Origin: an uncultured Planctomycetaceae bacterium
GTDB lineage: Bacteria; Planctomycetota; Planctomycetia; Planctomycetales; Planctomycetaceae
DNA length: 59,388 nucleotides
Assembly (NCBI GenBank): GCA_937916515.1
Contig: CALFSX010000259.1
Location: 1-59,388, forward strand
Reading direction: 5' to 3'
The notes beneath the pieces are model-generated. The model ran no database searches and was not told the origin of the DNA. It worked only from the letters and a program-made list of their open reading frames with translations. Shown here in pieces: positions 1 to 59,388 of the stretch. A program made the position numbers and the translations under genes. How positions within the stretch are numbered: position 1 is the stretch's first letter; each line of letters opens with the position of its first letter.

Positions 1-913
1 ACAAAGGCAAATCCTCACACAACATTTTTCCGGGACAGAAGACCTGTCTCAAATAACCTTAACCCGCGCCCACTAATTCTACGGAACTTCATACAGCCTA
101 ATTCGTCGCTTGCTTGCGGCTCTGTTGGTTTGGTGTAGTTGTTGATGGTGCGGCTGTGCTTTTGGAGTTGTCTGACGGGTAGTGCAGAAGCCTGTTCCCA
201 CCGAAATAAAGAGGCTGTCGATTTAATCAGCGCGAGCTCAAAACCTGTCAATGTGGCATTTTGAATTTGGTGGTTTCGTCCATCTCGTTGCGCAATTCTG
301 AGTTGGGCGTTGTGAAATCAAAATCTCGGCACACTGAATTTATTTAATCGACAGCCTGATAAATTCGGTGGTGGACGACGATAGCTGCTTGGTAAAACTC
401 TAACGAGGCTTCGCCTCAGACCATTCGAGCTGCAGCTCGGAAACGCGACTACGACGCTCAGAAAAGTTTACTCAACGTGAAAAGGTTCGCTGTTTTAAGA
501 AGCCGGACAAACATAGCATTCGCTTTGCATGTTGAAGTGACGTCAAGATCTGTCCGCAGCGTACTACGCCGAAAACAGGAAGTAAAGGTGCCGCCCACTA
601 TGACTCAAGATCGCTGGTCAGGGAAGCTGCAGAGTCTCCGGCGATGTTCCAAGTTTCAGCCCACCTGTTCCTCAGGCAGCTTTTCACCGATCTTACCCCC
701 GCGGCAGCACCGCGAACGGCTGCTTGACAACACAGCCGGAGGTTTACAGAATCACGACTGCGGATGTGAAAGGTGTGAATGGGCTCGCGTGGGGACAGCT
801 TTCGGAAGCAAAACGGTGCTGTACTGGTTTAAGCATACTTAACAAGACCGGCGGCTGTTCGCTGATTCTGGGCAATCCAACAACGACGTTTTCTACACTT
901 GCATCAGAATCCA
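1..913. other. Gene-free left edge with one spaced inverted repeat
   Basis: I see no convincing gene here. Open frames such as 477-842 on the plus strand have no recognisable domain and the composition of translated noise. A 16-bp inverted repeat with one mismatch (arms 212-227 and 342-357, core GGCTGTCGAT) brackets about 114 bp. Its meaning is unknown; it could be a relic element end or a long stem. Confidence 0.4.
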
Positions 914-2326
914 ATGGCTCAACGACAAACAAGTATTCTTCGGGAATTGTTTGGCATTGATGCCAGGTGCCTTGGAGTCTTTCGGATCGTGATCGCGTTG
1001 ATCATTCTGGCAGACCTGTTGTTGAGATCGCCATTCATCGTGGAGAACTATACCGACGACGGTTTCCTTCCACGCGATCTTGTGAGTGCCCCAGACTGTT
1101 ATTTGTCTTTGCAGATGCTGGACGGTTCTTACGCCTTTCAAGTTGGACACTTTATTCTGGCAGGAATTGGCGGGCTGATGCTACTGGTCGGCTTCCGCAC
1201 TCGCACGGCAACCGCGATTTGCTGGTTGCTGACCGTTTCGTTGCACGCAAGAAACGCATTTGTGCTTGATGCTGGTGACGATCTGCTTCGATCGATGTTG
1301 TTCTGGAGTCTGTTTCTGCCACTGGGACTGAGGTACTCGATTGATGGACGAAAAAAAGTAGCCCAGAATCCGCACGTCGTACTTTCGGCAGCGAGTGCAG
1401 CTTTGTTATTGCAGTTTGCCTGTGTCTATTTCTTCGCGGGCTGGTTCAAGACCAGTGAAGAATGGGCGACCGGAACTGCCATTGAGTACGCTCTTGGGCA
1501 AAAGCTTTGGATTCGTCCGGTTGGGAACCTGCTTAGTCAATATCCGAATCTGTTGCGATATCTGACACGAGCGGTGGTGTGGTTCGAAATTGTCGCGCCG
1601 TTGTGCCTGTTCATCCCCTTCAAGACACGGTCCATCCGAATGTTTGTCATTCCGGCATTCTGGATGTTTCAGTTTGGACTTGCCATAACAATTCGCTTGC
1701 ACATTTTTCCACTGATCACAGCGACTGCGACAATCCCATTCCTGTCTTCGGTGATCTGGCCAAATTCATTTGGGAACAACCTTGAAGCGGAAGGCACTGC
1801 CAAAACTGGTGCCCGAAAAGTTTCGAGGCGCGGACGAATCGCGTGGAATGCAACGCTGGCTGTATTGGCGGCGACCGCGATCTGCATACAAGCAGCGCAT
1901 TTTGGAAAAAGCCTGTTGCCGACAGAAGAACGGATTGTGTCACTTATTGGGTGGAACGCGATTTGGTCGATGTATTCCAATACACCGAAGTACTTGTATC
2001 AGTTTTCAGCCGAAGCAACTTTGGCGAATGCAGAGACAATTGACCTCGTAAATTCTGAAGTGACAACCAGCGATCGCATGAGGACTCAGCAGCTGCACCA
2101 GTCGTACCGCTTCAGATACTTCTTGCAGATGGCATCGAGCGCATCACCTGACTTTACCTCCCGATATCTGGCACGGCTGGTGTATCGCTGGAATGAAACT
2201 CAAACAGCAGATCGCTTTGTCGTGCAAGGTCGGATCATCGGTACTTCAAAGGCCATACGAGACACCGCTCCAGTTGAGTCCACCGTTCTGGTGGAAATTG
2301 GATTCAGTCAAGCCGAAACTCGATAG
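914..2326 (+). CDS. HTTM-domain integral membrane protein
   Basis: This is a polytopic membrane protein of about 470 residues. It matches the HTTM family (horizontally transferred transmembrane domain, related to the vitamin K-dependent gamma-carboxylase fold). The N-terminus shows the family pattern: a helix containing RIVIALIILADLLLR, followed by an extracytoplasmic YTDDGFLPRD stretch. Roughly nine hydrophobic segments follow, including ones near residues 12-31, 77-92, 95-112, 120-140, 155-178 and 210-235. The last ~120 residues are soluble. No carboxylase activity should be assumed for bacterial HTTM proteins; their substrate is unknown. I chose ATG 914, which is followed by a basic, cytoplasmic-looking leader. 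A TTG at 899 in the same frame is possible. No clear Shine-Dalgarno is visible. It stands alone, convergent with the next gene. Confidence 0.8.
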   Translation: MAQRQTSILRELFGIDARCLGVFRIVIALIILADLLLRSPFIVENYTDDGFLPRDLVSAPDCYLSLQMLDGSYAFQVGHFILAGIGGLMLLVGFRTRTATAICWLLTVSLHARNAFVLDAGDDLLRSMLFWSLFLPLGLRYSIDGRKKVAQNPHVVLSAASAALLLQFACVYFFAGWFKTSEEWATGTAIEYALGQKLWIRPVGNLLSQYPNLLRYLTRAVVWFEIVAPLCLFIPFKTRSIRMFVIPAFWMFQFGLAITIRLHIFPLITATATIPFLSSVIWPNSFGNNLEAEGTAKTGARKVSRRGRIAWNATLAVLAATAICIQAAHFGKSLLPTEERIVSLIGWNAIWSMYSNTPKYLYQFSAEATLANAETIDLVNSEVTTSDRMRTQQLHQSYRFRYFLQMASSASPDFTSRYLARLVYRWNETQTADRFVVQGRIIGTSKAIRDTAPVESTVLVEIGFSQAETR

Positions 2327-2692
2327 CTGTGCCAGTGCAGAGAATCAGCAAGGAGCGATAATGTGTATTACTTTTCTCAGCCAACGAGATTGTTTCATTC
2401 GCCAAACGAAAGGCTGCTGCTGCTTGTTTTGACGATGGTTGATGAGCCGACAGAGTTGGTAGGCCGAATCAAGGTCCGGTGCGACGCTGCTCCGGCAATA
2501 GCGACGGAAACGACAACGATCGACTCACGCCTGCTGGAACTACGCCCACTTGTCCTGCGTACTTTCCCCATCGCGTGAATTGACAGGACTCAGCAGGCGA
2601 AAAGGATTTGTTTCGCCGGATCTAGAAAACGCTACCTGCTGAGGTACAACTGAAAAAAGCGATTACCAAAATGTAAAACATCGGTTGGTCGT
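2327..2692. other. Intergenic space with a nested hairpin
   Basis: There is no gene between the two convergent reading frames. At 2589-2643 there is a nested palindrome: outer arms CTCAGCAGG (2589-2597) and CCTGCTGAG (2635-2643), with an inner GGCGAAA/TTTCGCC pair (2596-2602 and 2611-2617). The inner and outer stems share two bases, so they may be alternatives. It has no T-run, so it may be a bidirectional terminator or just a repeat. Confidence 0.4.
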
Positions 2693-3331
2693 TTAACGTT
2701 GTTCAACAGCAGAGACTAATCCCACACTATCCATGGAAAAAAGAATTTCCACTGCAGCACCTTGTTGCTGATGGGAGCATTTCCAGCCATCTCGGACTGC
2801 TTCCACATCAAAATCCGGAACCGGGTGAGGAACCAGAAGATGCCAGAGTGTGCAGACGATTCGAGCGTCATGTTCGTCATCAACGACGAAGTTGAAATCC
2901 CGTAGAAGTCCCACAAACTCCTCCACGAAGTTCTCATTTGTGATCTTCCAAACCTGAGCGTTTTCCTGACAGTTTACGATGTTGACCAGATCTCTGAACG
3001 GTGACGAAGGCCCTCCTACAAAAAAACGGCTCGAAAGCCGTAGTCTAACCCAATAGAAGCCAAGCGTTTCGAACGGTGAACCATTCAAGTTCTTGAATGC
3101 AGGGCCCAAGCGAATATGCTGACGCAAATCCTCTAGAGAGGCATCCGTTCTGATGTAAGATTGATCTCTCGTGATCTCGGTCAGATAGCTGTTTAGAAGT
3201 GCGGAGCATGGGCTGCCTTCTATGTCTGCTGGCAGTTGATATCGCGGGCTGATCGTCCACGAGCACCAGCTCGCCACGGCGATCAGTACAAGGCTTAACC
3301 CGATGCGATTCGTGATTCGAAGGTTACTCAA
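2693..3331 (-). CDS. Hypothetical protein with N-terminal membrane anchor
   Basis: This 212-residue protein belongs to no family I recognise. A hydrophobic segment at about residues 10-27 (IGLSLVLIAVASWCSW) suggests a signal anchor or uncleaved signal peptide, with the remaining ~180 residues outside the cytoplasm. The soluble part is mixed alpha/beta in character, with acidic patches and four scattered cysteines. The apparent start at 3331 is TTG, preceded by a GGGGG stretch; an ATG 15 bp further upstream is out of frame, so the start is uncertain. It is a lone gene, convergent with the HTTM gene. The function cannot be inferred. Confidence 0.55.
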   Translation of the reverse strand: MSNLRITNRIGLSLVLIAVASWCSWTISPRYQLPADIEGSPCSALLNSYLTEITRDQSYIRTDASLEDLRQHIRLGPAFKNLNGSPFETLGFYWVRLRLSSRFFVGGPSSPFRDLVNIVNCQENAQVWKITNENFVEEFVGLLRDFNFVVDDEHDARIVCTLWHLLVPHPVPDFDVEAVRDGWKCSHQQQGAAVEILFSMDSVGLVSAVEQR

Positions 3332-3519
3332 GCCGATGCCCCCATGTGCAGGTTACCCGAAGAATCGGCGGATCTTTGCGGCGAGGTTAACGCTCAACTA
3401 AAACAGGAAAGCCATTCTATTGAGCCAACGGGGCTGCGCCTGCTCGGAAAGGAGCGACCGAAGGCAGCTCCCTTCCGTTTAAGCTTGTCGCAGAGTCAAT
3501 AGCGACGATTGGGCGACGA

Positions 3520-4362
3520 CTACTGCGCCGACGATTTCATGGCCGCTTTGGCAACGGCAACGCATTCGCGGATATCGGCCAGTGGATTCTTAGGGTTTTC
3601 TTCGTACTCCAACGATAGAGCGCCGTTTGATGGGAAGCCAACTGACTGCAGAGAGCTGAAGACTTCTTCGACGTTCAGATGACCTTTGCCCAGAATGACG
3701 CCTTCGGACTTGTCCTGCATTTCTGCGAAGTCCTTCAGGTGAATTCCGTAAAGCCGACCTTTCAAAAGTCGAATGACTTCCGGCGCAGTTTGGCCAGACC
3801 GAATGTAGTGTCCCAGGTCGGCACAGGCACCAATCCGTTCGTCGTGTCCTTCAACGACGCGCAGCACATCAATGGCTTTGTTGTATCGATGGCGTGGCCC
3901 ATGGTTGTGAATGGCAACTCGGATATCGAATTCCTTCACAAGATCATCAAGGTTGTCGAATGAATCAAAGTCCGGATCGGCCGTGATGCATGGAATGCCA
4001 AGCTTCTTTGCAAATTCGAAAATCGCTCGATTCTTGTCGGCATCCTTTGTCAGCTTGTTAACACCATGCGCCGAAATGGACATCCCCAAATCTTCCACCT
4101 TCTTTTTGGTGAGAGCGATTTCTTCGTCGGACGCATCGGTGCTTAACATGCCGCTGTAGAATTCGACTTGCTGAAAGCCGAGTTCGCTGGCATGCTTCAA
4201 GGCTGCGTCCACCTTGTAGCCTCGCAGGGAATACAACTGAATGCCAAGTTTCGGCTGCCCCGGTTCTGCCGCCATGGCTAGTTTTGAATATCCTCCCAAC
4301 GCTGCGGCTACTGTGATTGCAGAAGTTGTTTGCAGAAAGCTGCGTCGACTGTGTTGTGTCAT
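3520..4362 (-). CDS. Tat-exported sugar phosphate isomerase/epimerase-like TIM barrel
   Basis: This 280-residue protein belongs to the xylose isomerase-like TIM-barrel family (AP endonuclease family 2 fold), which isomerises or epimerises sugars using a divalent metal. The N-terminus is a twin-arginine signal (SRRSFLQTT followed by an Ala-rich hydrophobic core), so the enzyme should work outside the cytoplasm, as many planctomycete members do. After the signal comes the typical first strand KLGIQLYSLRG. The fold's later landmarks are AIHNHGP, CADLGHYIRSG, HLKDF and a C-terminal SLEYEEN that would supply a metal-binding Glu. Length and motif order are normal for the family. The substrate is unknown. 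The gene is monocistronic, and the space upstream of it carries a 133-bp repeat. Confidence 0.82.
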   Translation of the reverse strand: MTQHSRRSFLQTTSAITVAAALGGYSKLAMAAEPGQPKLGIQLYSLRGYKVDAALKHASELGFQQVEFYSGMLSTDASDEEIALTKKKVEDLGMSISAHGVNKLTKDADKNRAIFEFAKKLGIPCITADPDFDSFDNLDDLVKEFDIRVAIHNHGPRHRYNKAIDVLRVVEGHDERIGACADLGHYIRSGQTAPEVIRLLKGRLYGIHLKDFAEMQDKSEGVILGKGHLNVEEVFSSLQSVGFPSNGALSLEYEENPKNPLADIRECVAVAKAAMKSSAQ

Positions 4363-4455
4363 CGATGGTTCTCGTTAAGGCGTGAATAAGCCGAAATTGG
4401 TGCAACCTGCAGTTTATGCAGCAGAGCAACAAGTCTCAAGCAGTAACACCGAATA

Positions 4456-4588
4456 CAGTCTTACTCAAAAGGATGCACGCACGGAGCGCGCATCATTGCT
4501 CGTAGCGACAACGGAGCGGCTCGGCGATTAGAACTTCCATGTCTTCCGGCCATCCACGCCACCGGGTCAAGGGCGAAGCCCTTGTTAG
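4456..4588. repeat. 133-bp dispersed repeat, copy 1
   Basis: Highly similar sequence recurs at 6251-6383 (also 133 bp) and more divergently at 26126-26244. The shared core is a GTAGCGACAACGGAGCG stretch, then GGCGATTAGAAC, then GGGCGAAGCCCTTGTTAG at the right edge. All copies have the same orientation and all lie downstream of minus-strand genes. It encodes no obvious protein. Confidence 0.75.
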
Positions 4589-4805
4589 GTAATTGCCGCT
4601 GACGTGCATTTTCAAATGCATCGGCAATGCTGAGTTTGGTAGTGAGGCCCGTTGTATTCTGGCACGTATGGGGGCATGGATCCTATGGGAAGCCCTCACG
4701 CGAAATGAGGCCGATTTCTGTGTCAGAATACCGCTCGCCAAACGATCCACGTCAAGTCTTGTTCAACTCAGCATGCACGCTAAGTCAAAACCTCACGTGT
4801 TATGC

Positions 4806-5693
4806 TCAGTTTAGACAGCCTGACACAAAGTCACAGACTCGTTTGCGGTATTCAACTTTGCCGATCAAGCAGCAATCCTCGTGACCGGCGCCTTCAACCA
4901 AATGCAGGGTGGCCCATTCTCCGGCATTTTCTCTGAGCGTCTCGCTCATTCTGCATGGAACTCTGGAATCTTTTTCACCGTGAATAATGAGAACCGGACG
5001 CTTAATGGATCCAATCTTGCTTACGGAATCAAATCGCTCAGTGAGGAGAAGATCAACAGGAAGAAATTGCAGCAATCCGCCGTACTGCAACCTGGACATA
5101 TCCAAAATGGACGTAAATGTACTTTCGACAATGAGCCCAGCAGTATCCTTGGCCTCACGCCTGGTCGCCAGCTCAATTGCGACAGCACCACCGAGCGAAT
5201 GGCCATAAATAAAAATCCGCTGCGAAGTAAACCTGGACTTCAGGTAGTTCAGCGCAGCCAAAGCATCCTCATAGACCGTAGACTCGCAAGGTGATTCGTC
5301 TTCGTAGCTCTCAGCGTAGCCTCTATAATCCAATACCAGGACATGATAGCCGCATTCATGAAAACTCTCTGTGTGTTCCAGATTCTTTCCTCTGGTCGCA
5401 TCCTGTCCGTGCAAATAGAGGATCACTGGAGCGTCAGGATTCTCTGCGGGGACCCAGAAAGCGTAAAGCGGCTCTGGTGTTTTCTGACCGTCAGGAGGAA
5501 GTGGAATACGCACATCTTCGCAAGGCAGCCCCATTCGCCGAGGATGTGATGGTTGAGTTGCAAGTGGAGCGAGTATTTTGTCAACTTGTGTGCCCCAGAA
5601 ATACGCACACGTGAAAATGTAGAGTAAGGCAAATCCACCGAAGAATCGCATAAGTCGGCGCGCTATTCTCGATTGTGCCCAGGTAAAGGTCAT
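4806..5693 (-). CDS. Membrane-anchored alpha/beta hydrolase
   Basis: This is a 295-residue serine hydrolase of the alpha/beta fold, resembling the Bem46/ABHD13-type S9-like hydrolases. One N-terminal hydrophobic helix (about residues 17-34) would anchor it in the inner membrane with the catalytic domain outside. The oxyanion strand is LYLHGQD (residues 93-99). The nucleophile elbow is GHSLGG with Ser166. The acid is Asp242 in HGEKDSRVP and the catalytic His is His271 in GAGHEDC. All triad residues are present and the length is normal. The substrate (ester, thioester or peptide) cannot be told. The gene stands alone; its 3' side leads into the 133-bp repeat about 220 bp downstream. Confidence 0.82.
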   Translation of the reverse strand: MTFTWAQSRIARRLMRFFGGFALLYIFTCAYFWGTQVDKILAPLATQPSHPRRMGLPCEDVRIPLPPDGQKTPEPLYAFWVPAENPDAPVILYLHGQDATRGKNLEHTESFHECGYHVLVLDYRGYAESYEDESPCESTVYEDALAALNYLKSRFTSQRIFIYGHSLGGAVAIELATRREAKDTAGLIVESTFTSILDMSRLQYGGLLQFLPVDLLLTERFDSVSKIGSIKRPVLIIHGEKDSRVPCRMSETLRENAGEWATLHLVEGAGHEDCCLIGKVEYRKRVCDFVSGCLN

Positions 5694-6379
5694 TTGTGGA
5701 TGCTCGTATTTACTTCAGCTGTTTCGAAAGTAGAACGTCGAAAAACTCCGTACGCGGACCAGTTGTCTATGCTTGAAAACTGGCCGACCTTCCGCGGTCC
5801 TGTCGATGCGATTGTTCATATAAGCCACTGCACGGCGGGAAGTTCTGGCGTAGTATAACGTGAGGTGATTGGCGCGGGAATGTTCTCCGTTTGAATTTTT
5901 CATGCCCTTCAACAGCATGCATCTCGATGGCTGAGTCGACATTCTTTTCCGGCCCGCTGCGAACGAAAGTTCGCAGTCGAATCAATCACTGTCATGCGGT
6001 CGGCGATGAAGCTCTTCTGTCGTTTCCCCTGTCCGCGAGACTGGTACACGGCGAAACAACTAAAAGTCAAAGGCGCGAGCACTCAACCTGATTCAACGAC
6101 TGTGTGGCACCTGCGGTTGGTTTCACCGTCGGAGCTACGTCGGGACAGCAGTTCGAGCTTCTTGAACAAAGGCAGTTTGAGCTCCAACTGATCCCGCTCG
6201 ACCGCAATCGCTCTTTCAGCGATCCGTCTCAACGGCGAAGCCCTTGTCGCAGTCTTACTCAAATGGATGCGCCCATGGAGCACGCTTCATTGCTCGTAGC
6301 GACAACGGAGCGACTCGGCGATTAGAACTTTCCACGCCTTCCGGCCATCCACGCCCCCGGGGCAAGGGCGAAGCCATTG
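5694..6379. other. Repeat-containing gap without a gene
   Basis: I see no credible gene in this stretch. Its right end is the second copy of the 133-bp repeat, and a fragment resembling that repeat's right edge (GGCGAAGCCCTTGT) occurs just before it, at about 6234-6247. The rest shows no codon-like structure on either strand. Confidence 0.45.
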
Positions 6380-6383
6380 TTAG
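6251..6383. repeat. 133-bp dispersed repeat, copy 2, overlapping a stop codon
   Basis: This is the copy most similar to 4456-4588. Its right edge TTGTTAG overlaps the end of the sulfatase gene: the TAA stop at 6380-6382 (minus strand) lies inside the repeat's conserved CTAACAA edge. The sulfatase therefore terminates at the repeat boundary. Confidence 0.75.
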
Positions 6384-7885
6384 TAGTCTGCTGCGGTCAG
6401 GCTGTTGAGCACTGATTGCTGCCAGGCTTGCAGCTTTTGTGTCAGGTCGTCGGCACGGTCGGGGTTGCTGGCCATCAGATCGCTGGTTTCTTCAGCGTCC
6501 GCTCGGATATCGAACAGTTCAATTTTCTGCTTTTCGCCTTCTCCCTGAACGATCAGTTTGTACTGATCCGTCAGGATGGCACGAACGCCATTGCGATCGC
6601 TGTCTTTGATTTCGGGGTGCCGAAAGTTGGTGAAGTTTCGAGTGTTCAGATTACCGGCTTTCTTCACCAGCGGCGTCGTGCCGCTCTGCAGATTCGCGTC
6701 GAGATACGGCTTCTTCTGGGTATCGCCTTTCATATTGAATGTCCAGAAAAAGATGGGTTCACCACGCGTTTTCATGTCGCCGGTGATGAGCGGTTTCAGG
6801 CTGATGCCGTCAAGCGGACGGTCTGGCAATGGTACGCCGGCGACGTCGCACAGAGTTGGCAGAATATCTGACGTGACGCCGTTAACGTCAGATGTGCGCG
6901 AAGCCGCTATCTGCTGCGGCCATTCGATCACTCCCGGAACACGGACTCCACCTTCGTAGTGATTCCCTTTCTGGCCACGAAACGGGGAAGTAATAATGCC
7001 ATCACCGGAAGTTCCATTATCGCCACAGTACCACACCAGCGTGTTGTCACGCAGTTGATTGTCGGTCAGCCATTGTCGTAGCGTGCCGATGGAACGATCC
7101 ATGGCTGTGATTTCCGCATAACGTTCGCGAAGCACCTGATCCAGAGGCCGCTTTGTGGGACGCCCCGTTTCGTTGGATGTGAGCGACACCTGCTTTTCGT
7201 AATAGCTGGCCGGAAGATTATCGTACAAAGCCAGATCTTCCGGCAGCCCGCTGTACGGTTCGTGAGGGGAACCAAACCAGACCACCGTGAAGAAGGGTTT
7301 GTTGCTTTGTCTGGCCGACTTAATAAATTCGACAGCCTGTTCGATAATGATCTCTGAACTTTCCCCCTGAAACTGTTCCGGCGGTCCGCCATTTCGAGAG
7401 AACCACGGGTTCAGTTCAAAGAAGTTGTCGTGCGACAACCATTGCTGAAAACCCATCGCTCCTGGGTTTGTCGGCGAACTTGCTTTGACCGGCCCCAGAT
7501 GCCATTTTCCGAAATGACCGCATAGATATCCCGCATCGTGCAGTAGCTTTGCAATTGTGATCTCTTCCGGGCGGATCGAATAGCCGGGGGCGAAGGTACC
7601 GTAACGGTTTGGATGTCGCCCCGTCATGACGCTGCCACGCGTCGGCGAGCAGGAAGGGTGAGCCGAATAAAAACGATTCAGCTTCAGCCCGCTTGTCGCC
7701 ATCTGATCCAGCACCTGCGTTTTCAGATGAGGGTGTCCGTTGTAGCCCGTTTCGTCCCAACCGTGGTCATCTCCCATCAGCAGAACAATGTTTGGCTGCT
7801 CGCCGGCCGCCGCAAATGAGGCTGCCGCTACCAACGTCGGCAAAGATAAGGCCACGGCAATCAAAAACCTTGCAGTCGTCCGCAT
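6380..7885 (-). CDS. Secreted sulfatase (formylglycine-dependent)
   Basis: This family hydrolyses sulfate esters on sugars or glycans. From the chosen start the protein has about 501 residues, a hydrophobic signal peptide (LIAVALSLPTLVAAASFAAA), and then PNIVLLMGDDHGWDETGYNG, whose paired Asp residues bind calcium. The modification motif is CSPTRGSVMTGR, with Cys79 (in this numbering) to be converted to formylglycine; the serine that follows it directly does not affect the C-x-P-x-R rule. Other landmarks are GHFGKWHLG and CGDNGTSGDG. I chose ATG 7885 rather than an upstream ATG at 7915 because AAGGAG lies 8 bases before it and the signal peptide follows directly. The gene is monocistronic. 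The exact glycan is unknown. Confidence 0.88.
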   Translation of the reverse strand: MRTTARFLIAVALSLPTLVAAASFAAAGEQPNIVLLMGDDHGWDETGYNGHPHLKTQVLDQMATSGLKLNRFYSAHPSCSPTRGSVMTGRHPNRYGTFAPGYSIRPEEITIAKLLHDAGYLCGHFGKWHLGPVKASSPTNPGAMGFQQWLSHDNFFELNPWFSRNGGPPEQFQGESSEIIIEQAVEFIKSARQSNKPFFTVVWFGSPHEPYSGLPEDLALYDNLPASYYEKQVSLTSNETGRPTKRPLDQVLRERYAEITAMDRSIGTLRQWLTDNQLRDNTLVWYCGDNGTSGDGIITSPFRGQKGNHYEGGVRVPGVIEWPQQIAASRTSDVNGVTSDILPTLCDVAGVPLPDRPLDGISLKPLITGDMKTRGEPIFFWTFNMKGDTQKKPYLDANLQSGTTPLVKKAGNLNTRNFTNFRHPEIKDSDRNGVRAILTDQYKLIVQGEGEKQKIELFDIRADAEETSDLMASNPDRADDLTQKLQAWQQSVLNSLTAADY

Positions 7886-8401
7886 GAAAACGGCTCCTTG
7901 ATGAATGGAATGCACACAGCGAGCTTACCTGCCCGCGAAAATTAAGGTTTAGTCTATCGAATCCCAACGCCTGCGACATCGGTGCCTGACCAGATTCCGA
8001 CCTCACAGGAACGGATTTAGCGGCGACAGCCTATCCTTGCCTGGACGGGCCAATTTCTGATTCATCAAGACGTCATACGGAACGGGAAGTAATGCCGCAA
8101 CGCGACGTCCCAGCCTGACGGTGGCCCATCAACACATTTGTAGCGATACGATGGACGCCACCCCGCGCGTTGCCGCATCGCGTCAATTAGAGGCCCCATT
8201 TCACGTCGTTGGCTGCACCAACAAAGCCATGTTCCCCGATCACGCTGCGGATGCATTCCTGTTCGTCGTCGGTGCCGACATTTGAATGAAGGAATGTATC
8301 AGCCATCTTTAGCAAACAACGCATTGCGGTCTAAGTGGCGGCATGGATGCCGACTTATAGATCGTGCGTGGAACTTTTCCGGTTCGTGAAAGGGGGCTGA
8401 T
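7886..8401. other. Intergenic region with no recognised feature
   Basis: I find no gene here. It includes the promoter region of the sulfatase at its left end. Short open frames on the minus strand (for example around 8065-8256) show no domain and no convincing ribosome binding site. Confidence 0.35.
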
Positions 8402-8689
8402 TCAAACCGTTTGAATCAGCTCTTGCGAATTCAACGACGCTGCTGAATTCTCGACCTCACCGATGTTTTCCATCGGGCGATCGTTTCTCTGCCCCAGGGT
8501 GCGATTTTTGTCGTGACGCAACGCTTGGCCGCATTTGCTGCAGTCAGCGTGGGAATGACTGTGACGGACGTGCTTCTGGCTTCGGGGGCCGCATGCGATC
8601 GCGACCTGCACGCGACATTTGTTCTTGCGGTCTGTTCCGCTGCAGTTGGGGCACTGAAAAGATGGGCCGGATTCTGTTTGTTTCGCCAC
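8402..8689 (-). CDS. Possible small zinc-ribbon-like protein
   Basis: This 95-residue frame starts at GTG with AGGA seven bases upstream. It has a CPNC knuckle at about residues 13-16, single Cys residues near 25 and 33, a His-rich stretch (VRHSHSHADC) and a second knuckle CSKCG near residues 50-54. Two CxxC pairs about 35 residues apart would suit a zinc ribbon. The C-terminal 30 residues are polar and acidic. Against it: codon usage cannot be judged by eye, and a plus-strand frame overlaps the same bases. It is divergent from the downstream zinc peptidase. I name no family. Confidence 0.35.
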   Translation of the reverse strand: MAKQTESGPSFQCPNCSGTDRKNKCRVQVAIACGPRSQKHVRHSHSHADCSKCGQALRHDKNRTLGQRNDRPMENIGEVENSAASLNSQELIQTV

Positions 8690-8907
8690 CTTTTGGTCCT
8701 GATGTCTTCGCGCGTTTCAGTTGGACCGGTGAGAAGCAATCAGAAGCAGTAGTTGTGAACTCGCTATGATCTGTATAGCTTTCGTCAATTGAGGAACCTT
8801 AGCCGTGCTGCTGATCGGCAGAACAACTTAAGCGGAACGCTTCCAACCGGTCAATGGCTGACGTCGTCAGGCCTGGCACCCCCTCAACATCTTACCAGAA
8901 TGTTCAC

Positions 8908-9696
8908 ATGTTATTCCGTTGGCTTAAGAACAGGCGTCGAGCGAAAATTCTGGCGAAGACGTATCCCGTGGCGTGGGACAGAATCATTGCCGAAAACGTC
9001 GTGCATGTCCAACAGTTGAACGATGTTCAGCAGACGCGACTGCGGCGACTGGTGCAGGTGTTTGTTGCTGAGAAAAACTGGGAAGGCTGCGGCGGCCTTG
9101 TGCTGACCGATGAAATTCGCGTGACGATTGCAGCTCAGGCATGTTTGCTTGTGGTTGGACTGCCACAGGACACGTACTTTGATCATGTGTTGTCGATTCT
9201 TGTCTATCCCAATGCGTATGTCGCGGAAGGTACACAGATTACCAGAGCCGGCGTCGTCATGGACAAAGGGCAGGCTCGATTGGGAGAAGCGTGGTGGCGT
9301 GGCCCGGTCATTCTGTCGTGGCCGGAGACGTTGTCCGGCGGACGAATGGAGACTCCTGGCAGCAATCTGGTGTTGCATGAATTCGCGCACCAGCTTGACA
9401 TGATGAATGGCCGATTCTGCGACGGCATGCCAGTGCTGGAAACGTCGGCCGACATTGATCGATGGATCTCAGTGCTCGGCCCGGAATACGATTCGCTGGT
9501 TGAAGCCTGCGGCCGAGGTCACCACGGTTTTCTTGACTGCTACGGTGCCACCAACCCCGCGGAATTCTTCGCTGTGCTGACGGAAACGTTTTTTGAGCGA
9601 CCTCATTCTTTGAAGAACCACCATCCGGAAGTGTACGACGTGGTCAGAAGCTTCTATCGGCTTGATCCCGCAGAATGGGCGGGCAACGCTCGCTGA
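8908..9696 (+). CDS. mtfA: MtfA-type zinc-dependent peptidase
   Basis: This is a metallopeptidase of the MtfA (Mlc titration factor A, DUF980) family, cytoplasmic in characterised members. From the ATG at 8908 it has 262 residues, the usual family length, and starts MLFRWLKNRRR; a longer form from 8854 adds an unconserved leader. The zinc motif is HEFAHQLD (His157, Glu158, His161) and the more distal Glu ligand is in NPAEFFAV (Glu219). Family-typical stretches include IAAQACLLVVGL and VILSWPETLSGG. In enterobacteria MtfA binds the glucose repressor Mlc; no Mlc-like gene is visible here, so only the peptidase assignment is safe. It has no operon partners. Confidence 0.88.
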   Translation: MLFRWLKNRRRAKILAKTYPVAWDRIIAENVVHVQQLNDVQQTRLRRLVQVFVAEKNWEGCGGLVLTDEIRVTIAAQACLLVVGLPQDTYFDHVLSILVYPNAYVAEGTQITRAGVVMDKGQARLGEAWWRGPVILSWPETLSGGRMETPGSNLVLHEFAHQLDMMNGRFCDGMPVLETSADIDRWISVLGPEYDSLVEACGRGHHGFLDCYGATNPAEFFAVLTETFFERPHSLKNHHPEVYDVVRSFYRLDPAEWAGNAR

Positions 9697-9980
9697 TGGC
9701 TCAGACGAAAGGTCTTGCAAGCGAAGTCGCACCTTCAACCGCGTTCGTCCTTCCGCCGTTGGGCGAAGTCTGCACTTAATGAACGTATTCTGACGCGATA
9801 ATGGTAGGCAGGTTTCGTTTGTTTGCCTCGCTACAGTGAGATTCTGCGAATATCTGAAACGCAGAAGCTGGCGTTAATAGATTGCTGGGGCAGGGCACTA
9901 ACGAATTCAGGAATGTAACTTGGTGTAGTTTGACTGGAGTTTGCGTTTACTGGTGCCATCATCACGGTGGAGCGTGATGG
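9697..9980. other. Convergent intergenic gap
   Basis: The gap between the convergent MtfA and redoxin-fusion genes contains no gene. Its last ~25 bases hold a hairpin repeat copy that reaches into the stop codon of the next gene. Confidence 0.4.
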
Positions 9981-9985
9981 CTACT
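9957..9985. repeat. GTAGCC/TCACG hairpin repeat, single copy at a stop codon
   Basis: Read on the minus strand the copy is AGTAGCCATCACGCTCC followed by ACCGTGATGAT, a stem of ATCACG/CGTGAT. The TAG of its GTAGCC is the actual stop codon (9981-9983) of the minus-strand redoxin-fusion gene. It is a slightly diverged member of the family at 11783-11952, 17784-17949, 18072-18095 and 22744-22862. Confidence 0.7.
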
Positions 9986-11762
9986 TGACGACACGACCGG
10001 TTTTGGGATCGATTGTCAGGTTCAGCGCCTCGTTGTCGTTCGTATAGAACAGGAAGCCGTACATCATTTCGTGGTACGTTTGCAGGCCGAATTTTACGGT
10101 GGCGGATGGATCGGGGTTAAATGGGTTGAACGCCGAATTGTCAAAGTGAGCCGTGCAATCAACGCGAGTTCCTTTGGGAAACTTCATTTGGTCGACCGCC
10201 CAGCGATAAGACGACTGCCATTCGAAGTTGTAGTTCGGGACGCTCAACAAAATTTCCTGCCGCTGATCCGGATAGGTTGCTGCGAACGTCATATCTTTGC
10301 CTCGCAGATGCATATGGCAAAACATACCGATGCCTGTTGCGTCTTCCTGAAACGATTTCGACGCCTTCACTGCATGGTGACTGGCTTCCGGCGGAATCGC
10401 GAAACCTCGACCGTTGCATTGAAAATGCCGAATCTGCTTCTGAATCTTTTCCTTCGCAAACACAAAACCAACAGCTGTCTGGTCGGTTGTGGCTTCGCCG
10501 GTGGTGACGTAGTGCAATTGCACGCCAACAACGGATCCTGCGGGAATTCGAAAGGCGATACCGGAATCCAGCACCATTGGATCACCACCGGGGACGAAGC
10601 CAGTGATGAAGTTCTTCTCCGGGTGAAAGTCCTTACCGTGAATGTCCGTGATGCTGGCATAGCCCATGTTGCAGTGATGCACGACGTCATCGTTGCCAGG
10701 ATTGATCTCAATCTTTTGAACCCATGTGTCTTCCAGAAACACGTGAGGCAACAGGGCATACCTATAGGGAACGTAACCTTCCGCAGGAATCATTTCCGGG
10801 GACGGCAAGCGAACGACAAGATCCGGTTCCCCAATCAGCCAGTCCGAATTGCGAGGTTCAAGCGGCGGTGGACCATCCGCAATATTCCCTGCTGCACGAT
10901 CTCCCGTTGCCCATTCGGTGATGGTGCGAATGTCGGCTGTCGGAAGGTTAAGATTGTTGATGAAGGTGCCGTGTTCGCTGGCCGCATGCCACGGCGGCAT
11001 GCGGCGTTGAGCAACAACTTCGGCGATCATGGCCGCATGACGGTTGACGTCTTCATAGGTGAGCAGTGAGAACGGAGCCGCGTTGTTGGGATGATGACAC
11101 TTTTGACAGTGTTGCTTCATCAGTGGAGCGACGTCTTGATAGTATGTGAGGTTCCTGACTGGTGGCTGATTGGGTTTTGTGATGAGGCAACCATCAACGG
11201 GCGTTTCGGCAATACGGACGTCTCGGTCAGCCAGTATGTCTTCGATGGATTCTCGAAGATCTTCGCGGCCAGCATTTGGACTAACTCCGCCAAGTCGGAA
11301 TTCGGAATCGATTCGTCCTCGATACTTCAGTTGCCGTTTCGCATCCAGAACAACGCATTCCGGTGTCCGAGTTGCACCGACCGCAGCCACGACTTCGCCG
11401 GAGAAATCCTTCGAAAATGGAAATGCAATATCTGCCTTCACCGCCTGATGAGCAACATCCACCACGGAATCGTCTGGGCCAGCGTTGATTGCCAGAAACT
11501 GCACACCTTTGGACCGAAACTCTTCGTCCAGCCGGCGCAGCTTTGGCAGCGATCGGCGGACGATTGGGCAGTCAAGTGTCGTAAAAATCAGCACAAAAGC
11601 TTTTCGTTGATCGAAATCGGACAGCGTCCGAGGCAGGTAGCGGATGTCGGTGAATGTAAAGTCATCGACGACAGAGCCAACCGCAGGACGAGCGGAATCG
11701 TCCGACCGCACTGAGCCCGCTATGAGCAGAAGATTTATCAGCAGAAAAATTGTGAACCGCAT
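9981..11762 (-). CDS. Redoxin - cytochrome c - copper monooxygenase-like fusion, exported
   Basis: This is a secreted multidomain protein of about 593 residues. After a signal peptide (IFLLINLLLIAGSVRS) comes a thioredoxin/AhpC-TSA-like domain (about residues 25-190) with a single Cys in TTLDCPIVRRS, so it lacks the CxxC pair. A haem-binding segment follows, QHCQKCHHPNNAAPFSL (CxxCH). The C-terminal half resembles the copper type II ascorbate-dependent monooxygenase fold, with VVHHCNMG and MFCHMHLRGKDM as candidate copper ligands. The combination recurs in planctomycetes and related bacteria; its reaction is unknown. I prefer ATG 11762, ten bases after AGGA; a GTG at 11768 is in frame. The stop codon lies inside a hairpin repeat. 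It lies just downstream of the giant dehydrogenase gene and may share its transcript. Confidence 0.82.
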   Translation of the reverse strand: MRFTIFLLINLLLIAGSVRSDDSARPAVGSVVDDFTFTDIRYLPRTLSDFDQRKAFVLIFTTLDCPIVRRSLPKLRRLDEEFRSKGVQFLAINAGPDDSVVDVAHQAVKADIAFPFSKDFSGEVVAAVGATRTPECVVLDAKRQLKYRGRIDSEFRLGGVSPNAGREDLRESIEDILADRDVRIAETPVDGCLITKPNQPPVRNLTYYQDVAPLMKQHCQKCHHPNNAAPFSLLTYEDVNRHAAMIAEVVAQRRMPPWHAASEHGTFINNLNLPTADIRTITEWATGDRAAGNIADGPPPLEPRNSDWLIGEPDLVVRLPSPEMIPAEGYVPYRYALLPHVFLEDTWVQKIEINPGNDDVVHHCNMGYASITDIHGKDFHPEKNFITGFVPGGDPMVLDSGIAFRIPAGSVVGVQLHYVTTGEATTDQTAVGFVFAKEKIQKQIRHFQCNGRGFAIPPEASHHAVKASKSFQEDATGIGMFCHMHLRGKDMTFAATYPDQRQEILLSVPNYNFEWQSSYRWAVDQMKFPKGTRVDCTAHFDNSAFNPFNPDPSATVKFGLQTYHEMMYGFLFYTNDNEALNLTIDPKTGRVVK

Positions 11763-11782
11763 GAACACGTCGTCCTGAAACT

Positions 11783-11952
11783 AGTAGCCGTCACGCTCCG
11801 CGTGACGAAATGCCACAGAGAAACCTACCCAACGGCTGATTCGATAGATACAAAGCTAAAGCTTTCTTATGCCATACCAATAGTCGTCAAACCTAAACAA
11901 GTTCGTGCACGCTTCTCGTGCTGCTTTCATCACGCGGAGCGTGATGGCTACT
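11783..11952. repeat. Paired inverted hairpin repeats filling the intergenic gap
   Basis: Two copies of a ~25-bp hairpin face each other: AGTAGCCGTCACGCTCCG at 11783-11808 and its inverted form at 11927-11952. The right copy contains the TAG stop (11948-11950) of the giant minus-strand gene; the left copy lies about 20 bp upstream of the next gene's start. The stems differ by a compensated base pair: G-C in the left copy (GTCACGC/GCGTGAC) and A-T in the right copy (ATCACGC/GCGTGAT). The pairs resemble REPIN-like doublets. Confidence 0.72.
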
Positions 11953-14900
11953 TTTGTATTTCCTGAGTAAACACGTTCAGCTTGATATTGCGATAACGAA
12001 CTTCCGTTTTACCTCCGCTGTGAAGCTGGAAGGCGATGATGCCACTTTTGGCACCTTCCGGGTCTTCCATGTCGACGCAAAGCTGGCCGTTAATCAATGT
12101 GCGAATGCGGTTGCGTTCGGCGATGATTTCGTAAGTGTTCCAATCGCCAGGTTTGACGTGTTCTTCGCCGGACTTGTCCCACAATAAAGCTCGCCCGTGT
12201 TCTTCGTACAGTTTGCCCCACCAGCCTTTGCCGATGTCAGCCTGATAGCCGCTCACCTCGCCATTCTTGGCCTGACTGCGAAATTGAATACCGCTGTTAC
12301 CTTCGTTGTCGACAAGCTTCACTTCCAGTGTCAGATGGAAGTTGTCGACGGACAAATCGCTGACGATCCAGTTGTTGTGCTTCAGGCCATCGGTGCGGCC
12401 GACAAGTTCACCGTTTTCGACCGACCACAATCCTTCCGCTCCGGACCACCCCGTCAGGTCTTTGCCGTTGAAGATGGTTGATTCGTTATCCTTGGTGGCC
12501 AGCAGCGGGTTCTGCTGTTTTGCTCGCAGATAGGCGACCAACGAACGAACCTGATGCGGCGTGAACAGCTTTAACTGGTCGTCCGGCATCATCGACTTGT
12601 CACTTTCAATACGTTCGTCGATTTCGTCTTTCGGAACAATCACCACTGCATCGGCCGTCTGAACGGTGACCGATTTTGTGTCTTCGGTTTTCACCAATCC
12701 GGTGATCACACGCCCGTTGGTCGTGGCGATAATTGTTGCGCGGTACTCTTTCGCCATCACAGCGCTGGGGTCAACCACGTTGCTTAATAGATAGTCGACG
12801 TTGGCTCGGTTTGATCCCGTCAGATCCGGCCCAACTTTGTTGCCGACGCCATACAGGATGTGACACTTCATGCACGTCTTGGCAAAGATCGCTCGCCCCA
12901 TTTCCAGGTTCGGTTCGGGGTGTTGCGTTGATTCGATCAGCGACTTGTATTCTGCGATCATCGCCAGTTTGTCGTCGGCCGATTCGCGAGCTGTCCCCCA
13001 GACGTTTTCCAACAGGGAATTGACATCTTTGTTCTTCAAAAATTGAAGCTGACGAACAAGATCCGCCGTTAGATCTGTGCCTGCGATCTGTTTGGCTTCG
13101 ATAGCCTTCAATAAAGCAACGCCGGAGATCGCTCGCGAGCAAAGCGTTCCCAGCGCCATGCGTTTTTGGTTTGGCGTGAAGGATTCGTAGCTGGTCAGCA
13201 ACGCTGTAGCGACATTCGCATCGTTGTACTGAGCAAGTCCCTGAATGGCTGCTTCGCGAAGCGGGCCGTCAGTCTTCAACAGTGATTGCAGTGTTGGCAC
13301 CAACCCAACGTCGTTGGCATCCAGCAGGGACTGCAATGCCACCAGGCGAGTTTTCGCGTCGCCGGAAGAATCTTCAATCTGACTTCGCATGGCCTGCATT
13401 GCGGCTTTGTCGCCAAAGGTGACGCCCAAAGCCGTCGCCTGAATTCGTACGTCGGTGTTGTTGTTCTTCAGCAGTGCCGACGAAACTTCCGTCCATTCCG
13501 CAGGTGCGGCAACTTTTCTCTGGCCTTGCAGTGCGGATCGAATGGCATTGAGATAGGTAAGTTTCACGGCATCATTGGGAGCCGCTCCAAGCCCCTTCAC
13601 CAGAATCCTAAGTGACGATTCCGCACCGCCGCTGCCGATACGTCTCAGCATAAAGTCTCGCAACAGCGGAATGTGTTCTCCAGCGGACATTGCCAAAGCG
13701 AGGGCTCGCGTGGGATCGACATCAGCCAGCGGTTCCGCGGCGTACCAGTACATCAGCGGCAGGTTGTGATCCGTGGCGTCTTCGGCGTGGCTGGTCAGGT
13801 TCTGCAGCAGATCCCAGCGTTCTTCCAGAGGAAGTTGCTGAGCCGCCGAAGCAAGATACAGCCGGACAACCGGTGACTTGTCGTTCAGAGCCAACGAAGT
13901 GAATGTCGCGACCAGCTGCTGGGCTGGTTTGTTGCGAGCTGTTTCCATTGCCAGCTGAATCGCCCAGCCTCGAACATACGGGCTGTCGTCCGCAAGCATC
14001 GTTTGAATATTATCGGGCGACAATTTGCCGATGACGTGCAACGCCCACGCAGCTCTCAGCCGCCGAGTGTCGTCGGAATGTGTTTTCAAAACATCCTGCA
14101 GATTGCTGATCGCCGTCGTGGAAAGATCTTGCGAGTCGGCGCGTTCCTGCAGCAGTCGACGACCATGACGAACGTACCAGTCATTCTCCTTCAACGCCAA
14201 CGCTGCCAGTTGGTCGTCGGAGAGTGATTTGAGGTCGACTGTCGGAGCCGACGTTTTCGAATCGCCAAAACTGATTTTGTAGATGCGTCCGTTGGTCCTG
14301 TCGTGAACTTCCGATTCTTTGCGATGACAAGCCTGCATGTCGTACCAGTCGATCATCCATGCGTTGCCGTCCGGGCCATAGCGGATGTTCAGAATCTGAG
14401 ACGCCTTATCGCCGGTGAGCAGGAAATCCGGGCCATGACTGCCAACGTAGCCAGAACCATTCGGCTTCAGCACGTCGACGTTTAGTCGCTGACCGTGGAT
14501 GTTGTTCATGAACAACTGATTGCGGTACTTCGCGGGCCACGTGTCGCCCAGATAAATCATGGCACCAGCGTGAGCATGACCGCCACCGGCAGAATCAGAT
14601 TTACTGTTTCCGCCATGTGGAGTCGCTCCCAGATAGTGCAGGTGATCGGCGATCGTCACGATGTCGCGGTACGTGTGCGGGTTGAAATGCTGTCCGCCCT
14701 GTCTCTGATATCGTCCGCCCTGAATCATGTGATACAAATGAGGAATCACGCAGGCAGTGATGAATGCCTGACCGTGATCGTTGAAGTCGACTCCCCATGG
14801 GTTGCTGGTTCCCTGAGCAAACGCTTCGAATTCGTGACGAATTGGGTGGTACCGCCACACGGCACAATTCAGCGGAATACGTTGATCGTCGGGAGTTCCT

Positions 14901-17773
14901 GGTTTGCCAACTTTTGAATGCGTGAATACGCCATGGCAGCCATACAGCCAGCCGTCGGGTCCCCAGATGAAGGCGTTCAATGTTTCGTGAGTGTCCTGAT
15001 AGCCCCAACCATCCAATAGGATCTGCGGTTCGCTGTCGGGAACATCGTCGCAGTTCTTGTCGGGAATAAACATGAAGTACGGAGCTGCTCCCACCCACAC
15101 TCCGCCGAAACCCACTTCAATGCCGCTCACCAGGTTCAGGCCTTCTGCAAACACCTTTCGCTGGTCCAGCGTGCCATTGCCGTCGGTATCTTCAAAAATT
15201 AGAATGCGGTCGCGGCCCTTGTCGCCTTTGGCTCGCACGGGATATTCGTAAGCCTCCGCAATCCATACTCGACCTCGATCATCAATCGCCATCGCAATGG
15301 GCTGCTGCACTTCCGGTTCGGCAGCGGCAACAGTCACGGAAAAACCTTCGGGAAGTTTCATGGCAGCAGCTGCTTCGTCGGCCGACAAACCCGAATGAGG
15401 ATACTCGTCCTGCACAAGCTGAACGGGCGGCGCGGTTACAGCAGCCGGGCGATTTTCATGCAGCCGAAAGTTGTCGAAGTTAAGATGTCCCCACGGACCT
15501 GTGCTGGCATCAACCAGCCGAACCATGATTTCTTTGCCCACGTGAGCTCGCAGGTCCACCACCACTTGCCGCATCGTTTCGCTGCTGGTGCCCGCAATCT
15601 GGTAGAACACTTTGTCTGTGTCTTTGCGAACCAGTTCGACTCGCGTTTTATCCGTTGGCCCACCGTTGGTCAGGAAGCTTCCGTATGGCTGAGACACCAC
15701 AAACGGAGCCGACGTGAGCGTGCCGATGCGTTCGTCGCCGTGATGTTCGAAGCCGCCAACCCAGAAGTTTCCACTGTGAGCACTGTGCATTCCTCGGCCA
15801 CGCGCCGTGACGGTGTCGCCCTTGATGGGTTGACCTTCGAAGGCGTTCCCAGTGGAAGTCCAGTCGGCCAGTGTTCCTGTTTCGAAATCCAGATTCAGTT
15901 CTTTGCCGGCCATCGATTTAGGTTTCACACCCGCGACGGTCGGAGCCATAGCTGCAGCCGGTGCCTTCATGGCGGGCCCAGCCACGTATGTACCGTCCGA
16001 CTGCTTCACGCGAAGATAGTCGATCGCAAACATGAACGATTTCTTTGCCTTGGGATTTGTGCCGACAATCTGAGCCGTCAGAGTGTGTTTGCTGCCTTCG
16101 GCGGACAGTTTGGGAAACGACAGCACGCCAGTTGTAGCCACGGCGGCGTTGTACAGATCGATCGGGGCACCCAGCTTTTGGTCGTCCAGGAACAACTGCA
16201 CAATTCCGTAGTCGCCCGCAATGGTCAGCACGACATCAACATCAACAGTCCCCGTGAATGCCGGAAGATTCGCCGTCAACTTGTCACCGATGCGACCACG
16301 GGTCCACCACATCTGTGCCTGATTGCTCCATTTGTCACCGTTAAAGCGGCTCATGTCCTGAGCCTTTGCCGCACCGCCTGTAACTTTCACGTTCAACGCT
16401 TCGCCTTCGATGGCGCCGTCTGCCAGTCCCGTCTTTTTGTCAATCTTCGACTTCGGTCCACGTAGTGCGGTGGCTGCTTCGACAGAAGGCAGCTTTTCTC
16501 CTTCGTAGATTTTGGGTTGAGCCGCCAGCCAGGCTTCCTTTGAGACCGACTGCGTTTGGTGAGTTAAAACATGTGATCCCAGCATTCCGCCGACAACAAT
16601 GTCGGGACGTTTGTCGTTGTTGACGTCGACGATCGAAATCTGACGCCCAATGCCCGCGTCACCATCGGCCTTGTGCGGAATCCAGTCAACTCCGTCTTTG
16701 TTGCGAACAAGTTTGAACCAGTAAACAACGGCTCCAGCGTCCCATAGCGGACTTTGCTTGTGATGCGACCAGTAGGTTTTTCCGGTGATGATGTCCTTCA
16801 GGCCGTCGCCATCGATATCGGCCAACGCCACCGAATGCGGCTCACTGAACAGCACGCCATATTTGTTTTCTGACGGATGCTCCCCCATGATTAGATGATG
16901 CTTGAACGTCGGCTCATCGTTGGCATCAGCAGCAGGCAGTTGTTCGTACCAGCCCAGTCCAAAGTTGTGGGCCGAATGGCTGGTGATGATGTCGCTGTCG
17001 CCATCGCCGTCAACATCGTAGGCATAAATTTCCGCTCCACCGTATGACTGGCTGAACGACGTTTCGTGATACAGCCAACGCGAAGTCAGTTCGTGAGTCA
17101 ACGGTTGTTCAAACCAGCCGCCCGCGTGAATCACGTCCATTCGTCCATCGCTGTTGACATCGCCAATGCCCAGGCCATGACCAAACTTAGTGGAAGCAAT
17201 CTTTTCTGAGATTGGATGAAAGGTCCACGTTGTGAATGGGCGGTCCCAGTCGACTGTCGCAAAACCAAAGAAGCCGTCTCGCGTACAAACCAATTCCGGT
17301 CGTTCGTCGCCGACAATATTGATCAACTGAGGCGACTCGTTCGACACCCAGTCAAACACCTGATGCTTCTTCAAATGTGATTCAAAGCCATCCTTGCCCG
17401 GATTCTCGTAGACGTACGCTGGAGTTCCCGGAAAGCCGACAACAAAAACATCGTTGCGACCATCGCCATTGAAGTCGTATGGCCAGTTAAAGAAATTGTC
17501 CGCATAGCCAGCCGTATTCTGTGCCACCGGCTTGTAAATTTCGTGCTTCCGGGTGAAGTCCGGCCCTTCGAACCAGTACGGCCCGTAGACCACATCTGCC
17601 ACGCCATCTCCGTTGATGTCGGCCGCGTTTGCGCCTTCCGAAAAGTAGGTGTTTGTCAGTTGCTGACGTTCAAACGTGTGCAACGTGAATTCATCAGCGG
17701 CAAACGATTGCGTGGTTGAAGCAAACGCAATAAGTAGAAGCCGAGGTAAACAGTGGCGGGTTAGTCGGTTCAT
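11948..17773 (-). CDS. Giant PVC-type haem-binding dehydrogenase with FG-GAP, HEAT, cytochrome c and DUF1080 modules
   Basis: This exported protein has about 1,941 residues. Order: a signal peptide; FG-GAP/VCBS propeller repeats with calcium-binding DINGDGVAD- and DVDGDGDSD-type loops (about residues 30-480); a golvesin-like beta domain; a ~150-residue jelly-roll-like module beginning LDFETGTLADW; a PVC-type glucose dehydrogenase-like beta-propeller (from LPEGFSVTVAA); HEAT-like helical repeats; a cytochrome c domain with CMKCH; and a C-terminal DUF1080/3-keto-disaccharide hydrolase domain (from IFNGKDLTGW). This architecture suggests surface oxidation and hydrolysis of sugars with haem electron transfer, but the substrate is unknown. 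Start: ATG 17773, or 17785 four codons earlier; longer versions run through a repeat. The stop lies in a hairpin repeat. Confidence 0.85.
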   Translation of the reverse strand: MNRLTRHCLPRLLLIAFASTTQSFAADEFTLHTFERQQLTNTYFSEGANAADINGDGVADVVYGPYWFEGPDFTRKHEIYKPVAQNTAGYADNFFNWPYDFNGDGRNDVFVVGFPGTPAYVYENPGKDGFESHLKKHQVFDWVSNESPQLINIVGDERPELVCTRDGFFGFATVDWDRPFTTWTFHPISEKIASTKFGHGLGIGDVNSDGRMDVIHAGGWFEQPLTHELTSRWLYHETSFSQSYGGAEIYAYDVDGDGDSDIITSHSAHNFGLGWYEQLPAADANDEPTFKHHLIMGEHPSENKYGVLFSEPHSVALADIDGDGLKDIITGKTYWSHHKQSPLWDAGAVVYWFKLVRNKDGVDWIPHKADGDAGIGRQISIVDVNNDKRPDIVVGGMLGSHVLTHQTQSVSKEAWLAAQPKIYEGEKLPSVEAATALRGPKSKIDKKTGLADGAIEGEALNVKVTGGAAKAQDMSRFNGDKWSNQAQMWWTRGRIGDKLTANLPAFTGTVDVDVVLTIAGDYGIVQLFLDDQKLGAPIDLYNAAVATTGVLSFPKLSAEGSKHTLTAQIVGTNPKAKKSFMFAIDYLRVKQSDGTYVAGPAMKAPAAAMAPTVAGVKPKSMAGKELNLDFETGTLADWTSTGNAFEGQPIKGDTVTARGRGMHSAHSGNFWVGGFEHHGDERIGTLTSAPFVVSQPYGSFLTNGGPTDKTRVELVRKDTDKVFYQIAGTSSETMRQVVVDLRAHVGKEIMVRLVDASTGPWGHLNFDNFRLHENRPAAVTAPPVQLVQDEYPHSGLSADEAAAAMKLPEGFSVTVAAAEPEVQQPIAMAIDDRGRVWIAEAYEYPVRAKGDKGRDRILIFEDTDGNGTLDQRKVFAEGLNLVSGIEVGFGGVWVGAAPYFMFIPDKNCDDVPDSEPQILLDGWGYQDTHETLNAFIWGPDGWLYGCHGVFTHSKVGKPGTPDDQRIPLNCAVWRYHPIRHEFEAFAQGTSNPWGVDFNDHGQAFITACVIPHLYHMIQGGRYQRQGGQHFNPHTYRDIVTIADHLHYLGATPHGGNSKSDSAGGGHAHAGAMIYLGDTWPAKYRNQLFMNNIHGQRLNVDVLKPNGSGYVGSHGPDFLLTGDKASQILNIRYGPDGNAWMIDWYDMQACHRKESEVHDRTNGRIYKISFGDSKTSAPTVDLKSLSDDQLAALALKENDWYVRHGRRLLQERADSQDLSTTAISNLQDVLKTHSDDTRRLRAAWALHVIGKLSPDNIQTMLADDSPYVRGWAIQLAMETARNKPAQQLVATFTSLALNDKSPVVRLYLASAAQQLPLEERWDLLQNLTSHAEDATDHNLPLMYWYAAEPLADVDPTRALALAMSAGEHIPLLRDFMLRRIGSGGAESSLRILVKGLGAAPNDAVKLTYLNAIRSALQGQRKVAAPAEWTEVSSALLKNNNTDVRIQATALGVTFGDKAAMQAMRSQIEDSSGDAKTRLVALQSLLDANDVGLVPTLQSLLKTDGPLREAAIQGLAQYNDANVATALLTSYESFTPNQKRMALGTLCSRAISGVALLKAIEAKQIAGTDLTADLVRQLQFLKNKDVNSLLENVWGTARESADDKLAMIAEYKSLIESTQHPEPNLEMGRAIFAKTCMKCHILYGVGNKVGPDLTGSNRANVDYLLSNVVDPSAVMAKEYRATIIATTNGRVITGLVKTEDTKSVTVQTADAVVIVPKDEIDERIESDKSMMPDDQLKLFTPHQVRSLVAYLRAKQQNPLLATKDNESTIFNGKDLTGWSGAEGLWSVENGELVGRTDGLKHNNWIVSDLSVDNFHLTLEVKLVDNEGNSGIQFRSQAKNGEVSGYQADIGKGWWGKLYEEHGRALLWDKSGEEHVKPGDWNTYEIIAERNRIRTLINGQLCVDMEDPEGAKSGIIAFQLHSGGKTEVRYRNIKLNVFTQEIQK

Positions 17774-17783
17774 GTCAGGTCTC

Positions 17784-17949
17784 ATAGTATCCGCTACGCT
17801 CCGCCGTGAAGATATGTCACACAGCAGGCCGGTTAAGCAATTGAAAACAGGAATGCAATTGTACGTCAATAGTGGTCGATACTTCTGTTTGCCCGATGAT
17901 TTGGGACGCGAAGATCCTGCGGTCATTACGGCGGAGCGTGATGGCTGCT
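17784..17949. repeat. Paired inverted hairpin repeats upstream of the giant gene
   Basis: A degenerate left copy (17784-17810, core CTACGCTCCGCCGTGA) and a better right copy (17923-17949, core ACGGCGGAGCGTGATGGCTGCT) are inverted to each other around about 112 bp. They sit directly upstream of the giant gene's start, the same position relative to a start codon as the left copy at 11783. The internal sequence is not similar to that of the other pairs. Confidence 0.6.
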
Positions 17950-18071
17950 AAGCCTGATGCAATGCAACAGTGTGAGCGGGATAAACAATTGCAACATGGA
18001 TTGAGATTTGGTTGTAACAGCGGTTGATGTGGTTGTGGCCAACTGATTTGCATCGCGGTATAAGTTGCTTT

Positions 18072-18095
18072 ATCACGGAGGGCGTGATGGCTACT
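18072..18095. repeat. GTAGCC/TCACG hairpin repeat, single copy
   Basis: This single copy, ATCACGGAGGGCGTGATGG followed by CTACT, lies 27 bp beyond the stop codon of the serine hydrolase/VanX gene on the minus strand. It is close enough to act as a 3' end stem. Confidence 0.65.
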
Positions 18096-18121
18096 GACAA
18101 CACGGCGATTAAACATGCACG

Positions 18122-20491
18122 TTACTCAATTTGCTCGAACGTCACGTTTCCGATGCGGTATTGTTTCCAGTCCTTGAAATCGAAATGCCACCATTCGTAT
18201 TCGTAGATTGCAAATCCTTCGGATTCCATTGTGCGGCGAAGCAGCTCTCTGTGCCAGCGTTGACGCGACGTACCGCCGGGGTATTGCGGAAATGATCGCG
18301 GTGAAAATTCGTCATAGCCGGCTACCATTTGAATGGGTTCGCCAGAGGCAAGATCATACAATGTTATATCAACGGCGCAGCCTCGGTTGTGACGAGATCC
18401 ATTGGCGGGATTCGCGACGAAGTCTTTCAAGTCGTCAGGCGTGGCGTCCCAAAACATTTTTGTGACGTGCCATGGACGGTACGCATCGTGCACCAGCAGG
18501 CCCAGGCCGCGTTGCTTCAGTCGAGCGTTTGCTCGAACGACCGCTTCCGCTGCTGGACGCTGCATGAAGGCTCGAGCCTGCTTATAGAAGGTTGCACCCG
18601 TGAAGTTGTTGGTCGATGCGTAGCGGATGTCCAGCTTTATCGTCGAATCCAGAGTTGTCAGATCCACCAAATCGGGATCGCGATAGTCGCCTGGTTCCGG
18701 AGGCGGCGACGCAGCGAGTGCACCGGCACGAAGATCGTCGATCGGCTTGAGCGGTTCGATCTTGAATGTCTCACCGTCTTTCGTGCCAACTTCGCGGCGA
18801 TCGAATTTCACTTCGGCCGCAACAACGGACGTTGAGTTGCCGGTTGCATCACGAGTAAAGATTAATCCCTCGCCATGGTACAGACCGTAATCAGGAAATT
18901 CATAAACGTCTTTGCTGACCTGCTTCAGCGGGTAGTAATAGAACCACTCGATTAACGCATACAGCTGGCCGTGGTCTTCCAGTATGTACAACGTGTTGTG
19001 ATCCCAGCCGTATTCGCCGATCAGGCCTTTCCAATGTTGCGGAATGTCTGCTGGTGGCTGGTCCTCAAGTCGAGCGAACTTTGTGTCTCCAACGACAAGC
19101 TTTCCGTCGCCAAGCAACGTCACTTCTGTTCCGAATCCATTTTCATCGTCCGTGATGAACTTGCCATCATTGGCAGCGGAGCCAAGTTTGTAGCGGAAAG
19201 TTCCTCGCTGCATAAAGACATCGCCGTTCAATTCGTTGATGTGTGTGAACCTGTCGCCATCAACGTCGCGGAAGCTTCCGACCAGATCAGCAGCACGCTC
19301 CGGCGGAATCGTGCCGGTCATGCGATAGGTGGGTAACGGCTTGTCGTCCTGAGTCGCAATCATCAGTCGCAGGGCGTAGTCTGCCAGTCGACCGACAACT
19401 CCATTTGTTCCATCCATAGACGCTGCGGCAGCGACTCCCAACTTGCGTTCAGGCAATGCTTCCAATTGGGTTGAGAATCCATAAACCGCGCCGCCGTGTC
19501 CGATCTTCGTATGGCCGTCAAGTTCCTGCACATGAAATCCAATCCCAAATCCCTGCGGCTTGCCGTCAGCATCGTTAATTGGTGTTGTCATCAAACGGTA
19601 GGTTTCCGGCTTCAAGATCTCTCCGGTCGCCGTTTTTCCTTCGTTAAACATGCAGACCATGAACTTTGAAAGGTCCAGCACGCTGGAATACAGATTGCCC
19701 GCCGGCCCGGTCCCCAGCAAAAAGTTGGGAGCTTCGAACTGTCGACCGTCGTAAGTTCTCATCCAGCCGGTGGCGAGTCTGGGTTTGACGGCCTCGGTGA
19801 CCACAAAGCTGCTGCTGTTCATTTCCAATGGATCGAGAATTGTCTGTTGAACTTGTTCCGGGTGAGAAACATTCAACTGCGATTCCAGCGCCGCGCCGAC
19901 CACGGCAACTGCGGCGTTGGAATACTTCGTCTTCGTTTCCGGCCTGTAAACCAACGACGTGCTGTTCAGGCTGGCGACGGTTTCTGCCAGTGTCGGTTTC
20001 GATGGATCAAAATAGTGGCCCACTGGTGATTCGCGAACCAATCCTGATCGGTGCGACATCATCTGACGAAGCGTCAACGGAACGCCGTAGGAATTACCCG
20101 GCTTCAAATTCGGCACGTAAGCCTGAATATCAGCGTCCAGGTCCAGCTTGCCACTTTCAACAAGCTGCATCACAGCAATGTCTGTAAACAGTTTGGACAC
20201 CGATCCCACTCGGTAAACGGTGTCCGCCGTGGCACGCACTTTCTTGCCGGCATCCTGATAACCAAACCCATCAGCCCACACGGTGCGATCGTTGTCGACC
20301 AGAGAAATGGAAAATGCAGGAAGCTGCTTCGATGCGACTTCGTGTCTGATCGCCGCTTGAAGTTTCTCTATCGCCTTCGCATAGCTGATCTCGGCGTCAG
20401 CGGGTTGAGCGTTCGCGCAAGCTCCCGAGAAGAGATTCAGCGTCACCGAAAGCAACACGCAAGCAATAATCGATTTGTGATATTTCAACAT
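18122..20491 (-). CDS. Beta-lactamase-family serine hydrolase fused to VanX-type D-Ala-D-Ala dipeptidase
   Basis: This exported 789-residue protein has two enzyme domains. Residues ~35-390 are a class C-like beta-lactamase/D-aminopeptidase family domain with SVSK (Ser97, Lys100), YSN (Tyr190-Asn192) and HGG (332-334). A linker domain follows. Residues ~605-789 are a peptidase M15D domain: YRPW near 671-674, then SRHNRGCAVD giving zinc ligands His701 and Asp708, and EWWH with catalytic Glu766 and ligand His769. A signal peptide covers residues 1-28. Such enzymes cleave D,D-dipeptides and peptidoglycan-like peptides. The ATG at 20491 overlaps the upstream stop (ATGTTGA) and has AAGGAAG before it, so a longer frame reaching 20782 is an artefact. 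It is the last gene of the three-gene operon. Confidence 0.88.
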   Translation of the reverse strand: MLKYHKSIIACVLLSVTLNLFSGACANAQPADAEISYAKAIEKLQAAIRHEVASKQLPAFSISLVDNDRTVWADGFGYQDAGKKVRATADTVYRVGSVSKLFTDIAVMQLVESGKLDLDADIQAYVPNLKPGNSYGVPLTLRQMMSHRSGLVRESPVGHYFDPSKPTLAETVASLNSTSLVYRPETKTKYSNAAVAVVGAALESQLNVSHPEQVQQTILDPLEMNSSSFVVTEAVKPRLATGWMRTYDGRQFEAPNFLLGTGPAGNLYSSVLDLSKFMVCMFNEGKTATGEILKPETYRLMTTPINDADGKPQGFGIGFHVQELDGHTKIGHGGAVYGFSTQLEALPERKLGVAAAASMDGTNGVVGRLADYALRLMIATQDDKPLPTYRMTGTIPPERAADLVGSFRDVDGDRFTHINELNGDVFMQRGTFRYKLGSAANDGKFITDDENGFGTEVTLLGDGKLVVGDTKFARLEDQPPADIPQHWKGLIGEYGWDHNTLYILEDHGQLYALIEWFYYYPLKQVSKDVYEFPDYGLYHGEGLIFTRDATGNSTSVVAAEVKFDRREVGTKDGETFKIEPLKPIDDLRAGALAASPPPEPGDYRDPDLVDLTTLDSTIKLDIRYASTNNFTGATFYKQARAFMQRPAAEAVVRANARLKQRGLGLLVHDAYRPWHVTKMFWDATPDDLKDFVANPANGSRHNRGCAVDITLYDLASGEPIQMVAGYDEFSPRSFPQYPGGTSRQRWHRELLRRTMESEGFAIYEYEWWHFDFKDWKQYRIGNVTFEQIE

Positions 20492-21549
20492 AGTACTTCC
20501 TTGGCTCGAATAAGGTAGCTGTCGAGCTTTTCCGTTAACAATTCCCCGCCACAGCCAGGCAGTTCCGATAAAGTAACCCGCCCATCGATGACGGTGGCCC
20601 CGCGCGCCGGTTCGTCTTTTAACAGAACCGCTCCGTCCAGGTCGGCGTAGTCCAGCAGTGGAAGCAACTGGGCGGCACCGCTGATGCCGATCGAACTTTC
20701 GACCATGCAACCCACCATTGTTTTCATGCTTAGCTGTCTGGCATTTCGCAGCATCCCGATTGCCGGTGTCAGCCCTCCGCACTTGCAGATTTTAACGTTT
20801 ACGCCATGAAACAGCCCGGCGCAACGACCCACATCAGGTACGGTCTGACAGTCTTCGTCTGCGATGATTGGCAAAGCTGACTCAACGGCAAGACGCGACT
20901 TGTCTTCCCGCGCCGCGGTGATTGGTAACGGCTGTTCGATGAATTCAATGTTTAGATCAGCGAGGATTTTTGAATTCCGAATCGCTTCTTCAACCGTCCA
21001 GCCACAGTTTGCGTCGACTCGAAAGATGGCGTCTGTGTGTTTTCGTAATTCGGTTACGATTTCGATATCATGAACGGTTCCAAGCTTGATCTTGTAGATG
21101 CTCCAATCGGGCAGTTCGTGCAGCTTGGCCACCATATTGCCAATAGTGTCGATGCCGATTGTGTAGCTGCTGTGCGGGACGTTCTTCCATTCAAGATCCC
21201 AGTCCTGCCACGTGGGAATACCTTTCTGTCGACCACGCAGATCGTGCGCCGCAATATCCAGCGCCGACAACGCGAACATATCACCATCGATCAGACTGTG
21301 CATCTTTGGCCAAAGCTCCATCGGTGACTGAGCTACGTAGTCTTCCAGACGGGGCACAATCTTCTTCAGAGATGCTGTCATGGAATCAAAGGTGTGTCCA
21401 TAGAAGGCGTTCTCCGTCACTTCGCCGTATCCGGACAGACCTTCGTGTTCGAGTTTCACCACCATGCTTGGTTGAGTCGTAATGGATCCACGAGCGATCG
21501 TAAACTCGTAAGCCAATGGCAGGTTCAGTTGATAAAGCGTCAGTTTCAT
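20485..21549 (-). CDS. Dipeptide epimerase / N-acetyl-D-glutamate racemase-like enolase superfamily enzyme (DgcA-like)
   Basis: This 354-residue cytoplasmic enzyme belongs to the muconate-lactonising subgroup of the enolase superfamily. The visible catalytic set is KIK (Lys153, Lys155), the metal ligands Asp179 (FRVDANCG), Glu205 (IEQPL) and Asp231 (IADEDC), and the KICK segment at 253-256. A DLD motif at 303-305 is typical of dipeptide epimerases, where it binds the substrate ammonium group. Two roles are possible: epimerising L-Ala-D/L-Glu from murein peptides, or racemising N-acetyl-D-glutamate as DgcA. The neighbouring DUF1611 gene favours the second or a related reaction. Its ATG overlaps the upstream stop by 4 bases (ATGA) and its stop overlaps the next start, so the three genes are translationally coupled. 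Confidence 0.85.
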   Translation of the reverse strand: MKLTLYQLNLPLAYEFTIARGSITTQPSMVVKLEHEGLSGYGEVTENAFYGHTFDSMTASLKKIVPRLEDYVAQSPMELWPKMHSLIDGDMFALSALDIAAHDLRGRQKGIPTWQDWDLEWKNVPHSSYTIGIDTIGNMVAKLHELPDWSIYKIKLGTVHDIEIVTELRKHTDAIFRVDANCGWTVEEAIRNSKILADLNIEFIEQPLPITAAREDKSRLAVESALPIIADEDCQTVPDVGRCAGLFHGVNVKICKCGGLTPAIGMLRNARQLSMKTMVGCMVESSIGISGAAQLLPLLDYADLDGAVLLKDEPARGATVIDGRVTLSELPGCGGELLTEKLDSYLIRAKEVLC

Positions 21550-22628
21550 CGCGCGGCCACCTCAGCACGAAGTGCCAGGCAGGCATCCACCAGCTTGTCA
21601 GCTCCAGTTCTGTAGACGTCACATGCCGGCAAGCCGAATCTGTCTTCGGATCGAAGTAATTCGGTATTGGCTTCTTCCGCTGTCAGGTTGCGAGTGTTAA
21701 CGGCGATGCCGATGATTTTGCACGGATGCCGCAGGTTGGCAACCGACTCATAAGCCAGCATTTGGTCCATAAGTGGTGGTATGTCGACATTGTCGAGCCC
21801 CTTCACCTGATTTCGTCCGGCTTCATAACAAAAGACCAGGCCGTCAGGAGCGCACCCGTGCAGCAGTCCCAGCGTCACCGCCGAAAACGCCGGATGCGAA
21901 ATGCTGCCCTGTCCTTCGATCAGCAGAAATGCATGCTGCTCGTTCTGCTGAACAAGTTCTTCCGCGGCGCCGTTGACAAAGTCAGCGACTACGCAATCGA
22001 TCGGCACGCCTTCTCCCGAGATCATGATGCCCGTCTGCCCGGTCGCCAGAAACTTTGCGTCATGGCCGGCTGCAGTGAGACCTCGTTGAATTTCCAGACT
22101 TGCAACCATCTTACCGACGCTGCAGTCGTGGCCGACAGTATGGATTCGAAGATTGCCCGGCCGAAACACGTAACGTTTCGCCGTAGACTTATGGCGATTG
22201 CGACGCACATCGATCAATAGCGCTCCGGACTTTGCCGCAGCAGATACATACTCGTGGTCGTCTGTCAGGAAGTCATGAAGCCCGGACACGACATCGATCT
22301 TCCGGCGAAGAGCTTCGAGGATCAGCGAACGCCATTCATCGGGAAGCTTTCCTCCCGGTGGGGCAATTCCCACATACAGAGCATCGGCGTCGTCGACAGC
22401 TGAGAGCGATTCGACCACGGGAACATTTCCGCCGGCATTCAGAAGCTGTTGAGATGTTTGACCAGAGGCTTGCTGATCGATGACCGCAATAACGTCATCA
22501 GTGCGATACCGCAAAATGCTGATCGCCGTTTTGGCCACGAACGGCGTTGAATAGCCGTCAGTAAGAATGACGATTCGGCGATGCGACGTCATCGCGGAAC
22601 GTAGAATGTCGTCGTTTACTATGTTCAT
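21546..22628 (-). CDS. DUF1611 P-loop protein (DgcN-like)
   Basis: This 360-residue protein matches DUF1611. The N-terminal half is a Rossmann-like domain (RRIVILTDGYSTPFVAK onward) and the C-terminal half is a P-loop domain whose motif GHDCSVGKM (residues 166-174) is the family's variant Walker A. Members next to enolase-superfamily racemases have been described as DgcN, an N-acetyltransferase acting on D-glutamate; others remain uncharacterised. Here it is the first gene of a coupled operon with the epimerase and the D,D-dipeptidase fusion. It is divergent from a XylR/AraC regulator, with TGCGCA sites in the shared 260-bp promoter region. Whether this copy acetylates D-Glu is inferred from its partners only. 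Confidence 0.8.
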   Translation of the reverse strand: MNIVNDDILRSAMTSHRRIVILTDGYSTPFVAKTAISILRYRTDDVIAVIDQQASGQTSQQLLNAGGNVPVVESLSAVDDADALYVGIAPPGGKLPDEWRSLILEALRRKIDVVSGLHDFLTDDHEYVSAAAKSGALLIDVRRNRHKSTAKRYVFRPGNLRIHTVGHDCSVGKMVASLEIQRGLTAAGHDAKFLATGQTGIMISGEGVPIDCVVADFVNGAAEELVQQNEQHAFLLIEGQGSISHPAFSAVTLGLLHGCAPDGLVFCYEAGRNQVKGLDNVDIPPLMDQMLAYESVANLRHPCKIIGIAVNTRNLTAEEANTELLRSEDRFGLPACDVYRTGADKLVDACLALRAEVAAR

Positions 22629-22706
22629 TTACGTTGGCGCCAATCAGTCGTGGAGCGAGATCCCGATGTCTGATTCTCTTTATACGAAATACCTCAGCAA
22701 CCTGCG

Positions 22707-22741
22707 TGCGCATTTGCGCACAACTATTGCTATTATGCGCA
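22707..22741. promoter_or_regulatory. Candidate operator: three TGCGCA sites, two spaced 21 bp
   Basis: TGCGCA occurs at 22707-22712, 22715-22720 and 22736-22741. The last two are exactly 21 bp apart, two helical turns, as expected for tandem half-sites of an AraC-family dimer. They lie between the divergent DUF1611 and regulator genes. No binding data exist; the assignment rests on position and spacing. Confidence 0.4.
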
Positions 22742-22743
22742 TT

Positions 22744-22862
22744 GTAGCGTTCACGCTCCGCCGTGACCAAAGCAACACATTCAGCGTTGCCATACGTTGC
22801 ACTTTTTCCCGTGTTGAAACTCAACACTGTGGCCATTCATCACGCGGAGCGTGACGGCTACT
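22744..22862. repeat. Paired inverted hairpin repeats in a divergent promoter region
   Basis: The left copy (22744-22768, GTAGCGTTCACGCTCCG core) and right copy (22837-22862, TCATCACGCGGAGCGTGACGG core) are inverted to each other around 68 bp. The pair abuts the TGCGCA sites and ends 29 bp before the regulator's preferred start codon, so it would be in that gene's 5' leader. Confidence 0.65.
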
Positions 22863-22891
22863 AATCCGACGTGATGCAGGACGTCCCAGAT

Positions 22892-24034
22892 ATGAACAAG
22901 CCGCTTCGCGTGGCAGTATTGATTGAAACCGATGACAGCTGGGGCCGCAGCGTGGTTGCGGCGATTGCAGCTTACGCACAGCAACACCATTGGCGTCTGT
23001 TGATTGCTCCACGCGATGACCAACATCGCCTGCGGTTGCCTCGAAAATGGCAGGGCGACGGAGTGCTTGTGTCGTTGCGCGACCGATCGATGGTGAATCA
23101 TGTTCAACGTTCGGGGCTGCCGGCGGTTGACGTTTCTATCATGATGCCGAAGAGTACGTGGTTAGGCCGAGTTGCCACGGACGACGCAGCGCGGGCATCC
23201 ATTGCTTTCGAACATTTTCGATCAAAGCGGCTGGAAAACTTTGCCTGTTATGCCCCGGCAATCGGTCGCTATCCGGTTGCTCGAGCCAACGCTTTCCGCG
23301 ATCTCGTTACAACTGCTGGCTTTGCGTGTGACGTGTTCGCGCAACGGGGTGAAACTCAGGGGTGGGAAGTCGACCACGACCATGTTGTAGAATGGCTGGC
23401 GGAATTGCCTCGACCGTTGGCTGTCTTCGCCGCCGATCCCTATCCCGCTCGTCAGCTGGCAGAAATCTGCGATCTGAACGGAATTGCCGTCCCGGATGAT
23501 GTGGCGATCCTGTCTGGAGACAACGACGACCTGCTGTGTTCTGTATCTTCACCGCACCTTTCGAGCATCCAGTTGGCGTGCAATCGCATTGGAACGGAAG
23601 CAGCGAAATTGCTCACAACGCTGATGAGTGGCGGTGAAGTACCCGATCAGCCCCTGTTAATTCCACCGCTGCATGTGAATGCTCGGCAATCAACGGACGT
23701 TCTGGCAATTGAGGACCCGGAGATTGTCGGGATTCTGCGATACATGGCAGACAACATTCAGCACGCTCTGAGTGTTGCGGATGTGCTGAAGAAGTTCCCG
23801 ATTTCGCGGCGATCATTGGAACAGAAATTTCGCCAATTGTTGAACCGCTCCCCCGCAGAACAGATTCGTCAACTGCGTATGGCACACGTGTGTCACCTGC
23901 TGCGAGAAACAGATCTGACGATTACGGAAATCGCCTTCCGAACAGGATTCAAAAGCAGTTCCAGTCTGACACAACAGGTGACTCGGCATCTTCAAACTTC
24001 ACCGAGTGCTATTCGCGCGGAGTCGCGGCAGTAG
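22892..24034 (+). CDS. XylR-type transcription regulator (periplasmic-binding-like domain + AraC HTH)
   Basis: This 380-residue regulator has an N-terminal LacI/periplasmic-binding-like sensor domain (from LRVAVLIETDDSWGRSVV, about residues 5-270) and a C-terminal AraC double helix-turn-helix (from VADVLKKFPISRRSLEQKF, ending near TEIAFRTGFKSSSSLTQQV). This XylR layout senses a small ligand, often a sugar, in the cytoplasm. I prefer ATG 22892 because the sensor domain begins there, as in the paralogue at 36301, and AGGA lies 10 bases upstream. ATG 22874 and GTG 22871 are in frame. It is divergent from the DUF1611-epimerase-dipeptidase operon and is the likely controller of it. It is convergent with the amidohydrolase gene. 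Confidence 0.86.
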   Translation: MNKPLRVAVLIETDDSWGRSVVAAIAAYAQQHHWRLLIAPRDDQHRLRLPRKWQGDGVLVSLRDRSMVNHVQRSGLPAVDVSIMMPKSTWLGRVATDDAARASIAFEHFRSKRLENFACYAPAIGRYPVARANAFRDLVTTAGFACDVFAQRGETQGWEVDHDHVVEWLAELPRPLAVFAADPYPARQLAEICDLNGIAVPDDVAILSGDNDDLLCSVSSPHLSSIQLACNRIGTEAAKLLTTLMSGGEVPDQPLLIPPLHVNARQSTDVLAIEDPEIVGILRYMADNIQHALSVADVLKKFPISRRSLEQKFRQLLNRSPAEQIRQLRMAHVCHLLRETDLTITEIAFRTGFKSSSSLTQQVTRHLQTSPSAIRAESRQ

Positions 24035-24104
24035 AAAACACGTACTATGGATTCAGACCCAACAAGTGTGCAGCATTGCCGCGATAGATCTTTTCCAGCA
24101 CGGA

Positions 24105-25871
24105 TTACGGAAGAAAAATACCGTAGATGTTCCAGAACCCCTGGCGATGGTGTGATTCGGCGGTGTCGAAGTATTCGTCGTCCGTTTCAAGAAAGCGATA
24201 GTACAGCCGGTACGCGTCGGCTTTGGGAGTGGTATCGGTGCCGAACATGATGCGATCCTGATACTTGATGAAGAACTTTCGGCAGCTATAAGGTTGTCGT
24301 CCGAGTTCCGAAATACGAGCGTCGATATCGACGTAGAAGTTCGGATACTTATCCAGCCATTGCCCGACGGCTTCCAGGTCTTCAGGGCTGTTACCGAAGT
24401 GAGCCCCGATGAATGTCGTGTTGGGATGTTTCGCGATGGCTCGATTTCGCTGTTCAAGTAGTTCCTCACGCGACGGAAACTTGTCACCGTGGAACAGCCA
24501 GTTCGGATGATCATTCAGTTCGTGCCAGCGTTCGTTGAACCGATCCAGAGGCGTGAAGAAAGCGGCGGGGTCTGAAGTGTGAATCATCACGGGACGTTTC
24601 ATTTCGCCGCATAATGCCCAGATGGGATCCAGTCGCTCGTCGTCAATGGTGAGAAGTTCGCCCGCTTTGTTACGGTAAGACAAGCCGAGCGTCTTGTGAA
24701 ATTTCAGTCCTTTGGCGCCAGCTTCAAAGCTTTTTCGAAGGCGAGCCGTTTCGCGTTCTGACCAGCCTTCTGTTTCAAAATCGCCAAGGTTGATCAATGC
24801 GAACGTAAGGAATCGGCCAGGGTGTGCGGCGTCGAGTGCGGCCACAGTTTCTGTCAGCTTGTTGTCCCAGCCGCCATCCAGATTGACGACCGTCTGTACG
24901 CCAGCATCGTCCATTTCTTTCAGATAGCGTTTCACTCGTTCGCCTGTCAGCGTTGTTGACCCACCACCCAGATGATTGTGAACGTCAATAACCGGAAACG
25001 CGGGCGTGTTGATTCGAGTGACTTTGGTTTTCAACATGGACTTTGGTTGCCAGTCTGCAAGCTTTAATTCTCGAATATCTTCCTTCGGCTTTTCCGATTC
25101 AACAACCTTCCCAAAGACCAGTGTTCCGAAATTGTCCGAGTCGTGAAAACTTGGCCCAACACGCGACCAATCCCAGCCGGTTGTTTTTTGTTCGTCGTAG
25201 TCAACACGATAGAAATTGGCTCGCCATTGAGTTCCTTCTTTCGGAGGCACATTCCGCAATGGCTTCAGCAATTCATACGGAATAAAGACTTCTGCTCGCC
25301 AACCGGTTACGGTCGCCATCGATTTGGTGTCACCGCCGAACGCCGATACACCCTTTTGAATCTTCTTGGCGCCGTCATAGTGCCAAGGCCGCCAGCCAAG
25401 AAACTGTCCGTCAAGTTTTGGCACAAGAATTGGCAGTTCATAACCAAGCGGTGAAATCTCGTATTCGAAGTACACAGGGTGCTGTTCGTTGGTCCAGAAG
25501 AAGCATTCAAAGACGTCTTCGTTCCAAAGATCCAGAAAGTCTTCCTGCATGGTTGCTGTCAGAGTTCTGTCGCTGCCATCGAACAGAACATAAACGCCTT
25601 TGTCGGAATACAGCATCTTAAACTGCGCCGTATAGTCGAGCTTTCCATTACCGCGCCGATTCATGGCAACCCAGTCGCACGTATCCCACGCCGCCGCAGC
25701 GCCCTTTCCGGTCACATCAAAGTCTTCACACTTTTGCACTATCAGCGTAGGGCGTTCTGCCGCGTTCAGATCAGCCGAATTGGCAAATCCCGGCAGCAGA
25801 GCAGAAGCGACTGTCAGCAACCAACACATAGTGTGCTGCGATTGCGGGGAACAGGGCAGCAGTCGTTTCAT
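24105..25871 (-). CDS. Exported amidohydrolase with N-terminal CBM9-like domain
   Basis: This secreted protein of about 588 residues has a signal peptide (MCWLLTVASALLPGFANS), then a carbohydrate-binding family 9-like beta-sandwich (from about residue 40, with DLWNEDVFECFFW and FEYEISPLG typical of the fold). The C-terminal metal-dependent amidohydrolase_2 domain begins at PVIDVHNHLGGG (HxH) and ends with GTDTTP supplying the conserved Asp. Other landmarks are MIHTSDP and GAHFGN. The reaction may be a decarboxylation or hydrolysis of a sugar-derived lactone or acid. ATG 25871 is chosen because GGAG lies 6 bases upstream and the signal peptide follows; the frame extends further without support. 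It closes the sulfatase/sialidase cluster, after a 450-bp repeat-containing gap. Confidence 0.8.
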   Translation of the reverse strand: MKRLLPCSPQSQHTMCWLLTVASALLPGFANSADLNAAERPTLIVQKCEDFDVTGKGAAAAWDTCDWVAMNRRGNGKLDYTAQFKMLYSDKGVYVLFDGSDRTLTATMQEDFLDLWNEDVFECFFWTNEQHPVYFEYEISPLGYELPILVPKLDGQFLGWRPWHYDGAKKIQKGVSAFGGDTKSMATVTGWRAEVFIPYELLKPLRNVPPKEGTQWRANFYRVDYDEQKTTGWDWSRVGPSFHDSDNFGTLVFGKVVESEKPKEDIRELKLADWQPKSMLKTKVTRINTPAFPVIDVHNHLGGGSTTLTGERVKRYLKEMDDAGVQTVVNLDGGWDNKLTETVAALDAAHPGRFLTFALINLGDFETEGWSERETARLRKSFEAGAKGLKFHKTLGLSYRNKAGELLTIDDERLDPIWALCGEMKRPVMIHTSDPAAFFTPLDRFNERWHELNDHPNWLFHGDKFPSREELLEQRNRAIAKHPNTTFIGAHFGNSPEDLEAVGQWLDKYPNFYVDIDARISELGRQPYSCRKFFIKYQDRIMFGTDTTPKADAYRLYYRFLETDDEYFDTAESHHRQGFWNIYGIFLP

Positions 25872-26328
25872 TCGGATCTCCAGGCTTTCGAGCAATCGTG
25901 GTTGCCGTCTTTCGGGACGACGGGTTAGAGAGGTCCATGATTGTGTCGAGTAATTGATCCCTTTGGAAGCGTGGGGTTGCAGGGAGCACACGGAACGCTC
26001 ATCGTTCAGTCAGATGTTTCAAAACGCAGGAAATCTCAGCTGGGCAGACGCGACAGACGTATTTTTTCCTGAGTCAAACTTCCACCATCACGTTGCTGCG
26101 TGAGACGGCCCGTTTCTGCTGTGGAGCCTTACTGCAAAAGGCTGCGCACTTTGCCAGCAGCGACAACGGAGCGGCTCGGTGATTAGAACGTCCCACGTCT
26201 TTTCGCACACCATGCCACTGGGGCAAGAGCGAAGCCCTTGTTAGACGACCGGGTGGTAAAAGGAAGAGTGTGCCGAAATCAAGAGCAGGCGACTGCGTCA
26301 AAGAGTGACCGCTTGAACGAGCGATCGC
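25872..26328. other. Gap between catabolic genes holding the third dispersed repeat
   Basis: There is no gene here. The middle is copy 3 of the 133-bp repeat. The left part includes the leader of the CBM9-amidohydrolase gene. No promoter can be picked by eye. Confidence 0.4.
26126..26244. repeat. 133-bp dispersed repeat, copy 3 (diverged)
   Basis: The copy retains GCGACAACGGAGCGGCTCGG, GATTAGAAC and GAGCGAAGCCCTTGTTAG, with substitutions and a shortened left half compared with 4456-4588 and 6251-6383. It lies about 85 bp beyond the stop of the sialidase-DUF1080 gene on the minus strand, the same orientation relative to its upstream gene as the other copies. Confidence 0.65.
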
Positions 26329-27591
26329 TTATTGCACGGATGCCTTCTCTTTGGCTTCCAGCATGGCCTTCACTCTTGCTTCTTCCTTCGCCAGAGCCTC
26401 ACCAGTCACAGACATCGGTTCGAAATACGGTTCGGGCACGAATACTTCGTCTTTGGGGATTTCCCGCCAGCGCAGGTTCCGAAACCAAACGTCCTGCCCG
26501 TGGTCCTGCAGCCAAAGTTGCCCTTTGCGTCCCGTGAGGTCGCCACCGCGTGCAGCGAGCAAATTGATGTACCACTGCCATTGGGGATCGTTGTAATCGA
26601 AGGACAACACGCGTTCGCCGTTGAGCCAATGCTCGATGACGCTGCCCTTGCAGATAATCCGCGCGGTGTTCCAGGTTCCAACGGGCAGCGTGGCGTCTTT
26701 GGACGGTGCCATGCAGAAAAAAAGTGACGCCGCTGCCTGGCGTGCGTTCTCGCCGTAAGGGCTGCCGACGTTGTCGAGCACCTGATATTCGACCTGCCCC
26801 GGACGATAGTAGACTCCACTGTTGCAGCCTGCCGAGACTTTCCAGTCAAACCGCAATTCGAAGTCGTCTGGTACTGCAGTCGCCGTGTAAGTCAGGTTAC
26901 CGCCGCGTGATTTTCGATAGAATGCTCCATCCTCAATAGCCCAATTCCCGGACTGTTCCCAACCGTCGAAGGTTTTGCCGTCGAAGATTGGTGTAAAGGC
27001 CGACTCGGGTTTTGTGAAGCGGGCGAGCGGCCGACTGATCAGGATTCTGAGCTTTGACTTCGGGCCGGAAAGTTTTCCGGACAGAATGTCTTCCTCGGTG
27101 AATCGAGCCAGCAGGATTTCACCGTCGGTGGCACGTTTACGATCGTACGAAATATAGATCGTGCCGTCAGGTGCCTGAAAGCCATCGGGATAGGAAATAC
27201 CTTTGCGTTCATCCAGCACGAGTCCGCCTTGCCACGTCTTGCCGTCGTCATCCGAAAGCCACGCGCTAAGCTGCACTCGCCCCTGATGTGCATCGATGCG
27301 GTCACCGTGCTTCACCAACAGCAGGCGTCCGGATAGCAATCGGCGAACATGAAAACGCGCGTTCGGCTGGCGAATGCCTTCTGGTTCGGTCGCCATCGAC
27401 CAGGTGCGTCCGCCATCGGTCGATATCGATTCCATGATCCCTTTCGCAGTTCGAGCCAGCATCCACAGTGAACTGTCCTTCCGCTCGACGATCATGTGTT
27501 CGTGCCAGTCAGGATTCGGAAACGTGGCCATGCCGCGCCGCTCCCAGGTCGTTCCTTCATCACGGGACACAAACACGTTCGCGCCTCGCAT
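26329..27591 (-). CDS. C-terminal part of a frameshifted sialidase-DUF1080 protein
   Basis: This is the second fragment of one gene. Its first ~190 residues carry three Asp-box (BNR) motifs, [16 protein letters not shown] and SDDDGKTW, of a sialidase-type propeller. From [16 protein letters not shown] onward it is a DUF1080/3-keto-disaccharide hydrolase domain, followed by a short charged helix ([17 protein letters not shown]). The coding sense continues upstream of this Met without a stop to the G9 tract at 27631-27639, where the frame joins the other fragment. The intact product would be about 680 residues, secreted, and act on glycans or 3-keto sugars. As assembled, this fragment has no credible start of its own. 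Confidence 0.72.
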
Positions 27592-28369
27592 CGGATCGAG
27601 TTCGGCGAAGCAACCCTTGAACGGCCCGCACCCCCCCCCGCTGATCCAGAGAGATCGGCAGCATCCACTCGACCGTTGACAGAACCGTCGGCTTGTTCAA
27701 CGTGACTCCATGCCAGATACGGCGAGTAGCAGACCACGTTGGCACGTCGGCATCAGGGTTCTCGCAAAGTGTCGCCCACACTCCGGCGCGACCGTCGAAC
27801 ATGTCCATTGATTGTTCGAAGATCAGCCACAGTCTTCCCAGCGGATCCGTCCACAGATTGCCGACCAGAATGCTGCGTTCGCGGGGCAGGTCTTTTGAAT
27901 GCGAATCGACCACCAACCGCGGCTTCGACCATGTTTGACCGTCGTCGTCCGACGTGGCCAGCACAAAGTAGGCTGCGGGACTGTCGCCGCCCGCGACCCA
28001 GCAGGCCCACAATCGACCACCGGGTGTCCGTTCGATCCCGATCGTCATACCGTAGTTCAACTGTTCATAGTCGTAGTCCGGCAGCGGCGACGTGTTCAAC
28101 ACCGGCGGCACCAGAGCGTAGTCCGCCACTTTCTCCATTTCCGTGATTCTGGCCGAGGATTCCTTAGCGGCTTCCTGCTTTCGCGCCGGTGCTTGCAACG
28201 GCTTCGCCTGAAGTTCCTCACCCACTGTTGTCACTTCATCGCTGGCGAAGGTCGCGGCCAATGGCTGGGGCATGAGCTTCAGTTCATCACAGCGTGCCAC
28301 GTTGAAGGAGACCAGCGCCGTCGCCAGCGCTGCGGCCAGAAAGTGTTGTTTGAGCAGTTGCCACATCAT
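27560..28369 (-). CDS. N-terminal part of a frameshifted sialidase-DUF1080 protein
   Basis: This fragment has a signal peptide ([23 protein letters not shown]), a low-complexity linker, and the first blades of a sialidase-type propeller, including [18 protein letters not shown] and the Asp-box SDDDGQTW. It runs off into unrelated Arg-rich sequence (about the last 20 residues) after a run of nine G on the coding strand at 27631-27639. With eight G the frame passes straight into the downstream fragment. I chose ATG 28369 because GGAAGAG lies nine bases upstream; ATG 28387 is the alternative. It lies 76 bp after the sulfatase stop and is probably cotranscribed with it. Confidence 0.7.
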
Positions 28370-28445
28370 CTTTGAGTTCTCTTCCATTTCAATAATCGTG
28401 CAGCTGCAGAACATCGCTGGTGGTTTAAGCCGCTCTGTGTGAAGG

Positions 28446-30527
28446 TCATGGTTGAAGGCTGCCGGCGACCGAAAAGTCGTCGAATGTCAGGTGGCCCCAA
28501 TTGCCCGTGTTTTGATCCACAACCCGCAGAAAGACGGCTTTGCCCTTTAGTTGGCTGACGTCCCAGATTGTGCGTTTCATCTGCGGACCATTGGGCCCTC
28601 CGCCAGTTAGCAAAGCCTCTTTGGATTCGGAATCGAACAAACCGACATACAGCGACGCAGGATCAAAGCCACCGGACGCCAGAAAGCTGGCCCTGTCGCC
28701 ATGAATCACGAATGTGGGCGACTGAAACACCACCTGCTGCTTGTCTGAAAAACCATCTGCGGCAGCGATTGTTGATAGATGAAATTTGCCCTCGTGATTG
28801 AACGGCCTGGTTTTGTGGCGAGGCAACGATGCATGATGTGACACGGCTTGCCCGGCCTTGCCTTCGACAATCGACCAGCCATCAAGCTCACCGGATTCGA
28901 AGGTGAAACGCAGGTCGCCCAGAGGCTGGAAGGCATCGTACTTCGTCGGCACGGATTCACTTTGGACGGCCGGTTTTGGGGGCTCGTAACTTCCCAGCAG
29001 GGTCTGCATCTGCTTCACAATTCCCGGATGCTGAAGATACAGATTTTGCGTTTGCTGAAGATCGTTTTCTAAATCGTAAAGCTGGCCTGGAGGAGCATCT
29101 TTCCTGATCGTTCCATTTTCGATATCACTGTTTTTGTAACCGGCGTATGTTATCGCAGCCGGTCCACCGAAGGCATGTTCGCCGCGTTTTGTGGCACCGA
29201 ATCCGCCGCTGCCTCGAGCCCCGATATACATCCATTTGCCTTTGCGAACGGCCAAATGCGACAGCCTGCTGGGAGCAAGGATGATATGGTCGCGGATGGG
29301 TTTATCCGGGGCTTCAGTCAATGCGGGGAGAATGTTGACGCTGTCGCGTCCTTGTCCGACTTTCAACTGACCGCCCGTCAAAGCGGCCAGTGTGGCGATC
29401 ATGTCGATGTTGGAGATCAATTGATCGGAGACCGAGTTCGCTGCAATTTTGCCTGGCCAGCGAGCAATAAACGGAACGCGATGACCGCCTTCCCACGCAC
29501 CGAATTTGAACCCAAGCAGTTCACCATTCAGTCGGTGCCCCGCGTCCCAGGCGTCCTGCCCGCCAACATTGAACATGCCACCATTGTCGCTGGTGAAGAT
29601 CACCAGAGTGTTGTCGGCGATGCCCTGTTGGTTAAGCGTGTTCATCACTTCGCCGACAATCCAATCCAGTTCGTGAATAAAGTCACCATACGGACCACAT
29701 CCGCTGGTGCCTTGAAAGCGAGGTGCTGGCGTGAAGGGATGATGGATGTTTGTTGTTGCAAGATAAAGGAAGAAAGGATTCTTTCCGCGAGCCTTGATCC
29801 AATCGACCGCCTTGCTGGTCAGAGTCGTGCCGACGGCTTCATCGTCGTACAACGCGTGAGCAGTAGCGGCTCCGCCAAGTTGATCGATCCCCATCTTTTC
29901 CGGGAAGACTTTTGTCCGCGATTTCCTGCCGAACACAAACGGGTCTTCCGCATCAAGCCCTACGACGTTGTGATTTTCGACATAGACGAACGGCGGGTGA
30001 CTGTTGACCACTGGCACGCCAAAATAGTAGTCGAATCCCAGCTCCAACGGCCCCGGCTTCAGTTCGCCGTTCCAATCCGGTGCACCCTTACCGAACCCAA
30101 GATGCCACTTGCCGATACAAGCCGTCTCGTAGCCAGCATCCTTCATCACACTGGCGACGGTTTGCTGCTGAGTATCGATCACCAGACCAGTCTTCAGAAA
30201 TACGGGCTTGCTGAGGTTTCTGCGATGAGGATACTCACCAGTCAACAGGGCATAACGCGACGGCGTACAAACCGCAGAAGCAGAATGAGCATCCGTAAAG
30301 CGTCGACCTTCTTTTGCCAGTTGATCGATGTTCGGCGTATTCACTTTGCTCGCGCCGTAGCAACTGAGGTCTCCATAGCCCAGATCGTCGGCAAAGATCA
30401 CAACCACGTTCGGGGGAGTGTCCTCGGCGTTCAGAGATTGATTCACGCCTAGACAGATCAGGAACGTGACGGCCCACTTCGTGCTTAATCGCATCAATAA
30501 ACGATCGTGCGACTTCAACGATTCCAT
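28446..30527 (-). CDS. Secreted sulfatase with C-terminal accessory beta module
   Basis: This formylglycine-dependent sulfatase has 693 residues. After the signal peptide (about residues 12-34) come NVVVIFADDLGYGDLSCYG, with Asp47 and Asp48 as calcium ligands, and the CTPSRYALLTGEY motif with Cys87 as the formylglycine precursor. CIGKWHLGFG and FTSDNGGMFN are further landmarks. The catalytic part is arylsulfatase A-like and ends near residue 520. The last ~150 residues form an extra module (from FTFESGELDGW to WGHLTFDDFSV) that is also inside the giant dehydrogenase and the DUF1553 protein; it may bind glycans. Start ATG 30527 has GAGGG upstream. The gene is in the cluster with DUF1501, DUF1553 and the sialidase. 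Confidence 0.88.
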   Translation of the reverse strand: MESLKSHDRLLMRLSTKWAVTFLICLGVNQSLNAEDTPPNVVVIFADDLGYGDLSCYGASKVNTPNIDQLAKEGRRFTDAHSASAVCTPSRYALLTGEYPHRRNLSKPVFLKTGLVIDTQQQTVASVMKDAGYETACIGKWHLGFGKGAPDWNGELKPGPLELGFDYYFGVPVVNSHPPFVYVENHNVVGLDAEDPFVFGRKSRTKVFPEKMGIDQLGGAATAHALYDDEAVGTTLTSKAVDWIKARGKNPFFLYLATTNIHHPFTPAPRFQGTSGCGPYGDFIHELDWIVGEVMNTLNQQGIADNTLVIFTSDNGGMFNVGGQDAWDAGHRLNGELLGFKFGAWEGGHRVPFIARWPGKIAANSVSDQLISNIDMIATLAALTGGQLKVGQGRDSVNILPALTEAPDKPIRDHIILAPSRLSHLAVRKGKWMYIGARGSGGFGATKRGEHAFGGPAAITYAGYKNSDIENGTIRKDAPPGQLYDLENDLQQTQNLYLQHPGIVKQMQTLLGSYEPPKPAVQSESVPTKYDAFQPLGDLRFTFESGELDGWSIVEGKAGQAVSHHASLPRHKTRPFNHEGKFHLSTIAAADGFSDKQQVVFQSPTFVIHGDRASFLASGGFDPASLYVGLFDSESKEALLTGGGPNGPQMKRTIWDVSQLKGKAVFLRVVDQNTGNWGHLTFDDFSVAGSLQP

Positions 30528-30676
30528 ATCCAGCCCTCTTGCACTCAGTGATTGATGCAGAATTTACCCGCTTGCGATTCTTCGACTCTGGAGTGCTCAG
30601 ACTTGTCGGAGCATTCCTTGATATCCGATTTGATACTGCAAACGTTTTACGCAATTCCAGCCGCTTGTAAATGAAA

Positions 30677-30694
30677 GCGGTGACGAGTCACCGC
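30677..30694. repeat. Short perfect hairpin GCGGTGAC/GTCACCGC
   Basis: GCGGTGACGAGTCACCGC is an 8-bp stem with a 2-base loop in the gap between the DUF1501 stop and the sulfatase start. There is no T-run on either strand. It is probably a dispersed palindrome; a role in the mRNA between the two genes is possible. Confidence 0.5.
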
Positions 30695-30734
30695 ACTCCA
30701 AAGGAAAAAACAAAAAGGCAAGGGAACCAATCAC

Positions 30735-32192
30735 TCAACCGACAACCCCGTCGATGACATGCCCTTTCACATCCGTCAGTCTCATATCCCGCCCGCCGAA
30801 ACGAAACGTGGAACGAGTGTGATCGACTCCCAACAGGTGCAGCATCGTGGCGTGCAGGTCGTGAACTTCGACTCGGTTTTCGATCGCCTTGTAGCCAAAT
30901 TCGTCGGTGGCTCCGTAGATGGTGCCGGGTTTTACTCCGCCGCCAGCCATCCAGATCGTGAACCCTTGCGGGTTATGGTCGCGTCCATCTTTGCCCTGTG
31001 CAAACGGTGTGCGGCCAAATTCGCCCGCCCACACCACCAGCGTTTCGTCCAGCATCCCGCGTTCTCGCAGGTCCTTTAGTAGTGCAGCGATCGGCTGGTC
31101 CACTGCGAGTGCATTGTTTTCGTGGCCTTGCTTCAGGTTGCCATGCTGGTCCCAGCGGTCGCCGCCGACTTTGGGGCACGTGAGTTCGATGAATCGCACT
31201 CCCTGTTCCACCATCCGCCGAGCGATCAAACACTGAGCAGCGTAGATTCGCGTTGGTTCGTATTTCGATTCCAGTCCGTACATTTGCTGAATATGAGCGG
31301 GTTCCTGCGACACCGACATCACTTCCGGAACGGCCATCTGCATGGCATAGGCCAGTTCATAGTTGCGGATGGCGGATTCCAGACTGTCGTGTTTGCCGAA
31401 TTGTTCGACCGCCAGGCTATCCAGTTGATTTACAAGGTTCAACTTGCCGCGCTGCTGCAACGCGGTCGATTCTGTGCGTTCGATATTGGCGACTCCGCTG
31501 CCCGATGGCTTGAACACCGACCCCTGAAAACTGGCGGGAAGAAACCCGCTGCCGAAACAATCGAGGCCGCCGGGCGGAATCAGCCCGCCGTTGAGTGCCA
31601 CGAAGCCGGGCAGGTTTTTACATTCGCTGCCGAGCCCATAGTTCACCCACGCCCCCATGCTGGGACGGCCCTGCAATCCACTTCCGGTGTGCAGAAAGTA
31701 ATTGGCGAACGTGTGTTCGGGAAATTCCGAAACCATCGACCGAATCACCGCCAATTCGTCAACGCATTCCGCCACGTGTGGAAACAAGCTGCTGACCGGG
31801 ATGCCCGATTCGCCGTATTGTTGAAACTTCCAGGGACTGGCCAGCAGGTTGCCGTTGTTGTTGAACTGCGTGGGTTCAACGTCGAACAAACTGCCGGGCG
31901 ATTTGCCATTCTGTTTATCGAGCTCTGGCTTGGGGTCGAAGGTATCCACCTGCGACGGACCGCCATCCATGTACAGAAAGATAACGTTCTTCGCTCGCAC
32001 CTGATGATGCGGTCCGTGACCTGCCGCTCCGAGCTCCGGGTTTGCAGCGGTGTCAAACCCAAACGCCGGATCGCGAGCGAGTGCCGCCAGTGCAACCGCA
32101 GCAAAACCGCCGGCACAACGCCGCAGCATGTCGCGCCGTGATGATGGCTGAGACTGTAGTCGTTGGCAGGGGTATGGAATTTGTTCAGTCAT
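30735..32192 (-). CDS. DUF1501 protein (Tat-exported), first catabolic cluster
   Basis: This 485-residue DUF1501 protein has an alkaline-phosphatase-like fold related to sulfatases. The N-terminus carries a twin-arginine-type signal (SRRDMLRRCAGGF and an Ala-rich core). Family landmarks are VIFLYMDGGPSQVDTFDPKP, WVNYGLGSE, ARRMVEQGVRFIEL and VVWAGEFGRTPFAQG; the Asp, His and Glu residues in these would bind metal. Biochemical function is not established, but DUF1501 genes are nearly always next to DUF1553 genes in planctomycetes, as here. The 453 bp separating it from the DUF1553 stop contains 69-bp tandem repeats, so cotranscription is possible but not certain. Confidence 0.88.
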   Translation of the reverse strand: MTEQIPYPCQRLQSQPSSRRDMLRRCAGGFAAVALAALARDPAFGFDTAANPELGAAGHGPHHQVRAKNVIFLYMDGGPSQVDTFDPKPELDKQNGKSPGSLFDVEPTQFNNNGNLLASPWKFQQYGESGIPVSSLFPHVAECVDELAVIRSMVSEFPEHTFANYFLHTGSGLQGRPSMGAWVNYGLGSECKNLPGFVALNGGLIPPGGLDCFGSGFLPASFQGSVFKPSGSGVANIERTESTALQQRGKLNLVNQLDSLAVEQFGKHDSLESAIRNYELAYAMQMAVPEVMSVSQEPAHIQQMYGLESKYEPTRIYAAQCLIARRMVEQGVRFIELTCPKVGGDRWDQHGNLKQGHENNALAVDQPIAALLKDLRERGMLDETLVVWAGEFGRTPFAQGKDGRDHNPQGFTIWMAGGGVKPGTIYGATDEFGYKAIENRVEVHDLHATMLHLLGVDHTRSTFRFGGRDMRLTDVKGHVIDGVVG

Positions 32193-32250
32193 TGGTTCTC
32201 TTTCGATCGTTCCATCTATTTCTCAGCAAATGGCGAAGCCATGGCAGGCA

Positions 32251-32457
32251 TTAGCCATGGACGCCAGTCCATGGTCCAGTTGACCGGAATACAGAACAGT
32301 CACGAAGTGACGACAGGCGTTAGCCATGGACGCAAGTCCATGGTTCAATTGAATTCGAAACCGAAAAGTCACGAAGTGACGACAGGTATTAGCCATGGAC
32401 GCCAGTCCATGGACCGGTTGACCAGAATGCAGAACAGTCACGAAGTGACGGCAGGCG
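32251..32457. repeat. Three 69-bp tandem repeats with two internal palindromes
   Basis: TTAGCCATGGACG recurs at 32251, 32320 and 32389, an exact 69-bp period. Each unit contains two palindromes: CCATGGAC/GTCCATGG around the sequence GC(C/A)A, and GTCACGAAGTGAC. The units differ mostly between the palindromes. The array lies downstream of the DUF1553 stop. Confidence 0.8.
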
Positions 32458-32524
32458 TGGGATTTCAAACATGATCAACTCCTGCCGTCGGGTTGCGACT
32501 TTATCGAATTTATTGCTTTCGTTT

Positions 32525-32569
32525 CCACGGACTTGCGTCCGTGGCTAATGCCTGTCGTCGCTTCGCGAC
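32525..32569. repeat. Inverted, diverged copy of the 69-bp unit with compensated stems
   Basis: Compared with the reverse complement of the tandem unit, CCATGG/CCATGG has become CCACGG/CCGTGG (32525-32530 and 32539-32544), and GTCAC/GTGAC has become GTCGC/GCGAC (557-561 and 565-569). Both changes preserve base pairing. Confidence 0.7.
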
Positions 32570-32645
32570 TCTGTCCAACCATCGCGTTGCGTCTGTGTCT
32601 AGCCGCCGCTTCGGGATGCTGTGCATTCATTGTTTAAATTCCTAA

Positions 32646-35600
32646 TCATCGCAGGAAAATGAACTCCTTCGTGTTAATCAACGCATGAGCAAAATCTGAC
32701 CACAACTGCAGGTTGTTTTCATCGGCGTTACTTTCCGCGACCTGAGCTTTCACGTACCCCATCGCGACAACTTGCTCATCACCTGATGGCTTTCGTGCGA
32801 ACGCCGTTTGATACATCCACGCAATACGAGATTCGACGCTTGAATGCTGTTCAATCGCCCGTTGCGCCCATTGCTTAGCCTGTTCCACCACCAGAGGATC
32901 GTTCATCAGAATTAACGCCTGCGCCGGCACATTCGATACGTTGCGGCGTCCCATTGTGCTGAAAGGCGTGGGCGAATCGAACGTCAGCATAAATGGAGAA
33001 AGAAAATTCCGTCGCACCGAAATGTAAATCGATCGGCGTCCGTCGCCGTCAAGTGGGCCGCTCTTTCCGGGGCGGCCGCGTCCATCCATGAAATTGGTTA
33101 GATGAATTGGAACCGGCGCACCAAATTGAGTCTCATCCAACCGACCGGCCAGCGTCAGCAGTGCATCGCGAATCGCTTCGCCTTCGAGTCGCTTGGGCGA
33201 GCGATGATGCCAGAGCAGGTTGTTCGGATCGGCTTCCACGGCAGCGGAGTCCGGCCGGCTGGACATCTGATAAGTTCGTGACAGCACGATCGTGCGAATC
33301 ATCCCTTTGATGCTGTGGCCATCCTGAACAAACCTTGTCGCCAAATGATCCAACAGCTCCGGATGCGTGGCACGCTGGCCAAGCACTCCGAAGTCATCGG
33401 TTGTTGGGACTATGCCGCGGCCCATCAGATAATGCCAAATGCGATTCACGATCACTCGCGACGTCAGCGGATTCGCGGGATCGTTGATCTGCGCCGCCAG
33501 TTCCAGCCGGCCACTTCCGCGAGCAATCGACATCGGCTGGTCGCCAGCGATCGCCGTCAGAAAATGGCGGGGTTCCACATCACCCGGCTTCGACGAATTG
33601 CCGCGAATCAACACGCGATCGTCTTCACCCGTGCCATCCATCATCGCAAGGGCGAGACGCGATTTGCGAACAACCTGAGAACTCAACTGAGTTCGTTCCC
33701 GCTGCCATGATTCTACAATTCGTTGAGCAGTCGCGTTTCCGCCGGTTCCACCGATGCGCTTAAGAAACACAACGTGATCGATGCCGATATTTCCCCAGCC
33801 GGCCTTATGATCATCGACAACCTGGATCGTCGCTTCTTTGCCAGCAAACTGCCGGACGTCCCACGTGTTCAGCGACATCTGATTGTTACTGCGTCCCGTT
33901 GCTGACAAGACCGGCTTGCCGTCAATGACCAGGTTGACGCACGTCTTGCCCTGATGAGTTCCGCCGCCGACGAGAAATTCAATTGCGTCGAAGTTGATTT
34001 CGAACGGACGCGACGTGAGAGTTCCGGTAAGACTGTCACCGCGTCCCACATCACCCCCCGGGCGAATGTTATGCGAATTGACGAAGAACTTGCCGACGCC
34101 ATTGATCTTCCCCTGGTAGCTGCCGATGGTTTGCAGTGTTTGCGGAATGTCCCCAAAGGCGTCTCCGGTTGTTGTCCAACCTTCGTAAGTGCCAGACTCA
34201 AAATCGGCGAAGACGGTCTGTTCGAATTTTGCGTTCGTGTTCAGACTGGCTTCTGCGGCCTGAGCATACGCTTCGAACTTCTTATGGGAAGCCGACAGTC
34301 GACGATCAAGATCGGCAAGTCCGCCCGCGTCCAGCCCTTGCACGGCCATTCGCACGGAAAGGCGAGCGTCCTTCGCCGGCACGAATTCCAAATGCAGACG
34401 ATGCCCGATGTATCGCGACAGATCCAGAGTCACCCAACCCTGTTCCGTCACCGCGACTTGTTTGACCGTTTGTTGGTGAAGCGGCCCCGCAACCAGTCGA
34501 TGCGAATCGACGCAGGCAACGATGTGCCCGGTGCCCTGAACAAGGCAACTCACGCTTCCGGCTTTCAATTCGAACGTCGGGCTCCGCAATGTCCGGCCGC
34601 TCTTGGGCAGCTTAGCGATCGCACTTCTGCTTTGAATCTCTCCCTCGGTGATCGACTCCAGCCCATTCCAAAACGCATCGCTTGCGGCGGCGGCATGAGG
34701 TGCAATTCGCACGGCGGATGGATCATCAAAGTCGAGATAGGCGACACCTTCACGTTGCGGGCTCATGCCAAACACGAAGCCGTCCTGCATGTAGTCCTTT
34801 GCGGGAATGTTGCCATAATCCACAATGATCGAGTCGTCGTCCAGATAACTCATTTGTTGTGGAAACTGAATTCCCTCGGTGTCCAGTAAGTCGCGTATCT
34901 GTTGCTGGAACTTCGCGTCGACTTTAGCAAGCTGCTCGGCGATGCGACGATTATGTTCAATCGATTCAAACCTTACCTGACGATAATCGCTGCTTTGAAG
35001 AAAGCCTGTCAGCGAGTAATAATCGGCCGTCGAAATTGCGTCGAACTTATGATCGTGGCAGCGAGCACACGAAACCGTGACTCCCAGAAACGTCTTCGAC
35101 ATGACATCGATCATGTTATCGAATCGGTCGGCTTCGTCTTTGCGAATGTCGACTGGCGAATGCACCCATTCGCCAAGGAACCAGAAACCAGTGCCAAGGA
35201 TCGATTCGTTGATTCCGGTATCCGGACGCAAACGTGGCTGGGCAAGCAGATCGCCCGCGATGTGTTCGCGCACCAGTTGATCGTACGGCACGTTCGCGTT
35301 CAGCGCTCGGATGATGTAGTCGCGATATTGAAAGGCGTTCGGAGTGTCGTTATCGAATTCATGCCCGCGAGATTCGGCATAGCGCACCAGATCCAACCAG
35401 TGCCGTCCCCAGCGTTCGCCAAAATGCGGTGATGCCAGCAGTTCATCAACCAACCGCTCCAGTGCGCCGTCCGAGCTATCGTCCAGGAACTTACCCGCTT
35501 GTTCCGGCGTTGGCGGCAATCCAATCAGATCAAAATACAGCCGACGCATCAGAGCCGTTCGATCGGCATCGCAGGAGGGAGTCAGTCTCGCTTCTTCAAG

Positions 35601-36146
35601 TTTCGCGAGCACGAAATGATCTAATTCGTCATGCGGCCACTTTGTGTCTGCCACTTCCGGGATCGCAGGTGATTGAATCGGTTGCCAAACCCAATGGTCC
35701 GCCTTGCGTTGCTGAAGATCGAATACTTCAGCACTTGACTCACCCGTCGGTGCCGCTTCGTCTGGCCAGGGAGCTCCCATCTCGACCCAGCGTTCGAGTG
35801 TTTTGATATCGTCAGCCGAGAGCTTTCCTTTAGGAGGCATCTCGTAGGATTCGTACCGGACCGCTTCGATTAACAAACTTCCGTCGACATCGCCCGGAAC
35901 GATTGCCTCACCCGAATCGCCGCCTTGCAGCAAGCTTGCTCGACTATCCATCAGCAACCCAGCCTGCAGCTTTTCGGCCTTCACGCTGTGGCACGAATAG
36001 CAATGCGTCGCAAAGAGAGGACGAACTTGTTTCTCGAAAAACTCAAGCTGCTCGCCGGTCGGCTGTTCATTGTCAGCACTACTGGCGTGCTGACAGGTTG
36101 CGAGCAGCAAGAGCCACGGAACGATATAGTTTAGGAATGGACGCAT
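32646..36146 (-). CDS. PSCyt1/DUF1549/DUF1553 surface cytochrome protein with beta module
   Basis: This 1,166-residue exported protein begins with a signal peptide (about residues 1-23) and a planctomycete cytochrome C domain with CYSCH (residues 49-53). DUF1549 follows (LPPTPEQAGKFLDD, GERWGRHWLDLVRYAESRG, and a second CARCHDHKFD haem-like motif). In the middle, about residues 645-795, lies the FADFESGTYEGW beta module shared with the sulfatase and the giant dehydrogenase. DUF1553 is at the C-terminus (TSRVIVNRIWHYLMGRG, ILMNDPLV). These proteins are thought to act in carbohydrate oxidation or electron transfer at the cell surface; no reaction is proven. It is divergent from the XylR/AraC regulator at 36301 and is the probable first gene of the cluster. 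Confidence 0.87.
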   Translation of the reverse strand: MRPFLNYIVPWLLLLATCQHASSADNEQPTGEQLEFFEKQVRPLFATHCYSCHSVKAEKLQAGLLMDSRASLLQGGDSGEAIVPGDVDGSLLIEAVRYESYEMPPKGKLSADDIKTLERWVEMGAPWPDEAAPTGESSAEVFDLQQRKADHWVWQPIQSPAIPEVADTKWPHDELDHFVLAKLEEARLTPSCDADRTALMRRLYFDLIGLPPTPEQAGKFLDDSSDGALERLVDELLASPHFGERWGRHWLDLVRYAESRGHEFDNDTPNAFQYRDYIIRALNANVPYDQLVREHIAGDLLAQPRLRPDTGINESILGTGFWFLGEWVHSPVDIRKDEADRFDNMIDVMSKTFLGVTVSCARCHDHKFDAISTADYYSLTGFLQSSDYRQVRFESIEHNRRIAEQLAKVDAKFQQQIRDLLDTEGIQFPQQMSYLDDDSIIVDYGNIPAKDYMQDGFVFGMSPQREGVAYLDFDDPSAVRIAPHAAAASDAFWNGLESITEGEIQSRSAIAKLPKSGRTLRSPTFELKAGSVSCLVQGTGHIVACVDSHRLVAGPLHQQTVKQVAVTEQGWVTLDLSRYIGHRLHLEFVPAKDARLSVRMAVQGLDAGGLADLDRRLSASHKKFEAYAQAAEASLNTNAKFEQTVFADFESGTYEGWTTTGDAFGDIPQTLQTIGSYQGKINGVGKFFVNSHNIRPGGDVGRGDSLTGTLTSRPFEINFDAIEFLVGGGTHQGKTCVNLVIDGKPVLSATGRSNNQMSLNTWDVRQFAGKEATIQVVDDHKAGWGNIGIDHVVFLKRIGGTGGNATAQRIVESWQRERTQLSSQVVRKSRLALAMMDGTGEDDRVLIRGNSSKPGDVEPRHFLTAIAGDQPMSIARGSGRLELAAQINDPANPLTSRVIVNRIWHYLMGRGIVPTTDDFGVLGQRATHPELLDHLATRFVQDGHSIKGMIRTIVLSRTYQMSSRPDSAAVEADPNNLLWHHRSPKRLEGEAIRDALLTLAGRLDETQFGAPVPIHLTNFMDGRGRPGKSGPLDGDGRRSIYISVRRNFLSPFMLTFDSPTPFSTMGRRNVSNVPAQALILMNDPLVVEQAKQWAQRAIEQHSSVESRIAWMYQTAFARKPSGDEQVVAMGYVKAQVAESNADENNLQLWSDFAHALINTKEFIFLR

Positions 36147-36251
36147 GAAGGCTTCTCATTCTCGATTTTGAATGGACTACGCCACATGAGAATGGCGGCA
36201 CTGGCTGACAATTCCCTTATTATGTTGGATATTCCGCAGTTGTCGAGGACA

Positions 36252-36284
36252 ATCTGCGACACTGTCTTTAACGATTTGCGTCAC
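36252..36284. promoter_or_regulatory. Candidate operator: direct repeat ATYTGCGNCAC with 22-bp period
   Basis: ATCTGCGACAC (36252-36262) and ATTTGCGTCAC (36274-36284) form a direct repeat with a 22-bp period, 17 bp before the regulator start at 36301, in the gap shared with the divergent DUF1553 gene. The TGCG core also occurs in the sites near the paralogous regulator at 22892. Assignment is by position and spacing only. Confidence 0.35.
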
Positions 36285-36300
36285 GCAGTGAATTCGCCCC

Positions 36301-37470
36301 ATGAAGCCGGAAACTCGTCACAGAATTGCATTGCTGGTGGAAACGTCGCGTTCCTACGGTCGCGAACTGCTGCGTGGGGTCGCCCGCTTTGCCAGCACAA
36401 GGACGAACTGGACGCTTTTGCATCAGGAAATGACAATCGACGCGTCGCTTCCGGATTGGATGACGGAGTCCGAAGTCAGCGGTTCAATTGCTCGCGTCGA
36501 TTCGCATATCATCGACTCGCTCATGCAACTGCAGGTGCCGATCGTCGATGTGCGATGTCGGCGGCAGTTTGCCGGAATTCCGCAAGTCGAAACAGACGAC
36601 CGCGAAGTCGCTCGTATTGCATTTGCCCACCTCTGGGATCGAGGTTTCCGGCGATTCGCTTTCTGTGGATTCCAGTTTGCTCACTACTCAGAAGCTCGCT
36701 TGCGTCAATTTCGCGAATCGGTCGCCGCGGCCGGGGGCCCGCTTTCGGTTTACGAATCGCCAGGCAAACGGGACGTGGCTCTCGGCAGCATCGAGCAGCC
36801 GGATCGCGCCGATTTCCAGTCGATGTCAAAGTGGCTGGATACTTTGCCGCGACCCACGGGTTTGTTTGTCTGCAACGATATCCGAGGTCAGCAGGTTCTG
36901 AACGCGTGCCAATCGCTTTCCATCGCTGTGCCTGATGATATTGCGGTCATTGGCGTTGACGACGACGATGCGGTTTGTCCGCTTGGCAACCCGCCACTGT
37001 CCAGTGTGCGACCCAATGCCGAACAGATCGGATATCGAGCGGCGGAAATTTTACTCGACATGCTTAACGGCAAGCCAACTCCAACACTCACCGAGTTTGT
37101 TCCGCCCGTGGGAGTCTCACAACGACTGTCGACTCAGGTAAGTGCAGTCGAAGACCGTGAAATCGCGCGAGTTTGCAGGTTCATTCGTGAACACGCCCGC
37201 GACGGCATCAACGTTAATCATATCGTGGAGTTCACGACTCTCTCACGCCGTCAACTTGAGCGTCGTTTTCGGCAACAGTTGAATCGAACTCCTCACGAAG
37301 AAATTACGGCTGCTCAGATCGCTCGAGTGAAACAGTTGCTGCACGAAACCACGATGACGCTTGAGCAAATTACTCAGCTGGCAGGCTACAGTCACAAAGA
37401 ACGTCTGGCTGCCGTTTTCAAACGTGAAACAAACGAGACTCCGGGCGAATACCGCCGCCGCGTAACTTGA
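36301..37470 (+). CDS. XylR-type transcription regulator (periplasmic-binding-like domain + AraC HTH)
   Basis: This 389-residue paralogue of the regulator at 22892 has the start HRIALLVETSRSYGRELLRGV, which is the signature opening of planctomycete XylR-like regulators. The sensor domain covers about residues 8-275. Segments resembling LacI sensors include GLFVCNDIRGQQVLNAC and DIAVIGVDDDDAVCP. The AraC HTH domain covers about 285-385 (FTTLSRRQLERRFRQQLNR, then TLEQITQLAGYSHKERLAAVFK). The ligand is probably a sugar; it should control the divergent DUF1553 gene and perhaps the whole cluster. ATG 36301 leaves a 154-bp divergent promoter region with a TGCG direct repeat. Confidence 0.87.
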   Translation: MKPETRHRIALLVETSRSYGRELLRGVARFASTRTNWTLLHQEMTIDASLPDWMTESEVSGSIARVDSHIIDSLMQLQVPIVDVRCRRQFAGIPQVETDDREVARIAFAHLWDRGFRRFAFCGFQFAHYSEARLRQFRESVAAAGGPLSVYESPGKRDVALGSIEQPDRADFQSMSKWLDTLPRPTGLFVCNDIRGQQVLNACQSLSIAVPDDIAVIGVDDDDAVCPLGNPPLSSVRPNAEQIGYRAAEILLDMLNGKPTPTLTEFVPPVGVSQRLSTQVSAVEDREIARVCRFIREHARDGINVNHIVEFTTLSRRQLERRFRQQLNRTPHEEITAAQIARVKQLLHETTMTLEQITQLAGYSHKERLAAVFKRETNETPGEYRRRVT

Positions 37471-37620
37471 AAGGGCCTAAACCAGCAACGGAAGAAGGCA
37501 CCTGAAAGAACTGAGTCTGGCTTCCGCATCCAGGTGATTGGCCCGCCTAGATTACTCGGCGAGGGTGCCACAGGCTCAGTCCAATTCAGGTGTCAGTTTA
37601 TGATATTCAATTTCGATGTG

Positions 37621-38478
37621 TCATTGGAACTTCGGTTCCTGCTGCAGTGAAAAAATGACGATTTCTTCACCAGTGGTCGTGCTGATGTCGTGATGCATAC
37701 TGACAACTTTAACACCAACCGCTTCGTATACCAGCGACTCAAGCATTGGGCGTGCAATCTCAAGTAATTGCTTTCGTGTTTGCTTAATAAGATTTCTACC
37801 TTTCTCCGGAGAGGCCGATCTGCCCAGCTGTCGTTCGGCCAATGTCAGAACTCCAAAGATGCGCACGATCAGCAGATCCTTAATCAGGTGTGCCAGAATA
37901 CGCTCCGAACGCCATCCCAGATATTCTTCCTGAAAACGAATGATGCCGTCGCAAATCGCGGCTTCACTTTCTGCCTGCGTCAGGTTTTTTGAAGGGCGAG
38001 TGTTTCGAAGTCGGCGAGCTTCACCAATTGGTAATCTAAGATCGGTAATGGGCGCTGCAGGCACTTTGGAACGCACGGCTGAAGTCGTTTTGCTACCGCG
38101 TGCGGGAGCGATGTTGTCCAGAACCATCCTGACCGCCGCCAGTGTGACGGGCTTGTACAGCACCAGATCGCAACCGGATTGCATTGCGTGATCTTTGTGT
38201 TCGTCGCCTTTCTGCCCGGTGATGGCCACGATTTTCATCCGGGCGAATCCGGGCAATTGCCGAAATCGACTGACCAGCGTGTAGCCGTCCATGTCGGGCA
38301 TCAGCAAATCGACCAGCAACAGATCCGGACGAAACGCAGCCGCGACATCCAGGGCCTGGAGACCGCCATAAGTGACGTGAACATTATGACCAAGCTCCTC
38401 CAGCAACAGTCCCAGCGCATCAGCACCATCCCGGTTGTCGTCCACGATAAGAACTCGCAGTGATGTTTCAGATGGCAT
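37621..38478 (-). CDS. Response regulator receiver fused to DUF2294/MpsC domain
   Basis: This 285-residue soluble protein has two parts. Residues 7-125 are a receiver domain with Asp13/Asp14 (IVDDNRDG), phospho-acceptor Asp57 (LLVDLLMPDMDG), and the conserved Lys in LYKPVT. A basic linker follows. Residues ~175-280 match DUF2294, now called MpsC (sodium-translocating membrane potential-generating system subunit): IRFQEEYLGWRSERI, IVRIFGVLTLAERQLG, and the hallmark VSMHHDISTTTGEEIVIFSL. The function of DUF2294 with a receiver domain is unclear; it might be an output domain or a bicarbonate/sodium-linked sensor. It lies downstream of the hybrid kinase on the same strand (198 bp), which is the likely phosphodonor. 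Confidence 0.8.
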   Translation of the reverse strand: MPSETSLRVLIVDDNRDGADALGLLLEELGHNVHVTYGGLQALDVAAAFRPDLLLVDLLMPDMDGYTLVSRFRQLPGFARMKIVAITGQKGDEHKDHAMQSGCDLVLYKPVTLAAVRMVLDNIAPARGSKTTSAVRSKVPAAPITDLRLPIGEARRLRNTRPSKNLTQAESEAAICDGIIRFQEEYLGWRSERILAHLIKDLLIVRIFGVLTLAERQLGRSASPEKGRNLIKQTRKQLLEIARPMLESLVYEAVGVKVVSMHHDISTTTGEEIVIFSLQQEPKFQ

Positions 38479-38676
38479 AGAGAAGTGGCTCCTGAGAAAA
38501 AACGATTCTGTTTTGTTGAACCGACGCGTTTAGTGAACTGTTGATATGTTCGCAGCCAATCCGATTGGCTGGCCCGATGACTGAGTGGCGACGTCTTTGA
38601 AAATTCTGATGCGTCCACCACGGGCAAAAGGTTGAATATTCGACGGAATGCTTCAGCGACAATCCTGCAATCTCAT

Positions 38677-40974
38677 TTACAACACGCGAGCCTCAACTTC
38701 GCTTAATATCTGCAGCAGCTGTTCAAATTTTGCGGGCTTCACCAGATGATAATCAAACCCAGCATCAGTTGATGCCTCGCGATCGGATTCCTGGCCGTAT
38801 CCTGTTAATGCAATCAGTACGATTTTTGTACCACCCGGCTGCTTGCGTATCTGCTTTGCCACTTCATAGCCGTTCAGTTCGGGAAGGCCGATATCCAGCA
38901 TGGCCACCTGAGGCTTGAATTCCAAAGCCAACTGAACGGCCGCGATTCCATTCTGAGCAGTACGAACTTCGTGACTGTACGCCTTCAGCAGCATTGCAAA
39001 CCCCTGCACCGTGTCTTCGTTATCATCAACAACAAGTACTCGCAGCGCATGACTGGCTTGATCGGCCTTGATGGCGATGTCAGCGGAGTGTGGTGAATCG
39101 TCAGACAGTAGTGGCAGTCTTACGATGAATTCGCTGCCTTCACCTGGTTTACTGAAGGCTTCCACTGAGCCGCCGTGAAGTTCAGTCAGCCTTTGAACCA
39201 AAGCCAGGCCGATTCCCAGTCCGCCCTGTGATCGATCCAGTGAGCGTTCGGCCTGCGTGAACAGATCGAAGATCTGAGGAAGCAGAGTTGGAGCAATCCC
39301 GACTCCGGAATCTCGCACGCGAATCACGCATTCATCGCTTTCTCGGGCAACGATCAGCCACACATGGCCACCTTCTTCTGTGTACTTGGCAGCATTCGTC
39401 AGAAGATTAACCAGCACCTGATCCAGACGCGACGCATCCGCGTGCAGCCAGATTGGCTCAACCGGTAAAATAATGTCAAGTTCGTGGTGGCGTTGTTCCA
39501 TGAGCGGTCGAACGGTTTCAACGGCTCCTTCGGCAATCCCGCTTACAGCCACCCATTCCTGACGTAGTTGAACTCGCCCCGACGTGATGCGTGACACTTC
39601 CAGCAGATCGTCAACCAGATGCTGCAACTTGCCGACCTGGCGTTCGATAATGTTGCGAGCCTGCTGCTGAATGCGAGTTTCCGAATCCTGCTGCAGACTC
39701 AGCAACTGAACGGCGTTGGCAATTGGAGCCAGTGGGCTGCGCAATTCATGACTAAGCATCGCCAGAAATTCGTCCTTCCGCAGATGCAGATTGGCCAGTT
39801 CCGTCGTTTGGGACTGCAGCAGTTTTTCCAGGCGACTGCGTTCGGTGATGTCACGAATGTTGCACTGAATAACCTGATGGTCGCCTTCTCGATAGGCGTT
39901 CGCCACAATTTCCACTTCCACGGTCTGCCCGGCCGTTGATTCCAAATGCAGGTGTTCATAACGCAGATAGCCGGTGTTCTGTAACGTCTTGACCGCTGCT
40001 TCGTTGCCGGCTTTGTCTTGGAACAGACCGATTTCCCAGAGCTCTTTGCCCAGAAAGTCTTCGTGTGAATATCCCAGCAGGTCGCTCATAAACGGATTGG
40101 CGTCCACGATTCGACCGTTGATGAAGTCCAGAATCAGAATGCCATCTTTGGCGGCTTCAAACAGTCGCCGATATCGCACTTCAGAGATTTGCAGGTCTGC
40201 CCTGGCCACCTTCATATCGTGAATGTCGGTATTGGATCCGACCCACATGATCACATTGCCGACCGGGTCACGCATCGGTAAAGCTCGACTGATATGCCAG
40301 CGGTACTCGCCATCGTGTCGCCGGAAGCGACTTGCAAATTCAAACGTTTCGCCGGTCGCGATGCAGTGTCTCCATTGCTGCAATTGTTCGTCAACGTCTT
40401 CCGGATGAATGAATTGAGTCCAGCCTGAGCCCCGAATCTGTTCAAACGACAGCCCTGTGAATTCGCTGATTTGAGGATTGTAGTAGGTGACTTTTCCGTC
40501 AGGATCTGCCGTGGCAATGCATTCCGGAATGGAATCCAGAATGTACCGCAGCTGCTGATTCGATTGATGCAGCCTGAACCCGCCGTTTTGAAGATGCGAC
40601 ACATCTCGAACAGCAATGGGAATGAATACGCCGTGATTGGTTTCCAGTAGATTGACGCTGACTTCCAGCGGCACTTCTGTGCCATTCTTACGCAGGCCGA
40701 TAAGTTCCTGGTTAGTAAGAATTCCGTCCGAACTGCAGGTCGTTTTTCCAGCTGCTGTCGTTGCAGCACCATTGTCTCGCAGAGAAACCGGCATCAGCAT
40801 TTCGACATGATGTCCAAGCAGTTCGTCAGTCTGATAACCGAACAGCTTAGTAGCCAGCGCGTTTACAAATACAATGTCTCCATGCTGATCGACAACCACC
40901 ATGGCGTCCGGAGCGGAGTCAAGAAACATCTGAAACCGTATGGCGGGTTCCATGTTGTGTTCCGGTGTGGTCAT
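38677..40974 (-). CDS. Soluble PAS-PAS-PAS hybrid histidine kinase with receiver domain
   Basis: This protein of about 765 residues has no transmembrane segments, so it should sense a cytoplasmic signal. It has three PAS domains (about residues 12-130, 140-262 and 272-392), then HisKA with the phosphorylated His in MLSHELRSPLAPIANAVQLL (about 405-470), HATPase_c with LTNAAKYTEEGG (N box), RDSGVGIAP (G1 box) and GLGIGLALV (G2 box), and a C-terminal receiver (about 640-760) with phospho-acceptor Asp in AMLDIGLPELNG. It can phosphorylate its own receiver or the neighbouring receiver-DUF2294 protein. Start ATG 40974 is selected because the first PAS domain begins shortly after it; the frame runs open upstream to 41040. 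Confidence 0.88.
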   Translation of the reverse strand: MTTPEHNMEPAIRFQMFLDSAPDAMVVVDQHGDIVFVNALATKLFGYQTDELLGHHVEMLMPVSLRDNGAATTAAGKTTCSSDGILTNQELIGLRKNGTEVPLEVSVNLLETNHGVFIPIAVRDVSHLQNGGFRLHQSNQQLRYILDSIPECIATADPDGKVTYYNPQISEFTGLSFEQIRGSGWTQFIHPEDVDEQLQQWRHCIATGETFEFASRFRRHDGEYRWHISRALPMRDPVGNVIMWVGSNTDIHDMKVARADLQISEVRYRRLFEAAKDGILILDFINGRIVDANPFMSDLLGYSHEDFLGKELWEIGLFQDKAGNEAAVKTLQNTGYLRYEHLHLESTAGQTVEVEIVANAYREGDHQVIQCNIRDITERSRLEKLLQSQTTELANLHLRKDEFLAMLSHELRSPLAPIANAVQLLSLQQDSETRIQQQARNIIERQVGKLQHLVDDLLEVSRITSGRVQLRQEWVAVSGIAEGAVETVRPLMEQRHHELDIILPVEPIWLHADASRLDQVLVNLLTNAAKYTEEGGHVWLIVARESDECVIRVRDSGVGIAPTLLPQIFDLFTQAERSLDRSQGGLGIGLALVQRLTELHGGSVEAFSKPGEGSEFIVRLPLLSDDSPHSADIAIKADQASHALRVLVVDDNEDTVQGFAMLLKAYSHEVRTAQNGIAAVQLALEFKPQVAMLDIGLPELNGYEVAKQIRKQPGGTKIVLIALTGYGQESDREASTDAGFDYHLVKPAKFEQLLQILSEVEARVL

Positions 40975-41557
40975 CGTGTGTCTCTGTGGTTTCGTTCGGT
41001 CGAGTTTAGAACAGTCGGAATGGAAACAGTTACAACGCAACGTCTGTGTTTGATTTTTAGCGAGCAGGGCAGGCCGTCGGTGATTTACGCAGGCTGGTCC
41101 GTCGGCTGTGGGGTAGGCGGAACGCTTCTACTCTGAGCTGTCTTAAAGCTGCTGATCGATGATAGAACTGTCACGGTCACTTCATTCGTGGCGAAAAAAA
41201 AGACCGACGTCAGCGAACCTCAAAAGATTCGCTCACGTCGGTCCACTCTTCAACAAGCCGCCCGTCGTTGGGGATGCCCGTCATCTAGTTGTCCAATATC
41301 CGTTTTGATTTTTATTGCCAAAACGTTTGCACGCCTCGGTTGATGTTATAGTAGCAGCTGACTGGAAGGAATGCACGCCCTGTCTGATTTCTATGGCAGT
41401 TTACCGTTCGATGTGGACCGATCTGGCTGACGGAACCCGATTCACGTAGTTCAATTCGCGCTTGGGCGCAGGTTTCACCATCGCCGGATGTTCGGAATTG
41501 CCTATTGCCAGGACTCCACTGGCTCTGGTGGTATTAATGAAGAATTGCTGCTTGATA
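40975..41557. other. Intergenic region with terminator, no gene
   Basis: There is no gene between the kinase start and the end of the DUF1501 gene. The main feature is a strong minus-strand terminator at 41194-41243. The remainder holds the presumed kinase promoter. Confidence 0.45.
41194..41243 (-). terminator. Intrinsic terminator for the DUF1553-DUF1501 operon
   Basis: Arms GACCGACGTCAGCGAA (41202-41217) and its complement at 41228-41243 pair over 16 positions with one mismatch, closing a 10-base loop. On the minus strand the stem is followed by eight T (41194-41201). It lies about 315 bp after the DUF1501 stop. It shares the CCGAC(G/A)T stem start with the terminators at 56685 and 58320. 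Confidence 0.85.
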
Positions 41558-42985
41558 CTATGTAATAATCTCATCCACCACGCGTGAAGGCTCGACGCCG
41601 GTCAGCTTGAAATCAAGGCCTTGATAGCGATGTGTGAAGCGTTCGTGGTCGATGCCCAGCAGATGTAGCGCGGTGGCGTGCAGGTCGCGAACGTTAACTG
41701 GGTTTTCGACAGCGTTGTAGCTGAAGTCGTCGGTCGCTCCGTAGCTGAAACCCGGTTTCACGCCGGCTCCTGCCATCCAGATGGTGAAACAGCGAGGATG
41801 ATGATCACGGCCGGCTTCCGGAGATTTCCAGTCACCCTGTCCGGCGACACTGCGACCAAATTCACCGCCCCAGATCACCAGCGTGTCTTTCAACAAACCC
41901 CGTTGCTTCAGATCTTTCACCAGCGCCGCGCTGGGTTGATCTGTGTCTACGCAACGCGACACACACCACGAACTCAAACGCGAATGATGGTCCCAATCGG
42001 GGTGAAACAGCTGAATGAAGCGTACGTCTCGTTCAGCCATTCGTCGTGCCAGAATGCAGTTGGCGGCGTAGCTTCCGGGGCGGCGAGAATCCGGGCCGTA
42101 CAATTCGAACGTGGATTCGGGTTCGTCGCTAAGATTCGTCAGTTCCGGAATGCTGGTCTGCATGCGGAACGCCATTTCGTATTGTTCGATGCGAGTTTCG
42201 ATTTCCGGGTCGAAGGTTTCGGCCTGCCGCTTACGATTCAGCGACGCCAGCCCATCCAGCATTTCTCGCCGCAGCTCGCGCGGAAAGCCGTCGGGGTCGT
42301 TCAGATACAGCACCGGATCTTTCGCGCTGCGCAGTTTGACTCCCTGGTGTCGTGACGGCAGAAAGCCGCTGCCCCAATAGTGGTCGTACAGCGGTTGGTC
42401 GCTGGGGCGTTTCATGCGAGACAGCAGCACCACGTATTCGGGCAGGTTTTTGTTCATGCTGCCCAAACCATAGCTGGCCCAGCAACCAAAACTGGGGCGT
42501 CCGGCAATTTGATGTCCCGTCAAAAACTTCGTCATCGCCGGCGCGTGATTGATCTGGTCGGTGACCATCGATTTCACGAAGCAGATTTCGTCGGCGATTG
42601 AACCGATATGAGGCAGCCATTCACCGACTTTCGCACCGCATTCGCCGTGGTGGTGAAATTTTGTGATCGGCGGAAGAATCAGCTGCGGCTTGCCTTTGGT
42701 CATTCCCGTCAAACGCTGTCCCTGCCGCACGCTATCGGGAAGTGGAGTTCCCGCCAATTTGTGCAGGTCCGGCTTATCGTCGAACAATTCGATCTGCGAC
42801 GGACCGCCCGATTGAGTCAGAAAGATGACTCGCTTTGCTTTGGGAGCAAAGTGAGGCAGTGAATTCTTCAGTTCCGACGCGGCCAGCTCGTCACCCAGCA
42901 TCGCGCTGGCCGCCAGAGCGCCGAAGTTCAGGCCGACCTGGTTCAGGAAACTGCGGCGTCCGAGATTGTTGGGTTCGTTACTCAC
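41558..42985 (-). CDS. DUF1501 protein (exported), second pair
   Basis: This 475-residue DUF1501 protein is a paralogue of the one at 30735. The N-terminus, NLGRRSFLNQVGLNFGALAASAM, is a Tat-type signal. Family landmarks are VIFLTQSGGPSQIELFDDKP, WASYGLGSM, ARRMAERDVRFIQLFHPDWDHHS and VIWGGEFGRSVAGQG. Biochemical function is unknown. Its start is GTG 42985, and the sequence GTGAGTAA overlaps the stop of the upstream DUF1553 gene by eight bases, so the two are translationally coupled. This tight overlap contrasts with the 453-bp gap in the first pair. Transcription probably stops at the terminator 41194-41243. Confidence 0.88.
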   Translation of the reverse strand: MSNEPNNLGRRSFLNQVGLNFGALAASAMLGDELAASELKNSLPHFAPKAKRVIFLTQSGGPSQIELFDDKPDLHKLAGTPLPDSVRQGQRLTGMTKGKPQLILPPITKFHHHGECGAKVGEWLPHIGSIADEICFVKSMVTDQINHAPAMTKFLTGHQIAGRPSFGCWASYGLGSMNKNLPEYVVLLSRMKRPSDQPLYDHYWGSGFLPSRHQGVKLRSAKDPVLYLNDPDGFPRELRREMLDGLASLNRKRQAETFDPEIETRIEQYEMAFRMQTSIPELTNLSDEPESTFELYGPDSRRPGSYAANCILARRMAERDVRFIQLFHPDWDHHSRLSSWCVSRCVDTDQPSAALVKDLKQRGLLKDTLVIWGGEFGRSVAGQGDWKSPEAGRDHHPRCFTIWMAGAGVKPGFSYGATDDFSYNAVENPVNVRDLHATALHLLGIDHERFTHRYQGLDFKLTGVEPSRVVDEIIT

Positions 42986-45900
42986 GAGTCATCGCCTCAT
43001 CAAGATTGAATAACAGACTTGCCACTGTCATCCACGCCGCAGTGGTCGGCGCGCGTTCATCAGACGCTGGTGATTGTTGCCCGACGGTTGTATACCGAAC
43101 GGCTTCTGCGACGTGGTGTTTGTAGTAGTTAGAGCCGTGAGACCAAACGGCGTGCAACTTGTCGACTTCTGATTCCGTCAATCGCCGCGAGAGAACTCGA
43201 ACGGCCATTGATTGCAGTGATTCCTCAAACTGCGGTCCGGTTGCTGGAATGCCGTCTGCCAGAGCCCGCGACGCTTCCAGCATGGTGATGTCGTTCATCA
43301 GCGTTAACGCGTGCAGCGGTGTGTTGGTGCGGCGAATGCCGACTTCGCAGACTCGGCGTTGAGCACTATCGAACAGAAACGTGGGAGCACTGCTGCGACG
43401 CCAAAACGCGTACACCGTGCGACGATACTGCGACGGTCCCAAACTTGGCTGATAGTCGAATCGCCCCATCGTGATTTCTGCCCACACGCCTTCCGGCTGA
43501 TAAGGTTTGTGCGGCGGGCCGCCGACCGCAGGATTCAGCAAGCCGGAAATTCGCAACGCGTTGTCGTGAATCATCCACGCCGGCAAGCGGTATCGCGGCG
43601 ATCGCGCCAGCAGCCGGTTTTCAGGATCGCGTTCAAGCAGATCGGCGGAAGTCATGCTGCTTTGACGGTATGTTTTGCTGTTGACGATCAGTCGAATGAT
43701 GTGCTGCAGATTCCAGTCGTTTTCGATCAGTTCAACGGCCAGCCAATCCAGCAATTTGGGATGCGTCGGCAGTTCGCCCTGCAAACCAAAATCTTCCGAC
43801 GTTCGCACCAGTCCCTGGCCGAACATCAATTGCCACAAGTGATTCACAACCACGCGAGCCGTCAGGGGATTTTTTGAATCGACGATCCACTGTGCCAGGT
43901 CGAGTCGCGTTTTGGCTTTGTCGGCCGGCCATTTCAAAACGCTCGGTAACACGCTTGGCGGGACAACATCGCCCTTCGCATCCCACACGCCTCGCACCAG
44001 CACGTGCGTGTCGCGCGGCTTTGGTTTTTCCGCCAGCACCATCACTTGGCGAGGCTTCTGTTCTGCTTGAAGTTCTGATAGCTGCCGTTTCGCGTTCGCC
44101 AGACGAGTGGCCATTTGCTGATAGGTTTCATCGCCCAGCAGGTGTTGATTCAGCAATCGCTGTCGCAGTTTGCTGTCTGGTTGACCGCCGCCTTCTGTTG
44201 TGCGAATGAGTTCCGCGATGGGCGAATCTCCGTCGACACGACGAACCGTTTCCCCCAGTTCTGATGCCAGCGAAATTCGAAACCGCCCGATGTTGGCATC
44301 CCCGTGAGTCGACCGGTGTCGCAAAACGATAACCAGTTGATCGCCCGGTTCAACTTCCCACGGCTCGGTCAGAGCATAAACGCCGACGTGCGGTTCGATG
44401 ACTTCCGCGCCTTCCGTCGTCCAGCCATCTCGCGCGTCATCGTTCAGGGTTTTGCCAATTGGCCCGTAGCGACTGTCCCACGTTGTCTTGCGTTTGCTGT
44501 CGGCTTCGAGGTCCGCGACAACAGCGGCGATTTCCAGTTGAGTTTCCGACGGACTGCCTTGACGACGCCCCAGCGGCCTCACGCTTGTCAAGGTAAATTC
44601 GCCGTTGCCACTGCGAGTGAAGCGTTCGGCGACGTGCGAAGAATGCGGGAACACTTCGATGCGAAACCCTGTCACGCGGCCCATGGATTCTTTAACCGGA
44701 AGAATAACTCGATAGTCGTCTTGCCTAGGATTTGGTCCGTGAGTCTGAACCGTTTGATCCGGTTCAACGCGAAACAATGTTCCGTCGCTGCTGACGACTC
44801 GCGGCTGCGGCGTCCACCACACCTGATGGTCTGTCGACTTTGCGGCCAGAGTTTTCTGCAGCCAACCTTCGAACCGTTGCTCGGCCCGTTGTCGTTCTGC
44901 CGCTTCTTCGGTCTGACACTGTTCAACAAACGCTGACATCTCGTCAATACGTTCGGCAACCGCTGGCGACTTATATTGCAGATAAGGTTTCGCCGACAGG
45001 CCCGCCTTGCCGTCTTCGTCGATACTGTTGAAGAAGGCGGCCATCGAATAATAATCGTGCTGCGAAATCGGATCGAACTTGTGCGAATGACACTGCACGC
45101 AACCCAGCGTTAGTCCCAGCCAAACCGTGCCCGTTGTGTTGACGCGGTCGATGACGTAATCGATGCGTGATTCTTCCGGATCACGACCGCCTTCACCATT
45201 CGTCATGTGATTGCGATGAAAACACGTCGCCAGTTTTTGATCGTCAGTCGCATTCGGCAGCAGGTCACCGGCGAACTGTTCGATGGTAAAATCCTTAAAC
45301 GACTTGTTGTCCTGAAACTGCTGAATCACCCAGTCACGCCACGGCCAGTTTTGGCGAGTTGCATCCTGCTGGAACCCATCCGAATCAGAATACCTGGCCG
45401 CATCCAGCCACCACATCGCCATTCGTTCGGCATAGTGCGGCGACTTCAGCAAACGATCGATGGCCGCCTGCCACGCGGCGTTCGAACCATCGCCAAACGC
45501 TTTCACGTCATCGGGCGTCGGGGACTGTCCGGTCAAATCAAATGTCAGACGACGCAGTTGAGTGTGCGGTGCAGCGGGAGCACTCAGGTGCATCCCTTCG
45601 TCAGCCAGTCGTTCTGCGATAAACGCGTCAATCGGATGAGCGTTGGTATCCGGAACGTCGGGCTTCGTCAACGTTTCAAACGACCAGTGCCTGCCCCACT
45701 TCGCTCCGCCCAGAATCCATTTTTGAATCGCTTCGCGTTCTTTCTTAGTTAGCGGCTTGCGATGCGAATCCGGAGGCGGCATTAACTCGTCCGGGTCTTC
45801 CGAAATGATGCGATTCCAGATCTCACTGTCTTGCAGCTTGCGTGGAACAATGGCCGCGTAGTCGCCGCGATCAGCCTTGGCGGCGTCTTCCAGATCCAGA

Positions 45901-46121
45901 CGTAGGTCGGCTTCGCGGTGACTATCGTCCGGACCATGACAATGAAAACAACGATCCGACAACACGGGCAAAACATCGCGAGAAAACGAGACGTCATCTG
46001 CGCGCAACGTGATGCTGAACAATCCCACGCCAACAGCCAACGCGCAGCGCACTGGGATCATGCGTGTAATCGTATTTCGCAATACGGCTGAGATAGTGCT
46101 TCGATTCAGCGGATTGGCCAT
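42978..46121 (-). CDS. PSCyt1/DUF1549/DUF1553 surface cytochrome protein, second pair
   Basis: This protein of about 1,047 residues has a signal peptide (RCALAVGVGLFSITLRA) and an N-terminal planctomycete cytochrome C domain with CFHCHGPDD. The DUF1549 region has WWLDAARYSDSDGFQ and a second haem-like motif CVQCHSHKFDPIS. The DUF1553 region has ARVVVNHLWQLMFGQG and ALTLMNDITMLEASR. Unlike the protein at 32646 it lacks the FESG beta module. I chose ATG 46121 (MANPLNRS) because further upstream the frame overlaps the divergent regulator and carries no signal. Start of a coupled two-gene operon; function as electron-transfer surface protein in glycan use is inferred. Confidence 0.86.
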   Translation of the reverse strand: MANPLNRSTISAVLRNTITRMIPVRCALAVGVGLFSITLRADDVSFSRDVLPVLSDRCFHCHGPDDSHREADLRLDLEDAAKADRGDYAAIVPRKLQDSEIWNRIISEDPDELMPPPDSHRKPLTKKEREAIQKWILGGAKWGRHWSFETLTKPDVPDTNAHPIDAFIAERLADEGMHLSAPAAPHTQLRRLTFDLTGQSPTPDDVKAFGDGSNAAWQAAIDRLLKSPHYAERMAMWWLDAARYSDSDGFQQDATRQNWPWRDWVIQQFQDNKSFKDFTIEQFAGDLLPNATDDQKLATCFHRNHMTNGEGGRDPEESRIDYVIDRVNTTGTVWLGLTLGCVQCHSHKFDPISQHDYYSMAAFFNSIDEDGKAGLSAKPYLQYKSPAVAERIDEMSAFVEQCQTEEAAERQRAEQRFEGWLQKTLAAKSTDHQVWWTPQPRVVSSDGTLFRVEPDQTVQTHGPNPRQDDYRVILPVKESMGRVTGFRIEVFPHSSHVAERFTRSGNGEFTLTSVRPLGRRQGSPSETQLEIAAVVADLEADSKRKTTWDSRYGPIGKTLNDDARDGWTTEGAEVIEPHVGVYALTEPWEVEPGDQLVIVLRHRSTHGDANIGRFRISLASELGETVRRVDGDSPIAELIRTTEGGGQPDSKLRQRLLNQHLLGDETYQQMATRLANAKRQLSELQAEQKPRQVMVLAEKPKPRDTHVLVRGVWDAKGDVVPPSVLPSVLKWPADKAKTRLDLAQWIVDSKNPLTARVVVNHLWQLMFGQGLVRTSEDFGLQGELPTHPKLLDWLAVELIENDWNLQHIIRLIVNSKTYRQSSMTSADLLERDPENRLLARSPRYRLPAWMIHDNALRISGLLNPAVGGPPHKPYQPEGVWAEITMGRFDYQPSLGPSQYRRTVYAFWRRSSAPTFLFDSAQRRVCEVGIRRTNTPLHALTLMNDITMLEASRALADGIPATGPQFEESLQSMAVRVLSRRLTESEVDKLHAVWSHGSNYYKHHVAEAVRYTTVGQQSPASDERAPTTAAWMTVASLLFNLDEAMTRE

Positions 46122-46248
46122 GTTCTTGATAGTCCCTGATGAACTCATTCGGAAAGTTATCCCCGATAGGTTTTCTGACTTGGCTATTGTACAACAGGCA
46201 AGTGCTAAAGTCTTGGACGGCAGGCTGAACTCCTGGTACGATTTGACC

Positions 46249-47000
46249 ATGGCCGAAGAATCACCGCAAGACTTCCAAAATGCCTTCTTCGCCGGCAATC
46301 CGCTGGCCGAATCCGTGATTGCGTTGTTCGATTCTCTGCCTCAGACCTATTTCTACGCCAAAGACACACAAAGTCGGTTCGTGAAAGTGAATCGCCAGTT
46401 CCTCGAAAACCACGGTCTAAACGAAGAAACACAGGCCCTTGGGAAAACGGATCACGACTTTCACCCGCCGCTCATACTAAGGCGTACATCAGCGAAGATC
46501 GTCGAGTCATGGCGAGTCGTAAGCCGTTGCTCGGTCAGGTGTGGCTTGTGCTGCATCGACGAACCGTACCTCGCTGGTACGTTTCTACCAAGACACCGTT
46601 GTTTAATGCGGCTGGGGAAGTCATTGGGCTGGCGGGAGCCATGTATCGCATCGAGCAGCAGGCAGAACTGACGCAGTATCTGCAGGAATTATTGCCGGTC
46701 GCTCAATACATCGAACGCCACTATGCCGAACCAATTTCCATGACCGAAATGGCCAGTCTGGCGGGCCTATCAACGACGCACTTCAATCGTCGCTTCCGCC
46801 AGTTACTGCGACTGACGCCGACCGAGTATCTACGATCCGTCCGCATTCAGGCGGCTCAGGCTTTGCTGACAACATCATCCCGCACACTGGCCGAAATCGC
46901 AGTCGAAGTCGGCTTCACCGACCAAAGCCACCTCACTCGCCGCTTCCGCAAAGTCACCGGCATGACCCCCGCCGCCTGGAGAAAACGCTTCGTCCGCTAG
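46249..47000 (+). pseudogene. PAS-AraC regulator broken by a frameshift
   Basis: The first fragment (46249 to about 46470) starts MAEESPQDFQNAFFAGN and holds most of a PAS domain (LPQTYFYAKDTQSRFVKVN, LGKTDHDFHPP). It then changes frame around 46468-46487; the second fragment (46509-47000 as a frame) continues with the end of the PAS domain (RWYVSTKTPLFNAAGEVIG) and an AraC HTH (SMTEMASLAGLSTTHFNRR, then LAEIAVEVGFTDQSHLTRR). Both halves together match a single ~250-residue PAS-AraC regulator. The second frame, read back, gives AYISEDRRVMASRK just after the break. It is divergent from the DUF1553-DUF1501 operon. The break may be a sequencing error. Confidence 0.75.
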
Positions 47001-47073
47001 CCTGCAACAACACCAGAGTCGATCAAGCTCAGGTACACTTTGTAAACAAAGCTATCGGATCTGAAGTCGTTAA

Positions 47074-48366
47074 CTATTCCACAGCGAGACGTTGCTTCAG
47101 CACATTCATCGTTTCTTTCTGGCGTTGCAATATGACTGAGCGAGCGATTTCGGTTTTTGCTTTCGCGGCTTTGAAGTTCCTGGCCATGGCGACGACGGCG
47201 TCGGGAACTTTCGCGGCTTCGGAATCGATGTCGAGATCGAACAGCCAGTCACCCAGGCCGATGTTTCGCCACATGATGCCTTTGCTGGTCTGTTCCTGGA
47301 AGCGACAAACGATGGCCGGGATGCCGTTTCCTACCGCCATAATCGGTGAGTGCATTTCACTGCCGAACAAACCGGCGCTGCGAACGTAAACGCTGAGTGC
47401 CTCATCGGTCAGCCAGAAATTCTTTCGCCAGACAACTCGATCTTTGACGTCATCCGGCAGCCGGTCGTACAGCATTTCTTTGCCGACGGCCATCTGAGTC
47501 ATGTCTTCGGGGCACAGCAGCACTTTCAAGTCCGTTTCGCGAACCACGCGGATGATCGCTTCGCGAATCGGAGCGTGATCGTGTTCCTTCATCGCTTCGT
47601 TGCGCGCCTGGCGCGTGTCATCTTTCACCCGTTTGTCACCGGGGATTGTCCAGTACGGCGTGAATCGCAGGCGGGACAGGCAACACAGAAACTTGCCATC
47701 CTTCAGGTCGTTCGCCTTAAGGAACGCTGTCGCGGCATCGTCGTTGCGAAGATCACAAGCGAAGGCTCCGTCGGGACCGAATTCCATGATGGGTGAGGCC
47801 ACGCCTTGTTGTTTCGCATAATCAAGCGATACGGAGTCTCGAAAGTAGACGAATTGGGCCCTGGACAACAGCTCCGTCGTCCCGTTGGAAAAGAAGCTTC
47901 CGTGCGTGATGCCATACACTCCGAACGGCTTGCCCGTATGTTTAACAAATGCCGCCACATCTTTCGCCGCGACCAGCGATGGCCCGGAACCGTGCAGCAG
48001 AAAATCGGTCCACTCAATTGCTTTTGCCAATTCTTTGTTCGACGCCGATCCATCATTGCGAATCGAGCCCTTCACAATTGTCAGCTTCGGAAACCGCCGA
48101 TGTTCCATGGCGGCCACTTCGTTAGTGAGATTGCCGGACGCCCACAGAATAACTTCCGCTTCGGGAATGTGCTGTTCAAGCAACGCCAACACTCCCGGCG
48201 TGTGAGCAATGTCCCCAATGTTCACGCACTGCCAGGAAGAGCGCAGCAAAATTCGAGGCTTACGTTTTTCGTCGGCCGCTCGCAATGTCTGCGACAGGCC
48301 CACCACTGTACTGGCGGCTGCTGCAGTTGCGGCCACAGTTTGCTGAAGAAATTTTCGCCTGTCCAT
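47074..48366 (-). CDS. Exported polysaccharide pyruvyl transferase-like protein
   Basis: This 430-residue protein matches the polysaccharide pyruvyl transferase family. It begins with a Tat-type signal (MDRRKFLQQTVAATAAAAS). The fold's landmarks are ILLRSSWQCVNIGDIAHTPGVLALLEQ (family pattern NxGD), LLHGSGPSLV, GVYGITHG, ALSVYVRSAGLFGSEMHSPIMAVGNGIPAIV, and the helical C-terminus. Characterised members add pyruvate from PEP to sugars in the cytoplasm, and PEP is not expected outside. An exported version therefore probably has another role. The sequence is convergent with the broken regulator. No operon partners. Function uncertain beyond the family. Confidence 0.78.
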   Translation of the reverse strand: MDRRKFLQQTVAATAAAASTVVGLSQTLRAADEKRKPRILLRSSWQCVNIGDIAHTPGVLALLEQHIPEAEVILWASGNLTNEVAAMEHRRFPKLTIVKGSIRNDGSASNKELAKAIEWTDFLLHGSGPSLVAAKDVAAFVKHTGKPFGVYGITHGSFFSNGTTELLSRAQFVYFRDSVSLDYAKQQGVASPIMEFGPDGAFACDLRNDDAATAFLKANDLKDGKFLCCLSRLRFTPYWTIPGDKRVKDDTRQARNEAMKEHDHAPIREAIIRVVRETDLKVLLCPEDMTQMAVGKEMLYDRLPDDVKDRVVWRKNFWLTDEALSVYVRSAGLFGSEMHSPIMAVGNGIPAIVCRFQEQTSKGIMWRNIGLGDWLFDLDIDSEAAKVPDAVVAMARNFKAAKAKTEIARSVILQRQKETMNVLKQRLAVE

Positions 48367-48561
48367 CGCACCAGTTTCTGGCTAAGCCCTGTGAATACAT
48401 AAAGCGGAAGTGTAGCGAAGCTTCGCTTTGATTCCATTCGAGCTGTTTTGGCCAGCCCCGCAGATGCCGCTCGGCGTGTTCGTTCTTTTTCTGAATGGAA
48501 AAGGGCGAGGCTCACGAGACACTTTGGAGGTTGAGGAAAGGGACGTCCAGACTGGTGATAT

Positions 48562-51372
48562 TCAGGCAGGGGAGCTTGCTGGCTTTCGGCCGCCGAAACG
48601 TCGGACCAGTTTTACCAATTCCACCACCGCCACGGGCAGCAGAGAACAGCCAGCGATCACGGCCCAGTCGGCCAATGTCGGTGGAGCTGTATGCAGCACT
48701 CTTTGCAGCAGCGGAAGGTAAACGGCTGCAGCCTGCAGAGCCAGACACAGCGCCACGGCTGCCCACAGCCAACCGTTTGTGAACAGTCTGTCGGTAAACG
48801 CCGATCGATTTTGCGAACGAGCATTGAAGGCGTGAAAGACCTGTGACAGGGCCAGCGTCATGAAGGCCATCGTCGTGGCTGCACGCAAGCCGTCGCCGGA
48901 TGTGCCGTGCCAATGCATTCCAACGGCAAATGCGAACAACGTAACCGCGGTCAACAACACTCCCTGCCAAACGATCAGGCCGATGAATCGTAGAGTCAGC
49001 AGCGATTCCTGCGGATCGCGGGGCGGGCGAGTCATGACATCGGGCGCGGAAGGTTCCAGTGCGAGAGCAAACGCGGGAAAGACATCGGTGACCAGATTCA
49101 GCCATAGAATCTGCAATGCGACCAAGGGCAGGGGCCAGCCAATCATCATTGCGATGAAGACGGTCAGAATTTCAGAAAGGTTGCACGACAGCAGGTAGTG
49201 CAGAAATCGCAGAATGTTTCCGTAGATGATCCGCCCCTGCTGAACGGCACCGACGATGCTGGTGAAATCATCGTCGGTGATTACCATATCGGCGTTTTCT
49301 TTGGCAACTTCGGTTCCGTTAATGCCCATCGCAATGCCGATGTCCGCCTGCTTCAGGGCCGGTGCGTCGTTGACACCGTCGCCCGTCATCGCCACCACGT
49401 GCCCGAGTTCCTGCAGGGCTTCAACGATTCTCAGCTTGTGCTCGGGCGACACGCGAGCAAACACTGCGGCGTCGGCGACAATGTGTTTCCAGCCGTCGGC
49501 ATCAAGATCGGACAGTTCCCGACCGTGCACGGTTTTCAGTGTTCGCCCTTCACGATCGCGGTCTAATCCCAACTGTCGAGCGATCTCGGCAGCCGTCACT
49601 TGTTGATCGCCAGTGATCATGACGGTGCGAATGCCCGCTTCTCGACACGTGGCAATAGCAGCTTTGGCTTCGTCACGCAGAGGATCGGTCATGCCCACCA
49701 GACCGACGAAGGTAAAGTAACGATCGAAATCGGCGTCTGTGTAGTTTTCCGGCAGTTCACGAAAAGCAAGGCCCAGAACTCGCAACGCAGAACCTGCCAG
49801 ATCGTTGTTCGTCTGGACCCAGCCGTTACGGTCATCATCCGTGAGCGGCGTCGTCTGGGCGCCTTGCATCTGCAAATTGGCAGCGGCAAGTACCGTTCCG
49901 GGAGCTCCCTTTACGAATGCGATCGCCGGCCCTTTCGAACTTCGATGGATGGTGACCATGCGTTTGGACGAGCTGTCGAACGGAACTTCTGCAATACGCG
50001 GGAATTCCGCCATCAGCGAATCGCGGCTCATGCCTGCCTTTTCGGCCACCACGATCATTGCGGCTTCGGTCGGATCGCCGAGTACTGTGTCGTGATCGTC
50101 CACGCGTTCGACCTCCGCATCGTTGCACAGCATCCCAATGCGCAGTGCCATCTGAAGTTGTTTGTCAGTGTTGGCGTCGACCGATTTTGGGCCTTCCTGA
50201 AACGTGCCCACGGTAGCGTAGCCTGTGCCGGTGACATCGACACGATGCTGGTTCAGCACATAGACGCTGACCGTCATTTCGTTTTTGGTAAGTGTCCCGG
50301 TCTTATCTGTGCAGATGACCGTGGTAGAGCCCAGTGTTTCCACAGCGGGAAGTCTTCGGACAAGCGCACGTTGCCGGGCCATCCGCTGCATCCCTAAAGC
50401 CAGCGTCATTGTGGCTACGGCGGGAAGACCTTCGGGAACTGCGGCGATGGCAAGCGACACGCCGATTTCCAGCATGTGCCAGAAATCAGTCAGTCCTCGC
50501 AGCCAGCCTGCGAAGACAATGATTCCACACAGGGCCAGAATTATTACCACCAGCAGTCGACTGATTCCGGCCAGCTTTTCTTCCAGCGGAGTCGCTCGGT
50601 CGATCACGTCATCGATCAGCAGCCCAATTTTGCCGACTTCTGTTTTCGCGCCTGTGGCAGAAATTATCAGCTTACCACGTCCGTCGGTGATGGTCGTTCC
50701 CAGAAACGCCATGTTCAGTCGGTCGGCAAGTGCCGCGTCGCCATTGCTGATTGCGTCGGCTGATTTTGTGACGGCATTGGACTCGCCAGTTAGAGCCGAT
50801 TCTTCGATCTGAAGTCTTACAGATTCGACAATTCTGCCATCAGCAGGAACTCGACCTCCCGCAGCAAGCACAACAAGATCTCCCGGTACCAATTCGGCCG
50901 CTGGTATTTCTCGCGCCGTTCCACCACGGATCACCTGAGCAACCGACACCGATTGTTTTTGCAGAGCCGTCAGCGCTTGCTGGGCTTTCCATTCCGTCAG
51001 AAAGCCGATCGCGGCGTTAATCACGATCACAACCAGAATGGCAACGGCCTCAATGTTATCACCCATCGCAAACGCAATCGCCGTGGCCGCCAGCAGCAAC
51101 GCCACAATGAGGCTCAAAAACTGCGATACAAGAATCCGCAGTGTTGACCGCTGCCTGGCTTGAGCCAGAGTATTCGAACCATGCTTCGAGAGTCTGCGAG
51201 ATGCTTCGGCTGCTGTTAAGCCTTGTGAAACATCAGTCTGAAGTCGCTGCACGGCCTGGTCAACCGACAACGCGTGCCACTCGGATAAGGCGGCCTGAGG
51301 ATGATCTTCACCAGAAGACTGCCTTGTTGTGGACTGCTTGTTGTTTGCAGAAGTGGCTGGAGGTTTTGACAT
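48562..51372 (-). CDS. P2A-type cation-transporting ATPase (probably calcium)
   Basis: This 936-residue P-type ATPase exports a divalent cation across the inner membrane. Actuator motif TGES is at 195-198; M4 has PEGLP (313-317); the phosphorylated Asp356 is in CTDKTGTLT; the hinge is MTGDGVNDAPALK. Ligand residues match the SERCA-type calcium site: CNLSEI in M5, NLVTD in M6 and the PEGLP Glu in M4, so calcium (or manganese) is more likely than sodium/potassium. The N-terminal cation_ATPase_N domain (from WHALSVDQAVQRLQTD) and C-terminal helices are complete; no truncation. It shows no operon partner directly; small membrane proteins lie upstream on the same strand. Confidence 0.9.
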   Translation of the reverse strand: MSKPPATSANNKQSTTRQSSGEDHPQAALSEWHALSVDQAVQRLQTDVSQGLTAAEASRRLSKHGSNTLAQARQRSTLRILVSQFLSLIVALLLAATAIAFAMGDNIEAVAILVVIVINAAIGFLTEWKAQQALTALQKQSVSVAQVIRGGTAREIPAAELVPGDLVVLAAGGRVPADGRIVESVRLQIEESALTGESNAVTKSADAISNGDAALADRLNMAFLGTTITDGRGKLIISATGAKTEVGKIGLLIDDVIDRATPLEEKLAGISRLLVVIILALCGIIVFAGWLRGLTDFWHMLEIGVSLAIAAVPEGLPAVATMTLALGMQRMARQRALVRRLPAVETLGSTTVICTDKTGTLTKNEMTVSVYVLNQHRVDVTGTGYATVGTFQEGPKSVDANTDKQLQMALRIGMLCNDAEVERVDDHDTVLGDPTEAAMIVVAEKAGMSRDSLMAEFPRIAEVPFDSSSKRMVTIHRSSKGPAIAFVKGAPGTVLAAANLQMQGAQTTPLTDDDRNGWVQTNNDLAGSALRVLGLAFRELPENYTDADFDRYFTFVGLVGMTDPLRDEAKAAIATCREAGIRTVMITGDQQVTAAEIARQLGLDRDREGRTLKTVHGRELSDLDADGWKHIVADAAVFARVSPEHKLRIVEALQELGHVVAMTGDGVNDAPALKQADIGIAMGINGTEVAKENADMVITDDDFTSIVGAVQQGRIIYGNILRFLHYLLSCNLSEILTVFIAMMIGWPLPLVALQILWLNLVTDVFPAFALALEPSAPDVMTRPPRDPQESLLTLRFIGLIVWQGVLLTAVTLFAFAVGMHWHGTSGDGLRAATTMAFMTLALSQVFHAFNARSQNRSAFTDRLFTNGWLWAAVALCLALQAAAVYLPLLQRVLHTAPPTLADWAVIAGCSLLPVAVVELVKLVRRFGGRKPASSPA

Positions 51373-51536
51373 GGAATCTGTGACACTCGTGACAACGAAA
51401 CCAGAAGCAACCAGTCAGTCCGCAGAAGTTTGCGGGATCGAATTCACGCAGACCTTCGGATGACTCGCGTTAGACTCAGAATGGTCGCGGCTTTAGTTTA
51501 GCGTCACAGCAGAAATGTGCGACGGTGATTGCATTT

Positions 51537-51686
51537 CTAAAGCAGTCGCCGCCCCTGAATTACTCTTGTCAGCACAACTGCGACCGCAGTCAGTAGCAAC
51601 AGGTGGATGAAGCCGCCCATCAGAGTCGATGTCACCATGCCAAGGACCCACAGGATCAGCAGGATTACAAAGATGGTCCAAAGCAT
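51537..51686 (-). CDS. Small lmo0937-type membrane protein (49 aa)
   Basis: This 49-residue protein starts at ATG 51686 and stops at TAG 51537-51539. Residues 1-17 (MLWTIFVILLILWVLGM) and about 27-41 form two hydrophobic helices; the C-terminus is VIQGRRLL. The pattern, two short helices with a WxLG turn, matches the lmo0937/DUF5670 family of small membrane proteins, of unknown function and often stress-associated. AAGG about ten bases upstream could be a ribosome binding site. It lies between the ATPase gene and another small membrane protein gene on the same strand. Confidence 0.75.
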   Translation of the reverse strand: MLWTIFVILLILWVLGMVTSTLMGGFIHLLLLTAVAVVLTRVIQGRRLL

Positions 51687-51771
51687 TGTGGTGGCGCCTT
51701 TATGGGAATTATTTTTGGCAACTTGTGTTCACCGAATTCTAAATGGCACAAGTTAGATCGCGGCTTCACTT

Positions 51772-51981
51772 TCATTGTTCATCGTCCGACGTCTGGGGTT
51801 TAAGTACCTTCTTAACTGATTCGGCATCGTGCTTAACTTTTTCGGTGTCCACGGACAGCTTGACGTCGACGTTGTGACTGACCTCTTCGCGTTCACCAGT
51901 CACGGCAAACCAGCCTCGGTAGAGCCCAACAGCCAGGACAATAATGGCGAACACTGTGATTAGCTGAACGAATTTCTTCAT
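51772..51981 (-). CDS. Small membrane-anchored hypothetical protein (69 aa)
   Basis: From ATG 51981 the protein (MKKFVQLITVFAIIVLAVGLYRGWF) has one N-terminal helix, then a charged, periplasmic-looking tail containing VSHNVDVKLSVDTEKVKHDAESVKKV, which may be a short coiled coil. I recognise no family by name, though small proteins with this pattern are common in planctomycetes. The longer start at 52017 adds only a basic leader; AAGAAG before 51981 supports the shorter form. The gene runs in the same direction as the lmo0937-type gene, 85 bp upstream of it. Confidence 0.6.
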   Translation of the reverse strand: MKKFVQLITVFAIIVLAVGLYRGWFAVTGEREEVSHNVDVKLSVDTEKVKHDAESVKKVLKPQTSDDEQ

Positions 51982-52017
51982 GATCAACTTCTTTGTTAAC
52001 GGCTTAAAATGATTCAC

Positions 52018-52513
52018 GTTTTGTTGTGGGCGATCGTGACTTACGAAAGCCGGACCGCACGATCCATAACGCGTTCACAGCGTCCCCGCGGCAGAACAAT
52101 TCGCTGCGTTTTTCTTGTTCGACGATAGCTGAATCGCACCTTGCTCAGTAGCACCCCAGTTGTCAAAAGTGCTCAACTGAAGCTTGTCGAAATGTCGGCG
52201 TAATGGGTGGCACTGAACTTGAACGAGGTGCGAGAGATGCAGCGGAGTGTCTTTTGCCGGCTTAGGCCAACATCGCCACTTGCATAGCAGGTGCGATCAT
52301 CTTCTCGGTACGGAAGTCTTTAGCTGGACAGGGCCATGTCTGAATGAGCCGCAGGGCGTTAGCCCCGGTTTTCTTTCAGCAATCCGCACTAACCGGGGAA
52401 AACGCCCTGCGGCTGATGTGGGTCGCTGAAACACTGACCTTTTATTGAACCTGACGCTGTTCAGTTAGGATCTGACACTCGGGGACGTTGTCCCATCCTG
52501 TATTGTGCTTTTC
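52018..52513. other. Gap with a long hairpin repeat, no gene
   Basis: No credible gene is present. The main feature is the hairpin at 52347-52414. The rest could contain a promoter for the small membrane protein gene. Confidence 0.4.
52347..52414. repeat. Long GC-rich hairpin repeat
   Basis: Arms AGCCGCAGGGCGTT (52347-52360) and AACGCCCTGCGGCT (52401-52414) pair perfectly over 14 bp. A second stem CCCCGGTT/AACCGGGG (52363-52370, 52391-52398) follows after a 2-base internal loop, closing a 20-base loop. There is no T-run, so it is not a simple terminator. Confidence 0.8.
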
Positions 52514-52846
52514 CTAAATCGCAAAGTTCGCTTTCGCCGCTGGCATGCTGTTGATTTCGTTAAGGACCTCAATGCCTGTGACCGTGTTGGCATTACTTTT
52601 CTGCGTGGTCACTCGAATTCTTCGCCCAGACTTCAGCAGGTCTTTGTGGCTTTCTTTTCCGTCGCACTTCAGCATCGCATCAGATGCCAGTGCATAGGAA
52701 CTCGTTTTCCTACTGCCGCTTTCCATCTCAAGCCGATTTGCAGCGATGCCAACAAGCCGACCTTCGAACGAGCATGTGCTGGATGTGGCTTCACACCCGT
52801 TCGTGTTGATGTTGGGCCTGGTTTTTGGGTACGTGGTGCTTGACAT
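52514..52846 (-). CDS. Small IRVTT-motif hypothetical protein, paralogue of the next gene
   Basis: This 110-residue protein, from ATG 52846 (MSSTTYPKTRPN), shows the motifs EGRLVGIAANRLEM, SYALASDAMLKCDGKES and SGRRIRVTT. These correspond to VFSCTNSKLIMTD, THLVTSTTEVTWDGEV and SGVRIRVTT in the protein at 52985. Related proteins with KIRVTT cores are common in planctomycetes; the fold is probably a small beta-barrel. No signal peptide is evident, unlike the paralogue. AAGG before the start supports it; longer starts to 52954 are possible. Confidence 0.6.
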   Translation of the reverse strand: MSSTTYPKTRPNINTNGCEATSSTCSFEGRLVGIAANRLEMESGSRKTSSYALASDAMLKCDGKESHKDLLKSGRRIRVTTQKSNANTVTGIEVLNEINSMPAAKANFAI

Positions 52847-52984
52847 ATCTCGCTGCCTTCCTTGAATTGATTCTTCTTTTTTGAAGCCTTGGACTACGGT
52901 GTTCGTCGAGTAAGGAAAATTGTTTGAGGAGCAAAGATCTTTCAGCTGATGCACGGATCCAGCAGTTGCCAGTTTGCGGCGCTG

Positions 52985-53314
52985 TTAATCGGGAGTCGCG
53001 ACATATTTCGCGAGACCGTCGATCGCAATCGCCGCTCCTTCGCGAGCCCCCTCGGTCGTGACGCGAATTCGTACACCGGACATCAAGTCACGTGCCTGAC
53101 ACACCTCGCCATCCCAGGTCACTTCCGTAGTGCTTGTGACCAGATGTGTGCTTTTAGTGCCATCCTCGTCCGTCATGATCAGCTTGCTGTTGGTGCAACT
53201 GAAGACGGTGCCGTAGTGCACGTGTTCCGTGTTATCGCTGCTCATGTAGGTAAACGCGCCGCCGGTGATCATTAAGATTCCCAACAGCCCGCCGGTGATT
53301 GTGATTGGATTCAT
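52985..53314 (-). CDS. Small membrane-anchored IRVTT-motif protein
   Basis: This protein of about 109 residues begins MNPITITGGLLGILMITGGAF, a hydrophobic anchor or signal, and carries a soluble beta-rich domain: VHYGTVFSCTNSKLIMTD, THLVTSTTEVTWDGEVCQARDL and GVRIRVTTEGAREGAA. GGAG lies 11 bases before ATG 53314. The domain repeats in the preceding gene on the strand. Family function is unknown; a small-ligand or metal-related role has no support here. Confidence 0.65.
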   Translation of the reverse strand: MNPITITGGLLGILMITGGAFTYMSSDNTEHVHYGTVFSCTNSKLIMTDEDGTKSTHLVTSTTEVTWDGEVCQARDLMSGVRIRVTTEGAREGAAIAIDGLAKYVATPD

Positions 53315-53718
53315 GACTTTGTATCTCCGTTTGTAAAGGCGATGCGACATGGCGTACCAGAATCGCTAGTAGGTTGGCCTGAAGTTGCTATATGCAAATG
53401 GCCACAGAGTGGGATATTCATGGAATGGTGTTCAGTAGATTGCCTCTGTTGGTGGCGATGATTCACTCAGCTGCCCCTCCGCCACAGGGGACTTACGTTT
53501 TCTATCAGCTGATGGCGTTACCTCGGTTTCACATGGCAAGCAACCCGGTTTAGCACCCGGCGGCTATTCAGAATTGAGCGTGTTTCCAACTAAATTGACA
53601 GACGCATAAGACAACGGGTGATAGGCAACAGAAGAAAGACGGTCTCACGCATCAAGACCGAAATTCCGTTCGATCAGTAGATCGCCAATCGTGAACGATG
53701 GAGGGAACTCCATGAAGA
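53315..53718. other. Intergenic region, no feature recognised
   Basis: I see no gene or strong structure between the small IRVTT protein and the Gly-rich gene. Since both genes lie on the minus strand, the right part of the gap is the 3' region of the Gly-rich gene, and its left part is the presumed promoter of the IRVTT gene. Confidence 0.35.
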
Positions 53719-55548
53719 CTATCTGCGAAAATTCAGCCCCTTGTCATCTTCCGCAGCACCGAGCAGTCGGAAGTTGAATTTTCCTGCTTCTGCGGAAGTC
53801 ACTTCGGCAACCAGCGAGCCGCCGTCTTTGCGTTCCAGGGCCAACACGTTTTGGTCGACAGAATACGTTCCTCCGAACGATTGCGATTTCTGACCGCTGG
53901 GTGTGAACGTCCAAGTGAACTTGGCGTCGTCCGTAAGGTCGAGTTTGAACTGTGAGCCATCTTCGCGAGTGGCCGACCACGCTCCGACGAGTGCCTTTGG
54001 ATCGACGGGCGTCACGTTTGTATCTGCCAGTTGATTGAGTGCCTGACTCACTGCTGGGGTGATGGTCGCGTTGGCCGGGCTGGGTGGTTTGATCATCCGC
54101 AGCATCTCCACGGCGACGTTATCGTCTGGCATCAGATTCACCACATGTTCAAACTGAAGACCAGCGGCGTCTGTGTGTCCGCAACTTAGATAGTGATATG
54201 CCAGCAAGAACTGTGAGGCAGCGTCCTGCGGATTCGATCTCGCAAACGCTTCCAGAGCTCGCAGCTGAGTGGTGTAGAGTTCGACGTTGGCATACATGCC
54301 GCTCATCGTCGTCCAGTCCCAACCCGGACCGACGGCTAACACAGAATGAATCGTGGCGGCTGACTGCTGATAATCCTGCTTCGCAAACAGTACCAGCGAT
54401 CGGAATTCGTGTAGCACCGCATCATCCGGGAACCGAGTGATGCCCTTGTTGGTGATGTCGAGCGCTGCGTTGTAGTCATTCTGCCGGAATGCTTCGACCG
54501 CGTTGTTAAGCACTACGTCTGATGAACTGACCGAATCATTTTCGACGATGACTGGCGTGTTGTAGGACACGCTGATTGGCTGAGCATAATTGTAACCGCT
54601 CCAGCCGCCAGTGACGTAATATGGGTTTGAGTAGCCCAGATATCCACTGCTGTAGTTTAGAGATCCAAGACCCCAGCCGCCTAAACCCCAACCCAACGGG
54701 CTGTAGCCATAGCTGCCATAACGACCTCCAAAACCATAGTTATTGCTGTAACGAGTTCCGCGGCCAAGCCCCCAGCCGTATCCCAGATTCGAACCGATGC
54801 TGTATCCAAGACTTGAACCAATTCCATAAGCAAGACTGGAACCGATCCCGTTGCTTCGATTGCCATTCCAATAGCCATGATAGCCGGCGTGCTGGTAATA
54901 CGATGGCTTGTAAAGATTGTTGCCGATGCCGATCCGTCGGTTATTGACGCTCAGCGAATTGCCGTTGTACGGTCGATTCCCGATGCCCGACACGCCATTG
55001 TGGGAAGTGATTCTGGGAGTACTGACGTGAGTATTGTTTCTTCCAATGCCTGGAATATTCTTTGGGGCAGATCTGCTTCCAGTGATGGTTCGTAGGTTTC
55101 CTGCAACGTTGCCGGAATTTCCATGAGAGGGGACATGCGTAACCCCCGGTCGGAATCCGCCGGGATTCGGATGCGACAAGGAAGGCGAACGAGTGTTGCC
55201 GGGGCGTTGCGCAACATGGCCGCCGGCTGCTCCACCGATATTGCGAATGCCTCCACCTGTGTTTTGTGGGCCGCCTCCGCCGCTGCGTCTTGAGCCATTG
55301 GTGGCTGGAGCATGAATGCCGCCGGCTCCACGAATGGGGCCACTTCCTGCATGCGAGCCGCCCGATTTTGAACCCCCGCCGCCACCAGCATGACCACCAC
55401 CGCCACCACCGCCACCAGCATGACCGCCGCCGCCGCCGCGTTGTGCGGGGCCATATGCGTGGGCCATGTTAAGACCGTGTTCGCCGATCATGCTTAGCGA
55501 GAGGGCGAACCCCACAATGAACGTCCATTTCCTTGTATTTGTTTTCAT
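53719..55548 (-). CDS. Exported Gly-rich protein with TPR-like repeats
   Basis: This protein of about 609 residues has a signal peptide (FIVGFALSLSMIGEHGLNMAHA), then a Gly/His/Ser-rich segment (blocks such as GGGGHAGGGG), an Asn/Arg/Gly-rich stretch, and then a Tyr/Gly-rich segment (GYGWGLGRG, LGWGLGGWGLG). From about residue 330 there are TPR-like helices (AVEAFRQNDYNAALDITNKG, HEFRSLVLFAKQDYQQSA). The last ~110 residues are a beta-rich lipocalin-like domain (LVGAWSATREDGS to KGLNFRR). It may be a surface matrix or scaffolding protein. ATG 55548 has AAGGAAA upstream; a longer frame is unsupported. Confidence 0.75.
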   Translation of the reverse strand: MKTNTRKWTFIVGFALSLSMIGEHGLNMAHAYGPAQRGGGGGHAGGGGGGGGHAGGGGGSKSGGSHAGSGPIRGAGGIHAPATNGSRRSGGGGPQNTGGGIRNIGGAAGGHVAQRPGNTRSPSLSHPNPGGFRPGVTHVPSHGNSGNVAGNLRTITGSRSAPKNIPGIGRNNTHVSTPRITSHNGVSGIGNRPYNGNSLSVNNRRIGIGNNLYKPSYYQHAGYHGYWNGNRSNGIGSSLAYGIGSSLGYSIGSNLGYGWGLGRGTRYSNNYGFGGRYGSYGYSPLGWGLGGWGLGSLNYSSGYLGYSNPYYVTGGWSGYNYAQPISVSYNTPVIVENDSVSSSDVVLNNAVEAFRQNDYNAALDITNKGITRFPDDAVLHEFRSLVLFAKQDYQQSAATIHSVLAVGPGWDWTTMSGMYANVELYTTQLRALEAFARSNPQDAASQFLLAYHYLSCGHTDAAGLQFEHVVNLMPDDNVAVEMLRMIKPPSPANATITPAVSQALNQLADTNVTPVDPKALVGAWSATREDGSQFKLDLTDDAKFTWTFTPSGQKSQSFGGTYSVDQNVLALERKDGGSLVAEVTSAEAGKFNFRLLGAAEDDKGLNFRR

Positions 55549-55621
55549 TTGTATTTCCTTTTGTTGTGAAGCGAAGCTGCATAGGTCTCGCGTGCAGCGA
55601 TCCGCGTTGAATTCGAAACCG

Positions 55622-56593
55622 TTATCTGCCATCAGCTGCAACTGCCTGAGCGGGAATTGGTGCTGAACGAACGATGGTCATAATCTCACTGTCGGGTTGC
55701 TGCACGCCGCCAATTTCATGATCAACCGACTGCCAGGTCATGGTCTGATCGTCGATCGCTGTGTAGATGCTGGTACTCGACGCCGTCTGTCCGTCAGCCA
55801 TCACGCCCGACGTCTTAAGAATCCAGCTTTCGCTGCCTTGTACGTCGGTGCGTCGATACCAGAATCCTTCACCGAATGAACCTTCTGAATCAAACAGCCA
55901 CGTTCGCAGTTTTCCCGCCAGTGGGTCCCAGCCGATGCGTTGAGTTCCCGTCATGGCATTCTGTCCGGCGACGTGAATGGCGAAGGATCGCACCAGAAAA
56001 TTACCGTTGTCTGTGGCATTGCAGCTGAAGTGAACAACCGCATCGTTGCCTTCATCAACCCAGTCTCCGATCAACCAGTCCAGTTGGCGAAGTTGCGTGG
56101 AATGTTCCTGAAGATTGTTCGGCACGCTGTCTCTAACGCTGGCCGCCAGCCACTTTCCGTCAACCTTGACGTAGACGGTTGTGTAGCGACATTCGACACA
56201 GCGGTCATCGTTTGCATGAGTCATCACCGTGTGGCCGTCTTCAAGAGCGACACCAGGGCTGAGCATTCGGATTGAATCAACGCTCATTTCCAGCTTGCAT
56301 TGGGGATGATTTGCAAAGAAATCGATCAAGCTTTTTGCAATGTTTTCGCGACCGTGCAGGACTGCTCCGGTTTCGTCCATGTACTCCGCATCGGCGGTAA
56401 AATGAGCAGCAACTGCTTTGGCGTCGCCCGCTTCATAGGCTTTGATGAACGACTTATCCACAAGCCTGATCGCCACTTCGTCAGCCGATGGCGATTGTTC
56501 CTTAGATGGTACCACGTTGGTTTCGTCCGCAGTTGCAACAAACATGGCACCTCCCGCAACGGCGATCCATGACAAACTTAGGGCCTTTAACAT
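55622..56593 (-). CDS. Exported NTF2-like (SgcJ/SnoaL-type) protein with C-terminal beta domain
   Basis: From ATG 56593 the protein has about 323 residues. It begins with a signal peptide (LSLSWIAVAGGAMFVATA) and a SgcJ/DUF4440 NTF2-like domain: VDKSFIKAYEAGDAKAVAAHF, TADAEYMDETGAVLHGREN, and VYVKVDGKWLAASVRDS. The second half is a beta-rich domain (from LDWLIGDWVDEGND) like the DUF1579 type. The NTF2 cavity could bind a small hydrophobic ligand; it need not be an oxidoreductase despite some annotations. It is followed by the Gly-rich gene (gap of about 70 bp). A terminator at 56685-56736 separates it from the gene upstream. Confidence 0.76.
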   Translation of the reverse strand: MLKALSLSWIAVAGGAMFVATADETNVVPSKEQSPSADEVAIRLVDKSFIKAYEAGDAKAVAAHFTADAEYMDETGAVLHGRENIAKSLIDFFANHPQCKLEMSVDSIRMLSPGVALEDGHTVMTHANDDRCVECRYTTVYVKVDGKWLAASVRDSVPNNLQEHSTQLRQLDWLIGDWVDEGNDAVVHFSCNATDNGNFLVRSFAIHVAGQNAMTGTQRIGWDPLAGKLRTWLFDSEGSFGEGFWYRRTDVQGSESWILKTSGVMADGQTASSTSIYTAIDDQTMTWQSVDHEIGGVQQPDSEIMTIVRSAPIPAQAVAADGR

Positions 56594-56957
56594 GTTGAAT
56601 ACTTTCTGAATTCGCACCAGGCGACATACGTCTGAAAAGGGTTGATGTTCGCTGCGACGTTCGCATTGCTGAATTTCAGGCAATAAAAAAAGCCGACATG
56701 GACCGCCCCTTGATAAAAGGCTCAGTCCATGTCGGCTTACTTGTAAATTCGCCGACCAGAATTTTCTGCTCTGCGATTTAGTGAGTCATCCGCGATTGTT
56801 TTTTACTTTGAACAAGCTGTCCGCAAACAGCTGATCCACATGTTCGATGTTAGCACTCATCATGCGAACGGCAATATCACTTACTGTTCTATTCCCAAAT
56901 TGGTGCGATTGATACGCCACGGAATTCTGCATTCGCGTTGTTAATGACGTCTGCGTG
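56594..56957. other. Gap with a terminator, no gene
   Basis: The stretch holds the terminator 56685-56736 and presumably the promoter of the NTF2-like gene. I find no additional gene. Confidence 0.45.
56685..56736 (-). terminator. Intrinsic terminator between small genes
   Basis: A perfect 12-bp stem, GCCGACATGGAC (56692-56703) and its complement (56725-56736), is followed on the minus strand by seven T (56685-56691). It fits the end of the transcript carrying 56958-57341. The stem starts with the same GCCGAC(A/G)TG as the one at 58320. Confidence 0.85.
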
Positions 56958-57341
56958 CTACGTCAGACGCTCGTTCACCAGCGTGCCAAAATAGCTGAAG
57001 CTGTGAGCGCCCAGAGGTTCTGCCACACTGATCACTTTCAAAGCTCCGTCGCGGTTCTTGACTTCTATTCCCAGACCGTAGTGGCCCAGCCGCAATTCCT
57101 TCAGAGCGAACTTGATTATGGCATCTTCGCCGTCTCCAAAGAAGAACTTCTCCTGCAGACGCTTCAGCAGCTGAATGCCATCATCAAGATGCAAGGCGAC
57201 AATGCTGGCTTTGCCGTAGCCTGCAGAACACAGAGCCTTCGTTACCGCGTCAAATTCTTCTTTTGTGTCTACGAAGCCAATCGTTTGGCCGTCTGGAGTT
57301 GCCAATTGCTGGCCGTGGTCGACAGTGGGTTTGAATGTCAT
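56958..57341 (-). CDS. Conserved small cytoplasmic hypothetical protein (127 aa)
   Basis: This 127-residue protein has no signal or membrane segment. Sequence landmarks: GQTIGFVDTKEEFDAVTKALCSAGY, ALHLDDGIQLLKRLQEKFFFGDGED and FSYFGTLVNERL. The start resembles general-stress-type flavodoxin-like or YflT-like domains (GxVDTxEEFDAVTKAL), but the match is not firm. ATG 57341 is the only reasonable start. Its transcript should end at the terminator 56685-56736. The upstream neighbour on the same strand is the membrane protein at 57466. Confidence 0.6.
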   Translation of the reverse strand: MTFKPTVDHGQQLATPDGQTIGFVDTKEEFDAVTKALCSAGYGKASIVALHLDDGIQLLKRLQEKFFFGDGEDAIIKFALKELRLGHYGLGIEVKNRDGALKVISVAEPLGAHSFSYFGTLVNERLT

Positions 57342-57465
57342 GGTTGTTGTTTGCCTATTTGTAGGTGAGCGGAATTGAAATGTTTGCGGATGAACTTATG
57401 GCGACCCGGCTGGCTTGCCGTCGGTTAAGATTAACCAACTGTCGCCACGCGTCGCGGGTTGGCTG

Positions 57466-58116
57466 CTATTGCCCATGCAGTGCCAGCACAGTTGTCTTGC
57501 GTGGTTGATTCGTCGACTGCAAGAACGGGACGAATCTTCCGAAATGCTGCACAGCCAGCATCGTCCAGCCGTAGACCAGATGAGTCGCTGCGGCCAGCCA
57601 CCACGGGATTTCGTTAAGGATCCAGTTCCCACCGCTCAGCATTGGCTGCAGCCACGATAGTATGCCGTAAAACATGACAATCCAGACGGTCAATGAAGCG
57701 ACTGTCACGACAGCAAACTTCAACAGCATGCTGCTGGAACCGAGCTGTCTGGAAATGATTGAATGAAACGGAATCCCCAGCAGCATTCCAAACAGCAGGT
57801 ACAACAGACACCCCAGCACAAGCGTCAGACTGTTATCCAGCGTCAATGCCGTGTCTCCCAGTCCAACCGTCAAATAGACCTGGATGATGTGCAGCGGATG
57901 TTTTCCTTCAAAAAACGAAACGACGACATTAAACAACAAGCTCGTCATCGCCCCGATGCCGCCGAGTGCAAATCCGGCGATGGCGTAATACATCCAGTAA
58001 AACCGCCTCGGCGGCCAGTTTGTTAATCGCGGATTTGATGCCTCAATCTTTGCTTCAAGTGTGCTCACCCGGTTGCGTAAATCTTCAAGTTCACGCAGTC
58101 TGCTTTCCTGATTCAT
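57466..58116 (-). CDS. Multi-span membrane protein with N-terminal coiled coil
   Basis: From ATG 58116 (preceded by GGAAGG) the protein has 216 residues. The first ~28 residues, LRELEDLRNRVSTLEAKIEAS, form a coiled coil. Then come about five membrane segments: YYAIAGFALGGIGAMTSLLF, a weaker one near IQVYLTVGLG, LVLGCLLYLLFGMLLGIPF, LKFAVVTVASLTVWIVMFYG, and WWLAAATHLVYGWTMLAVQ. I recognise no family. The C-terminus, RFVPFLQSTNQPRKTTVLAL, is cytoplasmic-like. It lies upstream of the 127-residue protein and may be cotranscribed. Confidence 0.62.
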   Translation of the reverse strand: MNQESRLRELEDLRNRVSTLEAKIEASNPRLTNWPPRRFYWMYYAIAGFALGGIGAMTSLLFNVVVSFFEGKHPLHIIQVYLTVGLGDTALTLDNSLTLVLGCLLYLLFGMLLGIPFHSIISRQLGSSSMLLKFAVVTVASLTVWIVMFYGILSWLQPMLSGGNWILNEIPWWLAAATHLVYGWTMLAVQHFGRFVPFLQSTNQPRKTTVLALHGQ

Positions 58117-59306
58117 AACAGTCGCCTTCCTGACGTAATCGCATCTAAATAACTCCGCGCCAAAGTTGAAGCTTCGTTTCCTTAAAGGGTGGCCGAGGTT
58201 GGACTGAGCTTGCGAAGAAAACACCTATGTGGCCTCATTCGTACCTCGCTCCAAACACAGCCACCCATCGCGCTCACATTCCGACAAGCGTCGAAGGTGC
58301 AGTGCATTCCAGCCGAAACAAAAAAAGCCGACGTGAGGGAACACTTCAAAGAAGTTCCACCACGTCGGCTTACATATCAATGAACCCACCGAACTGTCCG
58401 GTTTGCTCTTTGTTTCGTCATCCGATTCGAATTGGAGGCCAACAGTACGTCGTCTCCGGACGTTTCATCTTATCGTTCGCAGCTGGCGATACAATGCGGC
58501 AATTGGCGAATCAGGCATTTGCGATCCGATCCGTTTAGATCTACTGGTTCGCGAAACTGCATTCATCCAGATAATTGAAGGTGCATCTTAGCTGCTCAGA
58601 AGTTTTTGAATGCTATTAAGCAGGAAGGTCCACCAGCGTTCGTTTTAAGCACTGCTGAATCAGGTCCGTTCTTGCGGTGACGTGACGCTCGCGACGAAAT
58701 CTTTCCCGAACAAGGCTGCAGGTTCGGAGTTCAACGGGAACTGCCAGCCATCGAGCTCAGATGTCGTGAGGCTGTCAACAGCGCGTCGTGCCCCGTTTGC
58801 AGACACGCTGCTGTGGTTTGGTTGCCTAATGTTCCGGCGACAATTTTTCAGGGGAAGCGTTCGAGAATTCGGCATAGTTTCATGACGATTGCAGCCATCT
58901 ACCCTTTGTTGGATACCGTTCTGGCTCGTGGGTACCAGTCCAAATGGTTTCGTTCGCGTCCTCCGCCGCCACAAGTCAACGAAATTTGCTGTTGGAAGCG
59001 GACAACGAAATCCCAAACGCTCCCCTGCGTGATCGATTGGGAAGCGTTCTTCCGACTTGCAATTGTTGGCATTCGTCGAGATACTTCCGCACGGCTGTTT
59101 TTGGACGTTCTTCGAGGTTCAAAGCAGAAGCGTTTTTCCCGTTTCTTTTGGCTCATCCGCCATTCGTGACGGAGAAAACGGGAAGTTCCGTCCGGTTCTC
59201 GCTGCCTTTCGGCGATTTTCCCAGACGAAACATTCCTCTGGAAACAGCAAACCCGAGTGTCGGTCAAGGGAATCAACCTGATTCCCAAGCTATACAACGA
59301 TTACAC
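58117..59306. other. Right-hand gene-free region containing an orphan terminator
   Basis: I find no gene I can support in this 1.2-kb stretch. Minus-strand frames at 58660-59016 and 58899-59297 have no domain signal and noisy composition. Still, a minus-strand terminator at 58320-58369 implies that something upstream, to the right, is transcribed towards it: a small RNA, a small protein, or a transcript from beyond the window. Confidence 0.4.
58320..58369 (-). terminator. Intrinsic terminator without an assigned gene
   Basis: The stem is GCCGACGTG (58327-58335) with CACGTCGGC (58361-58369), plus an inner GGAAC/GTTCC stem (58338-58342, 58354-58358). Seven A at 58320-58326 give a T-run on the minus strand. 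No recognised minus-strand gene lies to its right before the window edge. Confidence 0.78.
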
Positions 59307-59380
59307 GGGGCCATAGCTCAATCGGTTAGAGCAGCGAACTCATAATTCGTTGGTTGGGGGTTCAAGTCCCTCTGGCCCTA
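59307..59380 (+). tRNA. tRNA with CAU anticodon (Met elongator or Ile2)
   Basis: This 74-base tRNA folds well. The acceptor GGGGCCA (59307-59313) pairs with TGGCCCT (59373-59379, first pair G-U) and A59380 is the discriminator. The D stem is GCTC/GAGC. The anticodon stem GCGAA/TTCGT surrounds the loop CTCATAA with anticodon CAT. The T arm is GGGGG-TTCAAGT-CCCTC. CCA is not encoded. Anticodon CAT fits elongator Met or, if lysidine-modified, Ile (AUA). It is not an initiator-type tRNA, since the anticodon stem lacks the three G-C pairs. Confidence 0.88.
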
Positions 59381-59388
59381 TTTAGACC

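What the first reader, a model, noticed from the sequence alone, without database searches (positions are those of the whole stretch)
18122..24034. Candidate D-amino-acid / peptidoglycan-peptide scavenging operon with its own divergent regulator
Three minus-strand genes have overlapping stop and start codons (ATGA at 21546-21549 and ATGTTGA at 20485-20491). They encode a DUF1611 protein, an enolase-superfamily enzyme with the dipeptide-epimerase DLD motif, and a serine hydrolase fused to a VanX-type D,D-dipeptidase. DUF1611 next to such an epimerase matches the DgcN/DgcA pair described for D-glutamate breakdown by N-acetylation and racemisation. A D,D-dipeptidase exported alongside would release D-amino acids from cell-wall debris. 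A XylR/AraC regulator is divergent. Linking exported D,D-dipeptide cleavage to DgcN/DgcA in one operon looks new to me; I know no described system with this content. The inference is from families and gene order.
Basis: partly seen in the sequence, partly recalled or inferred. Interest (0 to 1): 0.75.

Follow-up and report, generated by a model that had tools for sequence, protein, structure and literature searches.

The report
Planctomycete D-amino-acid wall-peptide scavenging operon
Three overlapping genes and a neighbouring switch protein in a planctomycete look like one small, self-controlled operon for using D-amino acids released from bacterial cell-wall debris; the parts belong to known families, while the combination and a conserved DNA switch site in front of it look new.

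Summary
Observation confirmed. Three minus-strand genes overlap by ATGA and ATGTTGA: DUF1611 (DgcN-like), an enolase-superfamily epimerase, and an exported serine hydrolase fused to a D,D-dipeptidase (SH-M15). A XylR/AraC regulator diverges.

The DUF1611-epimerase pair recurs: 62 of 84 evaluable loci. SH-M15 follows it in 5 of 5 evaluable congeners (one seen only in part) and a few other genera, yet in only 3 of 15 phylum-sample genomes that have SH-M15. No relative examined shows regulator, pair and SH-M15 together.

New here: a triple half-site, TGCGCA-N15-TGCGCnnnTGCGCA, once in each of 4 of 58 genomes, always before DUF1611 and beside this regulator.

The 'DLD motif' does not tell substrate: Pseudoalteromonas DgcA and E. 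coli YcjG share it, and YcjG passes NCBI's DgcA model. N-acetyl-Glu racemase or L-Ala-D/L-Glu epimerase stays open; ArgJ-linked DUF1611 loci favour the former.

Exported wall peptidase plus dipeptide epimerase is a known kind (B. cereus ykfBC, PMC2954226). Verdict: new variant of a known kind.

The parts
21546..22628 (-). DUF1611 protein, DgcN-like (360 aa), first gene of the operon
   Evidence: PF17396+PF07755; best NCBIfam DgcN NF041892, 281.5 bits, cut-off 480; 41-43% identity over 272-332 residues to annotated DgcN of Ruegeria and Pseudoalteromonas CF6-2, motif VGHDCSVGKM kept
20485..21549 (-). Enolase-superfamily epimerase/racemase, DgcA/YcjG-like (354 aa), overlaps DUF1611 by ATGA
   Evidence: PF02746+PF13378; NCBIfam DgcA 205.6 bits (cut-off 400), L-Ala-D/L-Glu epimerase 154.6 (cut-off 343); catalytic motifs and DLD kept
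18122..20491 (-). Exported serine hydrolase (S12/beta-lactamase fold) fused to M15 D,D-dipeptidase (789 aa), overlaps epimerase by ATGTTGA
   Evidence: PF00144 and PF01427; PRK10178 D-Ala-D-Ala dipeptidase 148 bits, cut-off 176; active-site motifs complete; N-terminus reads as a Sec signal peptide (by eye, no predictor run)
22871..24034 (+). Divergent XylR/AraC-type regulator (start GTG 22871 or ATG 22892)
   Evidence: PF13377, PF12833, PF22177; a homologue within 3 kb of DUF1611 in 8 of 91 other loci
22707..22741 (-). Predicted operator: TGCGCA half-sites at 22707, 22715 and 22736 (spacings 8 and 21 bp)
   Evidence: Conserved among divergent loci; core pattern at 5 of 96 loci, each time before DUF1611; full triple once in each of 4 of 58 genomes, 0 for the backwards control

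Best explanation
A locally regulated catabolic operon for D-amino acids from cell-wall peptides. The exported SH-M15 protein trims D-amino-acid peptides outside the inner membrane: the S12 domain is a D-peptide hydrolase and the M15 domain splits D-Ala-D-Ala or a similar D,D-dipeptide (inferred from family and motifs). D-Glu, or a product that contains it, enters by a transporter not in the operon (inferred). In the cytoplasm the DgcN-like protein N-acetylates D-Glu, and the epimerase racemises N-acetyl-D-Glu to N-acetyl-L-Glu, which joins the arginine/glutamate pool (inferred; the genome has ArgJ). The XylR/AraC regulator binds TGCGCA half-sites between the divergent genes and switches on the operon when a ligand is present (site shown by conservation; binding and ligand inferred). 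This genome has no MurI match, nor has any of the 57 other genomes sampled, so scavenged D-Glu lacks the simple racemase route to L-Glu, which gives such an operon a purpose.
For: Overlapping genes. DUF1611 and epimerase adjacent on one strand in 62 of 84 evaluable loci, among them Planctomycetota, Verrucomicrobiota and Chloroflexota (names), and adjacent as annotated DgcN/DgcA in Pseudoalteromonas CF6-2 and Ruegeria. SH-M15 downstream in 5 of 5 evaluable congeners, in G007 only its hydrolase part being held. D-amino-acid enzymes as annotated neighbours elsewhere: D-amino-acid transaminase in Ruegeria, D-aminoacylase and serine hydrolase in Haladaptatus; SH-Amidohydro_3 genes in L002, L012, L097 and, split, L104. 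ArgJ-cluster gene near DUF1611 in 9 loci, one with the epimerase too. Conserved site before DUF1611. ArgJ in the own genome. MurI in 0 of 58 genomes, own included, control ringing in 10 of 14; MurD present. DgcN-DgcA pathway stated in PMC10845958 (one passage).
Against: Equivalog cut-offs are not met. No transporter gene in the operon. No relative examined has regulator, pair and SH-M15 at one locus: the 8 regulator-linked loci lack SH-M15 and the SH-M15-linked loci lack the regulator (in the nearest relative L002 the contig begins about 170 nt before DUF1611, so it cannot tell). SH-M15 lies apart from DUF1611 in 5 of the 8 sampled genomes that have both, and occurs without DUF1611 in 7 of 15. 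22 of 84 evaluable DUF1611 loci have no adjacent same-strand epimerase, L104 with the best-matching regulator among them. L078 has the core site without a detected regulator. A D-amino-acid transaminase homologue (219 bits, cut-off 277) offers another D-Glu route. I recall XylR-type sensors as sugar-binding.
Confidence: 0.47

Rival explanations
1. Classical murein-dipeptide route: the epimerase converts imported L-Ala-D-Glu to L-Ala-L-Glu for cleavage by a dipeptidase, as YkfB/YcjG do, and DUF1611 does something else in the same pathway. Exported SH-M15 takes the place of the exported NlpC/P60 peptidase of B. cereus.
For: E. coli YcjG is as near to the window enzyme as DgcA (33% against 30-32%); DLD and the N-terminal Arg are shared with YcjG; the best solved relative is 3iji, which I recall as a Bacteroides L-Ala-D/L-Glu epimerase; the suggestion for B. 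cereus that murein peptides are broken down outside and L-Ala-D-Glu is imported (PMC2954226, passages).
Against: DUF1611 is the steadiest partner (62 of 84), and the only function I know for it is D-Glu N-acetylation; ArgJ-cluster context of DUF1611; the DgcA model scores higher than the epimerase model, though that model does not discriminate.
Confidence: 0.28
2. SH-M15 is a lineage-specific passenger. The core is a regulator with a DUF1611-epimerase pair for some N-acyl or dipeptide substrate, and different exported hydrolases join it now and then.
For: The gene after the pair varies: Asparaginase_2, SH-Amidohydro_3, serine dehydratase, a CehA/McbA-like metallohydrolase or an opposite-strand gene; SH-M15 unlinked or without DUF1611 in 12 of 15 sampled genomes; regulator and SH-M15 at one locus only in the window.
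Against: Overlapping start in the window, linkage in 5 of 5 evaluable congeners and recurrence in Thalassoglobus, Planctomicrobium and Roseiconus.
Confidence: 0.18
3. Run in reverse, the pair supplies D-Glu for wall synthesis in a MurI-less bacterium (N-acetyl-L-Glu to N-acetyl-D-Glu to D-Glu).
For: No MurI match in 58 genomes, MurD present in the own genome.
Against: 0 of 58 sampled genomes have MurI but only 17 of 58 have DUF1611, so most manage without it; a D-amino-acid transaminase homologue is present; DapF is proposed as the D-Glu source in this superphylum (PMC5885031, passages).
Confidence: 0.07

Closest known systems
DgcN/DgcA/DgcR D-glutamate catabolic cluster (Pseudoalteromonas sp. 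CF6-2; Yu et al. 2023 ISME J is not held and was seen only as a reference entry)
   Same: DUF1611 and epimerase genes in the same order and overlapping, with a regulator gene next to them
   Different: LysR-type regulator on the same strand instead of a divergent XylR/AraC; no SH-M15 in the 8.8 kb seen; window proteins 30-43% identical and below the equivalog cut-offs
ykfBC of Bacillus cereus; association also named for Bacteroides thetaiotaomicron and others (PMC2954226, passages)
   Same: Wall peptidase (exported in B. cereus) next to a cytoplasmic dipeptide epimerase
   Different: NlpC/P60 peptidase, not a serine hydrolase-D,D-dipeptidase; no DUF1611 mentioned in the passages seen
ddpXABCDF of E. 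coli K-12
   Same: D-Ala-D-Ala dipeptidase of the same family (35% identity)
   Different: Single domain, followed by genes of a putative D,D-dipeptide ABC transporter; no epimerase or DUF1611 in the 8.5 kb seen
ycjG and mpaA of E. coli K-12
   Same: Epimerase gene beside a murein peptide amidase gene
   Different: mpaA on the opposite strand; no DUF1611 or D,D-dipeptidase in the 6 kb seen

Membership tests
DgcN (N-acetyltransferase, NCBIfam NF041892) | Score over the curated equivalog cut-off (480 bits) | tested here: not met
   281.5 bits; CF6-2 DgcN reaches 493.4
DgcN (N-acetyltransferase, NCBIfam NF041892) | DUF1611 architecture PF17396+PF07755 and the conserved motif GxDCSVGKM | tested here: met
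DgcN (N-acetyltransferase, NCBIfam NF041892) | N-acetylation of D-Glu | not testable with these tools
   Needs an enzyme assay
DgcA (N-acetyl-D-Glu racemase, NF042940) | Score over the curated equivalog cut-off (400 bits) | tested here: not met
   205.6 bits; E. coli YcjG passes the model at 424 bits and CF6-2 DgcA at 412, so it does not discriminate
L-Ala-D/L-Glu epimerase (PRK15129) | Score over the curated equivalog cut-off (343 bits) | tested here: not met
   154.6 bits
L-Ala-D/L-Glu epimerase (PRK15129) | Catalytic lysines, metal-ligand stretches, DxD motif | tested here: met
   Alignment with YcjG; shared with DgcA, so not discriminating
D-Ala-D-Ala dipeptidase (M15, PF01427, DdpX/VanX type) | Active-site stretches SxHxxGxAxD, ExxWH and the Arg of DAYRP (roles recalled) | tested here: met
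   Alignment with DdpX; PF01427 118 bits, cut-off 27
D-Ala-D-Ala dipeptidase (M15, PF01427, DdpX/VanX type) | Score over the equivalog cut-off of PRK10178 (176 bits) | tested here: not met
   148 bits
Serine hydrolase, S12/beta-lactamase fold (PF00144) | SxxK, YxN, HxG motifs | tested here: met
   SVSK, YSN, GHGG in the window protein
XylR-type AraC regulator | LacI-like sensor plus AraC helix-turn-helix | tested here: met
   PF13377 and PF12833; PF22177 27 bits at cut-off 27

The most novel reading that the evidence does not exclude
A dedicated, self-regulated D-amino-acid salvage operon of MurI-less planctomycetes: a bifunctional exported D-peptide hydrolase/D,D-dipeptidase feeds a cytoplasmic N-acetylation-racemisation route into N-acetylglutamate and arginine metabolism, under a XylR-type regulator that has this single target and senses a wall-derived ligand instead of a sugar.
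Probability: 0.28. Interest if true: 0.62.

Novelty: new variant of a known kind. Interest (0 to 1): 0.45.

Why it matters
D-amino-acid reservoirs are called important components of deep-sea recalcitrant organic matter in PMC12363236 (abstract start), and that paper names Planctomycetia among classes that may be important for D-amino-acid recycling (passage). An operon that runs from an outer hydrolase to an inner racemase, with a defined switch site, would make that testable gene by gene. It also offers a way to find what a XylR-type regulator without an evident sugar operon senses, and bears on how bacteria without glutamate racemase return D-Glu to metabolism.

Tried and rejected
Using the DLD motif to decide the substrate: rejected. 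CF6-2 DgcA, Ruegeria DgcA and YcjG have it, and a loose pattern for it is found near the C-terminus of 70 of 71 rows. Using the NCBIfam DgcA model: rejected, YcjG passes it. A tree of 71 epimerases: the planctomycete-verrucomicrobial clade (60 rows) stands apart from Ruegeria DgcA, CF6-2 DgcA and YcjG, which group together; the tool warns of long branches there, so it does not settle the substrate. SH-M15 as a universal part: rejected, 7 full and 1 partial of 45 evaluable pair loci (evaluable means 7 kb downstream held or a match found, which leans towards finding). The 21-bp pair of half-sites alone: weak, since the backwards control also gives one place in the own genome; the triple is what is specific. 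D-Glu supply for wall synthesis as the main role: rejected because DUF1611 is in 17 of 58 genomes while MurI is in 0 of 58.

Literature: (DUF1611 with D-glutamate) 0 papers; (DgcN with DgcA) 5, of which by title and abstract start four concern c-di-GMP enzymes; (DUF1611) 2, both on Dickeya or its phages by title; 0; 1. Searches listed 10 of 163 and 12 of 227 papers; one search listed 7 of 7. One search matched 15,028 papers through a too-short term, 20 listed, and tells nothing. So 'not found described' means not found in these searches of openly licensed papers.

Full report
What is there. On the minus strand DUF1611 (21546-22628), an enolase-superfamily enzyme (20485-21549) and a serine hydrolase-M15 fusion (18122-20491) overlap by ATGA and ATGTTGA. 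A XylR/AraC-type regulator (22871 or 22892 to 24034) diverges. The window lies in an 8.33-Mb genome, 99.3% complete. Its congeners G001 and G007 hold contigs of exactly the lengths of two Fuerstiella contigs (61925 and 56398 bp), so the genus is probably Fuerstiella (inference). DUF1611 and M15 (PF01427) each match once in this genome.

The proteins. NCBIfam's best model for DUF1611 is DgcN (281.5 bits, cut-off 480) and for the enolase-type enzyme DgcA (205.6, cut-off 400), then L-Ala-D/L-Glu epimerase (154.6, cut-off 343). Neither reaches equivalog level. The nearest solved DUF1611 chain, 7xrj, is by eye nearly identical to the annotated Ruegeria DgcN. Aligned with CF6-2 DgcA, Ruegeria DgcA and E. 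coli YcjG, the window enzyme keeps the catalytic motifs, the N-terminal Arg and the DLD motif, and so do these three. Identities are 30-33% to each, and YcjG itself scores 424 on the DgcA model. Sequence therefore cannot say whether the enzyme racemises N-acetyl-Glu or epimerises L-Ala-Glu. The third protein has a Sec-like N-terminus (by eye), intact S12 motifs and an M15 part 35% identical to E. coli DdpX. In a pattern search over 18 such proteins, window included, SxHxxGxAxD was found in 18. The Glu-Trp-Trp-His pattern was missed in 3, GHGG (or GHTG/GHSG) in 5 and SxxK in 1. At least L146 has the Trp-Trp-His by alignment and L010 is cut by its contig end, so some misses are pattern strictness.

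Conservation. One search, a scan seeded by peptides of the window's own DUF1611 protein, returned 77 loci. With 18 regions from relatives and 4 duplicates removed, 91 were examined. Of 84 with at least 1.1 kb downstream, 62 have an adjacent same-strand epimerase and 22 do not. SH-M15 follows the pair in 7 full cases and 1 partial of 45 evaluable. In the genus, 6 of 7 other genomes have DUF1611. In G001 the contig ends after the epimerase, and in the remaining 5 SH-M15 follows, in G007 only the hydrolase part being held. G002, G003, G004 and G007 have a further serine-hydrolase domain in between, and G002 and G007 an SH-Amidohydro_3 gene. L002 and L008 have an Asparaginase_2-type gene in between (family tested on L008; L002 by similarity). 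In a sample of 294 genomes of the phylum SH-M15 matches in 15, in one of them (G248) without the M15 part in the same match. Of the 15, 3 (window genome, G191, G246) have it beside DUF1611, 5 have both apart or on different contigs, and 7 lack DUF1611. DUF1611 matches in 93 of the 294, over its cut-off in 79. The fusion thus has a life of its own, and its place in this operon is a lineage trait.

A result against a fixed four-gene unit. A homologue of the regulator lies within 3 kb of DUF1611 in 8 of 91 loci: L013, L016, L048, L104, L108, L109, L110, L111. None of these has SH-M15 downstream, and no SH-M15-linked locus has the regulator. In the congener G004 the regulator stands at one DUF1611 copy (L104: 86% DUF1611, 82% regulator, no epimerase, an SH-amidohydrolase gene instead) and SH-M15 at another (L105). 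The nearest relative L002 is cut just before DUF1611 and cannot tell. So the full arrangement rests on the window.

N-acetylglutamate context. Nine loci carry a gene of one similarity cluster shortly before DUF1611. One representative was tested as ArgJ and its neighbour as a semialdehyde dehydrogenase of the ArgC kind. Seven of the nine have no adjacent epimerase, L057 ends too soon to tell, and in L060 the ArgJ-cluster gene, DUF1611 and the epimerase stand on one strand within about 5 kb. ArgJ handles N-acetylglutamate (established), so this second setting fits DUF1611 as an enzyme of N-acetylglutamate.

The switch. Aligned intergenic regions of five loci share TGCGCA repeats. In 96 sequences (1.45 Mb, 4 duplicates and the window included) the core pattern, read on both strands, has 7 matches at 5 loci (two places are read twice), all 93-107 nt before the estimated DUF1611 start. 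Four of the five have the regulator; the fifth, L078 from a Gemmatimonadetes genome, has none detected. The full triple TGCGCA-N15-TGCGCnnnTGCGCA occurs once in each of 4 of 58 genomes (G000, G004, G039, G056), before DUF1611 and beside the regulator each time; the pattern read backwards gives 0 in all 58. The other regulator-linked loci are less clean: L108 a variant, L109 a mirrored triple before the regulator itself, L048 a 21-bp pair, L013 and L016 one half-site each. A relaxed pattern has 0 matches in 227 kb around SH-M15 genes of other genomes. The congener loci with SH-M15 and no regulator lack the core pattern. A 21-bp spacing fits AraC-type half-sites (recalled). I infer a local regulator, probably with this one target.

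Physiology. MurI (TIGR00067) matches in 0 of 58 genomes, own included, while the control rings in 10 of 14. MurD is present. A D-amino-acid transaminase homologue scores 219 bits, below its cut-off of 277. Lack of MurI in most of this superphylum is known, and DapF was proposed as the D-Glu source (PMC5885031, passages). A catabolic route that does not need MurI makes sense here; a general D-Glu supply role does not, since DUF1611 is in 17 of 58.

Comparison. The DgcN-DgcA pathway is mentioned in PMC10845958 (one passage) and was introduced by Yu et al. 2023, which is not held. An exported wall peptidase beside a cytoplasmic epimerase is described for B. cereus (PMC2954226, passages), and the epimerase function of YcjG/YkfB in PMC5808125 (passages). 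PMC4432595 was looked at in passages and not used. What I did not find described, within the searches named under Tried and rejected, is DUF1611, epimerase and an exported D,D-dipeptidase fusion in one operon, or the operator. The verdict is a new variant of a known kind, with the substrate question open.

Noticed in passing
L104:8243-12258: In congener G004 a DUF1611 copy (86% to the window) with the divergent regulator (82%) is followed by a serine hydrolase-amidohydrolase gene split by a transposase gene of the DDE_Tnp_1 kind.
   Followed up: partly
L025, L029, L032, L034, L043, L055, L057, L059, L060: DUF1611 copies near an ArgJ-cluster gene, 7 of 8 evaluable without an adjacent epimerase; L060 has both.
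   Followed up: partly
L015, L017, L024: Schlesneria loci join DUF1611 and epimerase with a peptidase S51, a PGA_cap protein and an Asparaginase_2-cluster protein (families tested on L017 and L008 only), which hints at iso-peptide or poly-amino-acid use.
   Followed up: partly
own genome and 57 relatives: No glutamate racemase (TIGR00067) match in any of the 58 genomes, although MurD is present in the own genome.
   Followed up: partly
window 26329-28414: A BNR/sialidase-like protein appears split over two overlapping frames: profile positions 1-133 in one ORF and 138-277 in the next.
   Followed up: no
L119:109-6885: Haladaptatus plasmid with annotated D-aminoacylase, two dipeptide epimerases, DUF1611 and a serine hydrolase together: a related combination in archaea.
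   Followed up: partly
L078, about 102 nt before DUF1611: The core switch pattern occurs before DUF1611 in a Gemmatimonadetes genome without a detected regulator homologue.
   Followed up: no
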